A stretch of 64,000 nucleotides of DNA from Desulforamulus ruminis DSM 2154 (GTDB taxonomy: Bacteria > Bacillota > Desulfotomaculia > Desulfotomaculales > Desulfotomaculaceae), in assembly GCF_000215085.1 (NCBI RefSeq), contig NC_015589.1, positions 2,678,120 to 2,742,119 on the forward strand. The letters are read 5' to 3'. This document shows, piece by piece, positions 1 to 64,000 of the stretch. The notes beneath the pieces were generated by a model. The model was not told the origin of the DNA, did no database searches, and saw only the letters and a program-made list of their open reading frames with translations. How positions within the stretch are numbered: the stretch's first letter is position 1; every line of letters starts with the position of its first letter. The translations under genes were made by a program, and so were the position numbers.

Positions 1-70
1 TACTGCTGCAAAAAGAACCCTGAAGGGTTGCTAATGTGCAGTTCCTTATTTTCTAAAAAAATAACAGAAC

Positions 71-163
71 ACGGATTGTACGGATTTTTACCGATTCTCA
101 AGGATTGAATTATCTTTAAAATAAAATCCGCGCAAATCCGTACAATCCGTTAAATCCGCGTTC
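71..163. repeat. Intergenic inverted repeat built from CGGATT units
   Basis: Bases 71-100 carry repeated CGGATT-containing units (ACGGATTGTACGGATTT) and bases 125-163 carry the same units in reverse complement (AAATCCGTACAATCCG). The pair can fold into a long imperfect hairpin. A related single-orientation copy lies at 2462-2505, on the other side of the sensor and rarA genes. The rest of bases 1-209 shows no gene. The function is unknown; it looks like a dispersed non-coding repeat. Confidence 0.7.
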
Positions 164-209
164 CATTTCCTTTTGGTCGATGGTTCTTGGATACTCCCTT
201 TATCGCTCT

Positions 210-965
210 TTACTCTTCCGAGGATTTCTTCATCTTCTCAATGGCCTCCTGGTTGGAAGAAACCATCTTGGCAATATCCCTGGCGGATTGAGAGGACCTC
301 TCGGCCAATTTGCGAACCTCCTGGGCCACCACCGCAAAGGTGCGTCCGTGGTCCCCCGCCCTGGCAGCCTCAATGGAAGCATTCAAGGAAAGCATGTTGG
401 TCTGCTCGGCAATGTCATCAATAATTTCCGCCACGGAACCAATGTCCTGCTGGAAAGAAATAAGCTGCTGCAGTTGGTCCAGAATATAATTTTCAATGGC
501 TAACTGCATATCCAGATTGATTCTTTTCATAAAGGCTTCCAGGGCCTGCTTGTATGCCTCGGTTCCGGCTCCATGGTGCTCTGCCAAAATCCTCTGGATT
601 TCACTGTGATAAATCTGATAGGCTCCCATGTACCACTTGGGATACAGTCCGATTTGCTGATGTTTCTTGCCAATGGCCAGTCTTGTTTCTATATAGGCAT
701 GATCCAGGGGATCACACAGGGAAATAAAATATCTTTTCTGAACTCCCTTTAGTTTTTCAACGGTACTATGTTTTTCAATTAGTTCCTTTAAATAAGAAAA
801 GTTCAGCAAGTGCTGGTAGAAGCCCTCTACCACCCGCTCGGCCTCTTTTATAAACAGGTCCTTATGGGCTGCCATTAATTCCGTTTCCTGTTCGGTGATG
901 TCCAAGTAGGCCAGTTGAACCCGGCGCTTGGAAAAATCCTGTGCACTGGTCATAAAGTCGCTCAC
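210..965 (-). CDS. Short globin-coupled methyl-accepting chemotaxis-type sensor (HemAT-like)
   Basis: The protein has 251 residues and no membrane segment, so it should be a soluble sensor. Residues about 15-165 resemble a protoglobin domain: the segment [18 protein letters not shown] matches the region around the haem-ligating proximal histidine of HemAT. Residues about 170-251 hold only the tip of an MCP signalling coiled coil, with the conserved [19 protein letters not shown] and the following VRKLAERS segment. HemAT proteins are usually over 400 residues, so the signalling arm is much shortened and the adaptation regions are missing. The start is GTG at 965 behind GGGGAGGGA. By family knowledge it would sense O2 or another gas and signal through CheW/CheA. 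Output from so short a hairpin is uncertain. Confidence 0.85.
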
Positions 966-1030
966 CCTGATCCCTCCCCCAAAAAGTAACAGTTAATTAC
1001 ATAATTCTCCACCCTCAAGAGTAATCCTTG

Positions 1031-2329
1031 CTAGCTCTCTCTCTTGATCATTAATTTTTCTTTACCTTGGTCTGACGGCTCATAGTAAATCCTGCCCTTT
1101 AGGTTATCCGGGAGGTACTGCTGAGCCACCCAGTGCCCGGGGTAATCATGAGGATATTTATAGCCCCCATGGCCCAGTCCCTTGGCACCTCTATAATGGG
1201 TATCCCGAAGGTGCGGCGGAACCACACCGATGTTTTTTTCCTTAATATCTTTCATCGCCCGGTCAATGGCATTGATCACACTGTTGCTTTTAGGAGCGGC
1301 GGCCAAGTAAATGATACATTGGGCAATGGGAATCCGGGCCTCCGGCATGCCTATCGTTTCTAGGGCATTCCACGCCGCATGGGCCATCAACATGGCCTGA
1401 GGGTCGGCCAGTCCTACATCCTCAGAGGCGTGAACCATTAACCGGCGTACAATGAAACGCTGATCCTCTCCGGCTGCCGTCATCCGGGCATAATAATGCA
1501 GCGCGGCATCCGGGTCTGAACCCCGGATACTCTTGATAAAGGCGGAGATGACATCATAATAATGATCTCCTGTTTTATCATAGTGGATATACCTTTGCTG
1601 GGTCGAATCCTCGGCTACCTCCAGGGTAATATGCCGGTAGCCGTCTTCAGCGGGGGCTGTGGATAACACTGCCAACTCCAGGGCATTTAAAAGGTTCCGG
1701 GCATCACCACCGCACATTTTAATAAAATGCTGCCGGGCTGCCTCCTCCAATTGCACCCGATAGCCGCCCAATCCCCGTTCCTCGTCGGATAAAGCCTGCT
1801 GAATCAACGTGTTGAGGTCTTCTTCGGAGTGCTGCAAAAGTTGAAAGATGCGGGACCTGCTTAGGAGGGCGCCATTTAGTTCAAAGTAGGGATTTTGGGT
1901 GGTGGCTCCAACAAGCACCACTTCTCCTTTTTCCACCGCTTCCAGCAGGCAGTCCTGTTGGGTTCCTCTTTTTAAGGAGTGAATTTCATCAATAAAGAAA
2001 ATGGTTTTCTTGCCGTAAAATTTTAAATGATCCCGGGCTTTTTTTATTTCTTCCCGGATTTCTGAAACCCCCGCAGATACCGCGTTCATTTTAACAAAAT
2101 TGGCGGAGGTCATTTGCGATATAATACTGGCCAGAGTGGTCTTGCCGGTGCCCGGAGGACCATAGAAAATAATCGACCCCAGTTGGTCCGCTTCGATGGC
2201 TCTGCGAAGCAGCTTTCCCCTGCCGACAATGTGTTGCTGTCCGGTAAATTCATCCAAATTGCGAGGGCGGAGCCTTTCAGCCAGGGGAGCCGCCTGCAGG
2301 CTGCTCCTGGTCGAACTGAACAAATCCAT
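1031..2329 (-). CDS. rarA: Replication-associated recombination protein A (AAA+ ATPase)
   Basis: The protein has 432 residues, the normal length for the RarA/MgsA/WRNIP1 family. The Walker A motif GPPGTGKTT lies near residue 60 and Walker B FFIDEIHSL near residue 110. A sensor arginine region (LSRSRIFQL) and the C-terminal tetramerisation region with PKSNS follow. RarA acts at stalled replication forks with SSB and the clamp-loading machinery. The ATG at 2329 follows GAGGTGA. No other gene lies in the transcript. A LexA-like box and an extended -10 lie just upstream (2375-2401), which suggests DNA-damage control; this control is inferred from sequence only. Confidence 0.95.
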   Translation of the reverse strand: MDLFSSTRSSLQAAPLAERLRPRNLDEFTGQQHIVGRGKLLRRAIEADQLGSIIFYGPPGTGKTTLASIISQMTSANFVKMNAVSAGVSEIREEIKKARDHLKFYGKKTIFFIDEIHSLKRGTQQDCLLEAVEKGEVVLVGATTQNPYFELNGALLSRSRIFQLLQHSEEDLNTLIQQALSDEERGLGGYRVQLEEAARQHFIKMCGGDARNLLNALELAVLSTAPAEDGYRHITLEVAEDSTQQRYIHYDKTGDHYYDVISAFIKSIRGSDPDAALHYYARMTAAGEDQRFIVRRLMVHASEDVGLADPQAMLMAHAAWNALETIGMPEARIPIAQCIIYLAAAPKSNSVINAIDRAMKDIKEKNIGVVPPHLRDTHYRGAKGLGHGGYKYPHDYPGHWVAQQYLPDNLKGRIYYEPSDQGKEKLMIKRES

Positions 2330-2374
2330 ACAGTCACCTCGGTAAATAATTTTAATATAAAAGAGGATAAGTCT

Positions 2375-2383
2375 ATCATACCA
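2375..2383 (-). promoter_or_regulatory. Extended -10 promoter candidate for rarA
   Basis: On the minus strand the sequence reads TGGTATGAT, an extended -10 (TGnTATNAT), about 45 bases before the rarA start. No good -35 is seen, as expected for extended -10 promoters. Confidence 0.4.
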
Positions 2384-2387
2384 TGGG

Positions 2388-2401
2388 TGAACAAATGTTT
2401 G
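2388..2401. promoter_or_regulatory. LexA/DinR-like SOS box upstream of rarA
   Basis: TGAACAAATGTTTG matches the Gram-positive LexA (DinR) consensus CGAACRNRYGTTYG at every position except the first base. It sits immediately upstream of the extended -10 of rarA, where bound LexA would block RNA polymerase. Confidence 0.5.
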
Positions 2402-2461
2402 GGGAAAAATTTATCCACTTTAATTGATCTTAACATACTCCTAAAAAAGAAAAAAACCAAT

Positions 2462-2505
2462 AGAACGCGGATTGTACGGATTTCTGCGGATTTACACGGA
2501 TTTTT
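2462..2505. repeat. Third copy of the CGGATT-type intergenic repeat
   Basis: The stretch has CGGATTGTACGGATTT, then TGCGGATTT and ACACGGATTT, the same units as the inverted repeat at 71-163. It lies in the 312-base gap between rarA and the 238-residue membrane protein gene. That gap otherwise holds the rarA promoter region and the terminator at 2593-2618. Confidence 0.65.
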
Positions 2506-2592
2506 TATCTTTGTTTTAATATCTGTTCAAATGTGTATTAAATATTTCAGTTTGGCAGCATATATATTTACCTGTACTTTTCTTAACGAAAT

Positions 2593-2618
2593 AAAAAAAC
2601 ACCCTTTTTCAGGGTGTT
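2593..2618 (-). terminator. Rho-independent terminator of module copy 1
   Basis: The 8-bp stem AACACCCT/AGGGTGTT (2598-2605 and 2611-2618) has a 5-base loop and is followed on the minus strand by a T run. It lies about 24 bases after the stop of the gene ending at 2642. Confidence 0.85.
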
Positions 2619-2641
2619 CAGAATTGTTGACGTTGGGCTTA

Positions 2642-3358
2642 CTAGGCCTCGGATTTTTTTCCTCCCTTGGTCATGGTAATTCCCAACCCGCCGCAGATAT
2701 AGTAGATGGCAAAGCCATACCACAGAGTGTAGATCATGTAGAAGATTAGCATGAAGCTCATGATCCCTTTATTTTCACTAACAAACTTGGTTTCAACTCC
2801 GTAATAATTATAGGCCGGTTCAATCATCTTTTTCTGGTAGTTTTGAATATACACGGATTCAGTGAAGCTCTTTTGAACTTCTAAATCCTTAGCCACGGCC
2901 TTGGTAATGCTGTACCAGCGGTTGGTGGCATCCCGGGGATCGGTGTTGTATTTCTGCTGGACCACATCCCCTTTATTCTCAAACATGTTCATACAGTCTT
3001 CGGAAATATTGTTGAGCAGCTTACCCATATCCGCCTTTAAAGCAACGTTTGCTTTATCCACTTGAACATCTGCATCTTCAACTTTTTGCAGGGCATCAGC
3101 CCATCTTGCAGCCTGTTCTTCATCCTTGCACTTCAAATTAACAGCAATCTCAGTTCCTTCCCAGTTGGCTGCTTTTTTAACCTCACTGGTAACTACATCC
3201 TGCACGGAGCCTTTGGAGATGGAGTTAAACAAATCGTCGGCAAAGTCCAGGCCGTTTCTTCCGTTACCAAAGGAAGGGGTCATCATATAGAAATAGATGC
3301 CACAAAAGGAGATCAGCATAATCAGCCCGATGGTAAAGGCTTTACTATCTCTTATCAT
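2642..3358 (-). CDS. 238-residue membrane-anchored protein coupled to TSUP permease (copy 1)
   Basis: I do not recognise a named family. A hydrophobic segment near residues 8-27 and another near 200-226 flank a hydrophilic region of about 170 residues. Two membrane passes with the middle domain outside is the simplest topology. The region GNGRNGLDFADDLFNSISKG and the stretch RDATNRWYSITKA are nearly identical in the paralogue at 6720-7436; the middle is more diverged. The permease stop and this ATG overlap as TAATG, so translation is almost certainly coupled. Tight coupling suggests an accessory subunit or partner of the permease (inference). A terminator follows, closing the unit. Confidence 0.85.
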   Translation of the reverse strand: MIRDSKAFTIGLIMLISFCGIYFYMMTPSFGNGRNGLDFADDLFNSISKGSVQDVVTSEVKKAANWEGTEIAVNLKCKDEEQAARWADALQKVEDADVQVDKANVALKADMGKLLNNISEDCMNMFENKGDVVQQKYNTDPRDATNRWYSITKAVAKDLEVQKSFTESVYIQNYQKKMIEPAYNYYGVETKFVSENKGIMSFMLIFYMIYTLWYGFAIYYICGGLGITMTKGGKKSEA

Positions 3359-4638
3359 TAATGGCTCACTCCTTTCCCGTCCGTTACATCGGCTTTGGCG
3401 GTTTCGGCTCTCAGGGTGGGAATTCCCCGGATAAAGCTGAGGATAATCCAGCCGGCAAAGAGAATGACCAGGCCGAAGAAAATCCAGGCGCCAATATCAG
3501 CAAGGAGTTTTCCGGTTTCAGGAGTCAGCTTAATATAACCCATCTGACCCATCTTCTCAGGAAGAGCAAAGGCCCTGTTAACAAAACCCGCCAGGATGGC
3601 AATGGCGTAAAAAGCGCGAATATAGATACCGGGTACAACCTTGGTGGTGGCTGCGCCGATTTGAATGCCCAGCAGGGAGCCAACCAACATGCCCATAGCC
3701 AGGGTATAAAAGATGTAACCGTAAATAGCGTACTGTACGATAGAACTATAACCAGCGGTAAAAATAATTTGCAGGATATCCGTTCCCACGGTGGTGAAGG
3801 AGGATACGCCCAGACCGTAAACAAACATGGGGAAGGTCAGGAAGCCGCCGCCCACACCCATGATGGCTGCGGCAAAACCGACCACAGCACCGCAGATGGC
3901 TACAAACCAACCGGAAATCTGACGACCGCCCAGGTCTTCATCAAACTTCACCATGGGGGCAAGTTTAATTTTCTGCAACCGGAGGGCCAGTTTGGTCATG
4001 CCGATAGGACCGCCGTGGGCATCGCCCTTGGCTGCCTGCCCTCTGGTTTTAAGAAAATCATACATGGAGTAAAAACCCAGGAAACCAAGCATGACTACGT
4101 AAACGGCACTGATGACAAAATCACTGAACACGGGGTTCATATTAAACAGGGCCCGGTTCAGGGTACCGCCGGCGGTTACGCCGATACCGGAACCACAGAG
4201 AAAAGCGATGGCCAGAGGAATGTTAACGTTGCCCAGTTTCTTATGAATTACGGTTCCCATAATGGCCTTAGCAAAAATATGGAACTGGTCTGTACCTACG
4301 GCCAGGATCCCTTTTACGCCCAGGCTCATCAGGGCGGGAGTAATAACAAAGCCACCGCCGGCGCCGATGCAGCCGGTAATTAAGCCGGCACAAACACCCA
4401 CCGCCATGGACCCGTAGAACATAAAGGGAGTAAAGTGAGACGGTCCGAAAGCACTCTTACCGCCAAGAAATGCCGGCAGATCGGCGGCATGACCAATGGC
4501 GGGGATAATCAGGGGCAGCATCATAATCGCCAAAATCAGCAGATGTTTTCTGTTGCGGACGATATTATTGGACATTTCCAGTTCCCATTTGGCATGGGCC
4601 CTGGAGGCACTCATTAGAGCCTCATACAATCCCCTCAT
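3358..4638 (-). CDS. TauE/SafE (TSUP) family membrane permease (copy 1)
   Basis: The protein has 426 residues, long for a family often 250-300. Two glycine-rich pore motifs are visible: TGCIGAGGGFVITPAL in the first half and AAIMGVGGGFLTFPMF in the second, the internal duplication typical of TSUP proteins. An N-terminal extension of about 30 residues precedes a hydrophobic segment ending in IGHAADLP, which could be a signal peptide or an extra helix. The family moves sulfite, sulfonates, sulfoacetate or related anions; the substrate here cannot be read from sequence. The ATG at 4638 follows AAGGAGG. It is the second gene of the three-gene unit and overlaps the next gene by one base. The paralogue at 7436-8728 is very close along its whole length. 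Confidence 0.93.
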   Translation of the reverse strand: MRGLYEALMSASRAHAKWELEMSNNIVRNRKHLLILAIMMLPLIIPAIGHAADLPAFLGGKSAFGPSHFTPFMFYGSMAVGVCAGLITGCIGAGGGFVITPALMSLGVKGILAVGTDQFHIFAKAIMGTVIHKKLGNVNIPLAIAFLCGSGIGVTAGGTLNRALFNMNPVFSDFVISAVYVVMLGFLGFYSMYDFLKTRGQAAKGDAHGGPIGMTKLALRLQKIKLAPMVKFDEDLGGRQISGWFVAICGAVVGFAAAIMGVGGGFLTFPMFVYGLGVSSFTTVGTDILQIIFTAGYSSIVQYAIYGYIFYTLAMGMLVGSLLGIQIGAATTKVVPGIYIRAFYAIAILAGFVNRAFALPEKMGQMGYIKLTPETGKLLADIGAWIFFGLVILFAGWIILSFIRGIPTLRAETAKADVTDGKGVSH

Positions 4639-4773
4639 TTAGGTAACCTCCTTAAACTCGGTTATTTTGTACTAAAAAATGTGCTTGCGTTATTCATAAC
4701 CATTGCAAAATCCCAGAATAGTGCTTTTTCCTGTTGTTCAAGGTGCTTATTTCTTAAAATAGGTATTAGTCAG

Positions 4774-6192
4774 TTATGGCCTTACTGAGCTTTCCGGAGC
4801 CTCACCTCCTTTCACTGGGCCCCTTGATAGTTGATATTTAATCATCTCAAGTTGTATATGACCTGAGATAATCTCTGGAGAATAGTGATAATCCACATAC
4901 AGATTCATGGGAGGAACCTTTAGTTGGTCTCGGATGGTTTTTAAACAGTCTGTTTTGATATGAACCGTTGTAATGGCAGGAAGGATGGTATTTTTTAAAT
5001 CCTGCTTTTGAATGGCCCAGGTGCTGGTAACGATGGACCGGCACTTTTCTTTTACTTTATCCTCATGAATCTGATAGCCAAATTTCTGTGTGGCTTCGCT
5101 AAAATTGTAGCTTACCAGTTCCTGGCATTCATTGGCTTTAATGACCGCTTCCGCTTTTTTCCGGACCGCGCTTTCTTTGTTTAACTTTCCTAACAATATG
5201 TCTGCTTTAAGGGTCTCCAGCCCTGCGGAAACCCGGGCCAGATTAGCCTCTATTTCTTTTATCCGGACCTTGCTTTTTTGTTCATAACAATTCACTTTAA
5301 AGCAAATCTGATGTTCCAAGTCCACACTTCCGCTGTCCAGAGCGGTGATCTTTTCTTTCGGAATTTCACCGGCAGGTCTGGCGATCACATACCGATCACT
5401 TTTACCGCTGATGCGGTCCTCCCCATCCAAAACAACAACCGTACCATCGAATGAATTAATCAATCGGTTGACCAGTATTTGCAATTGTTCCTCCTGGTAA
5501 TGCTCAGCCGAATCGGCAACCTCAAATTCAATCAGGCTGCCATTCCCCTGGCAGGCAAGAAGCAGGTTGATTTGCTTGTGATAACTTTGAGGAATATAGA
5601 TGTTACTGGCAACATCCACATCAAAGGTGGTTCCTTCAAATACTCCCGGCAACAGGTGAATGAAAATCAAATTGTGATTTTTTTCCCTATCTTGTATGCT
5701 GGAAAGCCTGGTTTTTATTAAAGCCTGCCTTATCTTTTCTTCTCCCAATCTTTTTACCAGGTTATAAAATTGTAAGCTTGTGCCTTCCACCAGACCTAAT
5801 TCCCCACAGACCTCATGCACCGGACGATTCAATTCCCCAGCCAGCATCCCTTTAATAATGAGAGCCTCCGCTAGCTTATACTGGTTTTCATTCAAAACTT
5901 CTATTAAAGCCTCTTTCACCCGGGAACGCTCCAACTCAATTTTTACTTCCGCCACCCAGGATTCAGAGAACGGTAATTCTTTGACCTTATTCTCCGGCGT
6001 TTCTAATTCGTTGTGTAGTTTTTTGAGGCTTGAGATCAGGTAATTAATCCTGGCAGGAGAAAGATTTTCAATACTCCCGAAGTTTGCCACCACTCGCTGT
6101 TTAACCTTGCCATCCAAACGGTAATTTTCAATAAGCTTAATGTAGACGTATTCTTTACCATTTTTTTTGGTGGTAATTTTCCTGAAAAACAA
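4774..6192 (-). CDS. Degenerate IS1634-like transposase-derived protein (copy 1), probably exapted
   Basis: The protein has 472 residues. The N-terminus (MFFRKITTKKNGKEYVYIKL, then ENYRLDGKVKQRVVANFGSI) is the typical opening of IS1634/IS4-type transposases. The C-terminus IRDQLKVPPMNLYVDYHYSP followed by SGHIQLEMIK matches the region that in active enzymes reads like ErxFRxLKSxLxxRPxYHxxxxRIxGH. The catalytic Glu of that segment is not present by eye. The core keeps only weak echoes of the other acidic residues (GTTFDVD near 190, VVVLDGEDR near 255). The start is TTG at 6192 behind GAGGTGATGGGG; the paralogue at 8895-10274 also starts with TTG. I see no terminal inverted repeats. It lies upstream of the permease pair in both units, with its own promoter (6302-6330). 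A DNA-binding or regulatory role is inference. Confidence 0.75.
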   Translation of the reverse strand: MFFRKITTKKNGKEYVYIKLIENYRLDGKVKQRVVANFGSIENLSPARINYLISSLKKLHNELETPENKVKELPFSESWVAEVKIELERSRVKEALIEVLNENQYKLAEALIIKGMLAGELNRPVHEVCGELGLVEGTSLQFYNLVKRLGEEKIRQALIKTRLSSIQDREKNHNLIFIHLLPGVFEGTTFDVDVASNIYIPQSYHKQINLLLACQGNGSLIEFEVADSAEHYQEEQLQILVNRLINSFDGTVVVLDGEDRISGKSDRYVIARPAGEIPKEKITALDSGSVDLEHQICFKVNCYEQKSKVRIKEIEANLARVSAGLETLKADILLGKLNKESAVRKKAEAVIKANECQELVSYNFSEATQKFGYQIHEDKVKEKCRSIVTSTWAIQKQDLKNTILPAITTVHIKTDCLKTIRDQLKVPPMNLYVDYHYSPEIISGHIQLEMIKYQLSRGPVKGGEAPESSVRP

Positions 6193-6301
6193 ACCCCATC
6201 ACCTCTTCTCATTTAAAAGCATATTTCATATCCTAAAAAAAATATTTTAACTAAGCTCAAACGATTTTTAAAAAGGTTTTTTGTCTTTCTATTTTGGGGT
6301 A

Positions 6302-6330
6302 ATGATATAAAATGGTATTTTTGAATGCAA
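6302..6330 (-). promoter_or_regulatory. Sigma-A-type promoter of module copy 1
   Basis: On the minus strand, TTGCAT (6325-6330), 17 bases, then TATCAT (6302-6307). The same arrangement with 17-base spacing and a similar spacer is found in front of copy 2 (10446-10474). Confidence 0.7.
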
Positions 6331-6619
6331 GCACTTTTTCGCACAAAACAAAAACTTTTTTAGCCAATTATTTTATTTGTCATGAATAAATAGCCTTTAA
6401 TCATGATTATAATTGATGTGACAGAATAATATCGTCATTAAGTTTCTTCTGTTGCTTACCAGTTTTTGCTCCACTTCCGAATTAAATTTAGCACTTCTAA
6501 AGGCTAAAATACTTTTTTTGTGCTTTTTTCAAAAAATGTATTGACAAAAATTGTTCTGTTGATCTTTTTATTTAACCCATTCTGCCGTCCATTTATAGAT
6601 AACAATGAAATGAACGCAG

Positions 6620-6649
6620 AAAAGACACAGGATAAAACCTGTGTCTTTT
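6620..6649 (-). terminator. Terminator-like hairpin after module copy 2
   Basis: A 12-bp stem AAAAGACACAGG/CCTGTGTCTTTT (6620-6631 and 6638-6649) lies about 70 bases past the stop of the gene ending at 6720. The T run is short, so it may be bidirectional. Confidence 0.6.
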
Positions 6650-6719
6650 CTGACAGGGAAATGAGAAACTTCCCTACCGTGTTCCGCCTTGGGCGGGTAT
6701 TATTTTTTATAAACACCTT

Positions 6720-7436
6720 TTATGCTTCTGCTTTTTTCCCGGACTTACTCATGGTGATACCCAGACCCTGGCACAGGTAATAAATGGCGAAACCATACCA
6801 CAGGGTGTAAACCATATAAAACACCATCATAAAGGTCATCAGAGGTGCATGCTCGGAAACATGCAGGATCTCCACACCGTAATAGTTATAGGCGGGTTCG
6901 ATAACCTTCTGTTGATAACTTTGAAGTGCCAGAGATTCTTTAAAGCTCTCCTGTGCGTCAAGACTTTTGGTCATGGCCTTGGTAATATTGTACCAGCGGT
7001 TGGTTGCATCCCTGGGATCGGTATTGTATTTCTGTTGTATTACATCGCCATTATTTTCAAACATGGCCTGGCAGTCTGCGGAAATACTCGCAAATACCTT
7101 ACCCAGATCCCCTTTAAAGGAGACTACTTCCTTGTTCACACTGACCTCGGCACCTTCAACTTTTTGCAGAACTTGGGACCACCGCTCGGCCTGGCTTTCA
7201 TCCTTGCCTTTCAGCTCCACAGCAATCTCAGTACCGTCAAACTTCGCTGTTTTCTCCAGCTCGGCACCAATGACATTTTCCACGGATCCTTTTGAGATAG
7301 AATTAAACAAATCGTCGGCAAACTCCAATCCATTCCTGCCATTTCCAAAGGAGGGACTCATCATATACAGGTAAATGCCCAGGAAGGACACCATCATGAC
7401 CACGCCAATGATAAAGGCTTTACTGTCTCTAATCAT
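6720..7436 (-). CDS. 238-residue membrane-anchored protein coupled to TSUP permease (copy 2)
   Basis: It has the same length and layout as the protein at 2642-3358: an N-terminal membrane anchor, a hydrophilic domain, and a C-terminal hydrophobic segment (FMMVFYMVYTLWYGFAIYYL). The ends are nearly identical to the paralogue and the middle domain is clearly diverged, as expected if the domain binds a ligand that differs between units. It overlaps the permease stop as TAATG. The family is unrecognised. A partner role with the permease is inferred from coupling and co-duplication. Confidence 0.85.
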   Translation of the reverse strand: MIRDSKAFIIGVVMMVSFLGIYLYMMSPSFGNGRNGLEFADDLFNSISKGSVENVIGAELEKTAKFDGTEIAVELKGKDESQAERWSQVLQKVEGAEVSVNKEVVSFKGDLGKVFASISADCQAMFENNGDVIQQKYNTDPRDATNRWYNITKAMTKSLDAQESFKESLALQSYQQKVIEPAYNYYGVEILHVSEHAPLMTFMMVFYMVYTLWYGFAIYYLCQGLGITMSKSGKKAEA

Positions 7437-8728
7437 TAATGGCTCACTCCTTTCCCGCCGGCGGTTACAGCACCTTTGTCAGACTCAGCCCTCAAGATGG
7501 GAATCCCTTTGATAAAGCTAATAATAATCCAGCCGGCAAAGACAATGACCAGACCAAAGAAAATCCAGGCACCAATATCCGCAAGCAGTTTACCGGTGGA
7601 AGCCTCCATGGAAATATAGCCCATCTGAGCCATTTTTTCCGGCAGGGCAAACAAGCGGTTAACAAAACCGGCCAGAATGGCAATGGCGTAGAACGCCCGG
7701 ATATACATACCGGAAACTACTTTGGTGGTGGCTGCGCCGATCTGAATCCCCAGCAAGGAACCCACCAGCATGCCCATAGCCAGAGTATAGAAGATATAAC
7801 CATAAATCGCATATTGGGCAATGGAGCTATAACCAGCGGTAAAAATAATCTGCAGAATATCGGTTCCTACGGTGGTGAAGGAAGAAACACCCAGACCATA
7901 AACAAACATGGGGAAGGTCAGGAAGCCGCCGCCCACTCCCATGATAGCTGCGGCAAAGCCCACTACAGCACCGCAAGCGGCTACAAACCAGCCGGAAATC
8001 TTGCGGCCGCCGGGAGTAATGTCTTCGTCAAAGGTCACCATGGGTGCAAGATTAATTTTTTGCAGTTTAACCGCCAGCGGGGTTAAACCCGCAGGACCGC
8101 CGTGGACGTCTTGGCTCTGGTTCTTGTCGCCCCTGGATTTAAGAAAGTCATACATGGAATAAAAGCCCAGGAAGCCCAGCATGACGACATAAACAGAACT
8201 AATCATAAAATCACTCATTACCGGGTTAGCGTTAAACAGAGCCCGGTTCAAGGTTCCGCCTGCGGTTACCCCGATACCGGAACCTACCAGGAAGGCAATG
8301 GCCAAAGCCACATTCACGTTCCCTAATTTTTTATGAATAACCGTACCCATAATGGCCTTGGCAAAAATATGGAACTGGTCAGTACCTACGGCCAGAATCC
8401 CTTTAACACCTAAGCTCATTAATGCAGGGGTGATTACAAAGCCACCGCCGGCACCGATACAGCCGGTAATCAATCCGGCACAAACACCCACTGCCATGGA
8501 GCCGTAAAACATAACCGGATTATAGTGGGAAGGTCCATAGGCGCTTTTCCCTCCGATAAATGCGGGAAGGTCCGCCGCGTGGCCAATGGCAGGAATAATC
8601 AAGGGAAGCATCATAACAGCTAAAATAAGCAAATGCTTTCTGTTGCGGACAATGTTGTTGGACATTTCCAGTTCCCATTTAGCATGGGCTCTGGATGCAG
8701 ACATCAGGGCATTAAATATTCCCCTCAT
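7436..8728 (-). CDS. TauE/SafE (TSUP) family membrane permease (copy 2)
   Basis: The protein has 430 residues and is nearly collinear with the permease at 3358-4638. It has the same glycine-rich repeats (TGCIGAGGGFVITPAL and AAIMGVGGGFLTFPMF) and the same N-terminal extension before a signal-like hydrophobic segment. The main differences fall in the cytosolic loop around residues 195-225 and at the C-terminus. The ATG at 8728 follows AAAGGAGG. It lies downstream of the transposase-like gene and is translationally coupled to the 238-residue protein. The substrate is probably a sulfur oxyanion or organosulfur anion by family knowledge, but this is not shown. Confidence 0.93.
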   Translation of the reverse strand: MRGIFNALMSASRAHAKWELEMSNNIVRNRKHLLILAVMMLPLIIPAIGHAADLPAFIGGKSAYGPSHYNPVMFYGSMAVGVCAGLITGCIGAGGGFVITPALMSLGVKGILAVGTDQFHIFAKAIMGTVIHKKLGNVNVALAIAFLVGSGIGVTAGGTLNRALFNANPVMSDFMISSVYVVMLGFLGFYSMYDFLKSRGDKNQSQDVHGGPAGLTPLAVKLQKINLAPMVTFDEDITPGGRKISGWFVAACGAVVGFAAAIMGVGGGFLTFPMFVYGLGVSSFTTVGTDILQIIFTAGYSSIAQYAIYGYIFYTLAMGMLVGSLLGIQIGAATTKVVSGMYIRAFYAIAILAGFVNRLFALPEKMAQMGYISMEASTGKLLADIGAWIFFGLVIVFAGWIIISFIKGIPILRAESDKGAVTAGGKGVSH

Positions 8729-8894
8729 GCAGGCAACCTCCTTTAGCGTTCATACAAAGTACTTTCTAACTCTTATCCGGATTGTAGTGACAAATATTTA
8801 GTACTTTCTGGCAAGCAGTTCTTGAATAAAGCCCTATAAAGTGCTACAATTTAAAATGAATAGCAAAATTAACAGTTGAAAATTTATTTGCGCC

Positions 8895-10274
8895 TTAGGC
8901 TTCACCCCCTTGCCGTGATTCATTCAGAGTCCTGGTTATTTTTTGTTTAATAATCTCGAGTTGAATGTGACCCGAGATAATTTCCGGGGAATAGTGGTAA
9001 TCTACATACATGTTAATGGGCGGCATTTTTAATTGATCGGTTATTACTCTAAAAGTGCTTGTTTTCACAGGAATACTGTCGAATACAGGCACAAAAGCGG
9101 CTGTGGGTTCAACAACCCAGGTCTGAGTAATAATGGATTGATTTTTTTGTTTAACCGCTTCTTCATTAATTTGATACTCAAAGGTTTGAGTTAATTCATT
9201 AAAGCTAAAGGATACCATATCCTGGCAATTATTGGTTTTGATCACGGATTCGGCTTTGCGCCTGACAACCGCCTCTTTATTTACATTCCCCAGCAAAATA
9301 TCTGCTTTAATGGTTTCCAACCCCGCACAGGCCTTGGCCAAATTGGCTTTAACCTCTTTCATTTGAGTTGGACTTTTTTGTTCATAAGAAACCGTAGTAA
9401 AGAATTGCTTTCCCTGGAGAACTTCGTGGTTCTGGTTGTTGTTAATGTCTTCCGGAACTTCTCTAGCCACCAGATAATTGGCAGCCCCGGTGCTTAAAAG
9501 GTTTTCACCGTCCAGAACAAGCATGGGATGGTCCGTTTTACAGGCTAATCGATCAATTAGTTGATGTAAACGATCTTGTATTTCTTTTTTTTCCTCGGCG
9601 TATTCAAAATCCATAACGAAGCCTTGAATGTCACAGGCTAACAAAAGAATAAAGGGTTTTTGATAATTCTGAGGGTAAAAAAGGCTCCCCGGAAGATCCA
9701 TTTCAAAAGAAGTGCCCTCAAATATCCCAGTGGTTAAACTGACAAATCTTGGTTTGTGAATAATTTCATTACTTCCGGCGTAAAGCAGACCCCCGGTATT
9801 TAGGACAGCCCTGGTCCTTTCCTCCCCCAACTGCTTCATAATCTGATAGAATTGCAAACTGGTGGCGTTGATGAATCCCAATTCTTTGCAGGACTCCTGA
9901 ATAGGGCTGTTTACTTCTCCGGCCAGCAATGACTTCAGCAGCATGGCTTCAGCCACCTCATAGGTTTGACCTTCTCCCAGCACCTGGACCAAGCCGCCTT
10001 TTATGCCTGTACTGGAAAGAATATTTCGTACTTCGGAAATCCGGCTATCCCCCAAGGACATTGCAGATTCCTTATCCTGTATATCCAGCTCGTTGTGCAG
10101 TTTTCTCAGGCTGGCAATCAAATAGTTAATTCTTTCGGGAGAAAGATTATCAATGCTGCCAAAGTTCGCAATGACACGTTGTTTTACCTTACCTTCCATA
10201 CGGTAATTTTCAATAAGTTTTACATAAACATACTCTTTGCCGTTTTTTTTGGTGGTAATTTTACGGAAAAACAA
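8895..10274 (-). CDS. Degenerate IS1634-like transposase-derived protein (copy 2), probably exapted
   Basis: The protein has 459 residues. Its first 64 residues differ from the copy 1 protein at only about nine conservative positions, and its C-terminal block PPINMYVDYHYSPEIISG plus HIQLEIIK differs at three positions. The central 250 residues are strongly diverged. Active IS copies in one genome normally stay near-identical throughout, so this pattern points to an old duplication with constraint on the ends. The conserved catalytic Glu of IS1634 enzymes is not visible here either. The start is TTG at 10274 after GGGGGGAAG. No terminal inverted repeats are seen. It has its own promoter (10446-10474). 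Confidence 0.75.
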   Translation of the reverse strand: MFFRKITTKKNGKEYVYVKLIENYRMEGKVKQRVIANFGSIDNLSPERINYLIASLRKLHNELDIQDKESAMSLGDSRISEVRNILSSTGIKGGLVQVLGEGQTYEVAEAMLLKSLLAGEVNSPIQESCKELGFINATSLQFYQIMKQLGEERTRAVLNTGGLLYAGSNEIIHKPRFVSLTTGIFEGTSFEMDLPGSLFYPQNYQKPFILLLACDIQGFVMDFEYAEEKKEIQDRLHQLIDRLACKTDHPMLVLDGENLLSTGAANYLVAREVPEDINNNQNHEVLQGKQFFTTVSYEQKSPTQMKEVKANLAKACAGLETIKADILLGNVNKEAVVRRKAESVIKTNNCQDMVSFSFNELTQTFEYQINEEAVKQKNQSIITQTWVVEPTAAFVPVFDSIPVKTSTFRVITDQLKMPPINMYVDYHYSPEIISGHIQLEIIKQKITRTLNESRQGGEA

Positions 10275-10445
10275 GGTCTTCCCCCCTTTATCCCGTTTAA
10301 AAAATTTGTAATTTCATAAAAAGTTCGTAATCCAATTGACATTAAGTTTTATCAAAAACTACTTAGTTTTTTAAAAAAATTTAAAAAGATAATCTTATGC
10401 TTTTGTTATGAAAAAATTCTTCTTTGTGGTCTATTATTTGGGGTT

Positions 10446-10474
10446 ATGCTATCAAAAGGTTTTTTTGATTTCAA
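10446..10474 (-). promoter_or_regulatory. Sigma-A-type promoter of module copy 2
   Basis: On the minus strand, TTGAAA (10469-10474), 17 bases, TAGCAT (10446-10451). Spacer composition and flanking bases resemble the copy 1 promoter. Confidence 0.65.
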
Positions 10475-10562
10475 GTTTTATTTTGCACAAATTCAATTTT
10501 TCTTTTGCTATTTTTCGATGTTTTCATCACACTATATCCAATATAACCACATTATCGTCTGT

Positions 10563-10583
10563 ATGACAAAAATCATTTGTCAT
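10563..10583. promoter_or_regulatory. Candidate regulator site, 8-bp dyad
   Basis: ATGACAAA, 5 bases, TTTGTCAT: a perfect dyad about 90 bases upstream of the -35 of module copy 2. This position fits an activator site. Related TTTGTCATGA and TGTGACAG words occur in the copy 1 region near 6377 and 6417. Confidence 0.4.
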
Positions 10584-10750
10584 TACCCGGATTTGTACGA
10601 CAATTTTAGAATTTTTGTTTTATCTTACTCCTGTTTTTTGGAAGTCAAAGTTAAATTTACCAATTATAAAATTTTAAAAAATATTTTTTAAAAAACTATT
10701 GACAAAATTATTTATTTAAGCTTGTACTTCAAAAGCCCCTCTCCGATGAC

Positions 10751-10791
10751 AAAGAATGAACCCGCCATGGTTGCCGGCGGGTTCATTCTTT
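10751..10791 (-). terminator. Strong hairpin after the VWA gene
   Basis: A perfect 16-bp stem (10751-10766 with 10776-10791) and a 9-base loop lie directly after the stop at 10800. There is no long T run, so it may act in both directions. Confidence 0.75.
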
Positions 10792-10799
10792 GTTGTAAC

Positions 10800-12596
10800 C
10801 TATTCTTCTTCAACAAGTTTTTTGAGCAATCTGCCAAATTCAATAACCACCGTATTATAATCACTCCAGGGGATGCTGTGTTCATACCCATAGTCCCCCG
10901 GTCGATCTCCCACAGAAATATGAATGGTTTTACATCCCAGGTTCTTCAGGCGGCGCACCTGTTCTTTAACCAGCTTGGTTTCAGGTCCCGGATTGGGGTT
11001 TCCATCGGTGATAACAATTAAAACCTTCTGCACCCACCTTCTGCCCTCGGACATTAACCGGAGAGCGCAATATTTTACCGCACTGCCCTCCGGGGTGGTT
11101 CCTTCCGCTCCGGACATGCCCAGGCGTGCCTTCTGGGTAAGGGAGGGGGAATACAGTTCCTGCATATTTACCGCCACTTTGAGGTTAAATCCAAAGACCC
11201 AGGTCTGCACCGAATCCACCGGTTCCATGGCTTCCACGAACAAGGCGGCCAGATTTCTAGCCAGTTCGATTCTGGATATTCCTTCGGCGGCCGGGTAAAC
11301 CATGGAGGCGCTGGTATCGATCAATAAAGCCATATCTAAATTGCGGGTTCGCGTTTCAATCACTTCCGAACGTTGGAAAAGCTTATTGGAGTAAGCCGCC
11401 TGATAAAGGGCGTCCTCGTCCAGTTCCCCGCTGGGCAGGTGGTATTGGTGAATGACCTGACGGGTATTGGCCCAAGACAATCGGTTTCTTAACCGGATAA
11501 TAAAGGGCTTCACGGTGGTTCTGGCCTTTTCGTAGCGTTCTGCGGCCCCTTCATCCATCACTGGCCTCCGAAACACCACCATGGGAGGCGGTGGCGGGGG
11601 ATAATCGGGATCCAGACCTGCTTCCATAATTTCCGCCATATTGGCCACCTGAAGCTGTTCCTGGCGCATATTTTGGATCAAGTTTTGCAAATCACTGGGA
11701 ATGTTGGTTCTATCTTTGGCACCGGCACTTCCTGTTTCTGCCTGGTAGTCGCCCCGATTCTGGTAATCCAGCAGTGAGCTGGGGAGAGAATAAGCAATAT
11801 CATGCTGGATCATGTTCCCGAACAGTTCATTATAGGCCCTTTTGGCTAGGTTGCGGGTGCTTAATCTTTTTAAACGATCCGGATTGTCGATTAAAACCGC
11901 CTTTTTTACCAGGTCTACCACCTGTTGAACCCTGGCCACCGAGGGTTTATAGTCCCGGGTGGATCTCAGAGCCAGCAAAAATTCGGTGGCACGCAGATTT
12001 AACTCGTTCTCCATTAAATTCTTACGGGGTTTGTGGGCCCATTTCTCCAGATCAAGATCAAATTCGTACCGGCGGTACTTCCAGAAATATCCCCTGTAGC
12101 CGGGATAATAAAGAGAGGTTAAATGCTCCACAAAAACCTCCTCTACCACCTTGCGTATGACGGCCATGAAAGGATTTCCCGGCATTTCGGTATAGAATTC
12201 CGGACTGCTGAACTGGGCATGGGCCGCTTGGTGCAGAGCCATGCCGGTTAAAACATCCACAATATCCGGCAATAAATAACAAGGAGGCGGGTCCATCAGG
12301 GGTTCGGCGCTGAGAGCGATTTGCTTTCTGGCAAAATCCGTCCGGGTCTCTTTGGAAGAGAAATGAACGGTAAATTTATTCCGGCCGTGAACGATATCCA
12401 CCACCCTGGAAACCGCTCCCAGAATAGCGGTCATGACCATAGCCTGGGCATCCATATCCTCCGAGGCCAACAGCCGGTGACTGAAAAGAGCGCAATTCCC
12501 GTGATTCGCCCCGTCGCCTTCCAATCCCCGGCCGGAGAGCCAAAAATCCGAAAGACTTTTTGTTTTCCAGCCTTCTGTTGGATTCACTGCAGTCAA
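10800..12596 (-). CDS. VWA-domain protein, partner of MoxR-type ATPase
   Basis: The protein has about 598 residues. The C-terminal third is a von Willebrand A domain with an intact metal site: LLIDTSASM, a threonine in GAEGTTPEGSAVKY, and VLIVITDGNPNPG. The N-terminal part is largely helical and includes an HQAAHAQFSSPEFY segment; the overall plan resembles CobT/NorD-like VWA partners of MoxR ATPases. The ATG at 12611 lies inside the sequence GGAGGTGA, which looks like the ribosome binding site. I therefore take TTG at 12596 as the more likely start. The gene follows the MoxR gene by about 65 bases. Such pairs act as chaperones for metal insertion or complex assembly; the target here is unknown. 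Confidence 0.85.
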   Translation of the reverse strand: MTAVNPTEGWKTKSLSDFWLSGRGLEGDGANHGNCALFSHRLLASEDMDAQAMVMTAILGAVSRVVDIVHGRNKFTVHFSSKETRTDFARKQIALSAEPLMDPPPCYLLPDIVDVLTGMALHQAAHAQFSSPEFYTEMPGNPFMAVIRKVVEEVFVEHLTSLYYPGYRGYFWKYRRYEFDLDLEKWAHKPRKNLMENELNLRATEFLLALRSTRDYKPSVARVQQVVDLVKKAVLIDNPDRLKRLSTRNLAKRAYNELFGNMIQHDIAYSLPSSLLDYQNRGDYQAETGSAGAKDRTNIPSDLQNLIQNMRQEQLQVANMAEIMEAGLDPDYPPPPPPMVVFRRPVMDEGAAERYEKARTTVKPFIIRLRNRLSWANTRQVIHQYHLPSGELDEDALYQAAYSNKLFQRSEVIETRTRNLDMALLIDTSASMVYPAAEGISRIELARNLAALFVEAMEPVDSVQTWVFGFNLKVAVNMQELYSPSLTQKARLGMSGAEGTTPEGSAVKYCALRLMSEGRRWVQKVLIVITDGNPNPGPETKLVKEQVRRLKNLGCKTIHISVGDRPGDYGYEHSIPWSDYNTVVIEFGRLLKKLVEEE

Positions 12597-12663
12597 CAAA
12601 CTCACCTCCATTCAAATAAGCTTTTTTAACCTTTTCGGGGATATTCTATTCTTAGACTTCCCT

Positions 12664-13500
12664 TTATTTACCGGAGGGCAGGTAAGCCTGAATTACCTGG
12701 AGCACGGTGGTTTGTTCGCTGTCCACGCCTCCCTCCGGGGAGAAACGGTTGACGAAGGTATATTTTAAGGCTGTTTTTAAAGGCTGCCCCCGCCTTAATA
12801 AAGCGCAGGCGGAAATGGCCGGCCGGAAACCGGTGGGCCGGCTCAAGCTCTCCTCATGGAATAGGGCATTTAATTTATGAGTGATTCTGGCTAACAGCAG
12901 AGCCTGATCTCCGTCCGCTTGGTAAACCTTCTCCAGCAGTCCGGCCATGACCTCCACCGGAGGCAGTTCCAACCGGATGGATTCAAAACGGTCATCCACT
13001 GCGGTATCTTCCATAAAGGTTCCGGTATGGCTGCGCCCCCGGTTCTCGGTAGAGATGAAAATGCACCGGGGATGAACGGCAATATGTTGTTTGGTTTCTT
13101 CAATATAGACTTCCCGGTTATGATCCAAAATGGTGTAGATGGAATTATGGATGTCCGGGGTTACCCGGTTGAATTCATCCAGTGCCACCAGCCCCGGTCT
13201 TTGAATGGCGGCAACGAGTTCCGACTGGATAAAAACCGTCTGTCCGGCAATGAACTCCCAGTGGCCGAACCAATCCCGGGGTGTCCGGATAGCCCCTACA
13301 TTGACCCGGTGAAAAGGCAGTCCGTGAGCCTGGGCCAGCCTCTTGGTCAGCTCTGTCTTGCCGGTTCCGGGATCTCCCGTCAGCATGACATTGATCCCGG
13401 AAAACATAAGATCCTGAATTACAGACAATTTTTCCGGATCCACCCAGAAATCCGGAAGGTGGTCTACGTTAACACCCCAGTCTTTATCCTTTATTCCCAT
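12664..13500 (-). CDS. MoxR-family AAA+ ATPase
   Basis: The protein has 278 residues. Walker A is GDPGTGKTE near residue 41 and Walker B is LVALDEFNR near 98; a sensor 1 region FISTENRGR and a sensor 2 region RPTGFRPAIS follow. The ATG at 13500 has AGGAGG upstream. It heads a two-gene operon with the VWA protein. MoxR/VWA pairs usually remodel or activate a metalloenzyme or surface complex, but no such target lies beside it. Confidence 0.9.
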   Translation of the reverse strand: MGIKDKDWGVNVDHLPDFWVDPEKLSVIQDLMFSGINVMLTGDPGTGKTELTKRLAQAHGLPFHRVNVGAIRTPRDWFGHWEFIAGQTVFIQSELVAAIQRPGLVALDEFNRVTPDIHNSIYTILDHNREVYIEETKQHIAVHPRCIFISTENRGRSHTGTFMEDTAVDDRFESIRLELPPVEVMAGLLEKVYQADGDQALLLARITHKLNALFHEESLSRPTGFRPAISACALLRRGQPLKTALKYTFVNRFSPEGGVDSEQTTVLQVIQAYLPSGK

Positions 13501-13654
13501 GGCATAGCCTCCTGCTTTATGATTTAAAAGCTTTTATTCTCCCTGTTTCCTAACATAACCTGCCTCGTAAGAAAAATGCAATAAACCCTTATTTAAAAAC
13601 AATGATGCTTTGTAAAAAGGATAATTTCATAGGTTTGGCGAATTTGGAAAAGAT

Positions 13655-13954
13655 ATGATTACTTTGGGGGTCCGGCCCTTGATTACCCAGGATATCGACC
13701 AACGCTACATTTACTGGTGGCACAGGAATCAGTGGTGCATTGCCAAGGTTCAGGTAAGTCCTTCTTCGGATAAAATCTTCCTGTACATCTGGCGCCTGGA
13801 CGGCTTCTACCTGGGCATGACGGCAGGAAAAAGCAGGGAAAGCATTGAGCAATCCCAGGGCTATAACTTATGGCTGCGCGAAGGACGTCCTGATTTAAAG
13901 GTTCGCCTGGAAGATCAGATAAAAAACAAGTACCGGCAGATTGAATTTTTTTAA
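13655..13954 (+). CDS. Small hypothetical protein, 99 residues
   Basis: Unrecognised. It is rich in aromatic residues (YIYWWHRNQWC) with a basic C-terminus (LEDQIKNKYRQIEFF). The frame is open upstream only to a stop at about 13619, and no other start codon is available. The ribosome binding site (GGAAAAG) is weak. It lies 61 bases before the next small gene on the same strand. An overlapping minus-strand frame at 13589-13852 is less protein-like. Confidence 0.55.
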   Translation: MITLGVRPLITQDIDQRYIYWWHRNQWCIAKVQVSPSSDKIFLYIWRLDGFYLGMTAGKSRESIEQSQGYNLWLREGRPDLKVRLEDQIKNKYRQIEFF

Positions 13955-14015
13955 GCAGGGAATAATGGGCACAGGGTGAATTTGGATAAAGCTTATTTTT
14001 TAGGAGGAATTCAAA

Positions 14016-14456
14016 ATGCAACAGTCACAACTGGATATTATTAAAGAATACGGAGCCACAGCCTACAGCCCGGATTTTGGCGCCTGGGCGGACTTGCAAT
14101 ATGAAGATGAAAACGGCAATGATATGGCCCGGACCACCATGGTTCTGGTCCATCCGGCCTGGACGGAACCCTTGGAAAGGGCTGACGGTGAATACTTCAC
14201 CAACTGGGCCTATGATCCCGAACTGGACATGTATTTTCTGCTGGTAAAATGGCAGAACGGCATCCGTCTGCCCATTGCCTTCAGCAAGGAAGAAGCCGGC
14301 AAGCTGTTGTTCGATTCCTATGTCAACAGTGTCTTTGACGTGATGGTCTCCAATAAAAAACTGTCCGGTAATATTGAGAAGGACGACACTCTGAAAATGA
14401 GGGTGTTCTGGGAAGTAAAATTCACCAAATCCCCCCAAGCCTCCTGGCCGGAATAG
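14016..14456 (+). CDS. Hypothetical protein, 146 residues
   Basis: Unrecognised. It is an acidic soluble protein with PEYF/W-rich beta-like segments (MVLVHPAWTEPLE, YFLLVKWQNGIRLPIAF). A strong TAGGAGGA precedes ATG 14016. There is no signal peptide or membrane segment. It converges with addA, and the gap between them holds the 34-nt repeat cluster. Confidence 0.8.
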   Translation: MQQSQLDIIKEYGATAYSPDFGAWADLQYEDENGNDMARTTMVLVHPAWTEPLERADGEYFTNWAYDPELDMYFLLVKWQNGIRLPIAFSKEEAGKLLFDSYVNSVFDVMVSNKKLSGNIEKDDTLKMRVFWEVKFTKSPQASWPE

Positions 14457-14471
14457 TCTAGACTCATACTG

Positions 14472-14638
14472 CCTTTCTTTGGGTCCTGTTGTTGGCCTAA
14501 TGCCGCATTTCTTTTGGATCCTGCAAGTACCTACCAACAACAGGATCCAAACGAAATACTCCTAAGGCTAACAACAGGACCTCAAAGAATTACCCCTAAG
14601 ACTAACAACTAGACCCCCAAAAATTACCCCCAAGACTT
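14472..14638. repeat. Cluster of 34-nt direct repeats with inverted partners
   Basis: Three head-to-tail 34-base units lie at 14537-14570, 14571-14604 and 14605-14638. Each begins ACAAC(A/T) and carries a short C-rich core. Reverse-complement units lie at 14472-14523 (GGGTCCTGTTGTTGG and TTTTGGATCCTG). The array ends one base before the last base of the addA stop codon. It can fold into a large hairpin between two convergent genes, so it may end transcription from both sides. There are no spacers, so it is not a CRISPR. Confidence 0.8.
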
Positions 14639-17600
14639 ACAGCCAAACCGTTTCACCGGTGTCAAACAAATAAATAACCCTTTCCCTCACCGGTCTCTGC
14701 AAAATTTTCTCCACCGCCCTGCTGTACAAATTGATCTGCCCGCGGTACCGTTCCGCTACCGGAGGCTGTCCCGGGCGAACTGCGTCCGATTTATAGTCCA
14801 CCAATAAAAAGCCATCCCCTTCATCCACCAAACAGTCAATAATCCCCTGCACCAGCACCACCTCTGCCTGTTCTCCCTGGGGCGGCAAATCGGGATAGAT
14901 TTCCCCTGCCGGCACCGTTAAGGTAAAAGGCAGTTCCCGGCTAACTCCTTTAGCCCGGAGAACCCGCTGGCCCAGGGGGCTTTGGAAAAAGCGTACAATG
15001 CTTTGGGGATCAACGGTTGCGGCCTGTTCCGGAAGCAAAATTTCCCTGTCTACCAGATCCTGCAGCAAAACGCTGATTTTTAACGGGTCCGGAGTTTCCC
15101 GGAGATCCACATGCTGCATCACCGTGTGCAGGATGGTTCCCTTTTCGGCCCCGGTCAGCCCCCGGTCCTGCTGTAAAAATTTCGGCCGTCGGGCCAGCCT
15201 GGGAATCACTGTTTCAAAGTTTTCTTCCAAATGGTCCAGGGAATCAAATCTCCGTTTGATTTCGGTAACCGTCACCTTGGCGGCTTTTGCCGCCACTTCC
15301 GCCCGGGGATAACGCCATCCTAACCTTTTGCTTACTTCCTCCCGCTGTCCTGCATCCTCCAGAGGTTCCAGACAGCGCACTTTTTCCAATAGAGACTCTG
15401 CCTGGGAGTTACTTTCCCTGGCTTGGTCCTGGAGTTCCGTCCGCTTCCACAGGGCAATCCTCCACTTGGAGCGGTCCTCCGCCACCACAGCCGGGGGGAG
15501 AGCCTCTGTCTCCGCCCGCTGCAGCAGAACCCTGCCTTCCCGGTGCCGGGCTACCGCAGGAATGATCCAGTCCAGAAAGGTCTTAGCCTGCAGGAGCTCC
15601 GCCTCGGGCAGTTGCCATCCCCCTTGACCCACTGCGCCGCACCAGTGTTCCAGGGAACGGCCCAGATTTTTTACCGACCCCAGCAGTACCAATCTTTCTC
15701 TGGCCCGGGTCAGGGCTACATACAGCACCCTCATTTCTTCCGCCAGGGCTTCCCTTTTTAACCGTTCCTTCATCATTAATTTGGGCAGGCTGGGGTAGCT
15801 GACCCGGGTTTCCAAGTTGATGATCTGGGGTCCCAGGCCCAGGGATTTATGCATTAGCATCTCTTTATTTAAACCGGTAAGGTTAAACTGCCGGCCCAAT
15901 CCGGCCACAAAAACCACCGGGAATTCCAGTCCCTTGCTTTTGTGGATGCTCATGATGCGGACCACGTCCTCATTTTCCCCCAGGGTTCTGGCAGAACCCA
16001 GATCGCTTCCGGTGGCCCTGATTCGCTCCACAAAACGCAGGAATTTGAAAAGCCCCCGGAAGGAAGTGGACTCATATTGCCTGGCCCGGTGGTACAAAAT
16101 CCGCAAATTGGCCTGCCGCTGGCTGCCTCCCACCATGCCGCCCACATAATCGTAATACCCGGTTTCCCCATAAAGCCTCCAGATCAGGTCCGCCAGGGAC
16201 CCTCTGCGGGCCCAGGAACGCCATTTTTCCAACTGTACCAAAAAATCGGACAACGTTTGAGCAAGGGCTCCCAGATCTTCCCGGGCCGCCCGCTGCAGCC
16301 GGTCATAAAAATCGCCCTCCCCGGCGCACAGGCTGATCCTGGCCAGATCAACGGCCTTCAGTCCCACTATGGGTGATCTCAGCACCGCCGCCAGGGGAAC
16401 ATCCTGCCGGGGATTGTCAATAATTCTTAAAAGGGATAAAAAGGTTTCCACCTCAATGGCCTCAAAGTATCCGGTCCCCAGTTCCGCATAGGTGGGAATG
16501 CCCAGGCCCCTTAGTTCCTCTAAGAAGGTATTGGCCCGTCCGGCGGTGGCCCGCAGCAGGATCACCATGTCCTTGAAACGGATGGGTCGGTAAGTGCCGG
16601 TATTTTTATCCCAGACCCGGCAGGGACCCGCCCCTGCGCCGCCCTGGATCAGTTCCAGAATTCTCTTTCCCGCCAGCCTGGCCTCCGCCTGATCACTGTC
16701 CAGCTCCGGCTCTTCAGCGCCATTGATACTTTCCCCTTCTCCGCCGGAAGCCGGTGGAAGAACTTCTTCCTCTTTCTCTTCTCGGTTAATCAGGTGCAGT
16801 TCCACCGCCTCTTGTCCAAGGGGCTCATCTTCGGCAGCCGGATAATGGGCTCCGTATTTCAATTCCGCCGCGCTGTCATAATCCACATCTCCGGTTTCCC
16901 GGGTCATAATCTGCCGGAAGACAAAATTAACCCCGTCAATGACGCCGGACCGGCTTCTAAAATTTTGGCTTAAAAGAATCCGGCAGCCATTTTCGGAAGA
17001 CGCTGCATAGCGGTGATATTTTTCTAAAAACAAGCCCGGTTCCGCCAGACGAAAACCATAAATGCTTTGCTTTACATCCCCCACCATAAACCGGTTGTTG
17101 GGTTTAGCCACCAGTTGCAAAAGGGTCTCCTGAACCTCGTTAATATCCTGATATTCGTCTACCAGCACCTCTGCATAAGCTTCTCTCAGTTCCAGAGCTG
17201 TCCGGGAAGGAATTAGCCGGCCCGGTTGGCTGCTCTCGTCCAGCAGCAAAGACAGGCTGTAATGTTCCAAATCGCCAAAATCCACCAGTCCCCGGGCCTT
17301 CTTCCGCTGCCGGTAGGCTTCCGTAAATTCAATGGTCAGGGAGGACAGTTTCCGGATCAGGGGAACCAGGGTCCCAAGATCCCGGAAAAGTTCGGCCGGT
17401 TCTGCGCAAAAATAGGTGTCCAGCAGGGCTTTCATCTTTTCTTTGGCTCGGTTTCTCAGGCCCTGCACCCGGTCTTTCAATCCTTCATCGTACTCACCCC
17501 GGCAGGCCTTGAGCCGGCCCCACTGCACGGAAGAAAAACTTTTGTACATTTCCTGCCAACTGCCGCCGCACCGGTCCCTTAACTCCCGGACCAGGACCAT

Positions 17601-18380
17601 GTCTTCTTCCAGGGTCCCGATATAAGGTTCCGGGCCGCCGGGCCGCCGGGCCAAATAAACCGCCTGTTCCAGCAGGGCCAGAACCCTGGAGACTTCCTCG
17701 GCGATATGATCCTTGATTTGCTTAATCCAGGATAGTTTTTCGATCTCCTCCGGGGCTTCCGGCAGTTCAAAGGGATCCGCCAGGCCTGCCAGCCAGGACC
17801 GGGGCCAGGGATGACTGGTGGAAAAACGATAGAGTTCCAGCACCAGATCCTGCAGCCGGGCATCGTCTTTCTGCCCTCCGTAGGCATCCACCAGACGGGT
17901 AAAACCGCCGTTGTCCTCTCCGGCATAATGTTGTTCAAAGAGTTCCTCCAAAACTTCCAGCCGCAAAAGTTCCGCTTCCACTTCGTCGGCAATGCGAAAG
18001 GCCGGGTCCAGATCCAATTGATAGAAATACCGGCGCAGCAGATCCAGGCAAAAGGAGTGCAAAGTGGTGATGGAAGCCCGGTTCAGCAGGGCCACCTGAC
18101 GGGCCAAATGCTTTGCCTGGGGATTTTCATTCAATTGTTCGGTGAGAGCCCTGCCAATACGCTCCCGCATTTCAGCCGCAGCGGCATTGGTAAAGGTAAC
18201 CACCAGCAGACGATCCACTTCCACCGGCTGCCGGGGATCGGTGAGCAGGCGCAGAATCCTTTCTACCAGCACCGCCGTCTTGCCGGCTCCGGCGGCTGCC
18301 GCCACCAGCAGGTTTTCCCCCCGGGTGGTGATGGCTGCCATTTGTTCCTGGGTCCATTTTTTCTCACTCAGCAGAATCAC
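14637..18380 (-). CDS. addA: ATP-dependent helicase/nuclease subunit A
   Basis: The protein has 1247 residues, the usual AddA length. The UvrD-like helicase motifs begin with AAAGAGKTAVLVERI near residue 32 and RLLVVTFTNAAAAEMRERI; motif II is VLVDEYQDI, and later IMSIHKSKGLEFPVVFVAG is clear. The C-terminal RecB-type nuclease motif is LLVDYKSD, near residue 1200. With AddB it resects double-strand breaks for RecA loading. The coding end of addB overlaps the start. GTG at 18380 is the last part of AGGAGGTG, so the true start could be a few codons later on a non-ATG codon. Confidence 0.97.
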   Translation of the reverse strand: MILLSEKKWTQEQMAAITTRGENLLVAAAAGAGKTAVLVERILRLLTDPRQPVEVDRLLVVTFTNAAAAEMRERIGRALTEQLNENPQAKHLARQVALLNRASITTLHSFCLDLLRRYFYQLDLDPAFRIADEVEAELLRLEVLEELFEQHYAGEDNGGFTRLVDAYGGQKDDARLQDLVLELYRFSTSHPWPRSWLAGLADPFELPEAPEEIEKLSWIKQIKDHIAEEVSRVLALLEQAVYLARRPGGPEPYIGTLEEDMVLVRELRDRCGGSWQEMYKSFSSVQWGRLKACRGEYDEGLKDRVQGLRNRAKEKMKALLDTYFCAEPAELFRDLGTLVPLIRKLSSLTIEFTEAYRQRKKARGLVDFGDLEHYSLSLLLDESSQPGRLIPSRTALELREAYAEVLVDEYQDINEVQETLLQLVAKPNNRFMVGDVKQSIYGFRLAEPGLFLEKYHRYAASSENGCRILLSQNFRSRSGVIDGVNFVFRQIMTRETGDVDYDSAAELKYGAHYPAAEDEPLGQEAVELHLINREEKEEEVLPPASGGEGESINGAEEPELDSDQAEARLAGKRILELIQGGAGAGPCRVWDKNTGTYRPIRFKDMVILLRATAGRANTFLEELRGLGIPTYAELGTGYFEAIEVETFLSLLRIIDNPRQDVPLAAVLRSPIVGLKAVDLARISLCAGEGDFYDRLQRAAREDLGALAQTLSDFLVQLEKWRSWARRGSLADLIWRLYGETGYYDYVGGMVGGSQRQANLRILYHRARQYESTSFRGLFKFLRFVERIRATGSDLGSARTLGENEDVVRIMSIHKSKGLEFPVVFVAGLGRQFNLTGLNKEMLMHKSLGLGPQIINLETRVSYPSLPKLMMKERLKREALAEEMRVLYVALTRARERLVLLGSVKNLGRSLEHWCGAVGQGGWQLPEAELLQAKTFLDWIIPAVARHREGRVLLQRAETEALPPAVVAEDRSKWRIALWKRTELQDQARESNSQAESLLEKVRCLEPLEDAGQREEVSKRLGWRYPRAEVAAKAAKVTVTEIKRRFDSLDHLEENFETVIPRLARRPKFLQQDRGLTGAEKGTILHTVMQHVDLRETPDPLKISVLLQDLVDREILLPEQAATVDPQSIVRFFQSPLGQRVLRAKGVSRELPFTLTVPAGEIYPDLPPQGEQAEVVLVQGIIDCLVDEGDGFLLVDYKSDAVRPGQPPVAERYRGQINLYSRAVEKILQRPVRERVIYLFDTGETVWL

Positions 18381-21300
18381 CTCCTGAACCGCCGGTTATA
18401 AAGGGCCAGAGGATTTCATCCTCCGGATCCGTAAACAAACGAAAGAAATTCTCCTCCAGAGCGGGATCGAACTGGCACACAGCCCGAAAGGGGCAGAAGC
18501 GGCAGGATTTTTCCCCGCCCTTCTGATAAGGACTGATCTGCACCTGCCCCGCCACCATTTGCCGGCCAATCTCCCTGAGCTTTGCCAGCAGGTACTGCCT
18601 TAATCCTGCAAACTGTTCCAAAGTGATGACCCTGGAGTTCCCATAAAATTGTCCTTCTTTATTCAAGGCCACCGGCAGCAGCTCGGAGTAGCCTTTAATC
18701 TGGTTGTCCATCTGGGCGATGACCAGGGGATCCGCCAGCAGCAGTCCCTTCATTTTTAACTGCTTGAGCAGGTTTTTGTCCGCCTGCTCCGCCGGAAGGG
18801 GCCCCGGGCTGGAAACCAAAGGATCCCGGACGGCAAAATACATCATTCCCGCCGGAAGAGCCGGCTGCCGCACCAGCAGTTCCGAAGAACGCAGGGCCAC
18901 ATCCAGATAGGTAAGCAGTTGCAGTTTTAAGCCCTGGAAGATGTCGGCAATTTTTAAGTCCGTCTCCCCGGATTTGTAATCGATTACCCGCAGGTACAGG
19001 CGATCCCCCTCCCGGGCGGCATCAATCCGGTCGATACGGCCGGACATTTCCATCTGGCAGTCCTTTCCCAGGTCCAGGTCCAGGGACGGTAAAGGACCGT
19101 AGTCTCCAAAACCCATTTCCATGGCCACCGGCCGGAAACCGCCCCTTCTGGCATGTTCCATCAGCGTAAGAACCGCCCGGTGGACAATCCTTTTTAACTT
19201 GTTAATAAAATAACGGTGCCGTGCTGAACTAAGCAGAATTTCATTCTGCAGCCGGGGAGCCAGTTCACGGACAATCTCTTCGGTCATGGCTGCGGCCTGT
19301 TCCCCGGTCAGTTGCGCCCAATCCAGGGACCGGTCCTGAACCCGTTCCGCAAACATCCTCAGGGCTTCATGAAAAAACTGTCCCAAATCCGGAGCCGCCA
19401 GCCTGAACAAACCCCGCTCCTTCAGCTTTAAACCGTGGGAAAGAAAGTGGGCAAAGGGGCAGGCAGCAAATTTCTCCAGCCGTGATACGCTGGCTTTCAG
19501 GCGGCTGCCATACAACCTCCGTCCAAGATTGCCCGGCAAAGGGGCCTCTTGGTTTACATGGTCCAGCCCGGCCAGCACCCTTAGGCACCGGCTCCTCCAC
19601 TCCTCCTGCCGGGTAAACCAGGAATAGACATCCAGCCAGAGAGAGTCCACCGTCTTTCCGGCCTTCATCTCCCGGAGCATGGACGCCAGATAGGATAAAC
19701 TGCGGCCCGGGGAGGCAATGAAGTCCATCTCCCCCTCCGGGTGCGGGGGTTCTACGGGAACGGAAAGTTCCTTCAGGTTGGGCAGCAGTTCCTTCATCCG
19801 GTGAATGACCCAGGAGGGATGCAGCCCTTTCCCCTCGTCATCCGCCTGGGGATAGCTGATCCAGAGGCACTGGCTGGCCCGGGTCAGGGCGATATACACC
19901 AGGTATTGCTCATCCAGCAGTTTGCGCCGGGAGCCCGGAGCCAGGCGAATTCCCAGCTCTTGCAGTTGCTCCCGCTCCAGATCCGACAACAATCCCTCTT
20001 CCACCGTCCGGGCCGGCAGTACCCCGTCATTCACTCCCAGCACCAAGGCGGCCTTTACATCGGGATTGCGGGAACGCTGTAGGGTCCCCACCACCACCTG
20101 ATCCAGTCCCGGAGGAATAATTCCTAATTTTAAACTTTCCAAACCGGTATCCAGTATCCGGTCGTATTCCTCCAGGGTCAAAGTTTCTTCCCCCAGGGTC
20201 TCCACTATTTCATCCAACAGTTGCACCACATTGTTCCAAATCTGGGCATGTTCCTTGGCCTCGGTCAGCCGGCCCTTTTCCTCCGCTTCCCCGGCCCATT
20301 GCTCCAACTGTCCGGCAATATCAAGCCTGTCCAGCAGTTCAAAAAGGGCGGTGGTCATCTCCCGAACCGCACCGGCTTTGGCCATGGCCCGGGCAAACTC
20401 TTTTAAGTGACCGGCAGCGGCGGAACGAATTTGATTGATGCGCTCCAATTCAATGCGTTCCTGTTCGCCGGGTTCCCGGTCTTCTCCCAGGGTATAGCGC
20501 CGGCAATAGGTCCACGGGCGGTCGTCCGTCCAGCGGGAACCCCGGATTCCGTGGGCCAGAACATAGTTCTCCAGTCGATCCACTTCATCCCGCCCCACCG
20601 GTACCAAGTCTGTTTTCAGATACCGGAAAACCGGGTCATAAGCCCAGTTTTGCAAGACCACTTCCAGCGCGCTGCGGATAAGTTCCACCAGGGGATGGTG
20701 ATCCACGGTTCTCTTTTGGTCGATAAAAAAGGGGATGCCATAATCCTGAAAAATGGTACTAACCAAGTGATGGTATGCCTGCAGATCCCGGACCATGACC
20801 ACCATATCCCGCCAGCGCAGCCCCTGGTCCCGGGCTAGACGCGTCAGTTCCCTGGCGGCCGCTTCCACCTCGGCCCGGCGGTTGGCGCAGGCCGCCAGTT
20901 TTACCCCCTTTTCTTCCGGCAGACCGGCGGCGGGCCTGGAGAAAAAGCTGCGTTCCAGGTGAGCCACCGCCCGATTATCCATAAACCGGGCCGGGATTTC
21001 CTGGCTAAAGGCGATTACCGGCTCTACCGGAACCCGCAGGGATTCGGCCATTTCCCGCAGGGTATGGTACGTCTCCAGCGTGGGATGAAAGACGTCTGCC
21101 TCGGCATATCCGCCGGATAACAAAGCCGGATCAAAGCAAAGGGCAACGGTTAGCCTTTTGGCCAGGGGCAGCATTTTTTGTATAACGTAAAATTCCTGAG
21201 GAGTAAAACCCGTAAAACCGTCGATGTATAGCTCCGCTTCCCGGAGCAACAAAGAACGCTCCAGCCGTTCCGCCAGCAGGTTCAGATAGTCATTGGGGTC

Positions 21301-21837
21301 CGTAAACCGTCCTTCCAGAAACTCCTCCAGGTCACCATAAAGCAGGTTCAAATCATGGAGCTTGTCCGGCAGGCCGCCGGCCGCCGGCTCTTGCACCAGT
21401 TTCTCCCCGCTCTTTTTTAAATCCGCAGGCTGCACCCGGTAAAGTTTTAATTCTCCCAGCATCCCCGCCAGGCTGTCGGCAAATCCCGGCTGTTTGGCCG
21501 CCCGGTGAAATATTTTTAATTCGGACCGGCGCTGTTCCAGAATGCGCCGCAGGGCCATTCTTTTGCCCAGTTCGCCAATATGGGCCCGCACGGCTCCTCC
21601 CGCCTCCTGGAGCACCCGGTAAGCCAGACGGCGAAAGCTCAGCACCTGAACCCGCACGGTCCCGCCCAGTTCCGGGTCCGCCGCCAGCCGATACTCATTC
21701 TGGAAGGTTGCTTGTTCCGGAACCAGCAAAATCAAGGAGGAACCCTCTTGGGAACGGAAAATTTCCTTTTTTATTTCCTCCAGGCAGGCGGTGCTTTTTC
21801 CACTGCCCGCCCTGCCAATGATAAATCGAAGGCCCAT
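18364..21837 (-). CDS. addB: ATP-dependent helicase/nuclease subunit B
   Basis: The protein has 1157 residues from ATG 21837, which follows AAGGAG and gives the family N-terminus MGLRFIIGRAGSGKST. The frame is open for 50 more codons upstream, but those do not look like AddB. The Walker A-like GRAGSGKST is followed by inactivated helicase domains. The C-terminal nuclease has VIDYKSGET, and four cysteines for a 4Fe-4S cluster: one in FAACPFAHF and three in SCRFCPFRAVCQF. It overlaps addA by 17 bases, so translation is coupled. Confidence 0.97.
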   Translation of the reverse strand: MGLRFIIGRAGSGKSTACLEEIKKEIFRSQEGSSLILLVPEQATFQNEYRLAADPELGGTVRVQVLSFRRLAYRVLQEAGGAVRAHIGELGKRMALRRILEQRRSELKIFHRAAKQPGFADSLAGMLGELKLYRVQPADLKKSGEKLVQEPAAGGLPDKLHDLNLLYGDLEEFLEGRFTDPNDYLNLLAERLERSLLLREAELYIDGFTGFTPQEFYVIQKMLPLAKRLTVALCFDPALLSGGYAEADVFHPTLETYHTLREMAESLRVPVEPVIAFSQEIPARFMDNRAVAHLERSFFSRPAAGLPEEKGVKLAACANRRAEVEAAARELTRLARDQGLRWRDMVVMVRDLQAYHHLVSTIFQDYGIPFFIDQKRTVDHHPLVELIRSALEVVLQNWAYDPVFRYLKTDLVPVGRDEVDRLENYVLAHGIRGSRWTDDRPWTYCRRYTLGEDREPGEQERIELERINQIRSAAAGHLKEFARAMAKAGAVREMTTALFELLDRLDIAGQLEQWAGEAEEKGRLTEAKEHAQIWNNVVQLLDEIVETLGEETLTLEEYDRILDTGLESLKLGIIPPGLDQVVVGTLQRSRNPDVKAALVLGVNDGVLPARTVEEGLLSDLEREQLQELGIRLAPGSRRKLLDEQYLVYIALTRASQCLWISYPQADDEGKGLHPSWVIHRMKELLPNLKELSVPVEPPHPEGEMDFIASPGRSLSYLASMLREMKAGKTVDSLWLDVYSWFTRQEEWRSRCLRVLAGLDHVNQEAPLPGNLGRRLYGSRLKASVSRLEKFAACPFAHFLSHGLKLKERGLFRLAAPDLGQFFHEALRMFAERVQDRSLDWAQLTGEQAAAMTEEIVRELAPRLQNEILLSSARHRYFINKLKRIVHRAVLTLMEHARRGGFRPVAMEMGFGDYGPLPSLDLDLGKDCQMEMSGRIDRIDAAREGDRLYLRVIDYKSGETDLKIADIFQGLKLQLLTYLDVALRSSELLVRQPALPAGMMYFAVRDPLVSSPGPLPAEQADKNLLKQLKMKGLLLADPLVIAQMDNQIKGYSELLPVALNKEGQFYGNSRVITLEQFAGLRQYLLAKLREIGRQMVAGQVQISPYQKGGEKSCRFCPFRAVCQFDPALEENFFRLFTDPEDEILWPFITGGSGGDSAE

Positions 21838-22011
21838 GGGCATCTCCTTATAAACCAAAATTCTTTTAAAACAGAAAAACCTCTCTTTAAAAAACAATTC
21901 TACGGCAGCCCCTCCATTCCCTTGCAATAAAAGGGACTTGTTGGCCATTCTGTCGATAATTTTCAGTTCTGGCAACATGAGGGGCATGGACTAAAATTAA
22001 GCAAAAAACCC

Positions 22012-22040
22012 TTGACAAAATACGCCTACAATTGTAATCT
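22012..22040 (+). promoter_or_regulatory. Sigma-A promoter of the BlaI/M56 operon
   Basis: TTGACA (22012-22017), 17 bases, TAATCT (22035-22040). It is overlapped by the palindromic operator at 22021-22065. Confidence 0.8.
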
Positions 22041-22065
22041 TTTATTGCTTACAATTGTAGGCGTA
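22021..22065. promoter_or_regulatory. Palindromic operator of the BlaI-type repressor
   Basis: A perfect 17-base inverted repeat, TACGCCTACAATTGTAA and its complement, is separated by 11 bases (22021-22037 and 22049-22065). Each arm contains the self-palindrome TACAATTGTA, close to the TACA-TGTA pattern of BlaI/MecI operators. The left arm covers the -10. This predicts autorepression by the gene at 22087. Confidence 0.75.
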
Positions 22066-22086
22066 TTAATCAAGGAGGTTAGACGG

Positions 22087-22461
22087 ATGAAGGATATTCC
22101 TCAAATATCCAATGCGGAATGGGAAGTTATGCGCATCCTCTGGGACAAAGCCCCCATCAAAGCGGCGGAGGTTATAAAAACCTTGCAAGAGACCAAAGAC
22201 TGGAAGCCTAAAACCATCAAAACCCTGATCCGGCGTTTATTGGACAAAGGGGTGATTGGCCATACAGCCAACGGAAATGCCTATGTTTATCACGTGCTGA
22301 TTGAAGAAAAGGAGTACCTGGACAGGGAAACAGACACCTTTTTAAATAAATTATATCAGGGTTCCATCCGCCATTTTATGCTGAACTTTGTCCAGGAGAA
22401 GGAGCTTTCCCGGGAAGAGGTGGCAGAACTGATAAAAATTTTGGAAAACAGTAAAAGGTAG
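22087..22461 (+). CDS. BlaI/MecI-family transcriptional repressor
   Basis: The protein has 124 residues from ATG 22087 behind AAGGAGG. The frame is open further upstream, but that part would lie inside the operator. The winged helix contains ISNAEWEVMRILWDKAPIKA and WKPKTIKTLIRRLLDKGVIG. The dimerisation and cleavage region at the C-terminus is FVQEKELSREEVAELIKILE. In this family an M56 membrane protease signals release of the repressor, and the next gene encodes such a protease. It probably represses its own operon through the dyad at 22021-22065. Confidence 0.92.
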   Translation: MKDIPQISNAEWEVMRILWDKAPIKAAEVIKTLQETKDWKPKTIKTLIRRLLDKGVIGHTANGNAYVYHVLIEEKEYLDRETDTFLNKLYQGSIRHFMLNFVQEKELSREEVAELIKILENSKR

Positions 22462-22472
22462 GAGGGGCGGCT

Positions 22473-24557
22473 TTGCTTCAATTATTGCTGATGTGGATTG
22501 TCAAGACATCCTTCATGGGGACACTGGTGGCCCTGGGCATCCTCTTATTTAAAAAGCTGATGGGCTCACGCCTGAATCCCCGCCTTGCTTATCTGATCTG
22601 GTTTTTACTTCTTTGCAGACTGATGATGCCTTTCAATATTGAAAGCTCCTTCAGTGTCTTTAATCTTTTTACATATGCCGCTGAACAAAGCCAGGGCTTC
22701 GTAGGAAACGAACCCGGAGAAAAAAAGCTGTATGAGATTGTAGGACCGCATGACTGGAAGAACACTGAACCCGGAACTTCCCCGGAACCTCCGCAGCCAA
22801 ACCCACCCGGCGGCCGGATGCCCAGCTTAGGGCCGGAAAACAGCCTGTCCCTTGTAACGGTTTTAGGGGGGATATGGCTCCTTGGGTTCATCTTCATGAT
22901 TGGTTTGTTGATTTTTTCCTGGGTCCGCTTTAACCGCCATCTTAAACGCTGCTCTCCCTGCGTCAGCCTCCGTTTACAAAAAATTTTTAGTGAAACCAAA
23001 GCAAAGCTCCACATCAGGGAAAACATTCAAATCATTCAAGATAACCGGGCGCGTACACCGTCATTTTTTTCAATTACCGCCCCCAAACTGATTCTTCCCC
23101 GGGATATGGACAGCAAACTTTCTGATGATGAGCTGCAGTATGTTTTTATGCACGAATTAATGCATTATAAGCGCAAGGATTTATATGTCACCTGGCTGGT
23201 TTCCCTTTTACGGTCCGTCCATTGGTTTAATCCCCTGTTATGGTACGCCTTTTATAAAATGGAATGTGATTGTGAATCGGCCTGCGATGCAGACGTATTA
23301 AAAAGGCTGGACCCAGCCCGCTATTCCGCTTACGGCATGGCCATTATTAAAGTCATTGCCACCTTTGCCGCCGGTAAGGCGGCGGTGGTCCAGGTAAGTG
23401 CGGGAAAATCTTTTAAAGATATGCAAAGGAGAATGACCATGATATCCAAATTCCAAAATCATCAGGGCAAAAAACGTTGCTCCCTGATCCTTCCGGTGAT
23501 TGCGGTTGTACTGGGGGTCCTCTTTCTCACCAACCCTCTGGGTGGAGCAAAGGAAGCAAAAGCCGGCTCCCTTGTTGATATCAGCCTGTTGAACCGGACG
23601 GTATCCGAAGCGGGCAAGAAAATAGATACTCCCATTTATTATGATGAGATTCATAAGCGGATTGTTGTTAAAAAAACAGAAAAAGTGAAGTCTGCCGGGG
23701 ATGTGCAGCAAATGGATGATTATCTGGGGAAAAAATATACTTTTGCTGTGGAGGGAACCTGTACTCCCGGAAGCTTTACCATTCATCAAGGCCTCATTGA
23801 TTCCGTATCCCTTGAAAATAAAGGGGGAAAAGTTCTTCTCACCGTGCAGGAGAAACAAATTGCCGCTTTTGCTTCCTCCGAGGACTCGGAAAATATTTAT
23901 TTTGCGGCCAAGCATCCTTGGGAGGTATACGATCAAATTATTGTCGTTGATCCTGCTCACGGCGGCCAGGACAATGGAGCGGAAAATGGAGAGACCAAAG
24001 AGAAGGATCTGACCCTGGCATTGGCTAAAAAAATAGAAGCCATCGCCAACCATACCAAGGATAACAAACTAAAGATTTATTTAACGCGCCAAACCGACAC
24101 AAAACTGGAACTTAAAGAGCGCAAAGCTTTTGCCTATTCGGTGGGCGGCGCCATCATTAATCTTCACTACAACAACGCTCCTCCCGGTAGGGCGGAGACT
24201 TTACACGGTACGGAAACCTATTATTTTGCCGATAATGCCTTGAGCAAAAAACTGGCTGAAGGCATCCACAGCAGCCTGGTCGGAGATCTAGCGACCCAAA
24301 ACCGGGGATGCATCCCGGGCAATATGTATATGATAAATGACAATAATACCGGAGAATTTCTATCCAAGAACCATGCTTTGCCGCTTCCTTCGGTTATTGT
24401 CGAGATTGCTTATCTAAGCAACTCAGAAGATTTAAAAAGGATTCTGGCCGAGGACTTCACGGAAAAAGCCGCCCTTTCTATTCTAAACGGCCTTATGGCT
24501 TATTACGGGTATGACGGTACCTTTACGGCGATACCGGACTCGCCGGCCGGAGCCTAA
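22473..24557 (+). CDS. BlaR1-like M56 sensor protease fused to N-acetylmuramoyl-L-alanine amidase
   Basis: The protein has 694 residues, starting at TTG behind GGAGGGG. Residues 1-165 hold hydrophobic membrane segments with a proline-rich loop; the M56 zinc site HELMH is at residues 227-231. A further membrane segment (about 330-350) precedes an extracellular part. In BlaR1 this part is a penicillin-binding domain; here it is a beta-rich linker and an amidase_3-type domain. Zinc and catalytic residues are visible in DPAHGGQ (His about 496), in KEKDL, in INLHYNN and in VEIAYLSNSE. The gene follows the BlaI-type repressor by 11 bases. The likely role is sensing or processing of cell-wall fragments, with signalling to the repressor; substrate and signal are inferred. 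Confidence 0.88.
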   Translation: MLQLLLMWIVKTSFMGTLVALGILLFKKLMGSRLNPRLAYLIWFLLLCRLMMPFNIESSFSVFNLFTYAAEQSQGFVGNEPGEKKLYEIVGPHDWKNTEPGTSPEPPQPNPPGGRMPSLGPENSLSLVTVLGGIWLLGFIFMIGLLIFSWVRFNRHLKRCSPCVSLRLQKIFSETKAKLHIRENIQIIQDNRARTPSFFSITAPKLILPRDMDSKLSDDELQYVFMHELMHYKRKDLYVTWLVSLLRSVHWFNPLLWYAFYKMECDCESACDADVLKRLDPARYSAYGMAIIKVIATFAAGKAAVVQVSAGKSFKDMQRRMTMISKFQNHQGKKRCSLILPVIAVVLGVLFLTNPLGGAKEAKAGSLVDISLLNRTVSEAGKKIDTPIYYDEIHKRIVVKKTEKVKSAGDVQQMDDYLGKKYTFAVEGTCTPGSFTIHQGLIDSVSLENKGGKVLLTVQEKQIAAFASSEDSENIYFAAKHPWEVYDQIIVVDPAHGGQDNGAENGETKEKDLTLALAKKIEAIANHTKDNKLKIYLTRQTDTKLELKERKAFAYSVGGAIINLHYNNAPPGRAETLHGTETYYFADNALSKKLAEGIHSSLVGDLATQNRGCIPGNMYMINDNNTGEFLSKNHALPLPSVIVEIAYLSNSEDLKRILAEDFTEKAALSILNGLMAYYGYDGTFTAIPDSPAGA

Positions 24558-24687
24558 GTTCACAGAGGAAAGAACCATGTATACAGTTCATTTATGGCCG
24601 GAATAAAGGGAATTGCTTTACGAAGATCGAAAAATATTGTTTAATGTAGGCATTGACATTATTTATAACGATTTAGGAGGCCTGTTC

Positions 24688-26187
24688 ATGAAGTACGAAA
24701 GCACCCGCGGAAACAGTCCCGTCCTTTCTTCCGCTGAAGCCATAAAGCTGGGCATTGCCCCTGACGGAGGTCTTTTTGTCCCCACTTCCCCGGTAACCTT
24801 TAGCCCGGAAGCCATTGACAGGATGTCCTCCCTTTCCTACGGTCAGCGAGCCACTTTCATATTAAAGGAATTTCTGACGGACTATACTGCCGAGGAGCTG
24901 TCCCAGTGCGTGGAGGCTGCCTACGGCGGCAGCAAGTTTGACAGTCCCGAGGTGGCTCCGATAAAAAAACTCACCGGCGATACCTCGATTTTAGAACTGT
25001 GGCACGGCCCCACCTGCGCCTTTAAGGATATGGCCCTGCAGATCCTCCCCCGGTTTTTGGTTAAGGCGCTGGAGAAAACCGGCGAAAAAACCCATATCGT
25101 GATACTGGTGGCCACTTCCGGAGATACGGGAAAGGCGGCTCTGGAAGGATTCGCCGATGTGCCCGGGACCAGCATTGTGGTCTTTTTCCCGGAACAAGGG
25201 GTTAGCGCAGTGCAAAAAAGGCAGATGGTGACCCAAATCGGCGGCAACGTCCATGTGGTGGCGGTAAGGGGAAATTTTGATGATGCCCAGAGCGGAGTTA
25301 AGCAGGTCTTTGGCGACTGCGCTTTAAAGGCCCGATTTAATGACCGGGGCTTTAATCTCTCCTCCGCCAACTCCATTAACTGGGGCCGCCTGGTCCCTCA
25401 AATTGTTTACTATTTTTCGGCCTATGCGGATTTAGTGAAAGAAGGTACCATTAAATCCGGTGAAAAGATTAACTTTGCGGTTCCCACCGGCAACTTTGGC
25501 AATATTTTAGCCGGTTTTTACGCCCGGTCCATGGGTCTGCCCATCCACCGTCTTATCTGCGCGGCCAATGCCAATAACGTGCTGACGGATTTCATTAACA
25601 CCGGAACCTACGACCGCAACCGGGAGTTTTTGAAGACCCTGTCTCCCTCCATGGACATTCTTATCTCCAGCAACCTGGAACGGCTGCTCTACCTGCTGAC
25701 CGACCGCAAGGCAGAGCAAATTAACGCCTGGATGTCTGAATTAAAAACCAAAGGTTCCTATACCGTGGATGCAAAAACCCGGAATAAAGTGAAAGCTCTG
25801 TTCTGGTCCGGCTCGGCGGACGACGGGGAAACCCTGGCCACCATTAAAGAAGTCTGGGAGCGGCAGAACTACCTGCTGGACACCCACACCGCCGTAGCGG
25901 TTAACGTGCTGGAAAAATACCGCCGGGAAACCGGTGACGCTACCTACACCGTGGTTGCTTCCACCGCCAGCCCCTTTAAGTTCAACGGCAGCGTGGCCAA
26001 AGCCCTGCTGGGTGAAGAAACGCTGGAAGGTAAAGGTGAATTTGCCTTATTGCAGGATTTATCCTCCTACACCGGCTGGCCCATCCCGGGAGGACTGCAT
26101 GGTCTGGAGCAGCGCCCGGTACTGCACCAAAAGGTTGTCAACAAAGAACAAATTGGCGACGCGGTACAGGAATATCTTTTAACCTAA
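24688..26187 (+). CDS. thrC: Threonine synthase
   Basis: The protein has 499 residues from ATG 24688 behind TTAGGAGG. It is the long threonine synthase class (about 450-500 residues), with the N-terminal YESTRGN segment. The PLP lysine lies in HGPTCAFKDMALQ, and ATSGDTGKAALEG and PTGNFGNILAG bind phosphate. It converts O-phospho-L-homoserine to threonine in the cytosol. It stands alone in this stretch with a strong terminator. No T-box leader motif is seen upstream. Confidence 0.97.
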   Translation: MKYESTRGNSPVLSSAEAIKLGIAPDGGLFVPTSPVTFSPEAIDRMSSLSYGQRATFILKEFLTDYTAEELSQCVEAAYGGSKFDSPEVAPIKKLTGDTSILELWHGPTCAFKDMALQILPRFLVKALEKTGEKTHIVILVATSGDTGKAALEGFADVPGTSIVVFFPEQGVSAVQKRQMVTQIGGNVHVVAVRGNFDDAQSGVKQVFGDCALKARFNDRGFNLSSANSINWGRLVPQIVYYFSAYADLVKEGTIKSGEKINFAVPTGNFGNILAGFYARSMGLPIHRLICAANANNVLTDFINTGTYDRNREFLKTLSPSMDILISSNLERLLYLLTDRKAEQINAWMSELKTKGSYTVDAKTRNKVKALFWSGSADDGETLATIKEVWERQNYLLDTHTAVAVNVLEKYRRETGDATYTVVASTASPFKFNGSVAKALLGEETLEGKGEFALLQDLSSYTGWPIPGGLHGLEQRPVLHQKVVNKEQIGDAVQEYLLT

Positions 26188-26195
26188 AATATACA

Positions 26196-26225
26196 CCAAG
26201 GCCCTCTCGAAGGAGAGGGCCTTGG
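26196..26225 (+). terminator. Rho-independent terminator of thrC
   Basis: A 13-bp stem CCAAGGCCCTCTC/GAGAGGGCCTTGG with a GAAG loop is followed by AT-rich sequence with T runs. It may also serve the convergent permease gene. Confidence 0.85.
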
Positions 26226-26268
26226 TTATTAAAAATTTTTTCATCGTTGACAAACTGCAAAAATGGTA

Positions 26269-27729
26269 TTATATGGTATCCTTTCCGTACACCCGAAACA
26301 GGTCTTCATATTTTACCCGGTTTACTTCCGCCGGTTTTAATTTATATCCCCAGAGCTTATACCAGATCATGGGCAGGATCAACAGGGGCAGGCCAATATA
26401 AAGGGAAATTCTCAGGTCCTCATTAAAAGCAATAACCCCCAGGCAGGCCACCTGTATCCAGATGGCAAAGTGAGTCAGATAGGGAAACAGCGGGGTGCGG
26501 AACTTCAACTGTCCCGCATCAAAACCTTCCCGCCGCAGCTTGCGGCGGAAATTAAGCTGGGACCAACAGATGGAAATCCAGGCAATGGCCCCGGAAAATC
26601 CCGATAAAGCCAGCAGAATGGTAAAAATGGTCTGACTGGAGTCTAAAGTATAAGCCATTACGCAAATCCAACACCCGGCAATGGATAAAAATGTGGCGTT
26701 TTGCGGAACCCCGTTGCGGTTGAGCTTGCCCAGCCAACCCGGGGCCATGCCTTCCCGGGCCAGAGCATAAACCGCCCGGGTACAACCGTAAAGGCCGGAA
26801 TTGGAACAGGATATGGCCGCCGTCAGCACCACAAAGGAGAACAATCCGCCGGCCCATTTAAAACCATACAAATTGAGAGCCGCGGCAAATACACTTTCCT
26901 CCAGGCCGGCTTTGCCCCAGGGAAAGATGGTAACCAATAAAAAGACCGGAATCACATAGAGAGCAATAATGCGCCAGGTAACATTTTTAACGGCCGCCGG
27001 AATGGTTTTTTCCGGCTCCTTGCTTTCGCCGGCAGCCAGGCCGATAATTTCCGAACCCTGAAAGTTGACCAGAATAATGACCATAGTCAGCAGGACGGCC
27101 CAGGAACCCTTGGGCGTAAAGCCTCCTTCTCCCAGCAGGATGGAGGTTCCCATAAATCCTTCCTTGCCCAGCAGGCCTGAGAAAACCAGAATGGCTAGGA
27201 TAACAAACATAATAATGGCAAAAATCTTGATAATGGCCAGCCAAAATTCCAATTCCCCAAAGGTTCCCACATAGGATAGATTGATAATGGTAATGATCAA
27301 CCCAAACCCGATGGCCCACCAGATGGTCCCGACGGCCGGAAAGAAGTGATTCATGATAATTCCCGCGGCAATCATTTCGGCCGGCACATAAAATACCCAG
27401 GTAAGCCAGTAAGACCAGCCCATGCCGCAGGCCCAGGCCGGGGAAATAAAATCATTGGCGTAGGTTACAAAGGAACTGGAGATGGGGATGGCCACAGCCA
27501 GTTCGCCCATACACAGCATAACACAAAAAACAATCAAACCTCCCAGCAGATAAGCCAGACAGGCGGCGGGCCCTGCCGAATCAATGACATAACCCGTGCC
27601 AAGAAAATAGCCGCTTCCTATGATTCCCCCCAGGGCAATTAACTGCAAATGCCTGGATTTAAGGCCCCTATTAAACTTCTGTTCATTCATGGATACCCCG
27701 GGTAATGGATTGCTCTCCTGCTCCGGCAT
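26269..27729 (-). CDS. APC-superfamily amino acid permease
   Basis: The protein has 486 residues and about 12 hydrophobic segments. The first helix has the APC signature LIALGGIIGSGYFLGTG, and the later NFQGSEIIGLAAGESKEPEK is typical of the AAT branch (lysine, proline, aromatic or arginine-type permeases). The ATG at 27729 follows GGAGAAGG. The substrate cannot be fixed; closeness to aguAB makes an arginine-family or polyamine-related substrate possible but weakly supported. A promoter about 230 bases upstream implies a long leader. Confidence 0.88.
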   Translation of the reverse strand: MPEQESNPLPGVSMNEQKFNRGLKSRHLQLIALGGIIGSGYFLGTGYVIDSAGPAACLAYLLGGLIVFCVMLCMGELAVAIPISSSFVTYANDFISPAWACGMGWSYWLTWVFYVPAEMIAAGIIMNHFFPAVGTIWWAIGFGLIITIINLSYVGTFGELEFWLAIIKIFAIIMFVILAILVFSGLLGKEGFMGTSILLGEGGFTPKGSWAVLLTMVIILVNFQGSEIIGLAAGESKEPEKTIPAAVKNVTWRIIALYVIPVFLLVTIFPWGKAGLEESVFAAALNLYGFKWAGGLFSFVVLTAAISCSNSGLYGCTRAVYALAREGMAPGWLGKLNRNGVPQNATFLSIAGCWICVMAYTLDSSQTIFTILLALSGFSGAIAWISICWSQLNFRRKLRREGFDAGQLKFRTPLFPYLTHFAIWIQVACLGVIAFNEDLRISLYIGLPLLILPMIWYKLWGYKLKPAEVNRVKYEDLFRVYGKDTI

Positions 27730-28227
27730 TCTTTTCCTTCTCCTTCCAGGCCGACATCATTGCCGGACCTTTATATTAGCTATAACACCCCCGAAATAAC
27801 CAGCCCGCCTCTATTTCTGATCTCTCCTTAAGCTTCCCGGGTAAATTTTTTCCCTGGCCGCATCGGCAATAAAGCAACGTAAAAGATTCGACGGGACAAG
27901 ATGTCCTCCTGCACGGCACAGCACAAATCATGAGAAATTTATCGGCTGAGTAAAAGGGTTAAAAACGTATAATAACAGAGAAATTCCAAATCTGCAATCC
28001 TGCAAAAAAATTTATTTTTTGCAGGTTGCGCTCAAAACGAACGGCATACCTAATCCAAGGATTTGCCGGAGTGCCTCCCTTCGTCCCCCTTTTCCATTCT
28101 CCAGCAGCACATGATGTTGGCAATAGCCCAGCACAGCAAACGGGCTTCCGCCAAATGTGGTAATCAACACCATCCTTAAATTTTTGATTTATCAACCATA
28201 TCGTAAATTGTGTGTCAAAACAAAAAA
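27730..28227. other. Long intergenic region with leader of the permease gene
   Basis: No convincing gene is present. It contains the leftward promoter at 27969-27997, a leader of about 230 bases with no riboswitch class that I recognise, and a palindrome CCTGCAAAAAA/TTTTTTGCAGG at 27999-28025. An open frame at 27959-28231 on the minus strand lacks a ribosome binding site and protein-like composition. Confidence 0.5.
27969..27997 (-). promoter_or_regulatory. Sigma-A-type promoter of the amino acid permease
   Basis: On the minus strand, TTGCAG (27992-27997), 17 bases, TATTAT (27969-27974). The predicted transcript start is about 230 bases before the ATG. Confidence 0.5.
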
Positions 28228-28242
28228 GCACCCCCGGGGTGC
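28221..28242 (-). terminator. Terminator of the aguAB operon
   Basis: A GC-rich hairpin GCACCCC/GGGGTGC (28228-28242) is followed on the minus strand by a run of six T, 27 bases after the aguB stop. Confidence 0.8.
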
Positions 28243-28268
28243 AATTTAACTAACGGCTGGCCTAGTGA

Positions 28269-29138
28269 TTATACAATTCCATCGGAAGTTAAAATCGCTT
28301 TGTACATTTCAGGCCTTCTGTCACGAAAGATCCCCCACTCGGCCCTTTGGGCGTCAATTTTCTCCAAGTCAAATTCAGCCACCAGGACGGTTTCCGAGGT
28401 GCGATCCGCTTCCGCCACCTTTTCGCCCAACGGGTTGGCGATAAAGGAAGAACCATAAAAAGTAATCCTGGAATCCTCCATGGTTTCAACACCGGTGCGG
28501 TTGGATGCTATCACCGGAATGAGGTTTGCCGCCGCATGCCCCTGCATGCAAAGCTGCCAGTGATTTTTAGAATCAAGGCCCTCATTCCGGGGCTCGGAAC
28601 CAATGGCCGTTGGGTACAGCAATAGTTCCGCTCCCATCAGAGCCATGCACCGGGCTGCTTCGGGATACCATTGATCCCAGCAGATGCCTACTCCGATGCG
28701 GGCATACCGGGTGCACCAGACCTTAAATCCTGTGTCTCCCGGATTAAAATAGTATTTCTCTTCATACCCGGGACCATCCGGTATGTGGGTCTTTCGGTAA
28801 ACCCCCAGCACCTCGCCGCTGGCATCAATTACGGCCACGGAATTATACCGTGCCTGGTTCTTTCTTTCAAAAAAGCTGATGGGCAGGACTACCTCCAGCT
28901 CTTCGGCAATTTTGCAAAAATGCCGGACCGCTTTATTGTCTCCTGTTTCAGCGGCCAGTTGATAAAATTCAGCCTTTTCTTTCTGGCAGAAATAAGGGGT
29001 TTCAAAAAGTTCCTGCAGCAAAATAATCCTGGCGCCCCGGGAAGCGGCTTTCCGGACAAGCCCTTCCGCCTTTGCAATATTTTTGGCGGCATCCCGGGAA
29101 CAGCACATTTGGGTCGCGGCCACCATGATTTTACGCAT
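28269..29138 (-). CDS. aguB: N-carbamoylputrescine amidase
   Basis: The protein has 289 residues from ATG 29138, which follows GGAGGAGG; the frame extends upstream without reason. It is a nitrilase-fold enzyme with the Glu-Lys-Cys triad in LLQELFETPYF, YRKTHIPDGPGYEE and GVGICWDQWYPEA. It hydrolyses N-carbamoylputrescine to putrescine, CO2 and ammonia. It lies 25 bases downstream of aguA, the gene for the preceding step. Together they form a compact agmatine-to-putrescine route. Confidence 0.95.
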   Translation of the reverse strand: MRKIMVAATQMCCSRDAAKNIAKAEGLVRKAASRGARIILLQELFETPYFCQKEKAEFYQLAAETGDNKAVRHFCKIAEELEVVLPISFFERKNQARYNSVAVIDASGEVLGVYRKTHIPDGPGYEEKYYFNPGDTGFKVWCTRYARIGVGICWDQWYPEAARCMALMGAELLLYPTAIGSEPRNEGLDSKNHWQLCMQGHAAANLIPVIASNRTGVETMEDSRITFYGSSFIANPLGEKVAEADRTSETVLVAEFDLEKIDAQRAEWGIFRDRRPEMYKAILTSDGIV

Positions 29139-29163
29139 GCTTATCCTCCTCCAAGCTTTATGG

Positions 29164-30183
29164 CTAAGGACCGGGCATTTGCTGGGTAATGCAGTGTACA
29201 TTCCCGCCGCCTTTAACGATGGGCAGCCCATTCACCGTAACCACCTTCCGGTTGCAAAGGGTCTTCTGTAAAACCTGCAGGGCCTGCCGGTCCGTCTCTT
29301 CACACTCTCCCCCAAAGACAGGCAGTACAATCCCCCCGTTAACAAAGTAGAAATTAATATAACTTAATGTTAAACGTTCTCCTCCGAAATATTGGACCGG
29401 AGGTAATTCCATTTTAATGATTTCCAGCTTTCTTCCCTTGGCATCGCTGGACTTTTCCAGGATAGCGAGGTTTTCCTTTAATATTTCATAATTGGGCTCG
29501 TTGCGGTTGGAGCAGGTATGGACTAAAATCACTCCCGGTTCGGCAAAGCAAGCCACATTGTCCACATGGCCGTCCGTTTCATCCCCATACAATCCTTTTT
29601 TTAACCAAATCAATTTTTCAATACCCAGAAACTTTCTTAATACTTCTTCGATCTCCTCTTTACTTAAATGAGGGTTCCTGTTTTTATTCAGCAGGCATTC
29701 TTCGGTGGTCAGCAGGGTTCCTTCCCCGTCCACGTGAACGGACCCGCCCTCCAGGACAATGGGTGCGTTAAAACAGGGCAGCCCTAACTGTTTTAAGAGC
29801 TCCGGAGCCACCTGATCGTCCTTGGCCCAGGGACGGAACTTTTCTCCCCAGGCATTAAAAATCCAGTTAACCCCGGCCACCTCCCCCTTGAGATTCACCA
29901 CAAAGGTCGGACCGTTGTCCCGCATCCAGGAGTCATCATGTTCTATTGACACAATACGGACCGTGGGTCCGCAAAGACGGGCCGCCTCCCGGGCCTGCTC
30001 CGGATTGGCCAGCATGGTTACAGGCTCAAAGGAGGCAATGGTCCTGGCCACTTCGGCAAAGGCTCCCTTGGCTTCATGGTAGCAATCCGGCCATTGTTCT
30101 TCATGCACCGGCCATTCCATAAAGGTGCAGGCATGCCTGGACCATTCCGCAGGCATTTTAAAATGAAAATCCCCCGGCGTCAT
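29164..30183 (-). CDS. aguA: Agmatine deiminase
   Basis: The protein has 339 residues, standard for the peptidyl-arginine deiminase-like family. Substrate and catalytic segments are visible: MEWPVHEEQW, DDSWMRDNGPTF, DETDGHVDNVACF, and the nucleophilic cysteine in GGGNVHCITQQ near the C-terminus. It turns agmatine into N-carbamoylputrescine and ammonia. It is first in the aguA-aguB operon; the ATG at 30183 follows GAGGGAAG. Confidence 0.96.
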   Translation of the reverse strand: MTPGDFHFKMPAEWSRHACTFMEWPVHEEQWPDCYHEAKGAFAEVARTIASFEPVTMLANPEQAREAARLCGPTVRIVSIEHDDSWMRDNGPTFVVNLKGEVAGVNWIFNAWGEKFRPWAKDDQVAPELLKQLGLPCFNAPIVLEGGSVHVDGEGTLLTTEECLLNKNRNPHLSKEEIEEVLRKFLGIEKLIWLKKGLYGDETDGHVDNVACFAEPGVILVHTCSNRNEPNYEILKENLAILEKSSDAKGRKLEIIKMELPPVQYFGGERLTLSYINFYFVNGGIVLPVFGGECEETDRQALQVLQKTLCNRKVVTVNGLPIVKGGGNVHCITQQMPGP

Positions 30184-30317
30184 CTTTCTTCCCTCTTCTA
30201 TTGATTTCCCACAGTAAAGATCCGCAGTAAGAATGCTTTAAAATATTACCATAAAAAGGAAAATTTTTCAAACCAATATTGGACTACATACAACAAACGG
30301 CCGGTAAAACAAGATAA

Positions 30318-30357
30318 GCAAAGCCCATGATTCCGGCTGAAGAATCATGGGCTTTGC
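30318..30357 (-). terminator. Terminator after the glcD-glcF-like operon
   Basis: A perfect 16-bp stem GCAAAGCCCATGATTC (30318-30333) pairs with 30342-30357. It lies 4 bases past the stop of the Fe-S subunit gene; T-richness is moderate. Confidence 0.8.
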
Positions 30358-30361
30358 TCGA

Positions 30362-31663
30362 TTAACCCGCTTTTTGAGCCGGGTCCTTTTTTTGTTGCCG
30401 ATTTTGGTACGCTTTATGCACCACTTCAATGATGTGCATTACGTTTTGACCCATTTTTTCCTGGGCCAGACCGTCTTCAAGCTGCATCCGGCAGGACCCG
30501 CAGCCGGTAATCACCGTGTCGGCGCCGGTACCTTGGATGTCCTCCAGTTTCTTGCCGAGAATTTGATAAGACATTGGATAGTTGGTTAAACTAAATGAAC
30601 CGGCACCACCGCAGCAGCGATTAGGTGCTTTCAAGGGCTTATAAATGAGACCGGGAATGTTTTGTAAAATCTCCAGGGGTTGACGGGTGATGCCCAAACC
30701 CCGGCCTAGGTGACAGGGCTCGTGATAGGTAAAGGTCATGTCAACGGGCCCCAGTTTGGAGAAATCAACCTTTAACACGTCCACCAGATATTCGGAAATA
30801 TCATAGGTCTTTTGAGCAATCGCCTTTGCCTTTCCGGCATAAATGGGATCCTTTTCCAGCAATTGGCCGTATTTTTCCTTAAAGGATTCGCCACAGGTGC
30901 CGCAAATGGTAATAATGGCCTCTACATCCAGCTTGCTGAACAAGTCCACATGAGACTTTGCCATTTCCCGGGCGCATTCCACGTCGCCGTTAATTAAAGC
31001 CGGCGCTCCGCAGCAGTGCTGCTCTTTGGGAAAAACAACGTCAATATCGTTGTAGTTTAACACTTCTACCACCGCTTGACCCACAGAGGTATAAATGTAA
31101 TTGGTTACACAGCCGGAGAAAAAGGCAACCTTCCGGCGGGGCTGCTTCACCTTGCTTTCCTCGGGAATCAGAGATTTTAGCGGTTTTTCCGCCAAAGACG
31201 GCAGCACCCGGCGGGATTCCAAACCAATGGGAAACCTAGGACTCATGCCCTTCTTCTTTCTCTTAAAGGCCAGGCCCTGAAACTTTCCCCCCACGCGCAG
31301 TCCCAAATCAAACAATTTGGGGTGCCGCAGCAAATTAAAGGCTGCTTTTTTGGCTGTGGGCAGACCCTTTTGACGTGCCAGTTCCGCCCGGGCCGCCAGG
31401 ATCACCTCATGCACCTTTACACCACAGGGACAGTTGGCACTGCAGGCCTCACAGGTTAGGCAAAGATCAAAGCGTTTGGCGATTCCCGGAGTATAACCGA
31501 TTTCCCCCTTTAAAATGGCCTCAGCTAACTTTAACTTCCCCCGGGCTACACTGGCTTCGGCACGGGTTTCTTTATAAATAGGGCATACGGCCTGGCAGTT
31601 GCCGCATTTCATGCATTTCATCAGTTCTTCTTCAATTTCTTTTAATCCATCATAAATGGACAT
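30362..31663 (-). CDS. GlcF-like Fe-S subunit of a 2-hydroxyacid (glycolate/lactate) oxidoreductase
   Basis: The protein has 433 residues. Two 4Fe-4S motifs lie near the N-terminus (CMKCGNCQAVCPIYKE and CLTCEACSANCPCG), followed by two cysteine-rich CCG domains (QHCCGAPAL and NRCCGGAGSF). It should pass electrons from the FAD subunit encoded just upstream (13-base gap) to a membrane or soluble acceptor. In sulfate reducers such pairs often oxidise lactate, but glycolate cannot be excluded. ATG 31663 follows GGAGGG. Confidence 0.92.
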   Translation of the reverse strand: MSIYDGLKEIEEELMKCMKCGNCQAVCPIYKETRAEASVARGKLKLAEAILKGEIGYTPGIAKRFDLCLTCEACSANCPCGVKVHEVILAARAELARQKGLPTAKKAAFNLLRHPKLFDLGLRVGGKFQGLAFKRKKKGMSPRFPIGLESRRVLPSLAEKPLKSLIPEESKVKQPRRKVAFFSGCVTNYIYTSVGQAVVEVLNYNDIDVVFPKEQHCCGAPALINGDVECAREMAKSHVDLFSKLDVEAIITICGTCGESFKEKYGQLLEKDPIYAGKAKAIAQKTYDISEYLVDVLKVDFSKLGPVDMTFTYHEPCHLGRGLGITRQPLEILQNIPGLIYKPLKAPNRCCGGAGSFSLTNYPMSYQILGKKLEDIQGTGADTVITGCGSCRMQLEDGLAQEKMGQNVMHIIEVVHKAYQNRQQKKDPAQKAG

Positions 31664-31676
31664 CCCGGTTCCCTCC

Positions 31677-33056
31677 TTAGCTCAGCATTTTACCAGGGTT
31701 TAAAAGATTCTCCGGATCAAGGGCTCTTTTTATCTTGCGCATGACTTCCACACCCTGTTCGCCAAACTCCAGGGGCAGGTACTTGGCCTTAGCCATCCCG
31801 ATGCCGTGTTCGCCGCTGATGGTACCGCCCAGTTCCAGGGCCACTTTAAAGATTTCATCCACCGCCTGGTGAACTCTTTTCATTTCTTCGGTATCCCGGG
31901 CGTCGGTCAGGATGGTGGGGTGCAGGTTGCCGTCGCCGGCATGGCCGAAGGTGCCGATTTGCAAATTGTATTTTTTAGCGATTTGCTGCAGGGCTACCAG
32001 CATATCGGTTAACCGGCTGCGGGGTACGGTGGCGTCTTCCAGCACCGTGGTGGGTTTTACCTGGGCCAGGGCCGGCAGAGCCGCCCGACGGGCTGCCCAC
32101 AGTCCGTCCCGTTCTTGATCATCTTTGGCAACTTTGATTTTACCGTTGTTTTTCTCAATAACCTTGATTACGGTATCCGCTTCCCGCTGAACCACTTCGG
32201 GAATGCCGTCCACTTCAATCAGCAGCACCGCCTCCACATCGGTGGGCAGACCCACTTTGGCAAAGTTTTCTACCGTGCGGATGGTCACCTGATCCATAAT
32301 TTCCATGGTAGCGGGAATGACCTTGCTGCGAACAATCTCGGTAACGGAATCGCCGGCATCGGAAAGATTGTCGAAGGTGGCCAGCATGGCCTTCTTGGCT
32401 TCCGGAGCAGGAATCAATTTTACCGTAATTTCAGTAATAATGCCCAGGGTACCCTCTGCCCCGGTAAACAGTTTTACCATATCATAGGCCGTAACGTTCT
32501 TTACGGTTTTGCCTCCGAAACGGGCTGTGGTGCCATCCGCCAGCACCACCTCAATGCCCATGACATAATGCTTGGTTACACCGTATTTAAGACCCCGCAA
32601 ACCACCGGAACATTCGGATACGCTGCCGCCCATGGTTGCGGTGGCCACTGTGCCCGGATCCGGAGGATAAATTAAACCAAAGGAAGCTACCGCATTATTC
32701 AGGTCTTGAATAACCACACCGGGTTGAACCAGCGCCACCAGATTATCCGCGTCAATTTCTACAATTCGGTTCATGCCCTGCAAGGAAAGTACAATCCCTC
32801 CCTGAATAGGGATGGTCCCGCCGCTGAGGTTGGTTCCGGAACCTCTGGGGTAAACCGGCGTTTTAAATTGCCGGGCAATATTGATAATTCGCACCACTTC
32901 TTCCGTATTTCCGGGAACCACCACCACATCGGGCAATTTGCTGGGCATATCCGCCGTGGCGTCAAAGGAATAACAGATCAAATCTTCCGGCTCGGTAATC
33001 ACCTTTTCCCTGCCCAGTGCTTTCATAAGCTCTTCAATCATTTGGGCCTTAGACAT
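31677..33056 (-). CDS. GlcD-like FAD-linked 2-hydroxyacid dehydrogenase
   Basis: The protein has 459 residues from ATG 33056; the upstream GTG lies inside the GGAGGG ribosome binding site. The PCMH-type FAD domain contains YPRGSGTNLSGGTIP and PPDPGTVATATMGGSVSECS, and the C-terminal FAD-oxidase domain has FGHAGDGNLHPTIL and GTISGEHGIGMAK. The family includes glycolate oxidase GlcD and D-lactate dehydrogenases. It pairs with the Fe-S subunit next to it. The chirality and identity of the substrate cannot be read from sequence. Confidence 0.93.
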   Translation of the reverse strand: MSKAQMIEELMKALGREKVITEPEDLICYSFDATADMPSKLPDVVVVPGNTEEVVRIINIARQFKTPVYPRGSGTNLSGGTIPIQGGIVLSLQGMNRIVEIDADNLVALVQPGVVIQDLNNAVASFGLIYPPDPGTVATATMGGSVSECSGGLRGLKYGVTKHYVMGIEVVLADGTTARFGGKTVKNVTAYDMVKLFTGAEGTLGIITEITVKLIPAPEAKKAMLATFDNLSDAGDSVTEIVRSKVIPATMEIMDQVTIRTVENFAKVGLPTDVEAVLLIEVDGIPEVVQREADTVIKVIEKNNGKIKVAKDDQERDGLWAARRAALPALAQVKPTTVLEDATVPRSRLTDMLVALQQIAKKYNLQIGTFGHAGDGNLHPTILTDARDTEEMKRVHQAVDEIFKVALELGGTISGEHGIGMAKAKYLPLEFGEQGVEVMRKIKRALDPENLLNPGKMLS

Positions 33057-33524
33057 GAATAATCCCTCCACTCAGTAATTTATTAGGACCAAAAAAGCAA
33101 TATACAAAAAATAAAGAAAACTTGACTTCCACAAAGTGGCGGCAAAACAAAAAGCCTATTTCCGGATGTTGTCTGAAGGTACGGTGGTATGACCTAATAA
33201 AATATAATACACCTAAAAATTTAATTGAAATTGTAATTTATTTCGACATTGATTCATTCTTTCCTGCCTTTAAATTTTTGTTTATTCATTCTGATATTGT
33301 TTAAAAACATTTTATCAAATTACGGGCAAATAAGAAAATTGTAATTTTTCTTATTTTGTCAGTTTTTGGCATAATTTGCTGTTAAAAACCTGTTATAAAC
33401 ATTTCTCAAATAGTTGTAAAATAGGGATAAAAGTCTTATTATTAATATAATTTGTAAGATCTATGTTCTTTCTCTGTAATTCCTCCCTATTATAATTTTT
33501 CAAAAAGCATATGGAGGGATTTAT
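33057..33524. other. AT-rich divergent intergenic region
   Basis: No gene is seen. It lies between the leftward glcD-like gene and the rightward ferritin-like gene. It holds the rightward promoter at 33414-33442. A weaker leftward candidate (TTCAAT, 17 bases, TATATT) lies near 33196-33225. Confidence 0.5.
33414..33442 (+). promoter_or_regulatory. Sigma-A-type promoter of the ferritin-like gene
   Basis: TTGTAA (33414-33419), 17 bases, TATTAT (33437-33442), about 80 bases before the ATG at 33525. Confidence 0.55.
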
Positions 33525-34013
33525 ATGACCATTGCATGTGGCATGGATAAGCAAGGATTCAGTGTTTCAGATATTATTGAGGTGGCTGTGAAAATTGAAC
33601 AAGCTGGTAAAAAATTTTATTCCAGTCTGGCCATTCAAGAAGTAAACGAACCTGTGCGGGATCTTTTTATCCATCTGGCCAATGAGGAAGAAAATCATGT
33701 GAAGTCCTTTCAGTATCTCACCTATGTGCTTAAAGACGAGGGTTTATCCTCCTGTAGCGCCGATTATCTGGAGTATCTGAATGCGGTGATTAAGGCCCAC
33801 ATCTTTTTTAATCAGGATCCGGACAATCTGGAAAGAATTGAATCAGTCCGTGAAGCACTGGAAATGGCTATCCGGTTTGAGCGAGATTCTATTTTGGTAT
33901 TTAATGAATTGATGTCCCTGGTGGGTAACAAGGGGAAAGAAGCCCTACAGAATTTAATCTTCCAGGAGCAGGTCCATATCCGAACATTGGCCCATTCCTT
34001 TGATCAAGTCTAA
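33525..34013 (+). CDS. Rubrerythrin-type ferritin-like diiron protein
   Basis: The protein has 162 residues, all helical. Metal-binding ExxH-type positions are visible in VAVKIEQAGKKFYSS, ANEEENHVKSFQYL, AIRFERDSILVF and IFQEQVHIRTLAH, the four-helix layout of rubrerythrins. The C-terminal rubredoxin domain of classical rubrerythrin is absent. Its likely role is peroxide removal or iron handling in an anaerobe. The ATG follows GGAGGGA. Confidence 0.85.
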   Translation: MTIACGMDKQGFSVSDIIEVAVKIEQAGKKFYSSLAIQEVNEPVRDLFIHLANEEENHVKSFQYLTYVLKDEGLSSCSADYLEYLNAVIKAHIFFNQDPDNLERIESVREALEMAIRFERDSILVFNELMSLVGNKGKEALQNLIFQEQVHIRTLAHSFDQV

Positions 34014-34043
34014 TTTTTCAGCAAATTCGTTGGAGGTGGAAGC

Positions 34044-34223
34044 ATGTCAAATAACCGCCCAAATACACCCATTACACTGGGGCTTATTATCTTCAGTATT
34101 CTGGGACTTATTTCTATCGCGGCTTTTATCATTGATCCTTACGGAGAATGGTCCTTTGTGGTGTTACTTGCGGTCCTGGTGACAGGCTGGTTCCAAACGA
34201 GGAGAAAAAAGCCTCCTGTTTAA
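34044..34223 (+). CDS. Small two-helix membrane protein, 59 residues
   Basis: It starts with ATG 34044 behind TGGAGGTGG and ends with TAA at 34221-34223. The product has a short polar N-terminus, a hydrophobic helix (ITLGLIIFSILGLISIAAFI), a DPYGEW turn, a second helix (VVLLAVLVTGWF) and a basic tail QTRRKKPPV. It follows the ferritin-like gene by 30 bases and shares its terminator, so it is co-transcribed. The function is unknown. Confidence 0.75.
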   Translation: MSNNRPNTPITLGLIIFSILGLISIAAFIIDPYGEWSFVVLLAVLVTGWFQTRRKKPPV

Positions 34224-34246
34224 CATTATTCATTATCCTTTAACAT

Positions 34247-34276
34247 AAAACCTCTTACCTTACGGTGAGAGGTTTT
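34247..34276 (+). terminator. Terminator of the ferritin-like operon
   Basis: The stem AAAACCTCTTACC (34247-34259) pairs with 34264-34276 around a TTAC loop, with one mismatch, and ends in a T run. Confidence 0.85.
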
Positions 34277-34290
34277 TGTTCTTTGAGCCC

Positions 34291-34737
34291 TTATACTCCG
34301 GGGCTTGGCAACAGCTTTCTCAACTGATCCGAAAAATACCGGTCGTCCTCCGGGGTTCGTTTGGAGGGGCCCTTGGTTCTTCCTCCGGCCCTTCTGAATT
34401 TGGCCTTCATTTCTCTCTCTTCTAGCAAAAAATCAATAGTTTCTTCTCTAAAGATTTTACCCCAAGGGGATAGGGCACCGGCCCCCTTGGCTAGGACCAT
34501 GGCGGCTAGACCCCAATCCTGCGTAACAACAATATCCCCCTTGCGGGTTAAATTGGTTACCTGTAAATCCGCCTCCTGGGAGGAGTTGCCCACGGTAATG
34601 TGATTTTCCCGGTTAATGGCATGATTAAAACTCGCCACTGTCCAGACTTCCATCTGAAACTCTTGGCCGATTTTCTCACAGAGGATTAAAACACTTTTCG
34701 GACAGGCATCGGCATCGATAATAATTCTAGAGCGCAT
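34291..34737 (-). CDS. yqxD: YqxD/YaiI family (DUF188) protein
   Basis: The protein has 148 residues from ATG 34737, behind GGGGGAA. The family signature DADACPKS lies at the N-terminus, and [16 protein letters not shown] follows; this is a PIN-like fold with acidic residues. The biochemical role is uncharacterised. It lies 17 bases after the FtsA-like gene and is probably co-transcribed. Confidence 0.9.
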
Positions 34738-34754
34738 CCTTGTTCCCCCGAAAC

Positions 34755-36623
34755 TCACCATTGAATTTGAATTTGGTCCCCATCCCTAAGCAGGTCCGTA
34801 TATTCGGCACTCTCCCCGTTGCGGGTAATTTGTACCACTCCCCTGGCTTTGGACGTATCCACCGTATAATAATTAAAAATATCAATTAAGATGTACTCCT
34901 GCTTTCCCTCCAGGTTAATAACTTGGTCGTTGACCGTTACCCGGACGGGGTTTAATGGCTTTGTCCCGGGTCCGGCCTCTTTAAAGGATCTCTTCTCCCG
35001 GTGGTCGGGCAACGGTTCGCGGACAGCGGGCCTAATTTCCAGTACATCTCCGGAGTTAATGGCTTTCTCCGGGGTAACCGGTTGGCCATTCAACAGGCAA
35101 ATCAGGCTGTCAACCGGGTAATCTGCCAGGAAATTACCCACAATGGCCACGGCATCGGAACCATTGACCGCTTTTACCACCTGGAGTATATCCCCGTCTT
35201 TAACCGGTGTTTTTACATTTGCCGGTTTTCCGTTTAAGGTAATGACCGCCGGCTGGGCCAGACCTCCGTAAATGGTTTTGGACTTGCCGTTCAGGATAAA
35301 ACGGATGTCCCGGCCATTGTAGCCGATTAAATCCCGGGGGTTGTATTCCAGCAGGGCCAGGGCATTTAAAACGTTTAAATTCCAGGTATTAAACAGGCTG
35401 AAAACCTGTCCGTTCACGGTGATGGATATAAAATTCTGGTTCATCCTTTTGGCTGCCATGGCGATGATGCCCACCACCGTAACCCCTTCCGGCCCGGCAA
35501 TATCTTTTTTCTTCCCGGCTTGCAAAACCGTAATGTTGGACCGGTTGCGAATGGCCACCCGCTGCTGTTGCAAGCCCAAATGCTGAGCCAGCTTTTCCGT
35601 CAGCAGGGGTACCTGGGAACCGCCCCCTACACACAGAACCGACTTGGGAGAGACTTTGCTGTTTAAGTGTAAAATATGATCGGCAATTTCCCGGGCCAGT
35701 TTCTCCACCGCCGGTTCAATGAACGTGATCATCTCCTGGCAGGATACCGTCATCTCGGTCCCCAGTATATCTCTATATTTTATATCTTTGCCCTCGGCTA
35801 AACTGCGTTTGATCTGTTCCGCCGTTAAAAAGTCCACCATGCAGGACTCTACAATCAACTCCGAAATCTCGTCTCCTGCGGTTGGCACCATACCGTAGGC
35901 TTGGATGGCGCCATCCTTGGCAATGGCAATATCGGAAGTGCCGGCCCCCACATCCACCAGGGCCAGGTTAAGCAGGCGCAGTTGTTCCGGAATGACCACC
36001 TCGCAGGCAGCAATAGGCTCAAGGGTCATGTAGAAAGGCTCCAGACCCACCCGGCTTAACACGGCGTATAAACCATTCACCACCGAAGCCGGTAAAAAGG
36101 TTGCCAGAACATCGGCTGCCGCCTTTTTGCCTCGGTGTCCAATCAGATTGGCCATGGGGTAATCATTTAAATAATAGCCTACCAAACTATGACCCACACA
36201 ATAAAACTTTTCCTTATCACCGGAATTTATTTCCTGTTCCAGCAAGCTTTGGGCTTGCTGTACACCCATCATTTCAAGGCTGTTTACCAGGATGGCGTCA
36301 ATCTCCATATCCTCGATGAGTTCCTGCTCAATCCTGCAGACCCGGGTCCGGAGGGATCGGCCGGCAGCGGCAATGGCAACCCGTTTCAGATTGAATTTAA
36401 GCTTTTTTTCAAGATCGTTTTTCACCTGCCGGACGGCCTCCGCCACCCTGGGAATATCGTGTATTTGCCCATCCAGCATGGCACGATGCTGATGTTCTAC
36501 CATGCACTGGGCCAAAAGTTTAAAACCCCGGTCCTGTGCCTCCACAACCAAACCAATTACACTTCTGGTCCCAATGTCCAAAGCAAACAGGGTGTTGTTT
36601 TCATCATAAACTTTCTTAGGCAT
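34755..36623 (-). CDS. FtsA-like actin-family ATPase with C-terminal beta-grasp-like repeats
   Basis: The protein has 622 residues from ATG 36623. Residues about 10-400 form an actin-like ATPase with [14 protein letters not shown] (phosphate 1), [16 protein letters not shown] (phosphate 2) and [13 protein letters not shown] (adenosine motif). This is the FtsA/PilM-type order, with an SHS2-like inserted domain. Residues about 400-622 hold three or four similar units built around a VNG or LNG turn and a DGDxLxI end ([60 protein letters not shown]). These resemble beta-grasp or SLBB folds. It is larger than cell-division FtsA and is not in a division cluster. It may scaffold an envelope structure (inference). 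Confidence 0.82.
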
Positions 36624-36694
36624 ACACAAACCTCACAGCATTTCTATTTGGATACCTGCTTCGACAATTTTTCTTCTATCCCTTCTAAAAAAGA

Positions 36695-36720
36695 AAATTC
36701 CCGGCAGAACCCGGGAATTT
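36695..36720 (-). terminator. Terminator of the glucan phosphorylase gene
   Basis: The stem AAATTCCCGG/CCGGGAATTT (36695-36704 and 36711-36720) is followed on the minus strand by TTTTCTTTTTT, just after the stop at 36726. Confidence 0.85.
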
Positions 36721-36725
36721 TCCTA

Positions 36726-39269
36726 TTAAAAGCTCTGAGCCCAACTGGCTAAAGGCAGTTCAAACTTGGTGGCAAAATAAGGATGCTCCGGCCTGATGCG
36801 AACGGTAAAGCCGCAAGTCCCTTGTTCCAGGGCAAAAGCCCCCTTGTATTTGTATAGTCCTTCGCTAAACTGCTCCTCCACTTCCAGGGGAACGGTCTTG
36901 ATGCTGGTTAGGGAATGATCCCCCTCACACCCGTGGACCGCTTCCACCTTGACATCTTCCGGTGGAATGGGGCCCAAGTACACTTTGACCGCCAACTGCA
37001 GCGTATCCCCCACCCTCATCTCACTGTCGCCCGGTGCCTCTACGCCTTTTACAGTAACGTAATGCCAGTTCTCTTTTATAAACCTTTTATAGTTGTGCAC
37101 CTGGCTGGCGATCTTAAAATTTTCCGCAGTAAATTTTTGACCCCGGATGGAGCTCTCGGTATAGAATCGTTCGGCATATTCCTTTACCATCCGCTCGGTG
37201 CTAAATAGGGGCGTAATGGTTTTAATACTTTTTTTCATACGGGCAACCCACTCTTTGGGACAGCCCTCTGTTTGGTGATAATAAGTGGGAATAATTTTTT
37301 CTTCCAGCAGCGAATACAACCGGTAAGCGTCATCCCGGTCCTGTTCTTCCTCGTTCCGGTAGCCGGTTTCCTCTCCGATGGCATACCCGTTCTCCTCATC
37401 GTAGCCTTCCGGCCACCACCCGTCCAAAACGCTGCAATTCACCACACCATTGGCTGCGGCCTTCATACCGCTGGTCCCACTGGCCTCCATGGGCCATCGG
37501 GGGGTATTGAGCCAAAGGTCCACTCCCTGGGTCAAATGCCGGGACACGTTCATATCGTAATTTTCTATAAAAACGATTTTTCCCTTAAACGGTTCCTGCT
37601 GGGATAAGTCATGAATCTGCTTGATCAGTTCTTGCCCCGGGTGATCGGCCGGATGTGCTTTACCGGAAAAAATGATCTGCACCGGACGTTCCGGGTCGGT
37701 AAGCAGTCTGGCCAGCCTCTCCTTGTCCCTTAGCAGCAGGGCCGCCCGCTTATAAGTGGCAAACCGCCTGGCAAAGCCAATGGTAAAGGCATCGGGGTTC
37801 AGGTGCTGTTCCACCTCTCCCAGCATCTCCACCGACTCCTGATGGCGTTCCTTTTGCTCTTTAAGAATACCCCGGACCAAATGAATGCACTTCTTCTTCA
37901 GCCTGCGATGGAGGGTCCATAATTCCTCATCGGGAATATTTTCTACCGCCTCCCACTGCTCCCTGTCACTGATGTTATTCTGCCAACCGGATGGCAGGTA
38001 AGCATCCAACAGCGTTTTTAATTCCTCGGACATCCAGGTCAAGGTGTGAATACCATTGGTAACCGAGAAAACCGGTACTTCTTCCACGGGGATGTGTTCA
38101 TATAAATAATGAAACATCTTGCGGGTCACTTCCCCATGCAGTTTACTGACTCCATTACAGTAGGCCGACAGATTCATGGCTAAAATGGTCATATTAAAAA
38201 TTTGCCTGCCCGGGTCCCAACCCAGTTCCATGAAGCCATCCCGGTCCAGACCCAGCAGGCTGTAATAGCGGTTTAAATAATAATCAACCTTGTCCGCGTC
38301 AAAAACATCATGCCCTGCCGATACCGGCGTGTGGGTGGTAAACAGGGTGCTGGCTCGTACAACCTCTTTGGCCGCGGCCAGAGGAACTCCGGTCTGCACC
38401 AGTTCCTGCAGGCGTTCAATACACAGAAAGGCGGCATGGCCCTCGTTAATATGCCAGGCACCCGGGTTAATGCCCATGATTCTCAGGGCTTTGACCCCTC
38501 CAACCCCCAGCAATATTTCCTGGGAAATGCGGGTATCTTTATCGCCGCCGTAAAGTTGTGCGGTTAATTTGCGATCCTGATCGCTGTTCAGCGTAATGTC
38601 CGCATCCAGCAAATAAATTTTAATCCTCCCAACCTGCACTTCCCAAACCTTGAGATAAATCTGCCTGCCAGGCAGATTTACGGGAATGATAATTTCCCTG
38701 CCGTCCAGACTTTTAGCGGGTTTTACCGGCATCTCATGATAATTCTGGTAGGGATAAAGGGCCTCTTGCCAACCTTCCCGGTTAATATGCTGGGTAAAGT
38801 AGCCCTGTTTATACAGCAGTCCGATCCCCACCAGGGGCAGTCCGATATCGCTGGCTGCTTTACAATGATCCCCGGCTAAAACTCCCAATCCTCCTGAATA
38901 AATGGGCAGGGATTCATGAAGGCCAAATTCCGCTGAAAAATAAGCAATGGATTTGTTGGACAAATGGGGATATTTGCTCAAAAACCAGGAACCCTCGGTC
39001 ATGTAGCGGTCCAGATCCGCCATGACTTTATCGTAAAGCTGCAGATAATCCTGATTTCCGGCAACCCTTTCCAGATCCGCTCCGGTAGCTTCCAATAATA
39101 ATTTGACCGGGTTATGGTTGCACTCTTTCCATTTTTGTTCATCAATCTGCTTGAACAATTCCAGTGCTTCAGGATGCCAACTGAACCAAAGATTATAGGA
39201 CAGTTCCTTCAGCCTGCCGATTCTTTCCGGCAATACCGGGTTTACCGTAATGGTTTTAAAAAAATACAT
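36726..39269 (-). CDS. glgP: Alpha-glucan (glycogen) phosphorylase
   Basis: The protein has 847 residues. The N-terminal region VLPERIGRLKELSYNLWFSW is the extension found in the alpha-glucan phosphorylase branch (short, TM1468-like type). The PLP-binding lysine lies in EASGTSGMKAAANG; YFSAEFGLHESLPIYSGGLG and the catalytic histidine region TTHTPVSAGHD are clear. It releases glucose 1-phosphate from glycogen or maltodextrin. ATG 39269 follows GGAGGAGG. It stands alone. Confidence 0.95.
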   Translation of the reverse strand: MYFFKTITVNPVLPERIGRLKELSYNLWFSWHPEALELFKQIDEQKWKECNHNPVKLLLEATGADLERVAGNQDYLQLYDKVMADLDRYMTEGSWFLSKYPHLSNKSIAYFSAEFGLHESLPIYSGGLGVLAGDHCKAASDIGLPLVGIGLLYKQGYFTQHINREGWQEALYPYQNYHEMPVKPAKSLDGREIIIPVNLPGRQIYLKVWEVQVGRIKIYLLDADITLNSDQDRKLTAQLYGGDKDTRISQEILLGVGGVKALRIMGINPGAWHINEGHAAFLCIERLQELVQTGVPLAAAKEVVRASTLFTTHTPVSAGHDVFDADKVDYYLNRYYSLLGLDRDGFMELGWDPGRQIFNMTILAMNLSAYCNGVSKLHGEVTRKMFHYLYEHIPVEEVPVFSVTNGIHTLTWMSEELKTLLDAYLPSGWQNNISDREQWEAVENIPDEELWTLHRRLKKKCIHLVRGILKEQKERHQESVEMLGEVEQHLNPDAFTIGFARRFATYKRAALLLRDKERLARLLTDPERPVQIIFSGKAHPADHPGQELIKQIHDLSQQEPFKGKIVFIENYDMNVSRHLTQGVDLWLNTPRWPMEASGTSGMKAAANGVVNCSVLDGWWPEGYDEENGYAIGEETGYRNEEEQDRDDAYRLYSLLEEKIIPTYYHQTEGCPKEWVARMKKSIKTITPLFSTERMVKEYAERFYTESSIRGQKFTAENFKIASQVHNYKRFIKENWHYVTVKGVEAPGDSEMRVGDTLQLAVKVYLGPIPPEDVKVEAVHGCEGDHSLTSIKTVPLEVEEQFSEGLYKYKGAFALEQGTCGFTVRIRPEHPYFATKFELPLASWAQSF

Positions 39270-39394
39270 GGTTTCCTCCTCCGGAAAATTGTTGGGTCAA
39301 ACGGCCTGTTGCCTTTTTGTAATGCTGTTACTATTTTTCCAAAGAACGGGCTAAAGATATTCGCTTCCAGACAAACTTGTGCATTGCATGACAA

Positions 39395-39423
39395 ATTATA
39401 ATTTATTTCACCATAAATCTAAA
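39395..39423 (-). promoter_or_regulatory. Promoter candidate for glgP
   Basis: On the minus strand, TTTAGA (39418-39423), 17 bases, TATAAT (39395-39400). The -10 is perfect and the -35 weak. Confidence 0.4.
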
Positions 39424-39465
39424 AATACGCAGGATTTACGATAATTCATGCCGTAATTTATTCTT

Positions 39466-39494
39466 TTGTAATGGTATGTAAATTTTGGCATAAT
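39466..39494 (+). promoter_or_regulatory. Promoter of the TPR-like/PRC/VanW operon
   Basis: TTGTAA (39466-39471), 17 bases, CATAAT (39489-39494), about 22 bases before the ATG at 39517. Confidence 0.5.
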
Positions 39495-39516
39495 AAGTTT
39501 CTCAGCGGAGGATTCC

Positions 39517-40701
39517 ATGTGGGTTTATTGGTTTGCCTTGATCTTGATTACCTTGATCCTGTATTTTCCCTTTAAAAAGATTTTTTCTAAAGATACTGCT
39601 GCTGCCATTTCTTTGAGCGCCCTGGGTCTTGGTTCCCTTTTCCCGCTCTTCCGGTTTTATTTTCCCGCGGAGCAAACCTACGCCCTTGGGGCAATCCTTG
39701 TGCTGGCTCTGGGAATATGCATTGCCCTGGGGAAAAGCCGCTGTGCTCCGCAAGACCAAGACTCCCCGGAACCGGAGCCAGCCCTTGCCGTTTATGATAC
39801 AACTGCATCAACGGAACTGCCTGGAATCACCCCTGCCGAGTGGATTGCCTTGAGTTCTCCGGAAGCCCGGTCAAAGGACCCGGATCCTCCGAAGCTTTCC
39901 GCCCAGGCCCCTGAAGAACAGAATCCGCCAAAGGATGACTCATTATGGGAACCTGTTCCGGCAAAGGATGAAAATAGGCCTGTGAGCCCAGTGATGCCAG
40001 AAGGATCGGAAGCCGATTCCTGCCAACCGGAAGAAACCGACCTTGAGCCGGCTGTTTCCTCCGCCAAGCCTGCGGATCAAGAATTTTTCTCCCCGGCCGA
40101 ATTAATGGAAAGCGCTCCTGAAGTTATTGCTGCCGTGGAAGTGGAAAGAGACGCTGTAGAAGGTCAGAAGCAAGAGCAAGCTCCTGAAGCATCGGAACCT
40201 GAAACCCCTGAAAAAATCATCCTGGAAGACCCAAGGGTTGAGGACCTCCGGACAACAAATTCCGAAGAAACTGTCTTCCCGGAGCATCCACTGCCGGAAG
40301 CGGATCCGTTAAATGCAGCCGAGCCGGTCTTTCCTACTGCTCAAGCCATGGCTGCCGAAGGCTTACGCCTGGCCCGACAAAAAGATTACGTCGGTGCCGT
40401 ACGTCAGCTAAACCGGGTCTTGGCTAAAAATCCCAAACCGGAAGTATTGTATCTGGCCGTCAGCGAACTAAGCTCCATCTACCAGCATTTAGGGCTTTAT
40501 CCCATGGCCTCCGATATTATCGCCGCCTTTGTGGGTCATCCTGATTTGTCCGGTCATCCCGGGCTGAGCCATTTAAAGCAAAAGAGAAAATTTATTTTAG
40601 CCCTGATCAACGTCTTAAAGCATGCGGGTCTGGGACAGCTTCCCTACCAAGAAGTTCCTGAAAAAGTACGCAGAGAGGCCTTTAGAAGCTCTCTAAAATA
40701 A
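39517..40701 (+). CDS. Membrane protein with acidic Pro/Glu-rich linker and TPR-like C-terminus
   Basis: The protein has 394 residues. Three short hydrophobic segments lie in the first 75 residues. They are followed by about 190 residues rich in Glu, Pro, Ala and Ser that are probably disordered. A helical C-terminal domain (residues about 275-390) contains a TPR-like pair beginning EGLRLARQKDYVGAVRQLNR. I do not recognise a named family. ATG 39517 follows CGGAGG. It starts an operon with the PRC-barrel and VanW genes (36-base gap, then overlap), which suggests envelope or assembly functions. Confidence 0.8.
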   Translation: MWVYWFALILITLILYFPFKKIFSKDTAAAISLSALGLGSLFPLFRFYFPAEQTYALGAILVLALGICIALGKSRCAPQDQDSPEPEPALAVYDTTASTELPGITPAEWIALSSPEARSKDPDPPKLSAQAPEEQNPPKDDSLWEPVPAKDENRPVSPVMPEGSEADSCQPEETDLEPAVSSAKPADQEFFSPAELMESAPEVIAAVEVERDAVEGQKQEQAPEASEPETPEKIILEDPRVEDLRTTNSEETVFPEHPLPEADPLNAAEPVFPTAQAMAAEGLRLARQKDYVGAVRQLNRVLAKNPKPEVLYLAVSELSSIYQHLGLYPMASDIIAAFVGHPDLSGHPGLSHLKQKRKFILALINVLKHAGLGQLPYQEVPEKVRREAFRSSLK

Positions 40702-40736
40702 ACAGTTTAATTTTTCTTTAGGAAGGAGTTATTCAG

Positions 40737-41480
40737 GTGAAATTAAAAAACCAAATTGTAGGGTTACCGGTTTTAAGTATTGCGGAGGTAGCTTTACTGG
40801 GGAAAGTGGAGGATCTTATTATTCATCCTGAAACCGGCTCGGTGGATTACTTAATGATCGAACCCGAAACCTGGTACATGGAACGCCGCCTCATCTCCTT
40901 CAAAGACATTACCGGCATTGGTCAGGACGCTTTAACCACCGAGACCAAGACCAATGTGGTCCCGGTTACCTCGGTGCCGGCAGCCCTGGATTTATTAAAC
41001 CGGGGTGTCCAGGTGGTGGGCTCCCGGGTTATCACCCGCAAGGGCCGCATCAAAGGCACCATTAATGAGCTGGCCATTGACGATGAAACCGGTAGAATTT
41101 CCGCATGTCGTTGGGAATCCGGCGGCGATTCAACCTCCGGTTACATTCCCTCCTCTCTCATTATAACCTTTGGTAAGGAACTGCTGGTGGTGGAAGAGGA
41201 CTTTGAAGCACAGTTGTCGGACAGCCTGCCTCAGACAATACAGGAAGCAGCCGGTCCTTCCGATACTCAAGTCCAGGAAACTGTCCTTAACGAAGATCCC
41301 ATGGAATTTTTTGAAGGGAAACAAAAAGAATATCTGTTGGGACGAACCGTAACGGCAGATATCTTAACAGAGAACGGGGAGAGTATCGCCCGCCAGGGCG
41401 ATAAGGTAACCCGGGAGATACTGGATAGAGCTGTTGCTGCCGATAAATTTGTGGAGTTAACTTTGAACACCTGTGAGTAA
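40737..41480 (+). CDS. PRC-barrel domain protein
   Basis: The protein has 247 residues from GTG 40737 behind GGAAGGAG. Two PRC-barrel-like units are visible: residues 1-75 (VGLPVLSIAEVALLGKVEDL) and residues about 80-150 (GVQVVGSRVITRKGRIKGTI). The C-terminal region is more variable. PRC barrels are small beta domains found in ribosome maturation and photosynthetic reaction centre proteins, and in sporulation YlmC/YmxH-like proteins. The stop codon lies 8 bases inside the next gene, so translation is coupled. Confidence 0.85.
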   Translation: MKLKNQIVGLPVLSIAEVALLGKVEDLIIHPETGSVDYLMIEPETWYMERRLISFKDITGIGQDALTTETKTNVVPVTSVPAALDLLNRGVQVVGSRVITRKGRIKGTINELAIDDETGRISACRWESGGDSTSGYIPSSLIITFGKELLVVEEDFEAQLSDSLPQTIQEAAGPSDTQVQETVLNEDPMEFFEGKQKEYLLGRTVTADILTENGESIARQGDKVTREILDRAVAADKFVELTLNTCE

Positions 41481-42840
41481 AATCAAGCTAACAGCAATGA
41501 TTACCCTTGCTTTGGGTATTCAATTGATTGTTGGTATCAGCCTGTCCAGTGCTGCATTGAAGTTTTATTACAGTAATTCAGTACTGCCCGGCGTTTCGGT
41601 CCAGGGAGTGGATATAAGCGGTCTTGCATTAGAGAAAGCCATAGAGAAGCTAAATAAAGAAATACCGTGGCCCAGCCCGGAGAGTCTGTTGGTGCTGGTG
41701 GACCCGGAGGGACAGACAACCAGTATCCGTTATGGTGACATTGGTTATCAAGCGGATTATGAAGCCTCGGTCAAAGAGGCTATAAAATACAGCCGGCAGG
41801 CCTCCGCCTGGAGGAATGTTACCGGTATATTCGGCGCCATCTATTCCGGCTATAACCTGCCCTTAAAGAAAACCTATAACCGAGAGGCCTTTGATCAAGT
41901 CCTCAATGATCTTAGCAGTCGTTATAACCTGCCGGCCAAGGATGCTCAACTGACCCTTACCGGCAGCAATGTTACCGTTTTACAGGATATCCAGGGCAAA
42001 AGGTTGGATAACCAAGCCACCCACCAAGCCCTGATTCATTTACCCATTAACCAGCACCGGCTGGAGCTGGCTTTTAAAACGGTGGATCCGGTGGTCAAAT
42101 CCACCGACTTTTCCGGTATTAATTCCCGGGTGGCCCTTTATGTTACTCATTTTGACCCTGGAGATGCCGGTCGGACTCATAACATTTTGTTAGCCAGTAA
42201 GCTCATTCATCATAAACTAATCAAACCGGGAGAAATCTTTTCTTTAAATAAAGCCCTAGGGCCAAGAAGCCCCGAAAACGGCTACCGTCCGGCGCCGGTC
42301 ATTATTAATAACAAATTGTCCTTGGATTACGGCGGCGGAGTCTGCCAGGTGGCAACCACCCTGTATAACGCTGTCCTGCTGGCAGGTCTGACGGTGGTGG
42401 AACGCAGTCCCCATTCCCTGCCGGTTTCCTACGTTCCTGTGGGCAAAGACGCCACCATTGCCGGTGATTTTATTGATTTTAAATTTCTTAACAGCACCCC
42501 TTACCCCATTTTGTTGACCAGCCAGGTTCAGCATTCAAAACTGCTGGTCAGTGTTTACGGCCATCGGGAAGGCTTTTCCGCAAAAATCATTAAATTTGAG
42601 ACCCAACGCACCATTACCAAACCCACCCGCCAATATATTGAAGAACCGGGGTTGGCCCCCGGGCAGATCGTGGTGCGGCAGCCTGGCCGCGATGGTTACG
42701 AATTAAAAACCTACGAGGTTATCTTTGAAAACGGCCGGGAAGTGGGCCGCCGCCTGATCTCACAAAATATTATGGAACCGGAAATGGAAATTATCGCCAC
42801 GGGATCCCATGAAAGAAGAAAAGGAATGGTTAAAAAATAG
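41473..42840 (+). CDS. VanW family protein with G5-like C-terminus
   Basis: The protein has 455 residues from GTG 41473, overlapping the previous gene. A signal anchor at the N-terminus is followed by peptidoglycan-binding-like repeats (VSVQGVDISGLALEKAIEKL and onward). The VanW core contains GEIFSLNKALGPRSPENGY and DYGGGVCQVATTLYNAVLLA, and a C-terminal G5-like segment contains YEVIFENGREVGR. Proteins of this plan are secreted or membrane anchored and linked to the cell wall. They are common in clostridia, and their name does not imply vancomycin resistance. Confidence 0.92.
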   Translation: MSKIKLTAMITLALGIQLIVGISLSSAALKFYYSNSVLPGVSVQGVDISGLALEKAIEKLNKEIPWPSPESLLVLVDPEGQTTSIRYGDIGYQADYEASVKEAIKYSRQASAWRNVTGIFGAIYSGYNLPLKKTYNREAFDQVLNDLSSRYNLPAKDAQLTLTGSNVTVLQDIQGKRLDNQATHQALIHLPINQHRLELAFKTVDPVVKSTDFSGINSRVALYVTHFDPGDAGRTHNILLASKLIHHKLIKPGEIFSLNKALGPRSPENGYRPAPVIINNKLSLDYGGGVCQVATTLYNAVLLAGLTVVERSPHSLPVSYVPVGKDATIAGDFIDFKFLNSTPYPILLTSQVQHSKLLVSVYGHREGFSAKIIKFETQRTITKPTRQYIEEPGLAPGQIVVRQPGRDGYELKTYEVIFENGREVGRRLISQNIMEPEMEIIATGSHERRKGMVKK

Positions 42841-42862
42841 TCCCGGCTAAAAAGCCGGGACT
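42839..42862. terminator. Shared hairpin between vanW and the SelW-like gene
   Basis: The 10-bp stem AGTCCCGGCT/AGCCGGGACT starts inside the vanW stop codon and ends 6 bases from the stop of the convergent selenoprotein gene. It probably serves both. Confidence 0.75.
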
Positions 42863-42867
42863 TCCCT

Positions 42868-43104
42868 TTATAGGTTTAGTTGGGACATAATTTCCTGTGG
42901 TTCAGGGAAACGGGCCTGCTCCTTCTTGGAGAAAATTAATTGTCCGTTGCAACGGACTTCAAATACGCCTCCGCTGGACGGGATCAGTTCAAAAGACGAT
43001 ATCTTATTCCGGTAAGCTCGCAGCAAATTTTCGGCCAGACCGGCCGCTTTAGGCAGATAGCCTCAGGAAGTGCAGTATTCAACCGATAATTTTACTTCAG
43101 ACAT
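42868..43104 (-). CDS. SelW/Rdx-type selenoprotein with in-frame UGA (Sec)
   Basis: The gene starts at ATG 43104 behind GGAGGGAGA and ends at TAA 42868-42870; it encodes 78 residues if UGA is read as selenocysteine. The UGA is codon 14 (43063-43065) in YCTSUGYLPKAAGLAENL, exactly the CxxU redox motif of the SelW/SelT/SelH (Rdx) thioredoxin-like family. The C-terminal part (SSGGVFEVRCNGQLIFSKK) also matches Rdx proteins. A hairpin follows the UGA by 16 bases (43032-43046) and could be a bacterial SECIS. It probably acts as a small redox protein. The cysteine synthase gene lies just upstream on the same strand. Confidence 0.85.
43032..43046 (-). promoter_or_regulatory. Candidate bacterial SECIS hairpin
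   Basis: On the minus strand, CGGCC-GGTCT-GGCCG begins 16 bases after the UGA of the SelW-like gene. Bacterial SECIS elements sit immediately downstream of the UGA inside the coding sequence with a short GC stem and a small loop. The geometry fits. Confidence 0.55.
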
Positions 43105-43165
43105 GGTTCTCCCTCCATCAATTATTTTTATTTTACCCAGCAGATTTCCCGCTGGGTTTTTAAAA

Positions 43166-44122
43166 TTATTTAAACAGGTCGGTGCTTAGGTATTTCATCC
43201 CGCTGTCGCACAAAATGGTGACAATGTTTGCTCCTGGATCGCACCATCCCGCCATCCGTAAGGCTGCCGCCACATTTCCGCCGGCGGTGTAACCCACCAA
43301 CAGTCCCTCTTCGGAGGCCAAACGCCGGGAAGTGCGTATGGCTTCACCGTCGGTCACGGTAATATAACCGTCACACACCTCCGGTTTCCACAGGGCGGGA
43401 ATTTTGGCGTAACTGGATCCCTGGAGCACATGTTTGGGATTGGTCACGGGTTTTCCGGCCAAAACCGGGGCAGAGGCCGGTTCCACCACCCAGCATTGAA
43501 TCTTGGGGTCCTTTTCCTTTAAAGCGGTGGCAATGCCGGTAAAGGTTCCGGAGGTGCCCACCACATCGACAAAATAGTCAATCCTGCCCTCCATCTGTTC
43601 CCAGATTTCCTGGGCGGTGGTTTCATAATGGCCAGCACAATTGCTGGGATTATGAAATTGATTCACCCAAAAGGCCCCCAATTCCTGCTGCAGTTCTCCG
43701 GCGCGTTTTTCAACCAGGGCCAGATCGTCACCGGTCACCTGCCCCGGTTTTCCCCCCTCGGCCTGAGGGACCAGTTCCACTTTGGCCCCCAGGGCTTTTA
43801 GAATTTGCCTTCTCTCCGGGCTGTTGCCTTCCGACATCACTGCGATAAAGGGATACCCTTTAATGGCACAAACCATGGCCAGGCCAATCCCAGTGTTGCC
43901 GCTGGTCTCCTCCAGCACGGTGTCTCCGGGTTTTAATTTTCCTGCCTGCTCGGCATCTTCAATCATTTTTAGAGCAATGCGATCCTTCATGCTGCCGCCG
44001 GGGTTCATAAATTCCGCCTTGGCCCAGATGCGAGCCGGTAAATCCCTGCCCACACGTCCCAATTCAATCAACGGCGTGTGACCAATGGCCTCTAAAACTG
44101 AGGAACACTTGATTGGGGACAA
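43166..44122 (-). CDS. Cysteine synthase (O-acetylserine sulfhydrylase family)
   Basis: The protein has 318 residues from TTG 44122, which is 9 bases after GGAGGT. The PLP lysine lies in FMNPGGSMKDRIALKM; the phosphate-binding loop is VVGTSGTFTGIATAL and the substrate loop is EETSGNTGIGLAM. It makes cysteine from O-acetylserine and sulfide. The methionine in GGSMKDR, where CysK usually has valine, resembles CysK2/CBS-like relatives, so cystathionine beta-synthase-type activity is possible. The selenoprotein gene follows on the same strand. Confidence 0.9.
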   Translation of the reverse strand: MSPIKCSSVLEAIGHTPLIELGRVGRDLPARIWAKAEFMNPGGSMKDRIALKMIEDAEQAGKLKPGDTVLEETSGNTGIGLAMVCAIKGYPFIAVMSEGNSPERRQILKALGAKVELVPQAEGGKPGQVTGDDLALVEKRAGELQQELGAFWVNQFHNPSNCAGHYETTAQEIWEQMEGRIDYFVDVVGTSGTFTGIATALKEKDPKIQCWVVEPASAPVLAGKPVTNPKHVLQGSSYAKIPALWKPEVCDGYITVTDGEAIRTSRRLASEEGLLVGYTAGGNVAAALRMAGWCDPGANIVTILCDSGMKYLSTDLFK

Positions 44123-44279
44123 TTTGTTTGACCTCCATTTTTAAATTTATCTCCATATATTATAAATCAATTCCTGATTTGTAACCGCAATGACCAACGG
44201 TTTCCAGGTCTCCGAACTCCTTTATTTTGTCACCGGCGGCAGCGGGCATAACCTGTTTTCCTCATAAACAGTCTGCCCT

Positions 44280-46670
44280 TTATGAACACCCTTTTCCTTT
44301 AAAACCATAAATTTTTTCCGCGTAGTCCGTCAATTTTAGATCAACTTTCCCGAAAATGGTGTCCGGTGGATAGATTCCTTTCTCCGTCATCTGTCCCGCC
44401 GGCATACCGGTCAGAAGTTCGATTCCTTCCTCCACCCGGGAAACGGCATAGATATGAAATAATCCCTTTTCCACCGCTTCAATCACTTCGTGTCCCAGCA
44501 TAAGATCGTCTACATTCTGGAAGGGAATGATCACACCCTGATCACCGGTCAATTTCCTGGCCTGGCAAACTTCAAAAAAGCCCTCCACCTTTTCGGTGAC
44601 TCCACCGATGGGCTGTATCTCCCCGTTTTGATTTACCGAGCCGGTTACAGCCAGGGATTGTTTGATGGGAACCCCGGATAAACTGGATAATATGGCGTAT
44701 AGCTCGGCACTGGAAGCACTGTCTCCCTCAATTCCTTCATAGAGCTGCTCAAAGGTGGTCCGGGCGGAAAGGCATAGGAGCTTATTTTGAGCAAACAAGG
44801 ACCCTAGATAACCAGTTAGCGTAAGAACGCCCTTTGAATGAATGCTGCCGCTCATCTCGGTCTCCCTTTCAATATTAACCAGCCCATCTTGTCCCATGTA
44901 GGTTTTCGCCGTTATGCGGGAGGGTTTGCCAAAGGCGTAATGCCCTGCATCCAGCACAGCCAAGCCGTTAACCTGGCCCACCACCGCTCCTTGGGTGTCC
45001 ACCAGTATTTTACCCTGCAGGATCATTTCCTGAATTCGTTCCTCCACCCGGCTGAAGCGGTAGATTTTCTCACGGATCGCCTGCCGCACATGCTCTGCGG
45101 CAACCCAGTCCGCGCCGGCCTCCCTGGCCCAGGCCGCCGACTCCAGAATCACTTCCACAATTTCATTAAATTGGGTGGAAAGCTTGTTCTGGCTCCCTGC
45201 CAGCCGGGAACTGTATTCAATCATTTCCGCCAGACCGGACCGCTCAAAATGAAGCAATTTTTCCCTTCGGCAGACGGATCCCACAAAGGCTGCATAATTT
45301 TTTAAATTCTCTGTTGTCCGGGGCATGACTACTTCAAAATCAACCATTACCTTAAACATCTTTTCAAAATCTTCATCCGCCCGCTGGAGCAGATGATACA
45401 TCTGCTGAGAACCGATCAGAATCACCTTGAGCCGCAAGGGAATCCCTTCGGGTTTCAAACTCATGGTTGGCACCGCGCGATAGTGTTCACCAATGTTTTC
45501 AATGATCACCTGCCGGTTCTTTAAAGCCTTTTTCAAAGCTTCCCAGGAATGGGGATCGGCCAATAAATCTTTGGCCTGAAGAATCAAATATCCCCCGTTG
45601 GCCCGGTGTATGGCCCCTTCCCGAATCATGGTAAAATCCGTGTTCACTGTGCCCATCTGGCTGCGATACTCCACCTTGCCAAAAAGGTTATAATAGTGCG
45701 GATTTGTTTCAACCACCACCGGCGCTCCGGCGGTATCCCCATTATTGACAAAGAGATGAAGTCCATAGTTTTTAAACAAATCCTGGGGTTGATTTTCTTC
45801 CAGGGTTGCCTCCGGGTTCACCAGACAGGGCAGGTTTTTTTGCAAATCCTCCATTACATTTTCCAGATGAGCAACAACCCTTGGATAAGAGAGAAATTGC
45901 GTCTTTATCTGCTCCATTAGAGGGGATATGGTTTTCAGCAGCAGTTCTTTATCCAACTGAATAATCAGCTTTTCTGCTTTCTTTTCCAGCACTTTACCAT
46001 TTTGGGCAATTTCCTCGGTGCGTTTTTGAAGTCCTTTGAGGCTGGCCTCCAAAACCTGCCGTTCCTCCTGGGGCAGTGACTGGTACTGTTCCTGGGAGAG
46101 GGGCTTTCCTTCCTTCACAGGAATAAAGAGAATCCCTTCCCCTGAGGTCTTCATCAAAAATTCCGCCTTGCGGGCGTCTTCCTTTAGCTGGTCCAGGGCG
46201 CTGTCCAGTTCCTGCTGCATTTCCTGCAGCAGGGCTGTCTTTCTCTGGGTATAGTCTTGGCCTTCAAAAAGTTTCGGAAGGATGGTCTTTATTTCATTAA
46301 TAACGGCATCCATCTCCCGCTGTAATTTTAGCCCTAGGCCCTGGGGAAGGGATACTACCAGGGGAACATTGGGGTTATGGAAGTTGTGCAACAGGCACCA
46401 ATCCGGAGGTCCCTCTTCCCCGGCAGCCACCTGGGCCACCACCGTTTGGGTATAGGTGGTTTTGCCGGTTCCCGGAGGACCGGCCACATAAATATGATAG
46501 CCGGAAGCTTTCATGTCCAGACCGAACTGCATGGCCCGGACAGCTCTTTCCTGTCCTATAAAATTTTTCAATGGGGGCATTTCGTCCGAGGTTGCGCAAA
46601 AATCCAATTCTTCTTGTTTACAGCGGCGGCGCAGACGTTCAAGATCAATTTTATAATCTTTGCTACTCAT
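44280..46670 (-). CDS. Lon-family ATP-dependent protease (LonB/LonC-like, AAA_32 type)
   Basis: The protein has 796 residues from ATG 46670, behind AGGAGGAG. The AAA module has GPPGTGKTTYTQ near residue 70; a long coiled-coil insertion follows and then REGAIHRANGGYLILQAKDLL. The C-terminal proteolytic domain has the catalytic serine in GIEGDSASSAELYAIL and a later lysine in GGVTEKVEGFFE. It lacks the N-terminal LAN domain of classical Lon, matching the Lon-like proteases annotated in clostridia. The substrate is unknown. Confidence 0.9.
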   Translation of the reverse strand: MSSKDYKIDLERLRRRCKQEELDFCATSDEMPPLKNFIGQERAVRAMQFGLDMKASGYHIYVAGPPGTGKTTYTQTVVAQVAAGEEGPPDWCLLHNFHNPNVPLVVSLPQGLGLKLQREMDAVINEIKTILPKLFEGQDYTQRKTALLQEMQQELDSALDQLKEDARKAEFLMKTSGEGILFIPVKEGKPLSQEQYQSLPQEERQVLEASLKGLQKRTEEIAQNGKVLEKKAEKLIIQLDKELLLKTISPLMEQIKTQFLSYPRVVAHLENVMEDLQKNLPCLVNPEATLEENQPQDLFKNYGLHLFVNNGDTAGAPVVVETNPHYYNLFGKVEYRSQMGTVNTDFTMIREGAIHRANGGYLILQAKDLLADPHSWEALKKALKNRQVIIENIGEHYRAVPTMSLKPEGIPLRLKVILIGSQQMYHLLQRADEDFEKMFKVMVDFEVVMPRTTENLKNYAAFVGSVCRREKLLHFERSGLAEMIEYSSRLAGSQNKLSTQFNEIVEVILESAAWAREAGADWVAAEHVRQAIREKIYRFSRVEERIQEMILQGKILVDTQGAVVGQVNGLAVLDAGHYAFGKPSRITAKTYMGQDGLVNIERETEMSGSIHSKGVLTLTGYLGSLFAQNKLLCLSARTTFEQLYEGIEGDSASSAELYAILSSLSGVPIKQSLAVTGSVNQNGEIQPIGGVTEKVEGFFEVCQARKLTGDQGVIIPFQNVDDLMLGHEVIEAVEKGLFHIYAVSRVEEGIELLTGMPAGQMTEKGIYPPDTIFGKVDLKLTDYAEKIYGFKGKGCS

Positions 46671-46763
46671 GCTACTCCTCCTACTCCCAGCAATCAATGA
46701 TTTATGTTTTATGTTAAATTAGCCCTTACTTTCTCCAGTTCCTGCAAAAAGAACCAGGAGAAG

Positions 46764-46792
46764 TTGTTCGCACCATGGGCCTGTGTTATACT
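46764..46792 (+). promoter_or_regulatory. Promoter of the radical SAM gene
   Basis: TTGTTC (46764-46769), 17 bases, TATACT (46787-46792), 35 bases before the ATG. Confidence 0.5.
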
Positions 46793-46826
46793 AACGGACA
46801 GATCCATGGAATAAAGAGGTATCGAA

Positions 46827-47777
46827 ATGTCCAACAAGATTTCCCGTTACCGCCAATACTCGGACCATCTGGTGGAAAAATTCGGTCAAAAGGTCTACAA
46901 ACTACCGGTTAATCTTCCCGGCACCTGTCCCAACAGGGACGGGGCGGTGGGCCGGGGGGGCTGCATCTTCTGCGATGAAGAAGGTGCGGGGTTTGAATGT
47001 TTGCCTAATACTTTAACGGTAAAACAACAGATTCAAAAAAACAAGGAATTTTTTAAAAAACGCTTTCATGCCGGCAAATTCATTGTTTATTTTCAGGCTT
47101 TTACCAATACCTATGTAGAATTTGCCCAGTTTCAAGAAAACATGCGCGCCGCCGCCGAGGAGGAAGACGTTGTGGGGTTGTCCATTTCCACCCGGCCGGA
47201 CTGTATTAACGATACTTATCTGGATTTCTTAAAAAGTCTGCAAAGGGAAAGGGATCTGGACATTACCATTGAACTGGGGCTGCAGACCGTTAATTACCAT
47301 ACCCTCCGGCGGGTCAACCGCGGCCACACCCTGGCGGAATTCATTGATGCCGTCTACCGTATCAAATCCCGTGGATTTGCCGTCTGCGTTCACCTAATTT
47401 TAAACCTCCCCTGGGACAACGGTCTGGATGTGATTGAAAATGCCAAGATCCTTTCCGCCCTGGGTATTGATTATGTTAAACTGCATTCCCTCTATGTAGT
47501 AAAGGGAACGGTACTGGCGGAGATGTACCAGCGGCAGGAATTTACCATGATTACGCTGGAAGAGTACATCCACCGGGTGGTTACCTTTCTGGAATACCTG
47601 AACCCGGATATTGTCATCCAGCGATTGGTGGGGAAAGGTCCTCAGGACAACCAGCTATTTTCCAATTGGAGCACCAGTTGGTGGAAGATCAAGCAGTCCA
47701 TTGAAAGCGAGCTGGAGCAAAGAAACACCTGGCAGGGCAAAAACTTTCATTATCTAAACGGCGGTTTATGCCTTTAA
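46827..47777 (+). CDS. ytqA: YtqA-type (TIGR01212 family) radical SAM protein
   Basis: The protein has 316 residues. The 4Fe-4S motif begins at TCPNRDG and continues to GGCIFCDEEG, the spaced cysteine pattern of this family rather than a compact CxxxCxxC. SISTRPDCI and IELGLQTVNYHTLRRVNRGH are typical Elp3/MiaB-like radical SAM segments. The exact reaction is not established to my knowledge. It has its own promoter, and its stop overlaps the convergent gene end by 4 bases. Confidence 0.93.
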   Translation: MSNKISRYRQYSDHLVEKFGQKVYKLPVNLPGTCPNRDGAVGRGGCIFCDEEGAGFECLPNTLTVKQQIQKNKEFFKKRFHAGKFIVYFQAFTNTYVEFAQFQENMRAAAEEEDVVGLSISTRPDCINDTYLDFLKSLQRERDLDITIELGLQTVNYHTLRRVNRGHTLAEFIDAVYRIKSRGFAVCVHLILNLPWDNGLDVIENAKILSALGIDYVKLHSLYVVKGTVLAEMYQRQEFTMITLEEYIHRVVTFLEYLNPDIVIQRLVGKGPQDNQLFSNWSTSWWKIKQSIESELEQRNTWQGKNFHYLNGGLCL

Positions 47778-50356
47778 TCCAGTGGTATAACCTCACCGGC
47801 TTCGCCGTCCACCCGGACCCGCTGACCATTTTTTAACCGCCGGGTTGCTTCGGAAATTCCCACCACCGCAGGGATGCCATACTCCCGGGCAACCACCGAA
47901 CCGTGAGACATGATGCCGCCGGTTTCCATTACCAGGGCGCCGGCGCTGAGAAACAGAGGGGTCCAGGCGGGATCCGTGCCTGGGGCCACCAGCACTTCCC
48001 CCGGTGACAAGCAGGCTCCTTTAGGATCCAGAATAATTTTTACCCTCCCCTCGTAAACCCCGGGAGAGGATGCCGTTCCCCCCAGGGCTCCTTCCGTTGA
48101 ACCGGGTGCCGCATAAAAGGTTTCCCCGTTGCTGGTAATGACCCTGGGAACCGCACGACGTTCCATTTCCCTGTTGTACAGGGAACGGTTAACTTGGACC
48201 ACTTCCCGCAGATCAACCTCCGGTTTCAGATTCGCCAAATCTAAAAAGAAGATCTCTTCCGGCTTGTCTAAACGTCCTTCCTTAACCAGCTCTTCACCGG
48301 CCTCCAGCAGTACCTTTCTGACCAGGGCAATGATCCGCACCAGGTAAAATTTGGGGTATTCCCGCAAGCCGCCCAAGGCCCGCAGACGCCGCAGCAGCAT
48401 GGCCATCAGCAGAGCCTGAAATTTTCCTTCTCTCTGCCGGACCTGCTCAACCAGTATTTTCACCGCCCTTTGGGCCCCCTGGATGCCTTCCCGAAACTGA
48501 CGCTCCGGGTCTTCCTCCTCAGAATGGGTTAAGTAGGTTTGAAGGATGTTGAGGATGTGAGAGGGGTCTTCCCTCCAGCGGGGAACACCGGCATCAATCT
48601 CCCGCACAGCCCGGTGCCCGTATTTTTCTAAAAACTGTATCACCAGCGGGTGCCGGGCGGAAACCTCCGTTCCCTGGGCTTTGATTTCTCTGGAAATACG
48701 CCACAGTTCCAGATCCATTTCCGTGGTGGGGTTATGGGCTAAGGAACGCAATACCGGCTGCAGCCCCGAAGGGTCTCCGGTCCACTCCTTTACTTTTCTT
48801 TCTGCCATAAAGCGAAGAACCAGCCCCGGAATAACCACCGGACCTAGGTGGCCAAATAAGAAAGGGATCATACGGGTTAAGGTTTGCTCAACAAAATGCT
48901 TCCTTTGCCTTAATCCCTGCAAACGCCCCCCTTGTCTTTCCAAACCCTGAAGCCAGTGTTCCATTTTTGCCAGACCTCTCCGGCGGGCAGCATGGGGGGC
49001 GATCAGGGTAAACTTGATTCGGGCCATGACATTTAAAATAAACTTCCAGGGTAGCCGTATTTTGGCGCCCTCTTTTACCTGCAGCTTCCTTTGATCCTGC
49101 TCAATAAGGTTTTTAAGCACCTTCACCATCTGGCGGTCCACCAAGGACAAAATCCGGAAAAACCTTTCCCTGGTCTTGGGTTTTACCAGCACCCCGGTAA
49201 TATCGAGGTAGACGCGGCCGGCCGCCACTTTAAAGGCCGAGACACCCTGAGGGGGAGGGACTTTAACGCCAAACAAAAGAGCGACACCCCGGGTAAAGTT
49301 TCGAAAAACCGAGATGCCCATGGGTGTAAAGGGCTCCAATATTCCTTGCAGCAGATTAAAGGAAATGTAGATTCGTTCTCCCATTTCCGTACCCAGTTCC
49401 GGTTCCGGAAGTGGAAACAGCGAGGTGATGGGCCGGGACTGCAGCAGGTACAATTGCCCCTCCGCCAGGGCCCACTCCAGATCCTGAGGAAAGCCGAAAT
49501 GGGCTTCACTACGGCGTCCCAATTCCACCAGTTGCAAGACCCGGGCCTCCTCCAAAACGGACTTTTCCCGCCTTTCTTCAGGAACCGGCAGCGTCGCGGT
49601 TCCCGCTTCCTTTTGTACGGTCATAACCTCTTTACAGGCCACGGTTGAGGAAATAATTGAGTTGTTTTCGATTACCCACTGATCCGGAGAGACCTGTCCA
49701 CTGACCACAGCCTCTCCCAAACCCCAGGCCGCGTCGAGAACCATTTGGTCCCGCCGCCCGTTTACGGGATTGGCGGTAAAGAGCACGCCGGCCGCCTCGG
49801 CTGCCACCAACTGCTGTATCACCACCGCCAGAGAAACTTCCTGCGGCGCAATGCCCTGACGGAACCGGTAGGCCATGGCCCGGGAGGTCCAAAGAGAAGA
49901 CCAGCACTGCCGTATGGCCGCTAATACCGGTTGAAGCCCTTTTATGTTTAAATAGGTTTCCTGCTGCCCGGCAAAGGAAGCCCCGGGTAAATCCTCCGCG
50001 GTGGCGGAAGACCGAACCGCTACCCTCCCTCCACCCAGCCGGGCATAAGCTTCACTGACAGACCGGATAATTTCAAGGGGTATGATTCCCCGGTCAAAAA
50101 GACCGCGGATGGCCTCGGATGCTTCATCAATGGCTGCCGGGTTCTCCGGTTTTATCCTTTTCGCCCAATGCTCAATTTTTTCTTGTAAGTCATTGGCTGA
50201 AACAAACATCCTGTAGGCCGGTGTGAGCAATACAAAACCGGGAGGAACGGGCAGTCCCGCCTTGATTAAATCCCCCAATTGCGCTCCTTTACCCCCGGCC
50301 AGTTCCACATCCTTGCGATTTAGTTGGTCAAACCAGCGAATTAGTTCCACGGTCAT
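47774..50356 (-). CDS. Rifampin phosphotransferase-like PEP-synthase relative
   Basis: The protein has 860 residues from ATG 50356. The N-terminal ATP-grasp domain (residues about 10-320) contains AGGKGAQLGDLIKAGLPVPP and VRSSATAEDLPGASFAGQQE. A large middle domain follows, and a C-terminal swivel domain carries the phosphohistidine in SHGSVVAREYGIPAVVG (His about 818, 42 residues from the end). PEP synthase has this His mid-protein, before a TIM barrel. The order and length here match rifampin phosphotransferase (Rph), which uses ATP to phosphorylate rifampin. Other substrates are possible for distant relatives, so the name is a family call. Confidence 0.85.
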   Translation of the reverse strand: MTVELIRWFDQLNRKDVELAGGKGAQLGDLIKAGLPVPPGFVLLTPAYRMFVSANDLQEKIEHWAKRIKPENPAAIDEASEAIRGLFDRGIIPLEIIRSVSEAYARLGGGRVAVRSSATAEDLPGASFAGQQETYLNIKGLQPVLAAIRQCWSSLWTSRAMAYRFRQGIAPQEVSLAVVIQQLVAAEAAGVLFTANPVNGRRDQMVLDAAWGLGEAVVSGQVSPDQWVIENNSIISSTVACKEVMTVQKEAGTATLPVPEERREKSVLEEARVLQLVELGRRSEAHFGFPQDLEWALAEGQLYLLQSRPITSLFPLPEPELGTEMGERIYISFNLLQGILEPFTPMGISVFRNFTRGVALLFGVKVPPPQGVSAFKVAAGRVYLDITGVLVKPKTRERFFRILSLVDRQMVKVLKNLIEQDQRKLQVKEGAKIRLPWKFILNVMARIKFTLIAPHAARRRGLAKMEHWLQGLERQGGRLQGLRQRKHFVEQTLTRMIPFLFGHLGPVVIPGLVLRFMAERKVKEWTGDPSGLQPVLRSLAHNPTTEMDLELWRISREIKAQGTEVSARHPLVIQFLEKYGHRAVREIDAGVPRWREDPSHILNILQTYLTHSEEEDPERQFREGIQGAQRAVKILVEQVRQREGKFQALLMAMLLRRLRALGGLREYPKFYLVRIIALVRKVLLEAGEELVKEGRLDKPEEIFFLDLANLKPEVDLREVVQVNRSLYNREMERRAVPRVITSNGETFYAAPGSTEGALGGTASSPGVYEGRVKIILDPKGACLSPGEVLVAPGTDPAWTPLFLSAGALVMETGGIMSHGSVVAREYGIPAVVGISEATRRLKNGQRVRVDGEAGEVIPLD

Positions 50357-50460
50357 CCTGCCTTTTAGGATTATTTTTATAATAGGATAAGATATCCTTA
50401 GGCAATAGAGAAAATGCATGGAATAAACACTGCCGGTTCAGGGCTGCTTGATAAAGAAAA

Positions 50461-50488
50461 AAATCGAACCTTAAAAAAGATTCGATTT
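50461..50488 (-). terminator. Terminator of the SLH protein gene
   Basis: The 8-bp stem AAATCGAA/TTCGATTT (50461-50468 and 50481-50488) has T runs on both sides and lies 23 bases past the stop at 50511. Confidence 0.75.
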
Positions 50489-50510
50489 TTTAGCTATCCA
50501 TTTCTTTAAA

Positions 50511-52778
50511 TTATTTTACTGTAATTCGATCCGCTTCTCCACCATCCAATTCAACGATCACCGTTTCCCCGCTGTAATCATCGTTCAGCTTGCTCAGTGA
50601 GATACTCTTGCCTTTGGCGTCCTTCACAGTAACATTCTTATCTAAAATAAATAAATGTCTTACTCCGTTTCTGGTGCCGTTGTCCTGGATGAGGTAAATA
50701 CGTGAAGCATTTATTTTATCCAATTTTCCCTCAATGGTGATATCCTCTTGTTCTGTGATAGTGATACGGGTAACTAGGCTGTCCTCTATCCGGAGATCCG
50801 CTTCGGAGCCAATAATGATTTTTTCCAAACTATTGCCATTATTGTTCCCTCTTACCGTTACATCCTCTTCTAAATTATAACTGGTCTTTTTACCGCTTTT
50901 CTCCAGGGTGATTTTCTCATCATCAATATCCAGATCAGTAATGACTCCAGAGTAGGTCCCATCTTTATTGGAAGAAGAACCGGTTAGAATATTAATTAAA
51001 AAGACTTCACCGTCTTCATTCAAGAGCAGCCTCACGTCGTCTCCCTTGCTGATGTACCGGAAACTGCGGCTTTTAGAGTCTTCCAGAACGGACACTTTGC
51101 TGATAACATCATAGGTTTTGCTTTTGTCCCTGGAGTCCTTAACTCTAATGGTTAGATCATAGGTATCCAGGGCGGTAACCTCGCCTTCCACCACTTCAAC
51201 ATTCAGGATATCGATTCTTGTTACCTCGTCCCGGGAATTCAATTTTAATTTGACATAGTCCTCCTTACTAAGGTCTTTAAAGTCTCTATTTTTACTGCTG
51301 CTGCCTTTATAGACCTCAACATCCTCGTCCACATCATAGGTCTTTTCATCTCCGTCGGACAGCTTGATACTAATCCGGTAGCTGCCGGAGGTTTTAATAT
51401 AGGTAACTTCTCCCTCACGGTTCGAAACGCTGGCTGAAGTCGCCTTCTTCAGCCGAACGGACTGCACTTTGCCCTGGTCGGTTAATTCCATTTCCACGGT
51501 ATCGTCTTCTTCCACATCTTTATAACTGATGGTATCCCCATCCCGGTCCTTTATCTTGCAGTTGGAAGCAAAGTCCAGGGTACGCTCGTAGCGGTCATCA
51601 TCCTTATAGGTGATACTCGAGGAATCAATACTGACAACATCCCCAAAAACTTTACGGGTTTCATTAAGGGGGGTAATCTCGGTTACAACTCCACCGGACT
51701 TGGTAAGAGCCACCCTTTGACCCCTTGCAAATCCCATAAGGCTGGAACTAAAACGGGTGGTGTCAATCTGCTGGGAGGTATCGTCGTCATAGTGAATCGT
51801 AACATAATCCAAATACACATTGACGACATACCCTTTTATTTGACTGCCGGTCACCGTGGTGGGTGGAGTAACCGGAACCGGATCAGGGGTAACGGTATTT
51901 GTATTACCGGAAACTGCCGCTGTGGTATAAGCCAAAAACTTTACTTTATTGTCCGAACCCAGGGCCACTTTTACATTTTCATTGGCCTTAAAGGAACTTA
52001 AACTGCTTTTTTTGCCGTCACGATAGTAAACAGCATCACCGGCCAGACTATAGGTTACGGTTTGTCCGCCCTTTACAGCCGTAAAGCTTTTATTGGTCGT
52101 ATTAATTGAACTTAACTTGGCAATAAAATATTTGTCCGGCTGAGGGCTTATTTTACCGTTTTCAAACAAGCGGGCAATAATCACCGCCATTTCCCCCCGG
52201 GTTACATTGGCGTTGGGATCAAATTTATTGCCGGTTTTTCCCACCATGATGCCGTGTTTAACCGCGGCGGCCACAAAGGGCTTTAAACTATCGGCAATGG
52301 CTGCATTATCGGTAAAGTTTAACTCATAGCCATCCGCCGACAGCTTTAAAGCATTGGCAAATAACACGGCGATTTCCGCCCGGCTGGCCGGGTGCTTGGG
52401 GTCCATGGTGGGGATGCCGCTTTTGGAAATATAGCCCTTATCCGCCGCAAAGGCAATATTTTTCTTGCCCCATTCCGGGAAATTGGAGGGGAAATTGTAT
52501 CCCCCCTCAGCCATGTTGTAGGTGTCTGCTTCACTCCTGTGGCCCAAGGCCCGGTTCAGCATCACTACGGCCTCCAGCCGGTTCACCGAATCCTTCGGAG
52601 CAAAGATAGTAGTACTGCGTCCGCTCACAATATCCGCCGCATTACACTCCACAATGGGCTGCTCCCACCACTGGCCGGAGATATCCTGAAATGCGGCTAT
52701 GGCAGGTGTCGTCCAAAGTACGGTCGACACCAAAGAAATGGTCATAGTAAAAAGTAATAAAAGAAACTTTTTTTTCAA
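50511..52778 (-). CDS. Secreted S-layer homology (SLH) domain protein
   Basis: The protein has 755 residues from TTG 52778, behind GGGGGGAGA. A signal peptide (about residues 1-28, ending AIAA) is followed by three SLH domains to about residue 205, with NRLEAV, SRAEIA and TRGEMA as the characteristic ends. The rest is a long series of short beta units rich in Asp, Lys and Ser, with recurring VxxISxGDxVRLxLNxxGEV-like phrases. These may be a repeated surface domain. It should bind secondary cell-wall polymer and sit on the cell surface. The function is otherwise unknown. Confidence 0.92.
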   Translation of the reverse strand: MKKKFLLLLFTMTISLVSTVLWTTPAIAAFQDISGQWWEQPIVECNAADIVSGRSTTIFAPKDSVNRLEAVVMLNRALGHRSEADTYNMAEGGYNFPSNFPEWGKKNIAFAADKGYISKSGIPTMDPKHPASRAEIAVLFANALKLSADGYELNFTDNAAIADSLKPFVAAAVKHGIMVGKTGNKFDPNANVTRGEMAVIIARLFENGKISPQPDKYFIAKLSSINTTNKSFTAVKGGQTVTYSLAGDAVYYRDGKKSSLSSFKANENVKVALGSDNKVKFLAYTTAAVSGNTNTVTPDPVPVTPPTTVTGSQIKGYVVNVYLDYVTIHYDDDTSQQIDTTRFSSSLMGFARGQRVALTKSGGVVTEITPLNETRKVFGDVVSIDSSSITYKDDDRYERTLDFASNCKIKDRDGDTISYKDVEEDDTVEMELTDQGKVQSVRLKKATSASVSNREGEVTYIKTSGSYRISIKLSDGDEKTYDVDEDVEVYKGSSSKNRDFKDLSKEDYVKLKLNSRDEVTRIDILNVEVVEGEVTALDTYDLTIRVKDSRDKSKTYDVISKVSVLEDSKSRSFRYISKGDDVRLLLNEDGEVFLINILTGSSSNKDGTYSGVITDLDIDDEKITLEKSGKKTSYNLEEDVTVRGNNNGNSLEKIIIGSEADLRIEDSLVTRITITEQEDITIEGKLDKINASRIYLIQDNGTRNGVRHLFILDKNVTVKDAKGKSISLSKLNDDYSGETVIVELDGGEADRITVK

Positions 52779-52935
52779 ATTTCTCCCCCCTGTTGCGCTT
52801 ATTTTTACAGTTAACTACCTATTATTAGAGACGCATATAAAAAGATTTTGTATCGAAATAAATGTAAAAAATTTGGTAAATTTAATTTTTATAAAAATCA
52901 ATTTTTATAGTAAAGCCGTCCAGGATAAATAAAAA

Positions 52936-52963
52936 AGGACAATAGGAAAAATCCTGTTGTCCT
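52936..52963 (-). terminator. Terminator of the ECF/ABC operon
   Basis: An 11-12 bp stem with one bulge, AGGACAATAGGA with TCCTGTTGTCCT, is followed on the minus strand by TTTTTTA. It lies 15 bases past the stop at 52978. Confidence 0.85.
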
Positions 52964-52977
52964 CTCCACATCAAATT

Positions 52978-53829
52978 TTACCGAAAGAGCTTCCGGTTAT
53001 GATTTAAAGGATTTAGCTTCCAACCACTCCACAAAAGGATTAAAACTCCTACCCCCACACAAAGGATGGCGTAGACTCCCCAATAAGGTAGTGCCATTTC
53101 CCTCCCCGGTCCAATGGTAGCATTTTCACCTAGAATTCTCATCATCACCATAAATGGGTTAATATCCTGCAACAATTGAACTACCAAGGGCGTTTCCCGT
53201 AGAGGAATCTGAGCCAGGTTCAATTGAGAACGGTAAAGTTCATAAATAAAGGCTGCCAGGAAAGCGGTTCCGGCCACCAGCGAAAAGACAATGCCGTAAG
53301 CGGTCACCGTGCTTATCCCGGTTCGCTTGAAATAGGTGGAGCACCCTACACCCACGGCAGCAAATAAAAACATGGAGATCAGAAAGAAAGCCAGCACCCC
53401 CATAATTTGCGAAGGCGCCATACCGCCGTACATGAATACCAGGCTGTATAAAGGCAGGGTGGTAAAAAGTAATAATGCCGTAAAGGCGCAGGAGGAAATC
53501 ATTTTACTGATTACGATGCTTAGGGGGCTAAGCTCGGTGGTTAATAGAACATTTAGTGTTTGCCGTTCTCTCTCCCCACTGATGACTCCGGCGGTAAGGC
53601 CTGGAACCACAAAGGCCAGCAGTCCCAGTTGAGCCACACTTAAAACTGCAAAGATTTCTTTACTGCTGCCCGGCTGAAAAAAGGCCGGGGCACTGCGCCA
53701 GCGCAGGTAGATAAAGCCCAGGGCAAACCCGCCCAATACCATCAGGTACAGGAATATCACCAGCACTGAACGGTAGGAGCGAAACTGCTGCCGCAACTCC
53801 TTTAACAATACCGGGTTTAATTCTCTCAT
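52978..53829 (-). CDS. ABC-2 type transporter permease
   Basis: The protein has 283 residues and six hydrophobic segments. The N-terminus LNPVLLKELRQQFRSYRSVL and the phrase ISGERERQTLNVLLTTELSP are typical of ABC-2/NatB-like permeases. ATG 53829 lies one base after the ATPase stop. It is the last gene of the five-gene operon. It would form the membrane half of the exporter with the ATPase; the substrate is unknown. Confidence 0.9.
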   Translation of the reverse strand: MRELNPVLLKELRQQFRSYRSVLVIFLYLMVLGGFALGFIYLRWRSAPAFFQPGSSKEIFAVLSVAQLGLLAFVVPGLTAGVISGERERQTLNVLLTTELSPLSIVISKMISSCAFTALLLFTTLPLYSLVFMYGGMAPSQIMGVLAFFLISMFLFAAVGVGCSTYFKRTGISTVTAYGIVFSLVAGTAFLAAFIYELYRSQLNLAQIPLRETPLVVQLLQDINPFMVMMRILGENATIGPGREMALPYWGVYAILCVGVGVLILLWSGWKLNPLNHNRKLFR

Positions 53830-53830
53830 A

Positions 53831-54760
53831 TTATCCCACCTCCCCGGTCATGGCCATAAAGGCATCCTCTAAATTACCCCTTACTTCGGCAAACTCCAGC
53901 ACAACCCAGCCCTGATCCATTATTCCACGCAGCAGTCTGCCCTGGGCGGTTTTATCCCCGGTAAAGGAAACCCTGGCCCAGCCCGCATCGCTGTCCACAT
54001 GGGTTACTTCCGGCCGGTCCGTGAGGAAGTCCACCAGTTGAGGCAGCCGGTCGGACACCTCCACCTTCAAAATTCTTGCTCCCTGGCGGGCTGCCGTCAC
54101 TTCTTCAACGGTTCCGTTGGCCACCAGGCGGCCCTGTTCAAGAATGGCAATGTTATCACACATCTCCGCCAGTTCAGGCAGAATATGGGAACTAATGAGA
54201 ATGGTTTTGTTCATCCTTTTCAGTTGGCGGATGACTTCCTTCATCTCGGCCCTGGCCCTGGGGTCCAGCCCCGAGGCGGGTTCGTCCAAAATGAGCACAA
54301 CCGGATCGTGAACCAGGCAGCGGGCCAGGGCCAGCCGCTGCTTCATACCTCTGGAGAGTAAATCCACGTAGGCATCCGCCTTATCACTAAGATTCACGAT
54401 CTCCAGCAGATCTCTAATGAGAGTCGGCCGCTGCTTGGCCGGAAGACGATAGGCAGCGGCGTAAAATTCAAGATACTCGGTGGTTTTTAAGCCGTCATAC
54501 ACACCAAAGAAGTCAGGCATATAACCAATCAAACGGCGCACCTGGGAGGGCTGCTTCATAACATCATACCCTCCCACAACGGCGGTTCCCCGGTCCGGGG
54601 CCAGCAGGGTGGCCATAATGGACATGACGGTGGTTTTTCCTGCTCCATTGGGTCCAATCAACCCGTAAACCTTGCCGGATTCAATCTCCAGGCTAAAATC
54701 ATGCAAGGCATAGTTATGTCCATAGATTTTGGTTAAAGCTTGAATGGTCACCGCCTTCAT
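53831..54760 (-). CDS. ABC transporter ATP-binding protein
   Basis: The protein has 309 residues from ATG 54760. This start overlaps the previous gene as ATGA, and GGGGGG precedes it. Walker A is GLIGPNGAGKTT, the signature is LLSRGMKQRLALARCL, and Walker B is VLILDEPASGLD. A C-terminal domain of about 80 residues after residue 220 is typical of the CcmA/NatA-type exporter ATPases. It pairs with the permease one base downstream. Confidence 0.95.
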   Translation of the reverse strand: MKAVTIQALTKIYGHNYALHDFSLEIESGKVYGLIGPNGAGKTTVMSIMATLLAPDRGTAVVGGYDVMKQPSQVRRLIGYMPDFFGVYDGLKTTEYLEFYAAAYRLPAKQRPTLIRDLLEIVNLSDKADAYVDLLSRGMKQRLALARCLVHDPVVLILDEPASGLDPRARAEMKEVIRQLKRMNKTILISSHILPELAEMCDNIAILEQGRLVANGTVEEVTAARQGARILKVEVSDRLPQLVDFLTDRPEVTHVDSDAGWARVSFTGDKTAQGRLLRGIMDQGWVVLEFAEVRGNLEDAFMAMTGEVG

Positions 54761-57099
54761 GGGTTCATCCCCCCTTCCACGGATATGGCCGGCAGGATAA
54801 TGCGATCCGTTTTGCCTGCTCCGGTATTCTTCTCTACCAGGATACGGCATTCACCGAAAGGAGAATGGAAACGCTGAAGTTCATCGGATTCTATTTTTTG
54901 CCCGGCAGACGGTATCTCCACCCATTTTGTTTGCTGCCAATCATAAATTTTTACGGTCAGGTTACCGCTTTGCTGGGGTGAAAATTCCATATCCACCACC
55001 CGGTAAGACTTGTCGCCAAAGGGCCGGTTCAAATTCACCGCCAAAGTTAGCTTGCCTTCAAAAAGGGTATATCCCAGCGGGTTCTGCTCATAGGCTCCCT
55101 TGGAGTCAACCATTTTTGCCTGCAGCATGCCCGGCGGCAGTTGAACGATTTTACCCGGTGGCAGTTCTACTTCCAGTTCCTGTTTCATCAGCAGCAGGTT
55201 ATAATCCCGGACATCTTGACGGTCCGACAGAATCTTAAACATCCCTAGGGAATTGTCACTCCAGCCTAGGAAAAGCGCCGTACTATGTTCCGTTCCATAA
55301 ATGGATGAATGCAGTACCGAATCCAGCATCTGCCTTTCCCGAAGGTACAAGTCCCTTTCACCGGGTATTTGGGGCGGCACCATTTCATTTCTGAAGTCAT
55401 TGGGTCCTAAACTTGCCCGCCACTGGTCCAGAGACTGGTTGATCTCCACCGTGCCGCCGGCTGGAATTTTATCTATAGTGAGGGTTCTGTCCCCAAGCAC
55501 AATGCGGCAGTCCCTTAAATCCAGTTTAGAACGGTTCTCTAACTTCCCTTTGATGAAACCATCATCGAAAATCAGTTTTCCACCAATGGAACCCAGATCC
55601 TTTTTGATGGCCGAAGCTCTGGCCAGACGCATGGACCAGTATTCAACATCAGGATAAGATAATCTCGGAGCGCTTTTATCATCATAGTGAATCACAGGAG
55701 CCTTTTGATTGTTCGCATAATTATTGGAGGGCCAGACCATGGCTCCCTTGGCCCCTTGCACATTCAGGGTGCCGCCGTAAGGGCTGACAAAGGCGGCAGT
55801 GGCATTTACCCAAGCGGTGTCCTGATCCATAATGTCCACCACAGCCAGAGTCTGGCTGATGGGCGCATTAATCCGCTGGGCCGGTGACAGAAGATAAACC
55901 ACCACAGTGGTTGCCACCGCACAGGCCGGAATAAGCCACCACATCCAGTCCCGCCGGTCGTGACGCTTTAATACATAGTAAAGTCCCGGCCCCACCACAA
56001 CAATATAAACTGCCCAGGCTAAAATCACCTGGGGTACCGGCGGAGTTTTTAACTGGGGCAGGTAGCTGGCTGCATTGCCCAATACATCGTTGTTTATTTG
56101 TTTTAGGCTCTGGGCCTCTCGTAGATTAATCAGGTTTGTATCAAAAACTAAGGGCCAAATGGCGGCAGATTCGGAAGTAAGGCTCTCCAGCGCAACACCG
56201 CTGTAGACCACCCGCCCTTTGCCCAGGTTGTGGGAAGCCACCACCACATCCCCGTTCACCTTCGTTAACACATCTCCCCGGATCAGTTCCCCGGTGGTAA
56301 CCACCAAGTTTCCCCGGACCAACTGAAGTCCTCCCAGGTCCGCTGAAACGACCTTTTGTTCTACCGCTTTTACCGGTGAGATATCACTGAAAGGACCGTT
56401 GTCCTGGGATCCCGCCCCTCCGGAAAGAATCATCATGCCGCCCAGGTAAACCCAATCCTTGAGTAGCTTGATCTGACTCTGGGTTAACCCGGCTAGAGCC
56501 TGGTCATCTACAATAATAATATCGGCTAGACCCAGTTCCAAAGGGTCCTGGGGCAAATGGGCGGGGGCCAAAAATTTTACCGTGGTTTGCCCGGCAAAGG
56601 TATTGTCCAGCCAGGCGGCAATGCCGCCTCGCAGAGGCTTTTCCCCCAGGCTCAGGGCAATCAGACCCCCATTCACAGCCGTCCCCTGTATAGGGCTGGC
56701 GGTAACCGGAGCTCCGTCTACCAGCAAAACCACCATGGTCTCCATATTCAGGATGTCTCCGGAAACGGTCATGTTGGTTGTTATTTCGCTTCCTCTGGGG
56801 ATTTCCACCGATTTCTGAAACCTCATGCCGGCACGGGAACCCTGTCCCCTTTTATTAACAGGTTCAATCACCAGTAATCCTTTAAAGCCTTGGCCCTGAT
56901 TGTTAATAGTAATTTCCAGCCCTGCCGGCATCCCTACTTTGTAAAGACCGCTTAAACCGGGCTGCACGGTAAGTTTCACCCGGTCAGCCTTTTCTTCCGC
57001 CACGGACACGGTGGGCCACAGGAAGGTCACCAGCAGCATCATTAAAAGAATCAGGCCCGGGGTATGGATCGGTTGCCCCCTATGCCGTTTTATTTCCAT
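54757..57099 (-). CDS. Large membrane protein with GATase1-like domain, ABC-exporter associated
   Basis: The protein has 780 residues. A signal anchor (residues about 15-32) is followed by beta-rich extracellular parts. A flavodoxin/GATase-like segment around residues 160-240 contains ADIIIVDDQALAGLTQ and LKDWVYLGGMMILSGG. Two hydrophobic helices near 355-405 (VILAWAVYIVVVGPGLYYVL and WWLIPACAVATTVVVYLL) and a C-terminal beta region complete it. Similar unnamed proteins often sit beside ABC-2 exporters. It lies 3 bases after the propeller gene and overlaps the ATPase gene by 4 bases. Confidence 0.85.
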   Translation of the reverse strand: MEIKRHRGQPIHTPGLILLMMLLVTFLWPTVSVAEEKADRVKLTVQPGLSGLYKVGMPAGLEITINNQGQGFKGLLVIEPVNKRGQGSRAGMRFQKSVEIPRGSEITTNMTVSGDILNMETMVVLLVDGAPVTASPIQGTAVNGGLIALSLGEKPLRGGIAAWLDNTFAGQTTVKFLAPAHLPQDPLELGLADIIIVDDQALAGLTQSQIKLLKDWVYLGGMMILSGGAGSQDNGPFSDISPVKAVEQKVVSADLGGLQLVRGNLVVTTGELIRGDVLTKVNGDVVVASHNLGKGRVVYSGVALESLTSESAAIWPLVFDTNLINLREAQSLKQINNDVLGNAASYLPQLKTPPVPQVILAWAVYIVVVGPGLYYVLKRHDRRDWMWWLIPACAVATTVVVYLLSPAQRINAPISQTLAVVDIMDQDTAWVNATAAFVSPYGGTLNVQGAKGAMVWPSNNYANNQKAPVIHYDDKSAPRLSYPDVEYWSMRLARASAIKKDLGSIGGKLIFDDGFIKGKLENRSKLDLRDCRIVLGDRTLTIDKIPAGGTVEINQSLDQWRASLGPNDFRNEMVPPQIPGERDLYLRERQMLDSVLHSSIYGTEHSTALFLGWSDNSLGMFKILSDRQDVRDYNLLLMKQELEVELPPGKIVQLPPGMLQAKMVDSKGAYEQNPLGYTLFEGKLTLAVNLNRPFGDKSYRVVDMEFSPQQSGNLTVKIYDWQQTKWVEIPSAGQKIESDELQRFHSPFGECRILVEKNTGAGKTDRIILPAISVEGGMNP

Positions 57100-57102
57100 T
57101 GA

Positions 57103-58530
57103 TTAGTCCCTCCGCTTCTCCCACCGTTCTTCCAGCCTTAACTTTACTAAGGCCACCGTGTCGCCGTCACGGCGAGCATATAATAACCATTTTCCCTCTG
57201 GCCCAAAAACATGGCCTTCACATTTATTTACTTCATTCAACATCAATGTTTTTGGCTCATGATCTCCTGTTGTTTCCTGCTGCCGCAGCCAATTGATCAC
57301 CATTCCCGAAACACGATTTTCCGGTTCCACCAAAAGACTGCTGCCGGCCAGCCAGCCCTCTCCCCGGGACAATCGCTGCAGGGCTGGAGAACCGTCTTTT
57401 CCCAGATAGGAAATCCGGATTTCGCTGGCCTGTTGCCGGACGCTGTATTGAGGTTCACCGTTGGGCATAAAGGTAAGCACCCGCTCTTGGGTTTTCTCAA
57501 CGGTAAAGGCTAAATAACCATTGTTGCTCCAGGTTGGCGTTTCTCCCTGTCCCAACAAATCCGCGCCTCCGGTTTGCAGATTTACAAGGTAAAGGTCATA
57601 TCCCTCCCGGTCGCTGCTGGGCCTCTGCACCACCAAGTGTTGACCGTCCGGGCCCCAGGCGGGGTAATCTCCCTCGGTAACCAGTCGGCTGGTACCGTCC
57701 TGTAGTCTTATAAAAATACGGGCAACTCCTCCTGCATCGGTGGAGACGTAGGCCAATTTTTTGCCGTCCGGTGAAAATACCATATTGTTAATATGAGTGG
57801 GAGGAGTGCCTTCTTTCATTATCCGATTATCCTGCAAAGCATCGGACGCATGGTCCATAGTCGAATTGAGACGACTGGCTTTCGCTTCCGACATAAGCTG
57901 GTCGGCAGCCAGATCCCTGATTTCCTCGGTTCCCTCCCGATTCCCTTGCACAAAGGAAACCCGTTGGCCATCCGGGGACCAGCTTGGAGAGTGGAAATAC
58001 ACACCCTCCGGGGGCTCCAGAGAGGCCAGTTGAACACCCGTCTCAGAGAGAAGCACCATCCCACCGCCGCGAACCACCAGTATTTTACTGCCGTCTGGGC
58101 TGACCGCCGGCTGCAGGGGCTGAGATTCGGTCCAAAAACGGGTAATCTCCTGGGGAGAATCCGCCGCTTCAAGAATCACCTGCCCCCCGGTTTGACGCCA
58201 AAGGCCAACCAGAGCCAATACCGCCAGAAATACTGCCACTCCCCCCAGGACCGGAGTAAAACGCCGCCATCCCTTTCCGGGTTCCCCGGCAGGACAGGCT
58301 GCAGCGGATTCAGGCACAATCCTTCCAGCCAATTGAAGTTCCTGCTGCCGCAGCAGCAGCTTTTTACGCAATTCTGACTGCAGCCTGCGGTTTACCGGAA
58401 CCGCTTCCCGGACTTGACGCATGTGACCGACCAATTGGCTTAACCCGTCTTCCCCCTCCTGCCTTGCTTTGAGCCAATTTTCAATGGGAAGTACCTTAGT
58501 TTCCGTTTCCCTGAAATCATCCTTTGACAT
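57103..58530 (-). CDS. Membrane-anchored beta-propeller protein, probable anti-sigma factor
   Basis: The protein has 475 residues. A cytosolic N-terminus of about 85 residues is followed by one membrane helix (GGVAVFLAVLALVGLW). The outer domain has TolB/PD40-type repeats, each with a SPDG or GPDG phrase (SPDGQRVSFV, SPDGKKLAYV, GPDGQHLVVQ). The stop of the ECF sigma gene and this ATG overlap as TGATG. ECF sigma factors are usually followed by a membrane anti-sigma, so the N-terminus probably binds the sigma factor. No zinc-type anti-sigma motif (HxxxCxxC) is visible. Confidence 0.8.
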   Translation of the reverse strand: MSKDDFRETETKVLPIENWLKARQEGEDGLSQLVGHMRQVREAVPVNRRLQSELRKKLLLRQQELQLAGRIVPESAAACPAGEPGKGWRRFTPVLGGVAVFLAVLALVGLWRQTGGQVILEAADSPQEITRFWTESQPLQPAVSPDGSKILVVRGGGMVLLSETGVQLASLEPPEGVYFHSPSWSPDGQRVSFVQGNREGTEEIRDLAADQLMSEAKASRLNSTMDHASDALQDNRIMKEGTPPTHINNMVFSPDGKKLAYVSTDAGGVARIFIRLQDGTSRLVTEGDYPAWGPDGQHLVVQRPSSDREGYDLYLVNLQTGGADLLGQGETPTWSNNGYLAFTVEKTQERVLTFMPNGEPQYSVRQQASEIRISYLGKDGSPALQRLSRGEGWLAGSSLLVEPENRVSGMVINWLRQQETTGDHEPKTLMLNEVNKCEGHVFGPEGKWLLYARRDGDTVALVKLRLEERWEKRRD

Positions 58531-59084
58531 CAGGCACTCCCCCCTTCATCTCGAACATAACTGCGCCGGAGCTGTTTAAGGGCCCGATGGTGCAGCATGC
58601 GCACCGCCGGTTCCGTCTTCCCCAGCACCTCCGCAATCTGAGAGAACCTGAGATCCCCGGCATAGCGCAGGGCCACCACATCCCGGTAATCCGGCGAGAG
58701 ATTTTTTAATAACTGCCGGAGTTTTTTAAGCTCTTCCCCTTGAAGGATCTTTTCCTCGGGCCCTCCATCGGTTCCCGCGGCCAATTCCAGCATAATATCC
58801 CGGGTGGCATACTCCCTCCGCCCCCGGAAATAATCCACATAAACGTTATGGGCGATCCGAAAAATCCAAGCGGCAAAGGGACCCTCTCCCCGGTATTTAT
58901 CAAATTTTTCCAGTGCTTTCATAAAAACGGCTGTGGTTAAGTCGTCGGCATCCCAAGTATGATCCACCCGGTATCTCAAATAGCGATTTACCGGTTCAAA
59001 ATACCGATCATATAAGATTTCAAAGGGCAAACTGGCATCTGGATGCCTTTGCTTTTTATCTGGGGTCATAGAGGATTCCCTCAT
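58530..59084 (-). CDS. ECF-type RNA polymerase sigma factor
   Basis: The protein has 184 residues as listed; an ATG at 59069 with GAGGG upstream is an alternative start. Region 2 is LPFEILYDRYFEPVNRYLRY with WDADDLTTAVFMKALEKF, and region 4 is LSPDYRDVVALRYAGDLRFS followed by EIAEVLGKTEPAVRMLHHRA-like residues. It heads the operon with the propeller, large membrane, ATPase and permease genes. It probably controls that operon: CGTC near 59120-59123 and GTTACG near 59139-59144 on the minus strand could be an autoregulated promoter, but the fit is loose. Confidence 0.92.
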   Translation of the reverse strand: MRESSMTPDKKQRHPDASLPFEILYDRYFEPVNRYLRYRVDHTWDADDLTTAVFMKALEKFDKYRGEGPFAAWIFRIAHNVYVDYFRGRREYATRDIMLELAAGTDGGPEEKILQGEELKKLRQLLKNLSPDYRDVVALRYAGDLRFSQIAEVLGKTEPAVRMLHHRALKQLRRSYVRDEGGSA

Positions 59085-59188
59085 TTCAATTCTGTGCTTC
59101 GAACCGATTCATTCATAAAGACGGAAGGTTAAAACAAACGTAACGCTTATGTAAAAAAACTTACTGACTGCCGACTCTACAAAAAAAA

Positions 59189-59214
59189 TCCGCCACAAAA
59201 GCATTCGCGGCGGA
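59189..59214. terminator. Terminator of glpX, bidirectional form
   Basis: TCCGCC (59189-59194) pairs with GGCGGA (59209-59214). T runs lie on both sides, and it is 18 bases after the glpX stop. Confidence 0.75.
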
Positions 59215-59231
59215 CCTTTTTTCTTTACTAG

Positions 59232-60200
59232 TTACTCCATAATCAAATGAGGTTTATTGGGGATGCAGTGCAGTGCCTTAACCCAGCGAACGGTCTTGGT
59301 ATGAGCCCGCATCACGATGGAATGGGTTTCCGCCCGGTCGTTCCCCACAAAGCGAACTCCTTTTAAAAGTTCCCCGTCGGTTACTCCGGTGGCGGCAAAA
59401 ATGGCATCGTCTCCCCTGACCATATCATTCATCATTAATACCTGTCTGGGATCCTTTAATCCCATTTTTATACAGCGGTCGTATTCCTCCTGATCCGCCG
59501 GCACCAGACGCCCCTGCTGTTCACCGCCCAGCGCTTTAATGGCTGCGGCGGAGATAACGCCTTCCGGCGCACCGCCGGTACCAATGTAGAGATCAATACC
59601 GGTTTCCTCAAAGCAAGTGGCAATAGCTGCGCCCACATCACCATCACTGAAGAGACGCACCCGGGCACCGGTACGGCGAACAGCCTCAATGATTTCCTGG
59701 TGACGTTCCCGCTCCAGGATCATCACCGTACAATCCTGAATTCTTTTCCGGTTGGCCCGGGCTACAATTTCAAGGGTCCGGGGCACCGGATCGTCAATGT
59801 GAATGAGACCTGCCGCCCTTGGACCCACAGCAATTTTCTCCATATACATGTCCGGGGCATGGAGCAGGTTTCCCTTATCGGATACAGCCACCACCGCCAG
59901 CGCATTGTTTAAACCTTTGGCCACAATATTGGTGCCTTCCAGAGGGTCCACCGCCACATCCACTTCCGGTCCGTGCCCGGATCCTACCCTCTCACCAATA
60001 TAAAGCATGGGCGCCTCGTCCATTTCCCCCTCGCCAATGACCACTGTGCCGTTCATATTTACAGAATCAAACATTGCCCGCATCGCACTGGTAGCCGCTT
60101 GATCCGCCTCGTTTTTCTTTCCTCTGCCCATCCACCGGGAAGAGGCCAGTGCCGCTACCTCCGTAACCCTGACAATTTCCAAAGCAAGTTCTCTATCCAC
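59232..60200 (-). CDS. glpX: Class II fructose-1,6-bisphosphatase
   Basis: The protein has 322 residues from GTG 60200 behind GGAGG. GlpX motifs are complete: [43 protein letters not shown] and [20 protein letters not shown]. It hydrolyses fructose 1,6-bisphosphate in gluconeogenesis, with Mg or Mn. An extended -10 (TGCTATAAT) lies at 60236-60244. Confidence 0.96.
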
Positions 60201-60235
60201 ACAGGAAACCTCCTTAAAAACTAACCTTATTATTT

Positions 60236-60244
60236 ATTATAGCA
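60236..60244 (-). promoter_or_regulatory. Extended -10 promoter of glpX
   Basis: The minus strand reads TGCTATAAT about 37 bases before the GTG start; no clear -35 is seen. Confidence 0.5.
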
Positions 60245-60278
60245 CCCTAAAGACAAGTTAGGATTATTTTTTTTAACC

Positions 60279-60307
60279 TTGACACAATGAAGCAAAATGT
60301 TTAATCT
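60279..60307 (+). promoter_or_regulatory. Sigma-A promoter of the 50-residue protein gene
   Basis: TTGACA (60279-60284), 17 bases, TAATCT (60302-60307). The -35 is perfect. It diverges from the glpX promoter. Confidence 0.75.
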
Positions 60308-60375
60308 TAACCCAAGATTCATTTTAAATTAATGTAGGGGTGATAAAATAGAAACAACGAAAGGAGGGTTCCTTT

Positions 60376-60528
60376 ATGTCGGAAAAGGAAAAAGCTATTC
60401 GGGCTCTCTCTGAAATGATTTGCCAGAATGAGGCCCGGCAGGAAAAACAGCAGGAGCTTAAGGATTGGTTTAACAAGCTCAACGCCGATCTCCGCAAAGC
60501 AATTGAATCACTTCAACAGGGGGCTTAA
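60376..60528 (+). CDS. Small coiled-coil protein, 50 residues
   Basis: It starts at ATG 60376 behind AAAGGAGGG and ends at TAA 60526-60528. The product begins MSEKEKAIRALSEMICQNEA, is highly charged and helical, and ends KLNADLRKAIESLQQGA. It has its own strong promoter and a very good ribosome binding site, which supports expression. The family is unrecognised. Confidence 0.75.
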   Translation: MSEKEKAIRALSEMICQNEARQEKQQELKDWFNKLNADLRKAIESLQQGA

Positions 60529-60625
60529 AACAGGCCTTTTTTTATTGCCTAAAAACCTTGTTGGGTTTAAAATAAAGAAGTGTTATGAACACGATAGTAG
60601 ATTTTAATCATTGCAGGAGGCTAAA

Positions 60626-61828
60626 ATGGAGCAGCAACAGAAAGTCCGGTTTAAACGGGACTTTTTTCTTTTTATTCTGGCCGGATCCTTTTTAGGGTTG
60701 TACAGTGGATTGTATGATCCTTCCTTTAACAACTATTTAAATGACATATTTCATATCAGCGAAGTGGCCCGGGGTGGCTTGGAGTTTCCCAGGGAATTGC
60801 CGGGTTTCCTGGTGGTGTTTACCACCGGGCTGCTAATTTTCCTGCCGGATGTGCGCATTGCCCTGATAGCCAACCTGATTCTGGCCCTGGGTTTATTTGG
60901 CCAGGGCTTCCTCTCACCCGATTTTACCTGGGTGGTTGTGTGGATGATCCTCTGGAGTGTTGGCGCCCACCTCTATATGCCTTTGGAATCCAGCATCGGG
61001 GTTAGCCTGGCCAAACCCGGGGAGGTGGGAAAAAGACTGGGGCAGTTGGGAGCTTTTAAAACGGCCGCATCCCTGATCGGTTTTTTAATCGTATGGGTTG
61101 GCTTTGAATTTTTCCATATGAGTTACCGTACGGTATTTGCTCTGGCCGGTTTCTGCGGCCTGGCCGCAGCCCTCTGTCTTTTGCTGATGACCCCGCAAAA
61201 AAGTCGGCTGAAAAGGCAGCGACTTCTTTTTAAACGAAAATACCTGCTTTTTTACTGGCTGAACGTACTATATGGCGCCCGTAAACAGGTGTTCTTGACC
61301 TTTGCGCCCTGGGTATTAATTAAAATCTTTCATCAACCCGTTTCCACCTTTGCGATCCTTGGCCTGGTGGGAACCCTTGCAGGCATTGTTTTCCGCCCTC
61401 TGCTGGGCAGGGCCATTGACCGCTACGGCGAACGTTTGGTGATTACTTTGGAATCAATTTCCCTGGTGTTCATTTGTCTCGGTTATGGCTTTGCCCGGGA
61501 AGTAGGTATAGGCTCTTTGGCCATTTGGCTGGTTTATACCTGCTATGTGGCGGATCAATTACTCTTTGCCTGCAATATGGCCCGGGCCACCTATTTAAAT
61601 AAAATTGTGGATTCACCGGCAGATCTAACCCCTACTCTATCCATGGGATTGACCATCGACCACATGGTCTCCATGACCATTCCCTTCTTTGGAGGACTGT
61701 TATGGATGAAAATGGGCTATCAATATATTTTTCTGATGGCAGCGGTGATCGCCCTAATGAATTTATACGCCGCCCTGAAGATGAAGGTAGGGGAACCGGC
61801 GGAAAGCAAAAGCTCATTAAAGCCCTAG
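60626..61828 (+). CDS. Major facilitator superfamily transporter
   Basis: The protein has 400 residues from ATG 60626 behind CAGGAGG; the TTG at 60611 lies before the binding site. About 12 hydrophobic segments are visible. The first, FFLFILAGSFLGLYSGLYDP, and a central basic loop (PQKSRLKRQRLLFKRK) are seen. The substrate is unknown. The stop codon overlaps the end of the convergent pseudouridine synthase gene by 12 bases. Confidence 0.88.
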   Translation: MEQQQKVRFKRDFFLFILAGSFLGLYSGLYDPSFNNYLNDIFHISEVARGGLEFPRELPGFLVVFTTGLLIFLPDVRIALIANLILALGLFGQGFLSPDFTWVVVWMILWSVGAHLYMPLESSIGVSLAKPGEVGKRLGQLGAFKTAASLIGFLIVWVGFEFFHMSYRTVFALAGFCGLAAALCLLLMTPQKSRLKRQRLLFKRKYLLFYWLNVLYGARKQVFLTFAPWVLIKIFHQPVSTFAILGLVGTLAGIVFRPLLGRAIDRYGERLVITLESISLVFICLGYGFAREVGIGSLAIWLVYTCYVADQLLFACNMARATYLNKIVDSPADLTPTLSMGLTIDHMVSMTIPFFGGLLWMKMGYQYIFLMAAVIALMNLYAALKMKVGEPAESKSSLKP

Positions 61829-62728
61829 GTCCGGGACTTCGCCAAGCAAGCTTCTCATATCCTCCGGAAGGGAACTTTTCAATTGCAGCGGTTTCCCGGT
61901 TACAGGATGCCGGAAGGCCAAATAAGTGCAGTGAAGGGCCTGACGCTTGATCACCGAGGTGTCTCCTCCATAAAGGCCATCCCCCCATAATGGATGGCCC
62001 AGGTAAGCCAGATGCACCCGAATCTGGTGGGTTCTCCCGGTTTCCAGTTCCAGGCGGACCAAGCTGCCGCCGGCAAAAGAGTGCAACACCTCAAAATGGG
62101 TTATGGCGGTTTTACCTGCGGGAGAAATCCTCCTCCTGGTAAAACTGCTTTCTTCCCTGGCGATGGGGAGACAGATGCTTCCTCGTTGCCGGTCAAGCTT
62201 CCCCTGCACCACCGCCAGGTAGCGGCGGGTTAATAAACCTTGGGCCATTTGCCGGGCCAACTGTTGATGGGCATAAGAACTCCGCGCCACCAGCACCAGT
62301 CCGGAAGTATCCCGGTCCAGACGGTGCACCGGCCTGAAGCGGTCTACAATCCCCTGCTGCCGCCAGTGGTACAAAACGCCGTTGGCCAGCGTTCCCTCGA
62401 CTTGAGTGGTTAGGGGGTGAACCAGCATACCGGGGGGTTTGTTCACCGCCAGAATATCCCTGTCTTCATAAATAATCTCCAAATCCAGCTTCTGGGGCAT
62501 TACCCGGCTTTCTTCCGCTGCCAGCACCAATTCCAGCCGTTGACCCGGCATCACCCGAACATTGCTGTACACCGGTTCTCCGTTGAGTAAAATTCCTTCC
62601 TGCCTTTTAGCCCGGCGCAGCAGGGTACGGGAAACTCCCAAGGCCTGGCGCAGCACTTTCTCCACCAGCCAACCGTCCATTTTCTGGTCAATGATAATCT
62701 TAATGCGATTCTCTCTATGGTTTTCCAT
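61817..62728 (-). CDS. RluA-family 23S rRNA/tRNA pseudouridine synthase
   Basis: The protein has 303 residues from ATG 62728, 4 bases after GGGAGG; TTG 62740 is an alternative. An S4-like N-terminal domain (LRQALGVSRTLLRRAKRQEG) precedes the catalytic domain with HRLDRDTSGLVLVARSS, which carries the catalytic Asp. ETGRTHQIRVHLAYLGHPLWGD completes the family pattern. The target base cannot be told from RluA, RluD or related members. Confidence 0.95.
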   Translation of the reverse strand: MENHRENRIKIIIDQKMDGWLVEKVLRQALGVSRTLLRRAKRQEGILLNGEPVYSNVRVMPGQRLELVLAAEESRVMPQKLDLEIIYEDRDILAVNKPPGMLVHPLTTQVEGTLANGVLYHWRQQGIVDRFRPVHRLDRDTSGLVLVARSSYAHQQLARQMAQGLLTRRYLAVVQGKLDRQRGSICLPIAREESSFTRRRISPAGKTAITHFEVLHSFAGGSLVRLELETGRTHQIRVHLAYLGHPLWGDGLYGGDTSVIKRQALHCTYLAFRHPVTGKPLQLKSSLPEDMRSLLGEVPDLGL

Positions 62729-62958
62729 AAAACCTCCCAAGTTATTAAACCCTTATTTGAAGGAAAAATTGGCATTAAGACAGGGACGTTCCTCTTCCAT
62801 CCCGGAGAATGCCACGAATCAATAACATTATATCAGCCCCTCCCCTCCATGAAGTAGGATTGTAATTTATTACCTTATGAACCCTGCAGGAGTTCCCTGG
62901 ACCGGAGTCAAATTTAAAATGTTTAAATGTAGAACTTTGCTCTAAAGGGGGGATTACC

Positions 62959-63501
62959 GTGATAGCCAACACTTTGGCCGAAAAAAGGGAATTCATTATT
63001 TGGTTCATACGGACCAACCGTCTGAAAAAACCCGAAGCATCCAGGGTGCTGGATTTTATTAAAGACAACAAAAACCTATTGTCCCGGGTACAGTTTACCA
63101 ACAAGTTGTCCAATCAACCCGATGCCCTTCTTGTTTCCGCGGTGTATACCAATACCTTCCCTTTTGATTTTCGTTTGTCTAACGTGAACTATGGTTCTGT
63201 GGATCAGGTAATTCATCAATTGAAAACCAATCCCCCCAAACGTCTCGCCATTTGGTTGTCCTTTGCCAGTCCCCCCCATTGCCGATTTTGCCCCCGTTCC
63301 AAACGAAAGCAGTTGCAGGCAAGCCTTACCCCGGATTCCCAAGCCCAGCGTTTACTGGTGGAAGCGGTCCGCACGGTCAATCAAAGGGAAGCTTACCGCA
63401 GAACGTTGCTGAAAAAAATTGATCAGGCACTGGATGAAAAAAATTCCCAGGAGTTTGAACGTCTTTCCCAAGAGCTTCGCAAACTGGTGTATGAAACATA
63501 G
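62959..63501 (+). CDS. ypiB: UPF0302 (YpiB-like) protein
   Basis: The protein has 180 residues from GTG 62959, behind GGGGGG. The N-terminal domain EKREFIIWFIRTNRLKKPEA matches the YpiB domain of Bacillus. The C-terminal part (residues about 145-178) is a helical segment with an IDEAL-like feel (KIDQALDEKNSQEFERLSQEL). The function is poorly known. A strong terminator follows. Confidence 0.85.
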   Translation: MIANTLAEKREFIIWFIRTNRLKKPEASRVLDFIKDNKNLLSRVQFTNKLSNQPDALLVSAVYTNTFPFDFRLSNVNYGSVDQVIHQLKTNPPKRLAIWLSFASPPHCRFCPRSKRKQLQASLTPDSQAQRLLVEAVRTVNQREAYRRTLLKKIDQALDEKNSQEFERLSQELRKLVYET

Positions 63502-63512
63502 CCACTGATCTT

Positions 63513-63540
63513 CCCCCGGTTGATTATCTCCGGGGGTTTT
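63513..63540 (+). terminator. Terminator of ypiB
   Basis: The 7-bp stem CCCCCGG (63513-63519) pairs with CCGGGGG (63530-63536) and is followed by TTTTTT. Confidence 0.9.
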
Positions 63541-63677
63541 TTATGCCTGGATCCACTGAATAAATATTTAATCACTACAAAATTTTCCCTTTTTCCAACT
63601 TTCTGAAAATTAAATGAAGGAAGATTAATGAATTTTGTCGTAGATATTCTAAAATGTTCCATATGGCAGGTGATGCT

Positions 63678-64000
63678 ATGAGTATCGGTAGAAAGTTTAT
63701 CCTGACTGTATTTATCACCGGGCTGGTACTGGTAGGGGAAATTTTGTTTTTATTTCACCATTACATTATTCCCTGGCAGGTGGATCATATTGTTGAAAAG
63801 GCCAGGGCCATCGCTTATTTTCTCCAGGAAACCACGCCTCTGCTGCAAGATGATGAAAAACAAAAACTGGTCGCCAATCTGAACGGTAAAGAACCGGATC
63901 TCAGTTATTTATTAATTATGGATAAAAACGCCAAAGCCCTGATTCACAGCGATCCAGACCGGGTTGGCATGGTTTTTCCCGATCAAGGAAAACTTTCTTC
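63678..64000 (+). CDS. Membrane sensor protein, N-terminal part (cut by the window end)
   Basis: ATG 63678 follows CAGGTGA. The first 107 codons are in the window. A membrane helix (FILTVFITGLVLVGEILFLF) is followed by an extracellular region of Cache/PAS-like look: LSYLLIMDKNAKALIHSDPD resembles the ligand domain of membrane histidine kinases and chemotaxis receptors. The output domain lies beyond the window, so kinase, chemotaxis receptor and cyclic-di-GMP enzyme all remain possible. Confidence 0.75.
   Translation, partial: MSIGRKFILTVFITGLVLVGEILFLFHHYIIPWQVDHIVEKARAIAYFLQETTPLLQDDEKQKLVANLNGKEPDLSYLLIMDKNAKALIHSDPDRVGMVFPDQGKLS

Follow-up and report, generated by a model that had tools for sequence, protein, structure and literature searches.

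TldR proteins are nuclease-dead TnpB homologues that act as RNA-guided transcription factors in bacteria. They have been described (PMC13418256), as have transposase-derived transcription factors in animals (PMC10027918), and proteins of mobile elements are thus already known as regulators. How prokaryotes recruit mobile elements was reviewed in 2022 (PMC8987985), with accounts of HTH and antitoxin proteins co-opted as regulators; the term DDE is absent from that review, and no example of a bacterial DDE transposase turned transcription factor was found in the open-licence literature. Sulfate uptake by sulfate reducers and its control are largely unknown, yet uptake affects sulfate reduction rates. 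In its passages on the 'CysZ family', the study by Marietou et al. 2018 (PMC5840216) presents a conserved TSUP clade as a possible sulfate transporter where other candidates are absent. Here we describe a locus, of which the open-licence literature yielded no published account, in which a dead DDE transposase (TnpL) has probably been exapted to regulate, in a sequence-specific manner, both its own gene and those encoding a TSUP permease and a membrane protein, P238.

The window, which is the whole 64,000-nucleotide stretch that was analysed, belongs to a complete chromosome of 3,969,014 bases. Its module has the gene order TnpL, TSUP, P238, present twice, head to tail, on the minus strand (Table 1). 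The original prediction of two same-strand units of about 4 kb was confirmed: the open reading frames lie where it had placed them, and the units, each ~4.1 kb long, are joined by direct repeats with a spacing of 4078-4090. The gene overlaps that it described are also real, amounting to one base at both TSUP/P238 junctions. The two units share ~51% identity in TnpL, ~87% in TSUP and 68% in P238, and the source genome has no TnpL copies other than these two. The nearest named relatives of this genome are Desulforamulus aeronauticus, D. putei and D. aquiferis. The genus members examined have the same order VWA, TnpL, TSUP, P238 and carry either one unit or two. A search for RNA families (Rfam) found none in positions 1-14000 of the window.

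Table 1 Features of the module and its flanks, in window positions
Feature	Positions	Strand	Description
VWA gene	10800-12611		module flank
MgsA/RarA gene	1031-2329		module flank
TnpL-A	8895-10274	-	459 aa, TTG start; IS1634-derived, catalytically dead by sequence, candidate DNA-binding regulator
TSUP-A	7436-8728	-	TauE/SafE (PF01925) permease, 430 aa; E 1.7e-35
P238-A	6720-7436	-	membrane protein, 238 aa; 5' end overlaps TSUP-A 3' end by 1 base
TnpL-B	4774-6192	-	second dead transposase-like copy, 472 aa
TSUP-B	3358-4638	-	TauE/SafE permease, 426 aa; E 5.2e-35
P238-B	2642-3358	-	membrane protein, 238 aa; 5' end overlaps TSUP-B 3' end by 1 base
Perfect palindrome TGACAA-N7-TTGTCA	10564-10582		upstream of TnpL-A; occurs as an exact match just once in the 3.97-Mb genome; conserved 5' of TnpL across the family
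Motif TTTTGTCANTAC, 1 mismatch	10696-10707	-	upstream of TnpL-A
Motif TTTTGTCANTAC, 1 mismatch	10575-10586	+	overlaps the palindrome upstream of TnpL-A
Motif TTTTGTCANTAC, 1 mismatch	8784-8795	-	TnpL-A/TSUP-A spacer, before TSUP-A
Exact motif TTTTGTCAATAC	6538-6549	-	upstream of TnpL-B
Degenerate palindrome, TGACAA half only	6364-6382	-	upstream of TnpL-B

To judge from its sequence, TnpL is an exapted DDE transposase of the IS1634 family that has lost its catalytic residues. The family resemblance is faint in the window copies: the IS1634 model NF033559 (NCBIfam) matches TnpL-A with an E of 0.011 over residues 30-152 only and does not match TnpL-B, and neither copy scores above the Pfam cut-off. 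A search across the class recovered, from other families, relatives 483-559 aa long, and those near 550 aa match nearly the whole 483-position IS1634 model, mostly with E values of 1e-71 to 1e-80; for full-length relatives in the order the values are 1e-70 to 1e-80. Through these intermediates the assignment of the window copies is secure, and the earlier label 'IS1634-like' proved right. In a tree with flagged long branches and an unsure deep order, 11 genuine IS1634 transposases form one group (100/100), with TnpL outside it and forming two clades, one of long and one of mid/short forms. The genuine IS1634 copies of the class retain DTTSTYFEG, GDRGM and LWRVERAFRExK (D...GDRG...E). In TnpL, the first catalytic Asp is found in 0 of the 53 full-length members aligned, and the catalytic Glu is missing from 27/27 long forms and from nearly all mid and short forms. 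Around TnpL there are no terminal inverted repeats, its flanks scoring at the level of shuffled sequence; many IS control flanks score above this level, with sequence common to the copies. Scattered relatives bounded by such repeats, which would have counted against the original prediction, were thus not what we found: TnpL has no repeats, is usually single and is syntenic. The pairs tested gave dN/dS values of 0.07-0.31, indicating purifying selection, and the dN of the N-terminal 60 residues is up to ~10-fold below that of the whole protein. TnpL-A is predicted to keep a Tn5/IS4-like, RNase-H-like transposase fold: with its AF2 model (pLDDT 77), Tn5 transposase fills the top five rows in VIA-align (Z 9.9, rmsd 5.6, 258 aligned), followed by piggyBac (Z 8.1). 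Foldseek alone returned no match below E 0.001, the best (5.6e-3) being a transposase, and a PDB sequence search with TnpL gave nothing significant.

By score, the TnpL clade is confined to the class Desulfotomaculia, where about 53 of 113 genomes have it, usually as a single copy. Clade members in the class reach 470-654 bits, versus at most 204 bits for the other hits in 398 genomes of the phylum, and a search of plasmids gave no match. Of the 41 assessable genomes (those holding both TnpL and P238), about 33, from 8 families, have TnpL and TSUP-P238 within ~13 kb of each other; in some genomes tens of kb separate TnpL from P238, or the two are on different contigs. The predicted recurrence of the transposase-like gene beside TSUP genes therefore holds in 8 families of the class and never outside it. 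In about 20 genomes TnpL lies 7-25 kb from aprA, often near apr-qmo, and genes for HdrA-like, HdrC, HdrB, DASS, CitMHS and CBS-domain proteins stand between or beside the two. The TnpL/TSUP/P238 group is situated away from aprA in the window's family and in one other, f9. Overall, aprA is present in 48/53 TnpL genomes versus 28/60 others. Four well-assembled genomes have kept TnpL without aprA or P238, suggesting a role, present or past, besides the TSUP-P238 operon.

Both TSUP proteins match PF01925 (122 and 123 bits, cut-off 32.6), and P238 belongs to no Pfam or NCBIfam family. In the structural model of P238 (pLDDT 91.6), helices 5-26 and 197-224 flank a mixed domain, which the flanking charges would place outside the cytoplasm; the outer sensor or gate originally envisaged fits this modelled topology. 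No known fold was assigned to P238, since the fold search returned no row with Z of at least 8 and no Foldseek E below 0.001, and a PDB sequence search with it gave nothing significant. P238 patterns match 262 stretches, 201 of which encode relatives, and the 79 loci retained come from Bacillota, Nitrospirota, Desulfobacterota and a few sulfur-oxidiser-related genomes, most of the occurrences being in sulfate reducers. A TSUP gene adjoins P238 in 67/69 scored loci. The pair is also linked to aprA/qmo loci, and it would most likely carry sulfate or another sulfur oxyanion for dissimilatory sulfate reduction. TSUP-P238 is common outside the class (Desulfosporosinus, Nitrospirota, Desulfobacterota), TnpL never accompanies it there among the P238 loci examined, and some extra pairs in the genus have no local TnpL. 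A general tie of the permease pair to TnpL is therefore not supported, on grounds that the original prediction had itself named; the transport pair is the older, and TnpL joined it in this class alone. At P238 loci outside the class, histidine kinase relatives lie at most 4 genes away in 35/69 cases and response-regulator relatives in 34/69, and neither is found near P238 at the TnpL loci (0/12), although this contrast is confounded by lineage and no more than hints that one regulator replaced another.

The duplication is an old tandem event retained through speciation and does not itself testify to mobility. In the concatenated TSUP and P238 tree of the window's family, the downstream units of six species form one group (97), separate from the upstream units, indicating that the duplication is older than most of the genus. 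The TnpL copies show the same split in several species; the two in the window pair weakly with each other (91/87), and gene conversion is therefore possible. One genome keeps a single unit, another has a third complete unit at a different location, and in two the second TnpL gene is gone. In these last two genomes, motif sites persist before the TSUP gene of the TnpL-less unit, which is what action of TnpL in trans would predict.

The motif in question, TTTTGTCANTAC, forms blocks common to the TnpL-TSUP spacers of the window's family, and when up to one mismatch is allowed, just four sites occur in the 64 kb of the window, all of them intergenic and within the module. Across 956 kb of loci the palindrome TGACAA-N7-TTGTCA occurs 17 times, 15 of them at the module, and 7 of the 9 exact copies in the whole genomes of seven species of the family are at TnpL. 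We defined the motif in the window's family and tested it afterwards in the others, f9 having been glimpsed beforehand. Within 350 bp upstream and allowing at most one mismatch, families other than the window's have sites before TnpL (17/39, leaving 22/39 TnpL promoters without one), TSUP (8/18), CBS (8/31) and CitMHS (6/14) genes, versus 22/384 other genes. TTTTGTCANTAC precedes TnpL and TSUP in distant families, and the exact copies in two complete genomes of f9 are confined to the promoters of these two genes (2/2 and 2/2). TSUP promoters have the motif at 14/32 loci of TnpL genomes, at 1/7 in class genomes without TnpL and at 0/56 outside the class. The test without f9 (13/34 versus 22/384, p 2.9e-7) and that of TSUP promoters in TnpL genomes versus elsewhere (14/32 versus 1/63, p 2.7e-7, Fisher) yield indicative p-values, because the loci are partly related and a few genomes are present twice, and the Fisher p overstates independence.

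Several other explanations of these sites were rejected. They are not leftover IS ends, since 0/20 true IS flanks carry the motif, and a -35 box is unlikely because the orientation flips between families. The palindrome does not mark a genome-wide regulon, sites with at most one mismatch being no commoner than those of a reversed control in most genomes, nor does it extend to sat-apr in the window's family, where the best palindrome scores are at most 16.2 versus at least 21.5 at TnpL. We do not propose control of the module by Rex, because TTGTG-N8-CACAA has no above-chance frequency in the window; this Rex-like palindrome is present in the flanks of two loci of one genus.

In view of the locus-specific cis-motif, TnpL is best read as a regulator that binds DNA and acts on the unit. 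In the mechanism that we propose, an IS1634-family transposase would have lost its catalytic residues early in the sulfate-reducing Desulfotomaculia and then been retained as a regulator. TnpL, probably dimeric, would bind DNA through its strongly conserved N-terminal domain, at sites built on GTANTGACAAAA (TTTTGTCANTAC) and, in the window's family, also at the palindrome. These putative target sites precede its own gene and the TSUP-P238 operon; other families have them, in addition, before two more genes of the same locus, one for a CBS-domain protein and one for an ion transporter. TnpL would thereby autoregulate and set the supply of the TSUP-P238 transporter. We infer that TnpL itself is the binder, and infer likewise the sign of control (repression or activation), the signal and the transported ion. 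The chances are about even that the dead transposase is, class-wide, an autoregulating transcription factor dedicated to a regulon for sulfate uptake (TnpL, TSUP-P238, CBS protein and ion transporter), in a place maybe held by a two-component system beside the same transporter in other sulfate reducers.

The motif could instead belong to an unrelated factor of the same distribution. TnpL might have been exapted otherwise, in DNA organisation or protection, RNA binding or action on mobile elements, while an unlinked regulator reads the motif and controls the whole sulfate-transport locus, TnpL included. A function other than transcriptional control would suit the genomes that keep TnpL without aprA and P238, and the sites before CBS and CitMHS genes indicate that the motif marks a regulon reaching beyond TnpL's unit. 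We nevertheless regard this alternative as rather unlikely, since TSUP promoters nearly always lack the motif when the genome lacks TnpL (the 1/63 above) and, in the families annotated, no other DNA-binding gene is common to the neighbourhoods.

A looser association is harder to uphold. If TnpL were an ancestral hitch-hiker in an old sulfate island, functionally unconnected to TSUP-P238, its position near apr-qmo as well as TSUP-P238 in several families, and its separation from P238 by distance or contig in some genomes, would be readily understood. Against this, the genes stay together away from aprA in the window's family and f9, the three were duplicated as a unit and recur as a third unit elsewhere in one genome, and TnpL and TSUP share cis-motifs, which leaves the idea improbable. 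Another idea is that ordinary IS1634 insertions, or what remains of them, lie next to a transport operon and were by chance duplicated along with it. Genuine IS1634 elements are indeed abundant in the class, with as many as a dozen or more in one genome, and the longer TnpL forms are labelled IS1634 transposases by NCBIfam. The missing catalytic residues and inverted repeats, the purifying selection and the separation from true IS refute this explanation, as does a usually single-copy gene with synteny conserved in 8 families, and we give it hardly any credence. TnpL, having lost its cutting residues and been retained beside transporter genes that share a DNA motif with it, thus looks like a transposase turned gene-control protein. 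The original idea of a former transposase in control of the permease operon gains from the exaptation, the dead site, the linkage, the lack of inverted repeats and the purifying selection, but does not stand as a general rule.

From this locus come P238, a family of transporter partners with about 200 relatives that neither Pfam nor NCBIfam models, and a candidate regulator whose 12-bp site can be tested. If our reading is true, it would be a bacterial case of the route from cut-and-paste (DDE) transposase to transcription factor that is documented in animals. The 'CysZ family' TSUPs of sulfate reducers, as presented in the passages cited above (PMC5840216), and the module TSUP belong to the same protein family, a likeness at the family level; the term transposase is absent from that paper, and no P238-like partner was seen in those passages. 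With the IS1634-family IS (NF033559, IS4/Tn5-type DDE), TnpL is homologous over its whole length, comprising the N-terminal segment and the remnant of an RNase-H-like core with a Tn5-like predicted fold, but it differs in lacking the first Asp (all members), the Glu (nearly all) and inverted repeats, and in being syntenic, under purifying selection and not multi-copy. Like the candidate regulator TnpL, the animal transposase-derived factors are DNA transposon proteins turned DNA-binding regulators, although theirs is a eukaryotic setting. TldR resembles TnpL in being a transposon-encoded nuclease without catalysis that is linked to a host gene, which TldR regulates and TnpL may regulate; TldR is derived from TnpB and guided by RNA, whereas TnpL is derived from a DDE transposase, with no guide RNA found or proposed.

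The 12-bp cis-motif upstream of TnpL (the catalytically dead IS1634-derived transposase-like protein) and of TSUP (the TauE/SafE permease) is also present, in neighbourhoods L032-L082, at two other kinds of gene close to qmo-hdr: those for CBS-domain proteins and one for a CitMHS/ArsB-like transporter. Because these genes carry the TnpL/TSUP motif, the sequences suggest that all four kinds of gene form a small sulfate-locus regulon. In one genus (L034, L037), TnpL is flanked by TTGTGCAATATTACACAA-type palindromes, which are Rex operator-like.

The VWA gene has a conserved position beside the module in the genus. In Desulforamulus aquiferis (L073), frameshifts appear to disrupt the TnpL, TSUP and VWA genes, reflecting either decay or assembly error. 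Another genome, which has the short TnpL type, encodes a 72-a.a. fragment (L074:8491-8709) resembling the N-terminus of the long type, possibly a relic of an older TnpL copy.

At the start of the window, the protoglobin-chemotaxis fusion is apparently without membrane segments, and its product is apparently a soluble oxygen-sensor-like protein, predicted here in an anaerobe.

Features of the window near the module
Feature	Position	Remark
52-nt repeat, two copies, 81% identical	55-106 and 2451-2502	either side of block 107-2450
Protoglobin fused to methyl-accepting chemotaxis signalling domain	210-965	
VWA protein and MoxR-like AAA ATPase pair	10800-13500	upstream of module

Outside the Desulfotomaculia, TSUP-P238, the probable sulfate transporter pair, commonly has two signalling genes as neighbours, one for a large histidine kinase and one for a CheY-like response regulator of small size, and the Desulfosporosinus pairs adjoin UspA-like genes (P238 loci L113-L191). 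Pair and neighbours together look like an undescribed locus for transport and signalling, shared by sulfate reducers and a number of sulfur oxidisers.

Follow-up and report, generated by a model that had tools for sequence, protein, structure and literature searches.

A domesticated, catalytically dead IS1634 transposase as a putative DNA-binding regulator of anion transport in Desulfotomaculia

Results

Two transposase-like genes head a tandem duplication

We examined a window of 64,000 nucleotides from Desulforamulus ruminis DSM 2154, whose genome is one contig of 3.97 Mb and whose close relatives are Desulforamulus putei, aeronauticus and aquiferis. The gene under study occupies positions 4774–6192, as given in the original prediction, and is encoded on the minus strand; the plus-strand frame contains 19 stops. 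Its product, P0001, has 472 aa, and a paralogue of 459 aa, P0002, is encoded at 8895–10274, also on the minus strand. Both start with TTG. The two proteins are 51% identical overall, with 85% identity over residues 1–66, 44% in the core and 56% over residues 406–460. We counted exactly nine differences in 64 N-terminal residues, where about nine had been predicted, and the C-terminal block expected to be common to the pair, VDYHYSPEIISGHIQLE, was found in both.

The N-terminal domain of P0001 (residues 1–66; 5995–6192, minus strand), which stands out by its conservation between the paralogues, is predicted to form a three-stranded sheet and a helix and is a putative DNA-binding domain. A comparison of residues 1–77 with known DNA-binding folds gave no significant match; the best Foldseek hit was an integrase arm-type domain (E 0.2), and VIA Z was at most 4.2.

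P0001 and P0002 are each encoded by the first gene of one unit of a tandem duplication whose units recur at intervals of about 4.08 kb. The transposase-like gene is followed in each unit by a TauE/TSUP permease (3358–4638 downstream of P0001, PF01925 E 5e-35; 7436–8728 downstream of P0002, PF01925 E 2e-35) and then by a gene for a 238-aa protein that overlaps the permease end (2642–3358 and 6720–7436), all on the minus strand. Pfam and NCBIfam searches placed the 238-aa protein in no family above cut-off. Across the order it is kept at 35–75% identity, paired with a TauE-type permease whose end it overlaps, and it is a candidate partner subunit of that permease class.

The proteins descend from IS1634 transposases

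Searches of Pfam and NCBIfam with P0001 found nothing above cut-off. On NF033559, the IS1634 profile with a curated cut-off of 100 bits, P0001 gave no match and P0002 a faint one (14.8 bits, E 0.011). Relatives fell into three classes by size, which we call DR (about 465 aa, including the window proteins), M (about 490 aa) and X (about 555 aa). The X proteins scored 187–242 bits on NF033559 (E 1e-55 to 1e-71), above cut-off, though without the catalytic triad, and the M proteins reached about E 1e-13 to 1e-22. This suggests that IS1634 annotation by profile score alone can include host proteins.

We then searched the order with a profile of 70 N-terminal residues. It matched 61 places at E ≤1.6e-30, and the remaining IS1634 copies, both complete and degraded, at E ≥5.8e-17. 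Strong hits occurred in 53 of the 113 genomes of the order, mostly one per genome, and genomes sampled elsewhere in the phylum gave no hit at E 1e-18 or better. Eighteen residues of the domain are invariant across the DR, M and X classes. Because this domain is common to the relatives of about 555 and 490 aa and to the window proteins, P0001 and P0002 can be traced to IS1634. In a tree the co-opted proteins lay on one side of a branch (SH-aLRT 99) and genuine IS1634 transposases on the other, with seven genuine members included and with long branches inside the co-opted set that make its inner order uncertain. The N-terminal domain, the bridging subfamilies and the tree thus all place these proteins in common descent with IS1634 transposases. 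The family gene was also present in 51 of 75 dsrA-positive genomes and in 2 of the 38 others; this link is strong but confounded by phylogeny, and we gave it no weight.

Like the transposases described by NF033559, the window proteins have the N-terminal domain pattern, the C-terminal block that comes after the catalytic Glu site and a predicted RNase-H-like fold, and a graded set of relatives spans the distance in sequence between them. Unlike those transposases, they score far below the cut-off, lack the triad and terminal repeats, and are encoded at a fixed position, mostly in a single copy.

The catalytic triad is lost and the fold is predicted to persist

As had been proposed with the original prediction, we aligned the family with IS1634 transposases and predicted the structure. 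The alignment comprised 58 co-opted members and genuine IS1634 transposases of the same order, in which D, D and E were intact in seven of seven. No intact DDE triad was found in the window proteins: the first D is replaced by H or S and the E by T, in both of them, which bears out the earlier remark that no catalytic Glu is visible. The first Asp (D1) was missing in 58 of 58 co-opted members and the Glu in 56 of 58, and the second Asp (D2) survives in most members of the longest class, that of about 555 aa. In the Desulforamulus proteins an invariant D256, in a VLD motif, ends a predicted strand of the RNase-H-like domain. Judged by eye against VLDRG in a genuine transposase, D256 probably occupies the second catalytic position, so that one acidic residue of the triad may survive in the window proteins.

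The AF2 model of the window protein (pLDDT 74.8) has an RNase-H-like transposase fold. Its best structural matches were the Tn5 transposase (VIA Z 11.1 over 268 residues, rmsd 6.0) and ISCth4. An inverted-repeat search found no inverted pair bracketing P0001 or P0002, in agreement with the claim that neither gene is flanked by such repeats.

In two M-class members, L125 and L126 (genomes G073 and G074), D1 is missing, but the catalytic Glu position is still occupied by Glu and there is an Asp close to D2. A TSUP or DASS gene was not found near either, and they are possibly an early-branching or differently used form.

The persistence of the predicted fold, the Asp kept near D2 and the Glu of these two members are features that an active but unusual transposase or nuclease with other catalytic residues might show. 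Such an enzyme is nevertheless very improbable, given that D1 is gone from every member aligned, that the window genes have no terminal repeats and that the gene is mostly single copy at a conserved place.

A fixed host gene under purifying selection

In eight of the eight other Desulforamulus genomes the gene adjoins an AAA/VWA pair and lies directly upstream of TauE. Within the sequence read, RarA is found on the far side in six of them; of the two in which it was not seen, one is an incomplete assembly with broken frames. With two tandem copies in the host genome and a conserved place in the genus, the gene does not have the distribution of a mobile element. Since the triad is missing, terminal repeats are absent and the position is fixed across the genus, we conclude that transposition has been lost. 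Separately, the G009 orthologue (L031/L045) is interrupted in the N-terminal domain, near residue 28, by an in-frame TAA with a short insertion; this may be an assembly error, as the contig name gives 2.1x coverage.

It had been proposed that dN/dS be estimated along the P0001–P0002 pair. In that pair dS was saturated, and closer pairs were used. In 13 of these, dN/dS was 0.065–0.25, and dN was lowest at the N-terminus in most. The original prediction, that selection keeps the ends of the protein and not transposition, agrees with the lost triad, the absent terminal repeats, the fixed position and the N-terminal maximum of purifying selection; it does not describe the core well. The central residues have diverged between the paralogues, as the core identity given above indicates, but they are not simply drifting: core dN is well below dS in the closer pairs, and many core residues are invariant throughout the genus.

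Open frames of at least 430 aa were found in 56 copies outside the window. A decaying IS1634 remnant, that is, a pseudogene in progress that hitch-hikes with the transporter genes, would explain why the catalytic residues are gone and why a few copies, in the incomplete assemblies G007 and G009, have disrupted frames. A neutral remnant, however, would not keep its frame open for so long, nor would it be expected to show a dN/dS well below 1 and the invariant N-terminal residues, and we consider this explanation barely credible. Together, vertical inheritance, purifying selection and the loss of mobility make the domestication of an IS1634-type transposase near-certain.

Putative anion transporter genes lie near most copies of the co-opted gene

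We next considered the neighbouring genes. A TSUP, DASS or CitMHS gene lay within 3 kb of the co-opted gene in 42 of 54 loci, and within 1 kb in 40, compared with 0 of 20 control loci of genuine IS1634 genes; in this count the reference proteins were taken from the same neighbourhoods, several of the loci are close relatives, and about a dozen genomes supplied the controls. Work on sulfate reducers has looked for their sulfate transporters in families that include TSUP and DASS (PMC5840216). Genes for CBS-domain proteins, acyl-CoA synthetases or CoA-transferases were also close to the gene in many loci. Among the annotated neighbours, which are not all of the neighbours, no other recognised DNA-binding gene was common to the loci.

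A palindrome and its half-site mark the putative regulatory regions

An alignment of the regions upstream of 15 Desulforamulus-type genes revealed a conserved block resembling a sigma-A promoter and, upstream of it, a 19-bp palindrome, TGACAAA-N5-TTTGTCA. In the window the putative promoter, recognised from this block of the alignment, lies at 10446–10474 for P0002 (TTGAAA, 17 bp, TAGCAT) and at 6302–6330 for P0001 (TTGCAT, 17 bp, TATCAT), on the minus strand in both cases. The palindrome upstream of P0002, TGACAAAAATCATTTGTCA (10564–10582), is the sole copy that the 3.97-Mb genome contains when up to one mismatch is allowed. TauE leaders usually contain two TTTGTCA boxes, mostly 87–91 bp apart, and our box search located GTAGTGACAAA in the leader of permease 2 (8784–8794, plus strand). 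In the P0001 unit, the site that aligns with the palindromes of the orthologues, TGACGATATTATTCTGTCA (6419–6437, minus-strand reading), is degenerate, with three mismatches, and the permease leader is without TTTGTCA. To judge from these sites, the specificity of P0001 may have changed, or its own site may have been lost.

Across nine genomes, all six exact copies of the 19-bp palindrome were upstream of transposase-like genes, and palindromes with one mismatch occurred elsewhere at about the level of a reversed-pattern control. In the X and M loci the exact palindrome was not enriched (3 seen and 3.2 expected, at ≤2 mismatches) and was rejected as their common element; the half-site alone was common there. 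We defined an extended half-site, the 10-mer GTRRTGACAA, after inspecting two classes, leaving the M class aside. It was enriched upstream of all three classes, with 8 seen against 0.03 expected from shuffles in the M class; genuine IS1634 genes were not preceded by it. In about 20 X-class members the 400 bp upstream of the gene contain no exact 10-mer, and in some of these there is only the shorter TGACAA.

The 11-mer GTRRTGACAAA occurred 77 times in 0.73 Mb of loci, where its frequency in the remainder of these genomes predicts 1.8, an enrichment of about 43-fold. These copies are mostly intergenic and precede the co-opted gene or TSUP, CBS, CitMHS, DASS, CoA-transferase or ACS genes. Whole carrier genomes contained 492 copies in 172 Mb, against 412 of the reversed-pattern control; non-carriers contained 306 against 411. 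A large genome-wide regulon was ruled out, the box being near background outside the loci. Thus both the neighbouring genes and a cis element are conserved, as would be expected of a local transcription regulator. From these patterns in the DNA we infer that a protein of the P0001/P0002 type binds the box and controls transcription.

The box has another conceivable reading at the RNA level. A leader of 140–180 nt with conserved blocks precedes TauE, and it could be a riboswitch-like element whose regulation has nothing to do with the protein. This is quite improbable: the leader gave no consensus RNA fold (-1.1 kcal/mol, 3 pairs), an Rfam search of positions 2500–11200 found nothing above gathering score, and the box occurs in either orientation and forms a palindrome upstream of the promoter, which suits recognition as DNA.

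In genomes G006 (L027) and G004 (L025), one of two units of TauE and the 238-aa gene is without a transposase-like gene. Both gene-less units keep the boxes, the promoter-like region and the leader, as if the coding region alone had been removed, and the retention of the boxes there fits action in trans.

Boxes elsewhere in the host genome

The host genome has 12 copies of the 11-mer (per 4 Mb), compared with 7 for the reversed control. Two of the 12 are in the tandem-duplicated region, at P0002 and permease 2. Four of the other ten precede genes of similar types, namely two TSUP genes, one CBS gene and one SAF-domain gene; in one TSUP case the box overlaps the longest ORF yet precedes the likely start. 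The remaining six lie inside genes or at a ribosome-binding site.

The CBS gene preceded by a box is homologous to the CBS neighbours of X loci (E 2e-27). It encodes a stand-alone CBS protein (L199, 1598–2185; host genome near 1871682) weakly similar to the c-di-AMP-binding CbpB. The SAF-domain gene is followed by a galactarate/altronate-dehydratase-like gene, so that separate SAF-domain and GD_AH-type genes stand after the box GTAGTGACAAA (L196, 1–1237; host genome near 624347). Such an arrangement presumably also fits a candidate two-subunit sulfolactate sulfo-lyase. If the pair is that enzyme, the box would be tied to sulfonate metabolism.

The distribution of the box bears on one further explanation, that the gene is domesticated but is only a target: some other sulfur- or redox-responsive regulator would bind the boxes, and the protein would have another DNA-linked role. 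This explanation accounts just as well for boxes before both the gene and the transporters; there are also two TauE units in which the boxes persist although the gene is absent, and the boxes are degenerate in P0001's own unit. On the other hand, the box is infrequent over whole genomes and only carriers of the gene have it in excess, every exact palindrome found lies upstream of a transposase-like gene, and the neighbours, as far as annotated, offer no other common DNA-binding gene. We judge a separate regulator to be unlikely, though by no means negligible.

Discussion

We propose, with a probability of about 0.74, that P0001 and P0002 belong to a family of domesticated, catalytically dead IS1634 transposases that are putative DNA-binding regulators of anion transport. 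In an ancestor of some of the Desulfotomaculia, an IS1634-type transposase would have lost its mobility and become a DNA-binding regulator of its host. Its conserved N-terminal domain would recognise GTRRTGACAA(A), possibly as a dimer on the palindrome, which in Desulforamulus lies before the regulator's own gene, whereas the TSUP permease leader has single boxes. Dimerisation, sensing or contact with RNA polymerase may be the reason why the dead RNase-H-like core and the C-terminal block have been retained. Acting in trans, the regulator would control its own gene and TSUP, DASS and CitMHS transporters of sulfur-containing or related anions, which have CBS-domain and CoA-linked genes as neighbours. 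With somewhat less assurance, we also favour the broader view that a DDE transposase, domesticated in an ancestor of the Desulfotomaculia, gave rise to a transcription factor family whose operator is GTRRTGACAAA and whose small regulon comprises transporters of sulfur anions, sensors with CBS domains and CoA-linked genes.

TldR is the nearest bacterial parallel. There too a transposon nuclease has lost its catalytic residues and now regulates host genes. TldR, however, derives from TnpB and is RNA-guided, whereas here the ancestor is a DDE transposase, and a protein DNA-binding domain with a fixed operator is proposed. It is well known that animal hosts have co-opted transcription factors from transposases. 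In those factors (PMC10027918) the DNA-binding part of a transposase is likewise reused as a regulator; they are eukaryotic and come from other transposon superfamilies. A review of mobile elements recruited in bacteria covers regulators derived from phages and antitoxins and does not use the term DDE (PMC8987985), and a comparative survey of the transporters of sulfate reducers discusses no regulator, the word itself being absent (PMC5840216). Our literature search found neither a domesticated IS1634 element nor a bacterial regulator derived from a DDE transposase, an absence that is weak evidence because subscription literature was thinly covered.

Sulfate uptake by sulfate reducers is poorly understood. 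The family described here specifies which protein, which DNA box and which candidate targets to examine, and the idea is thus directly testable. If the proposal is true, bacteria would have in this family a counterpart of the transcription factors that animals have derived from transposases, and the family would be a candidate to control how Gram-positive sulfate reducers transport sulfate, sulfite or sulfonates.
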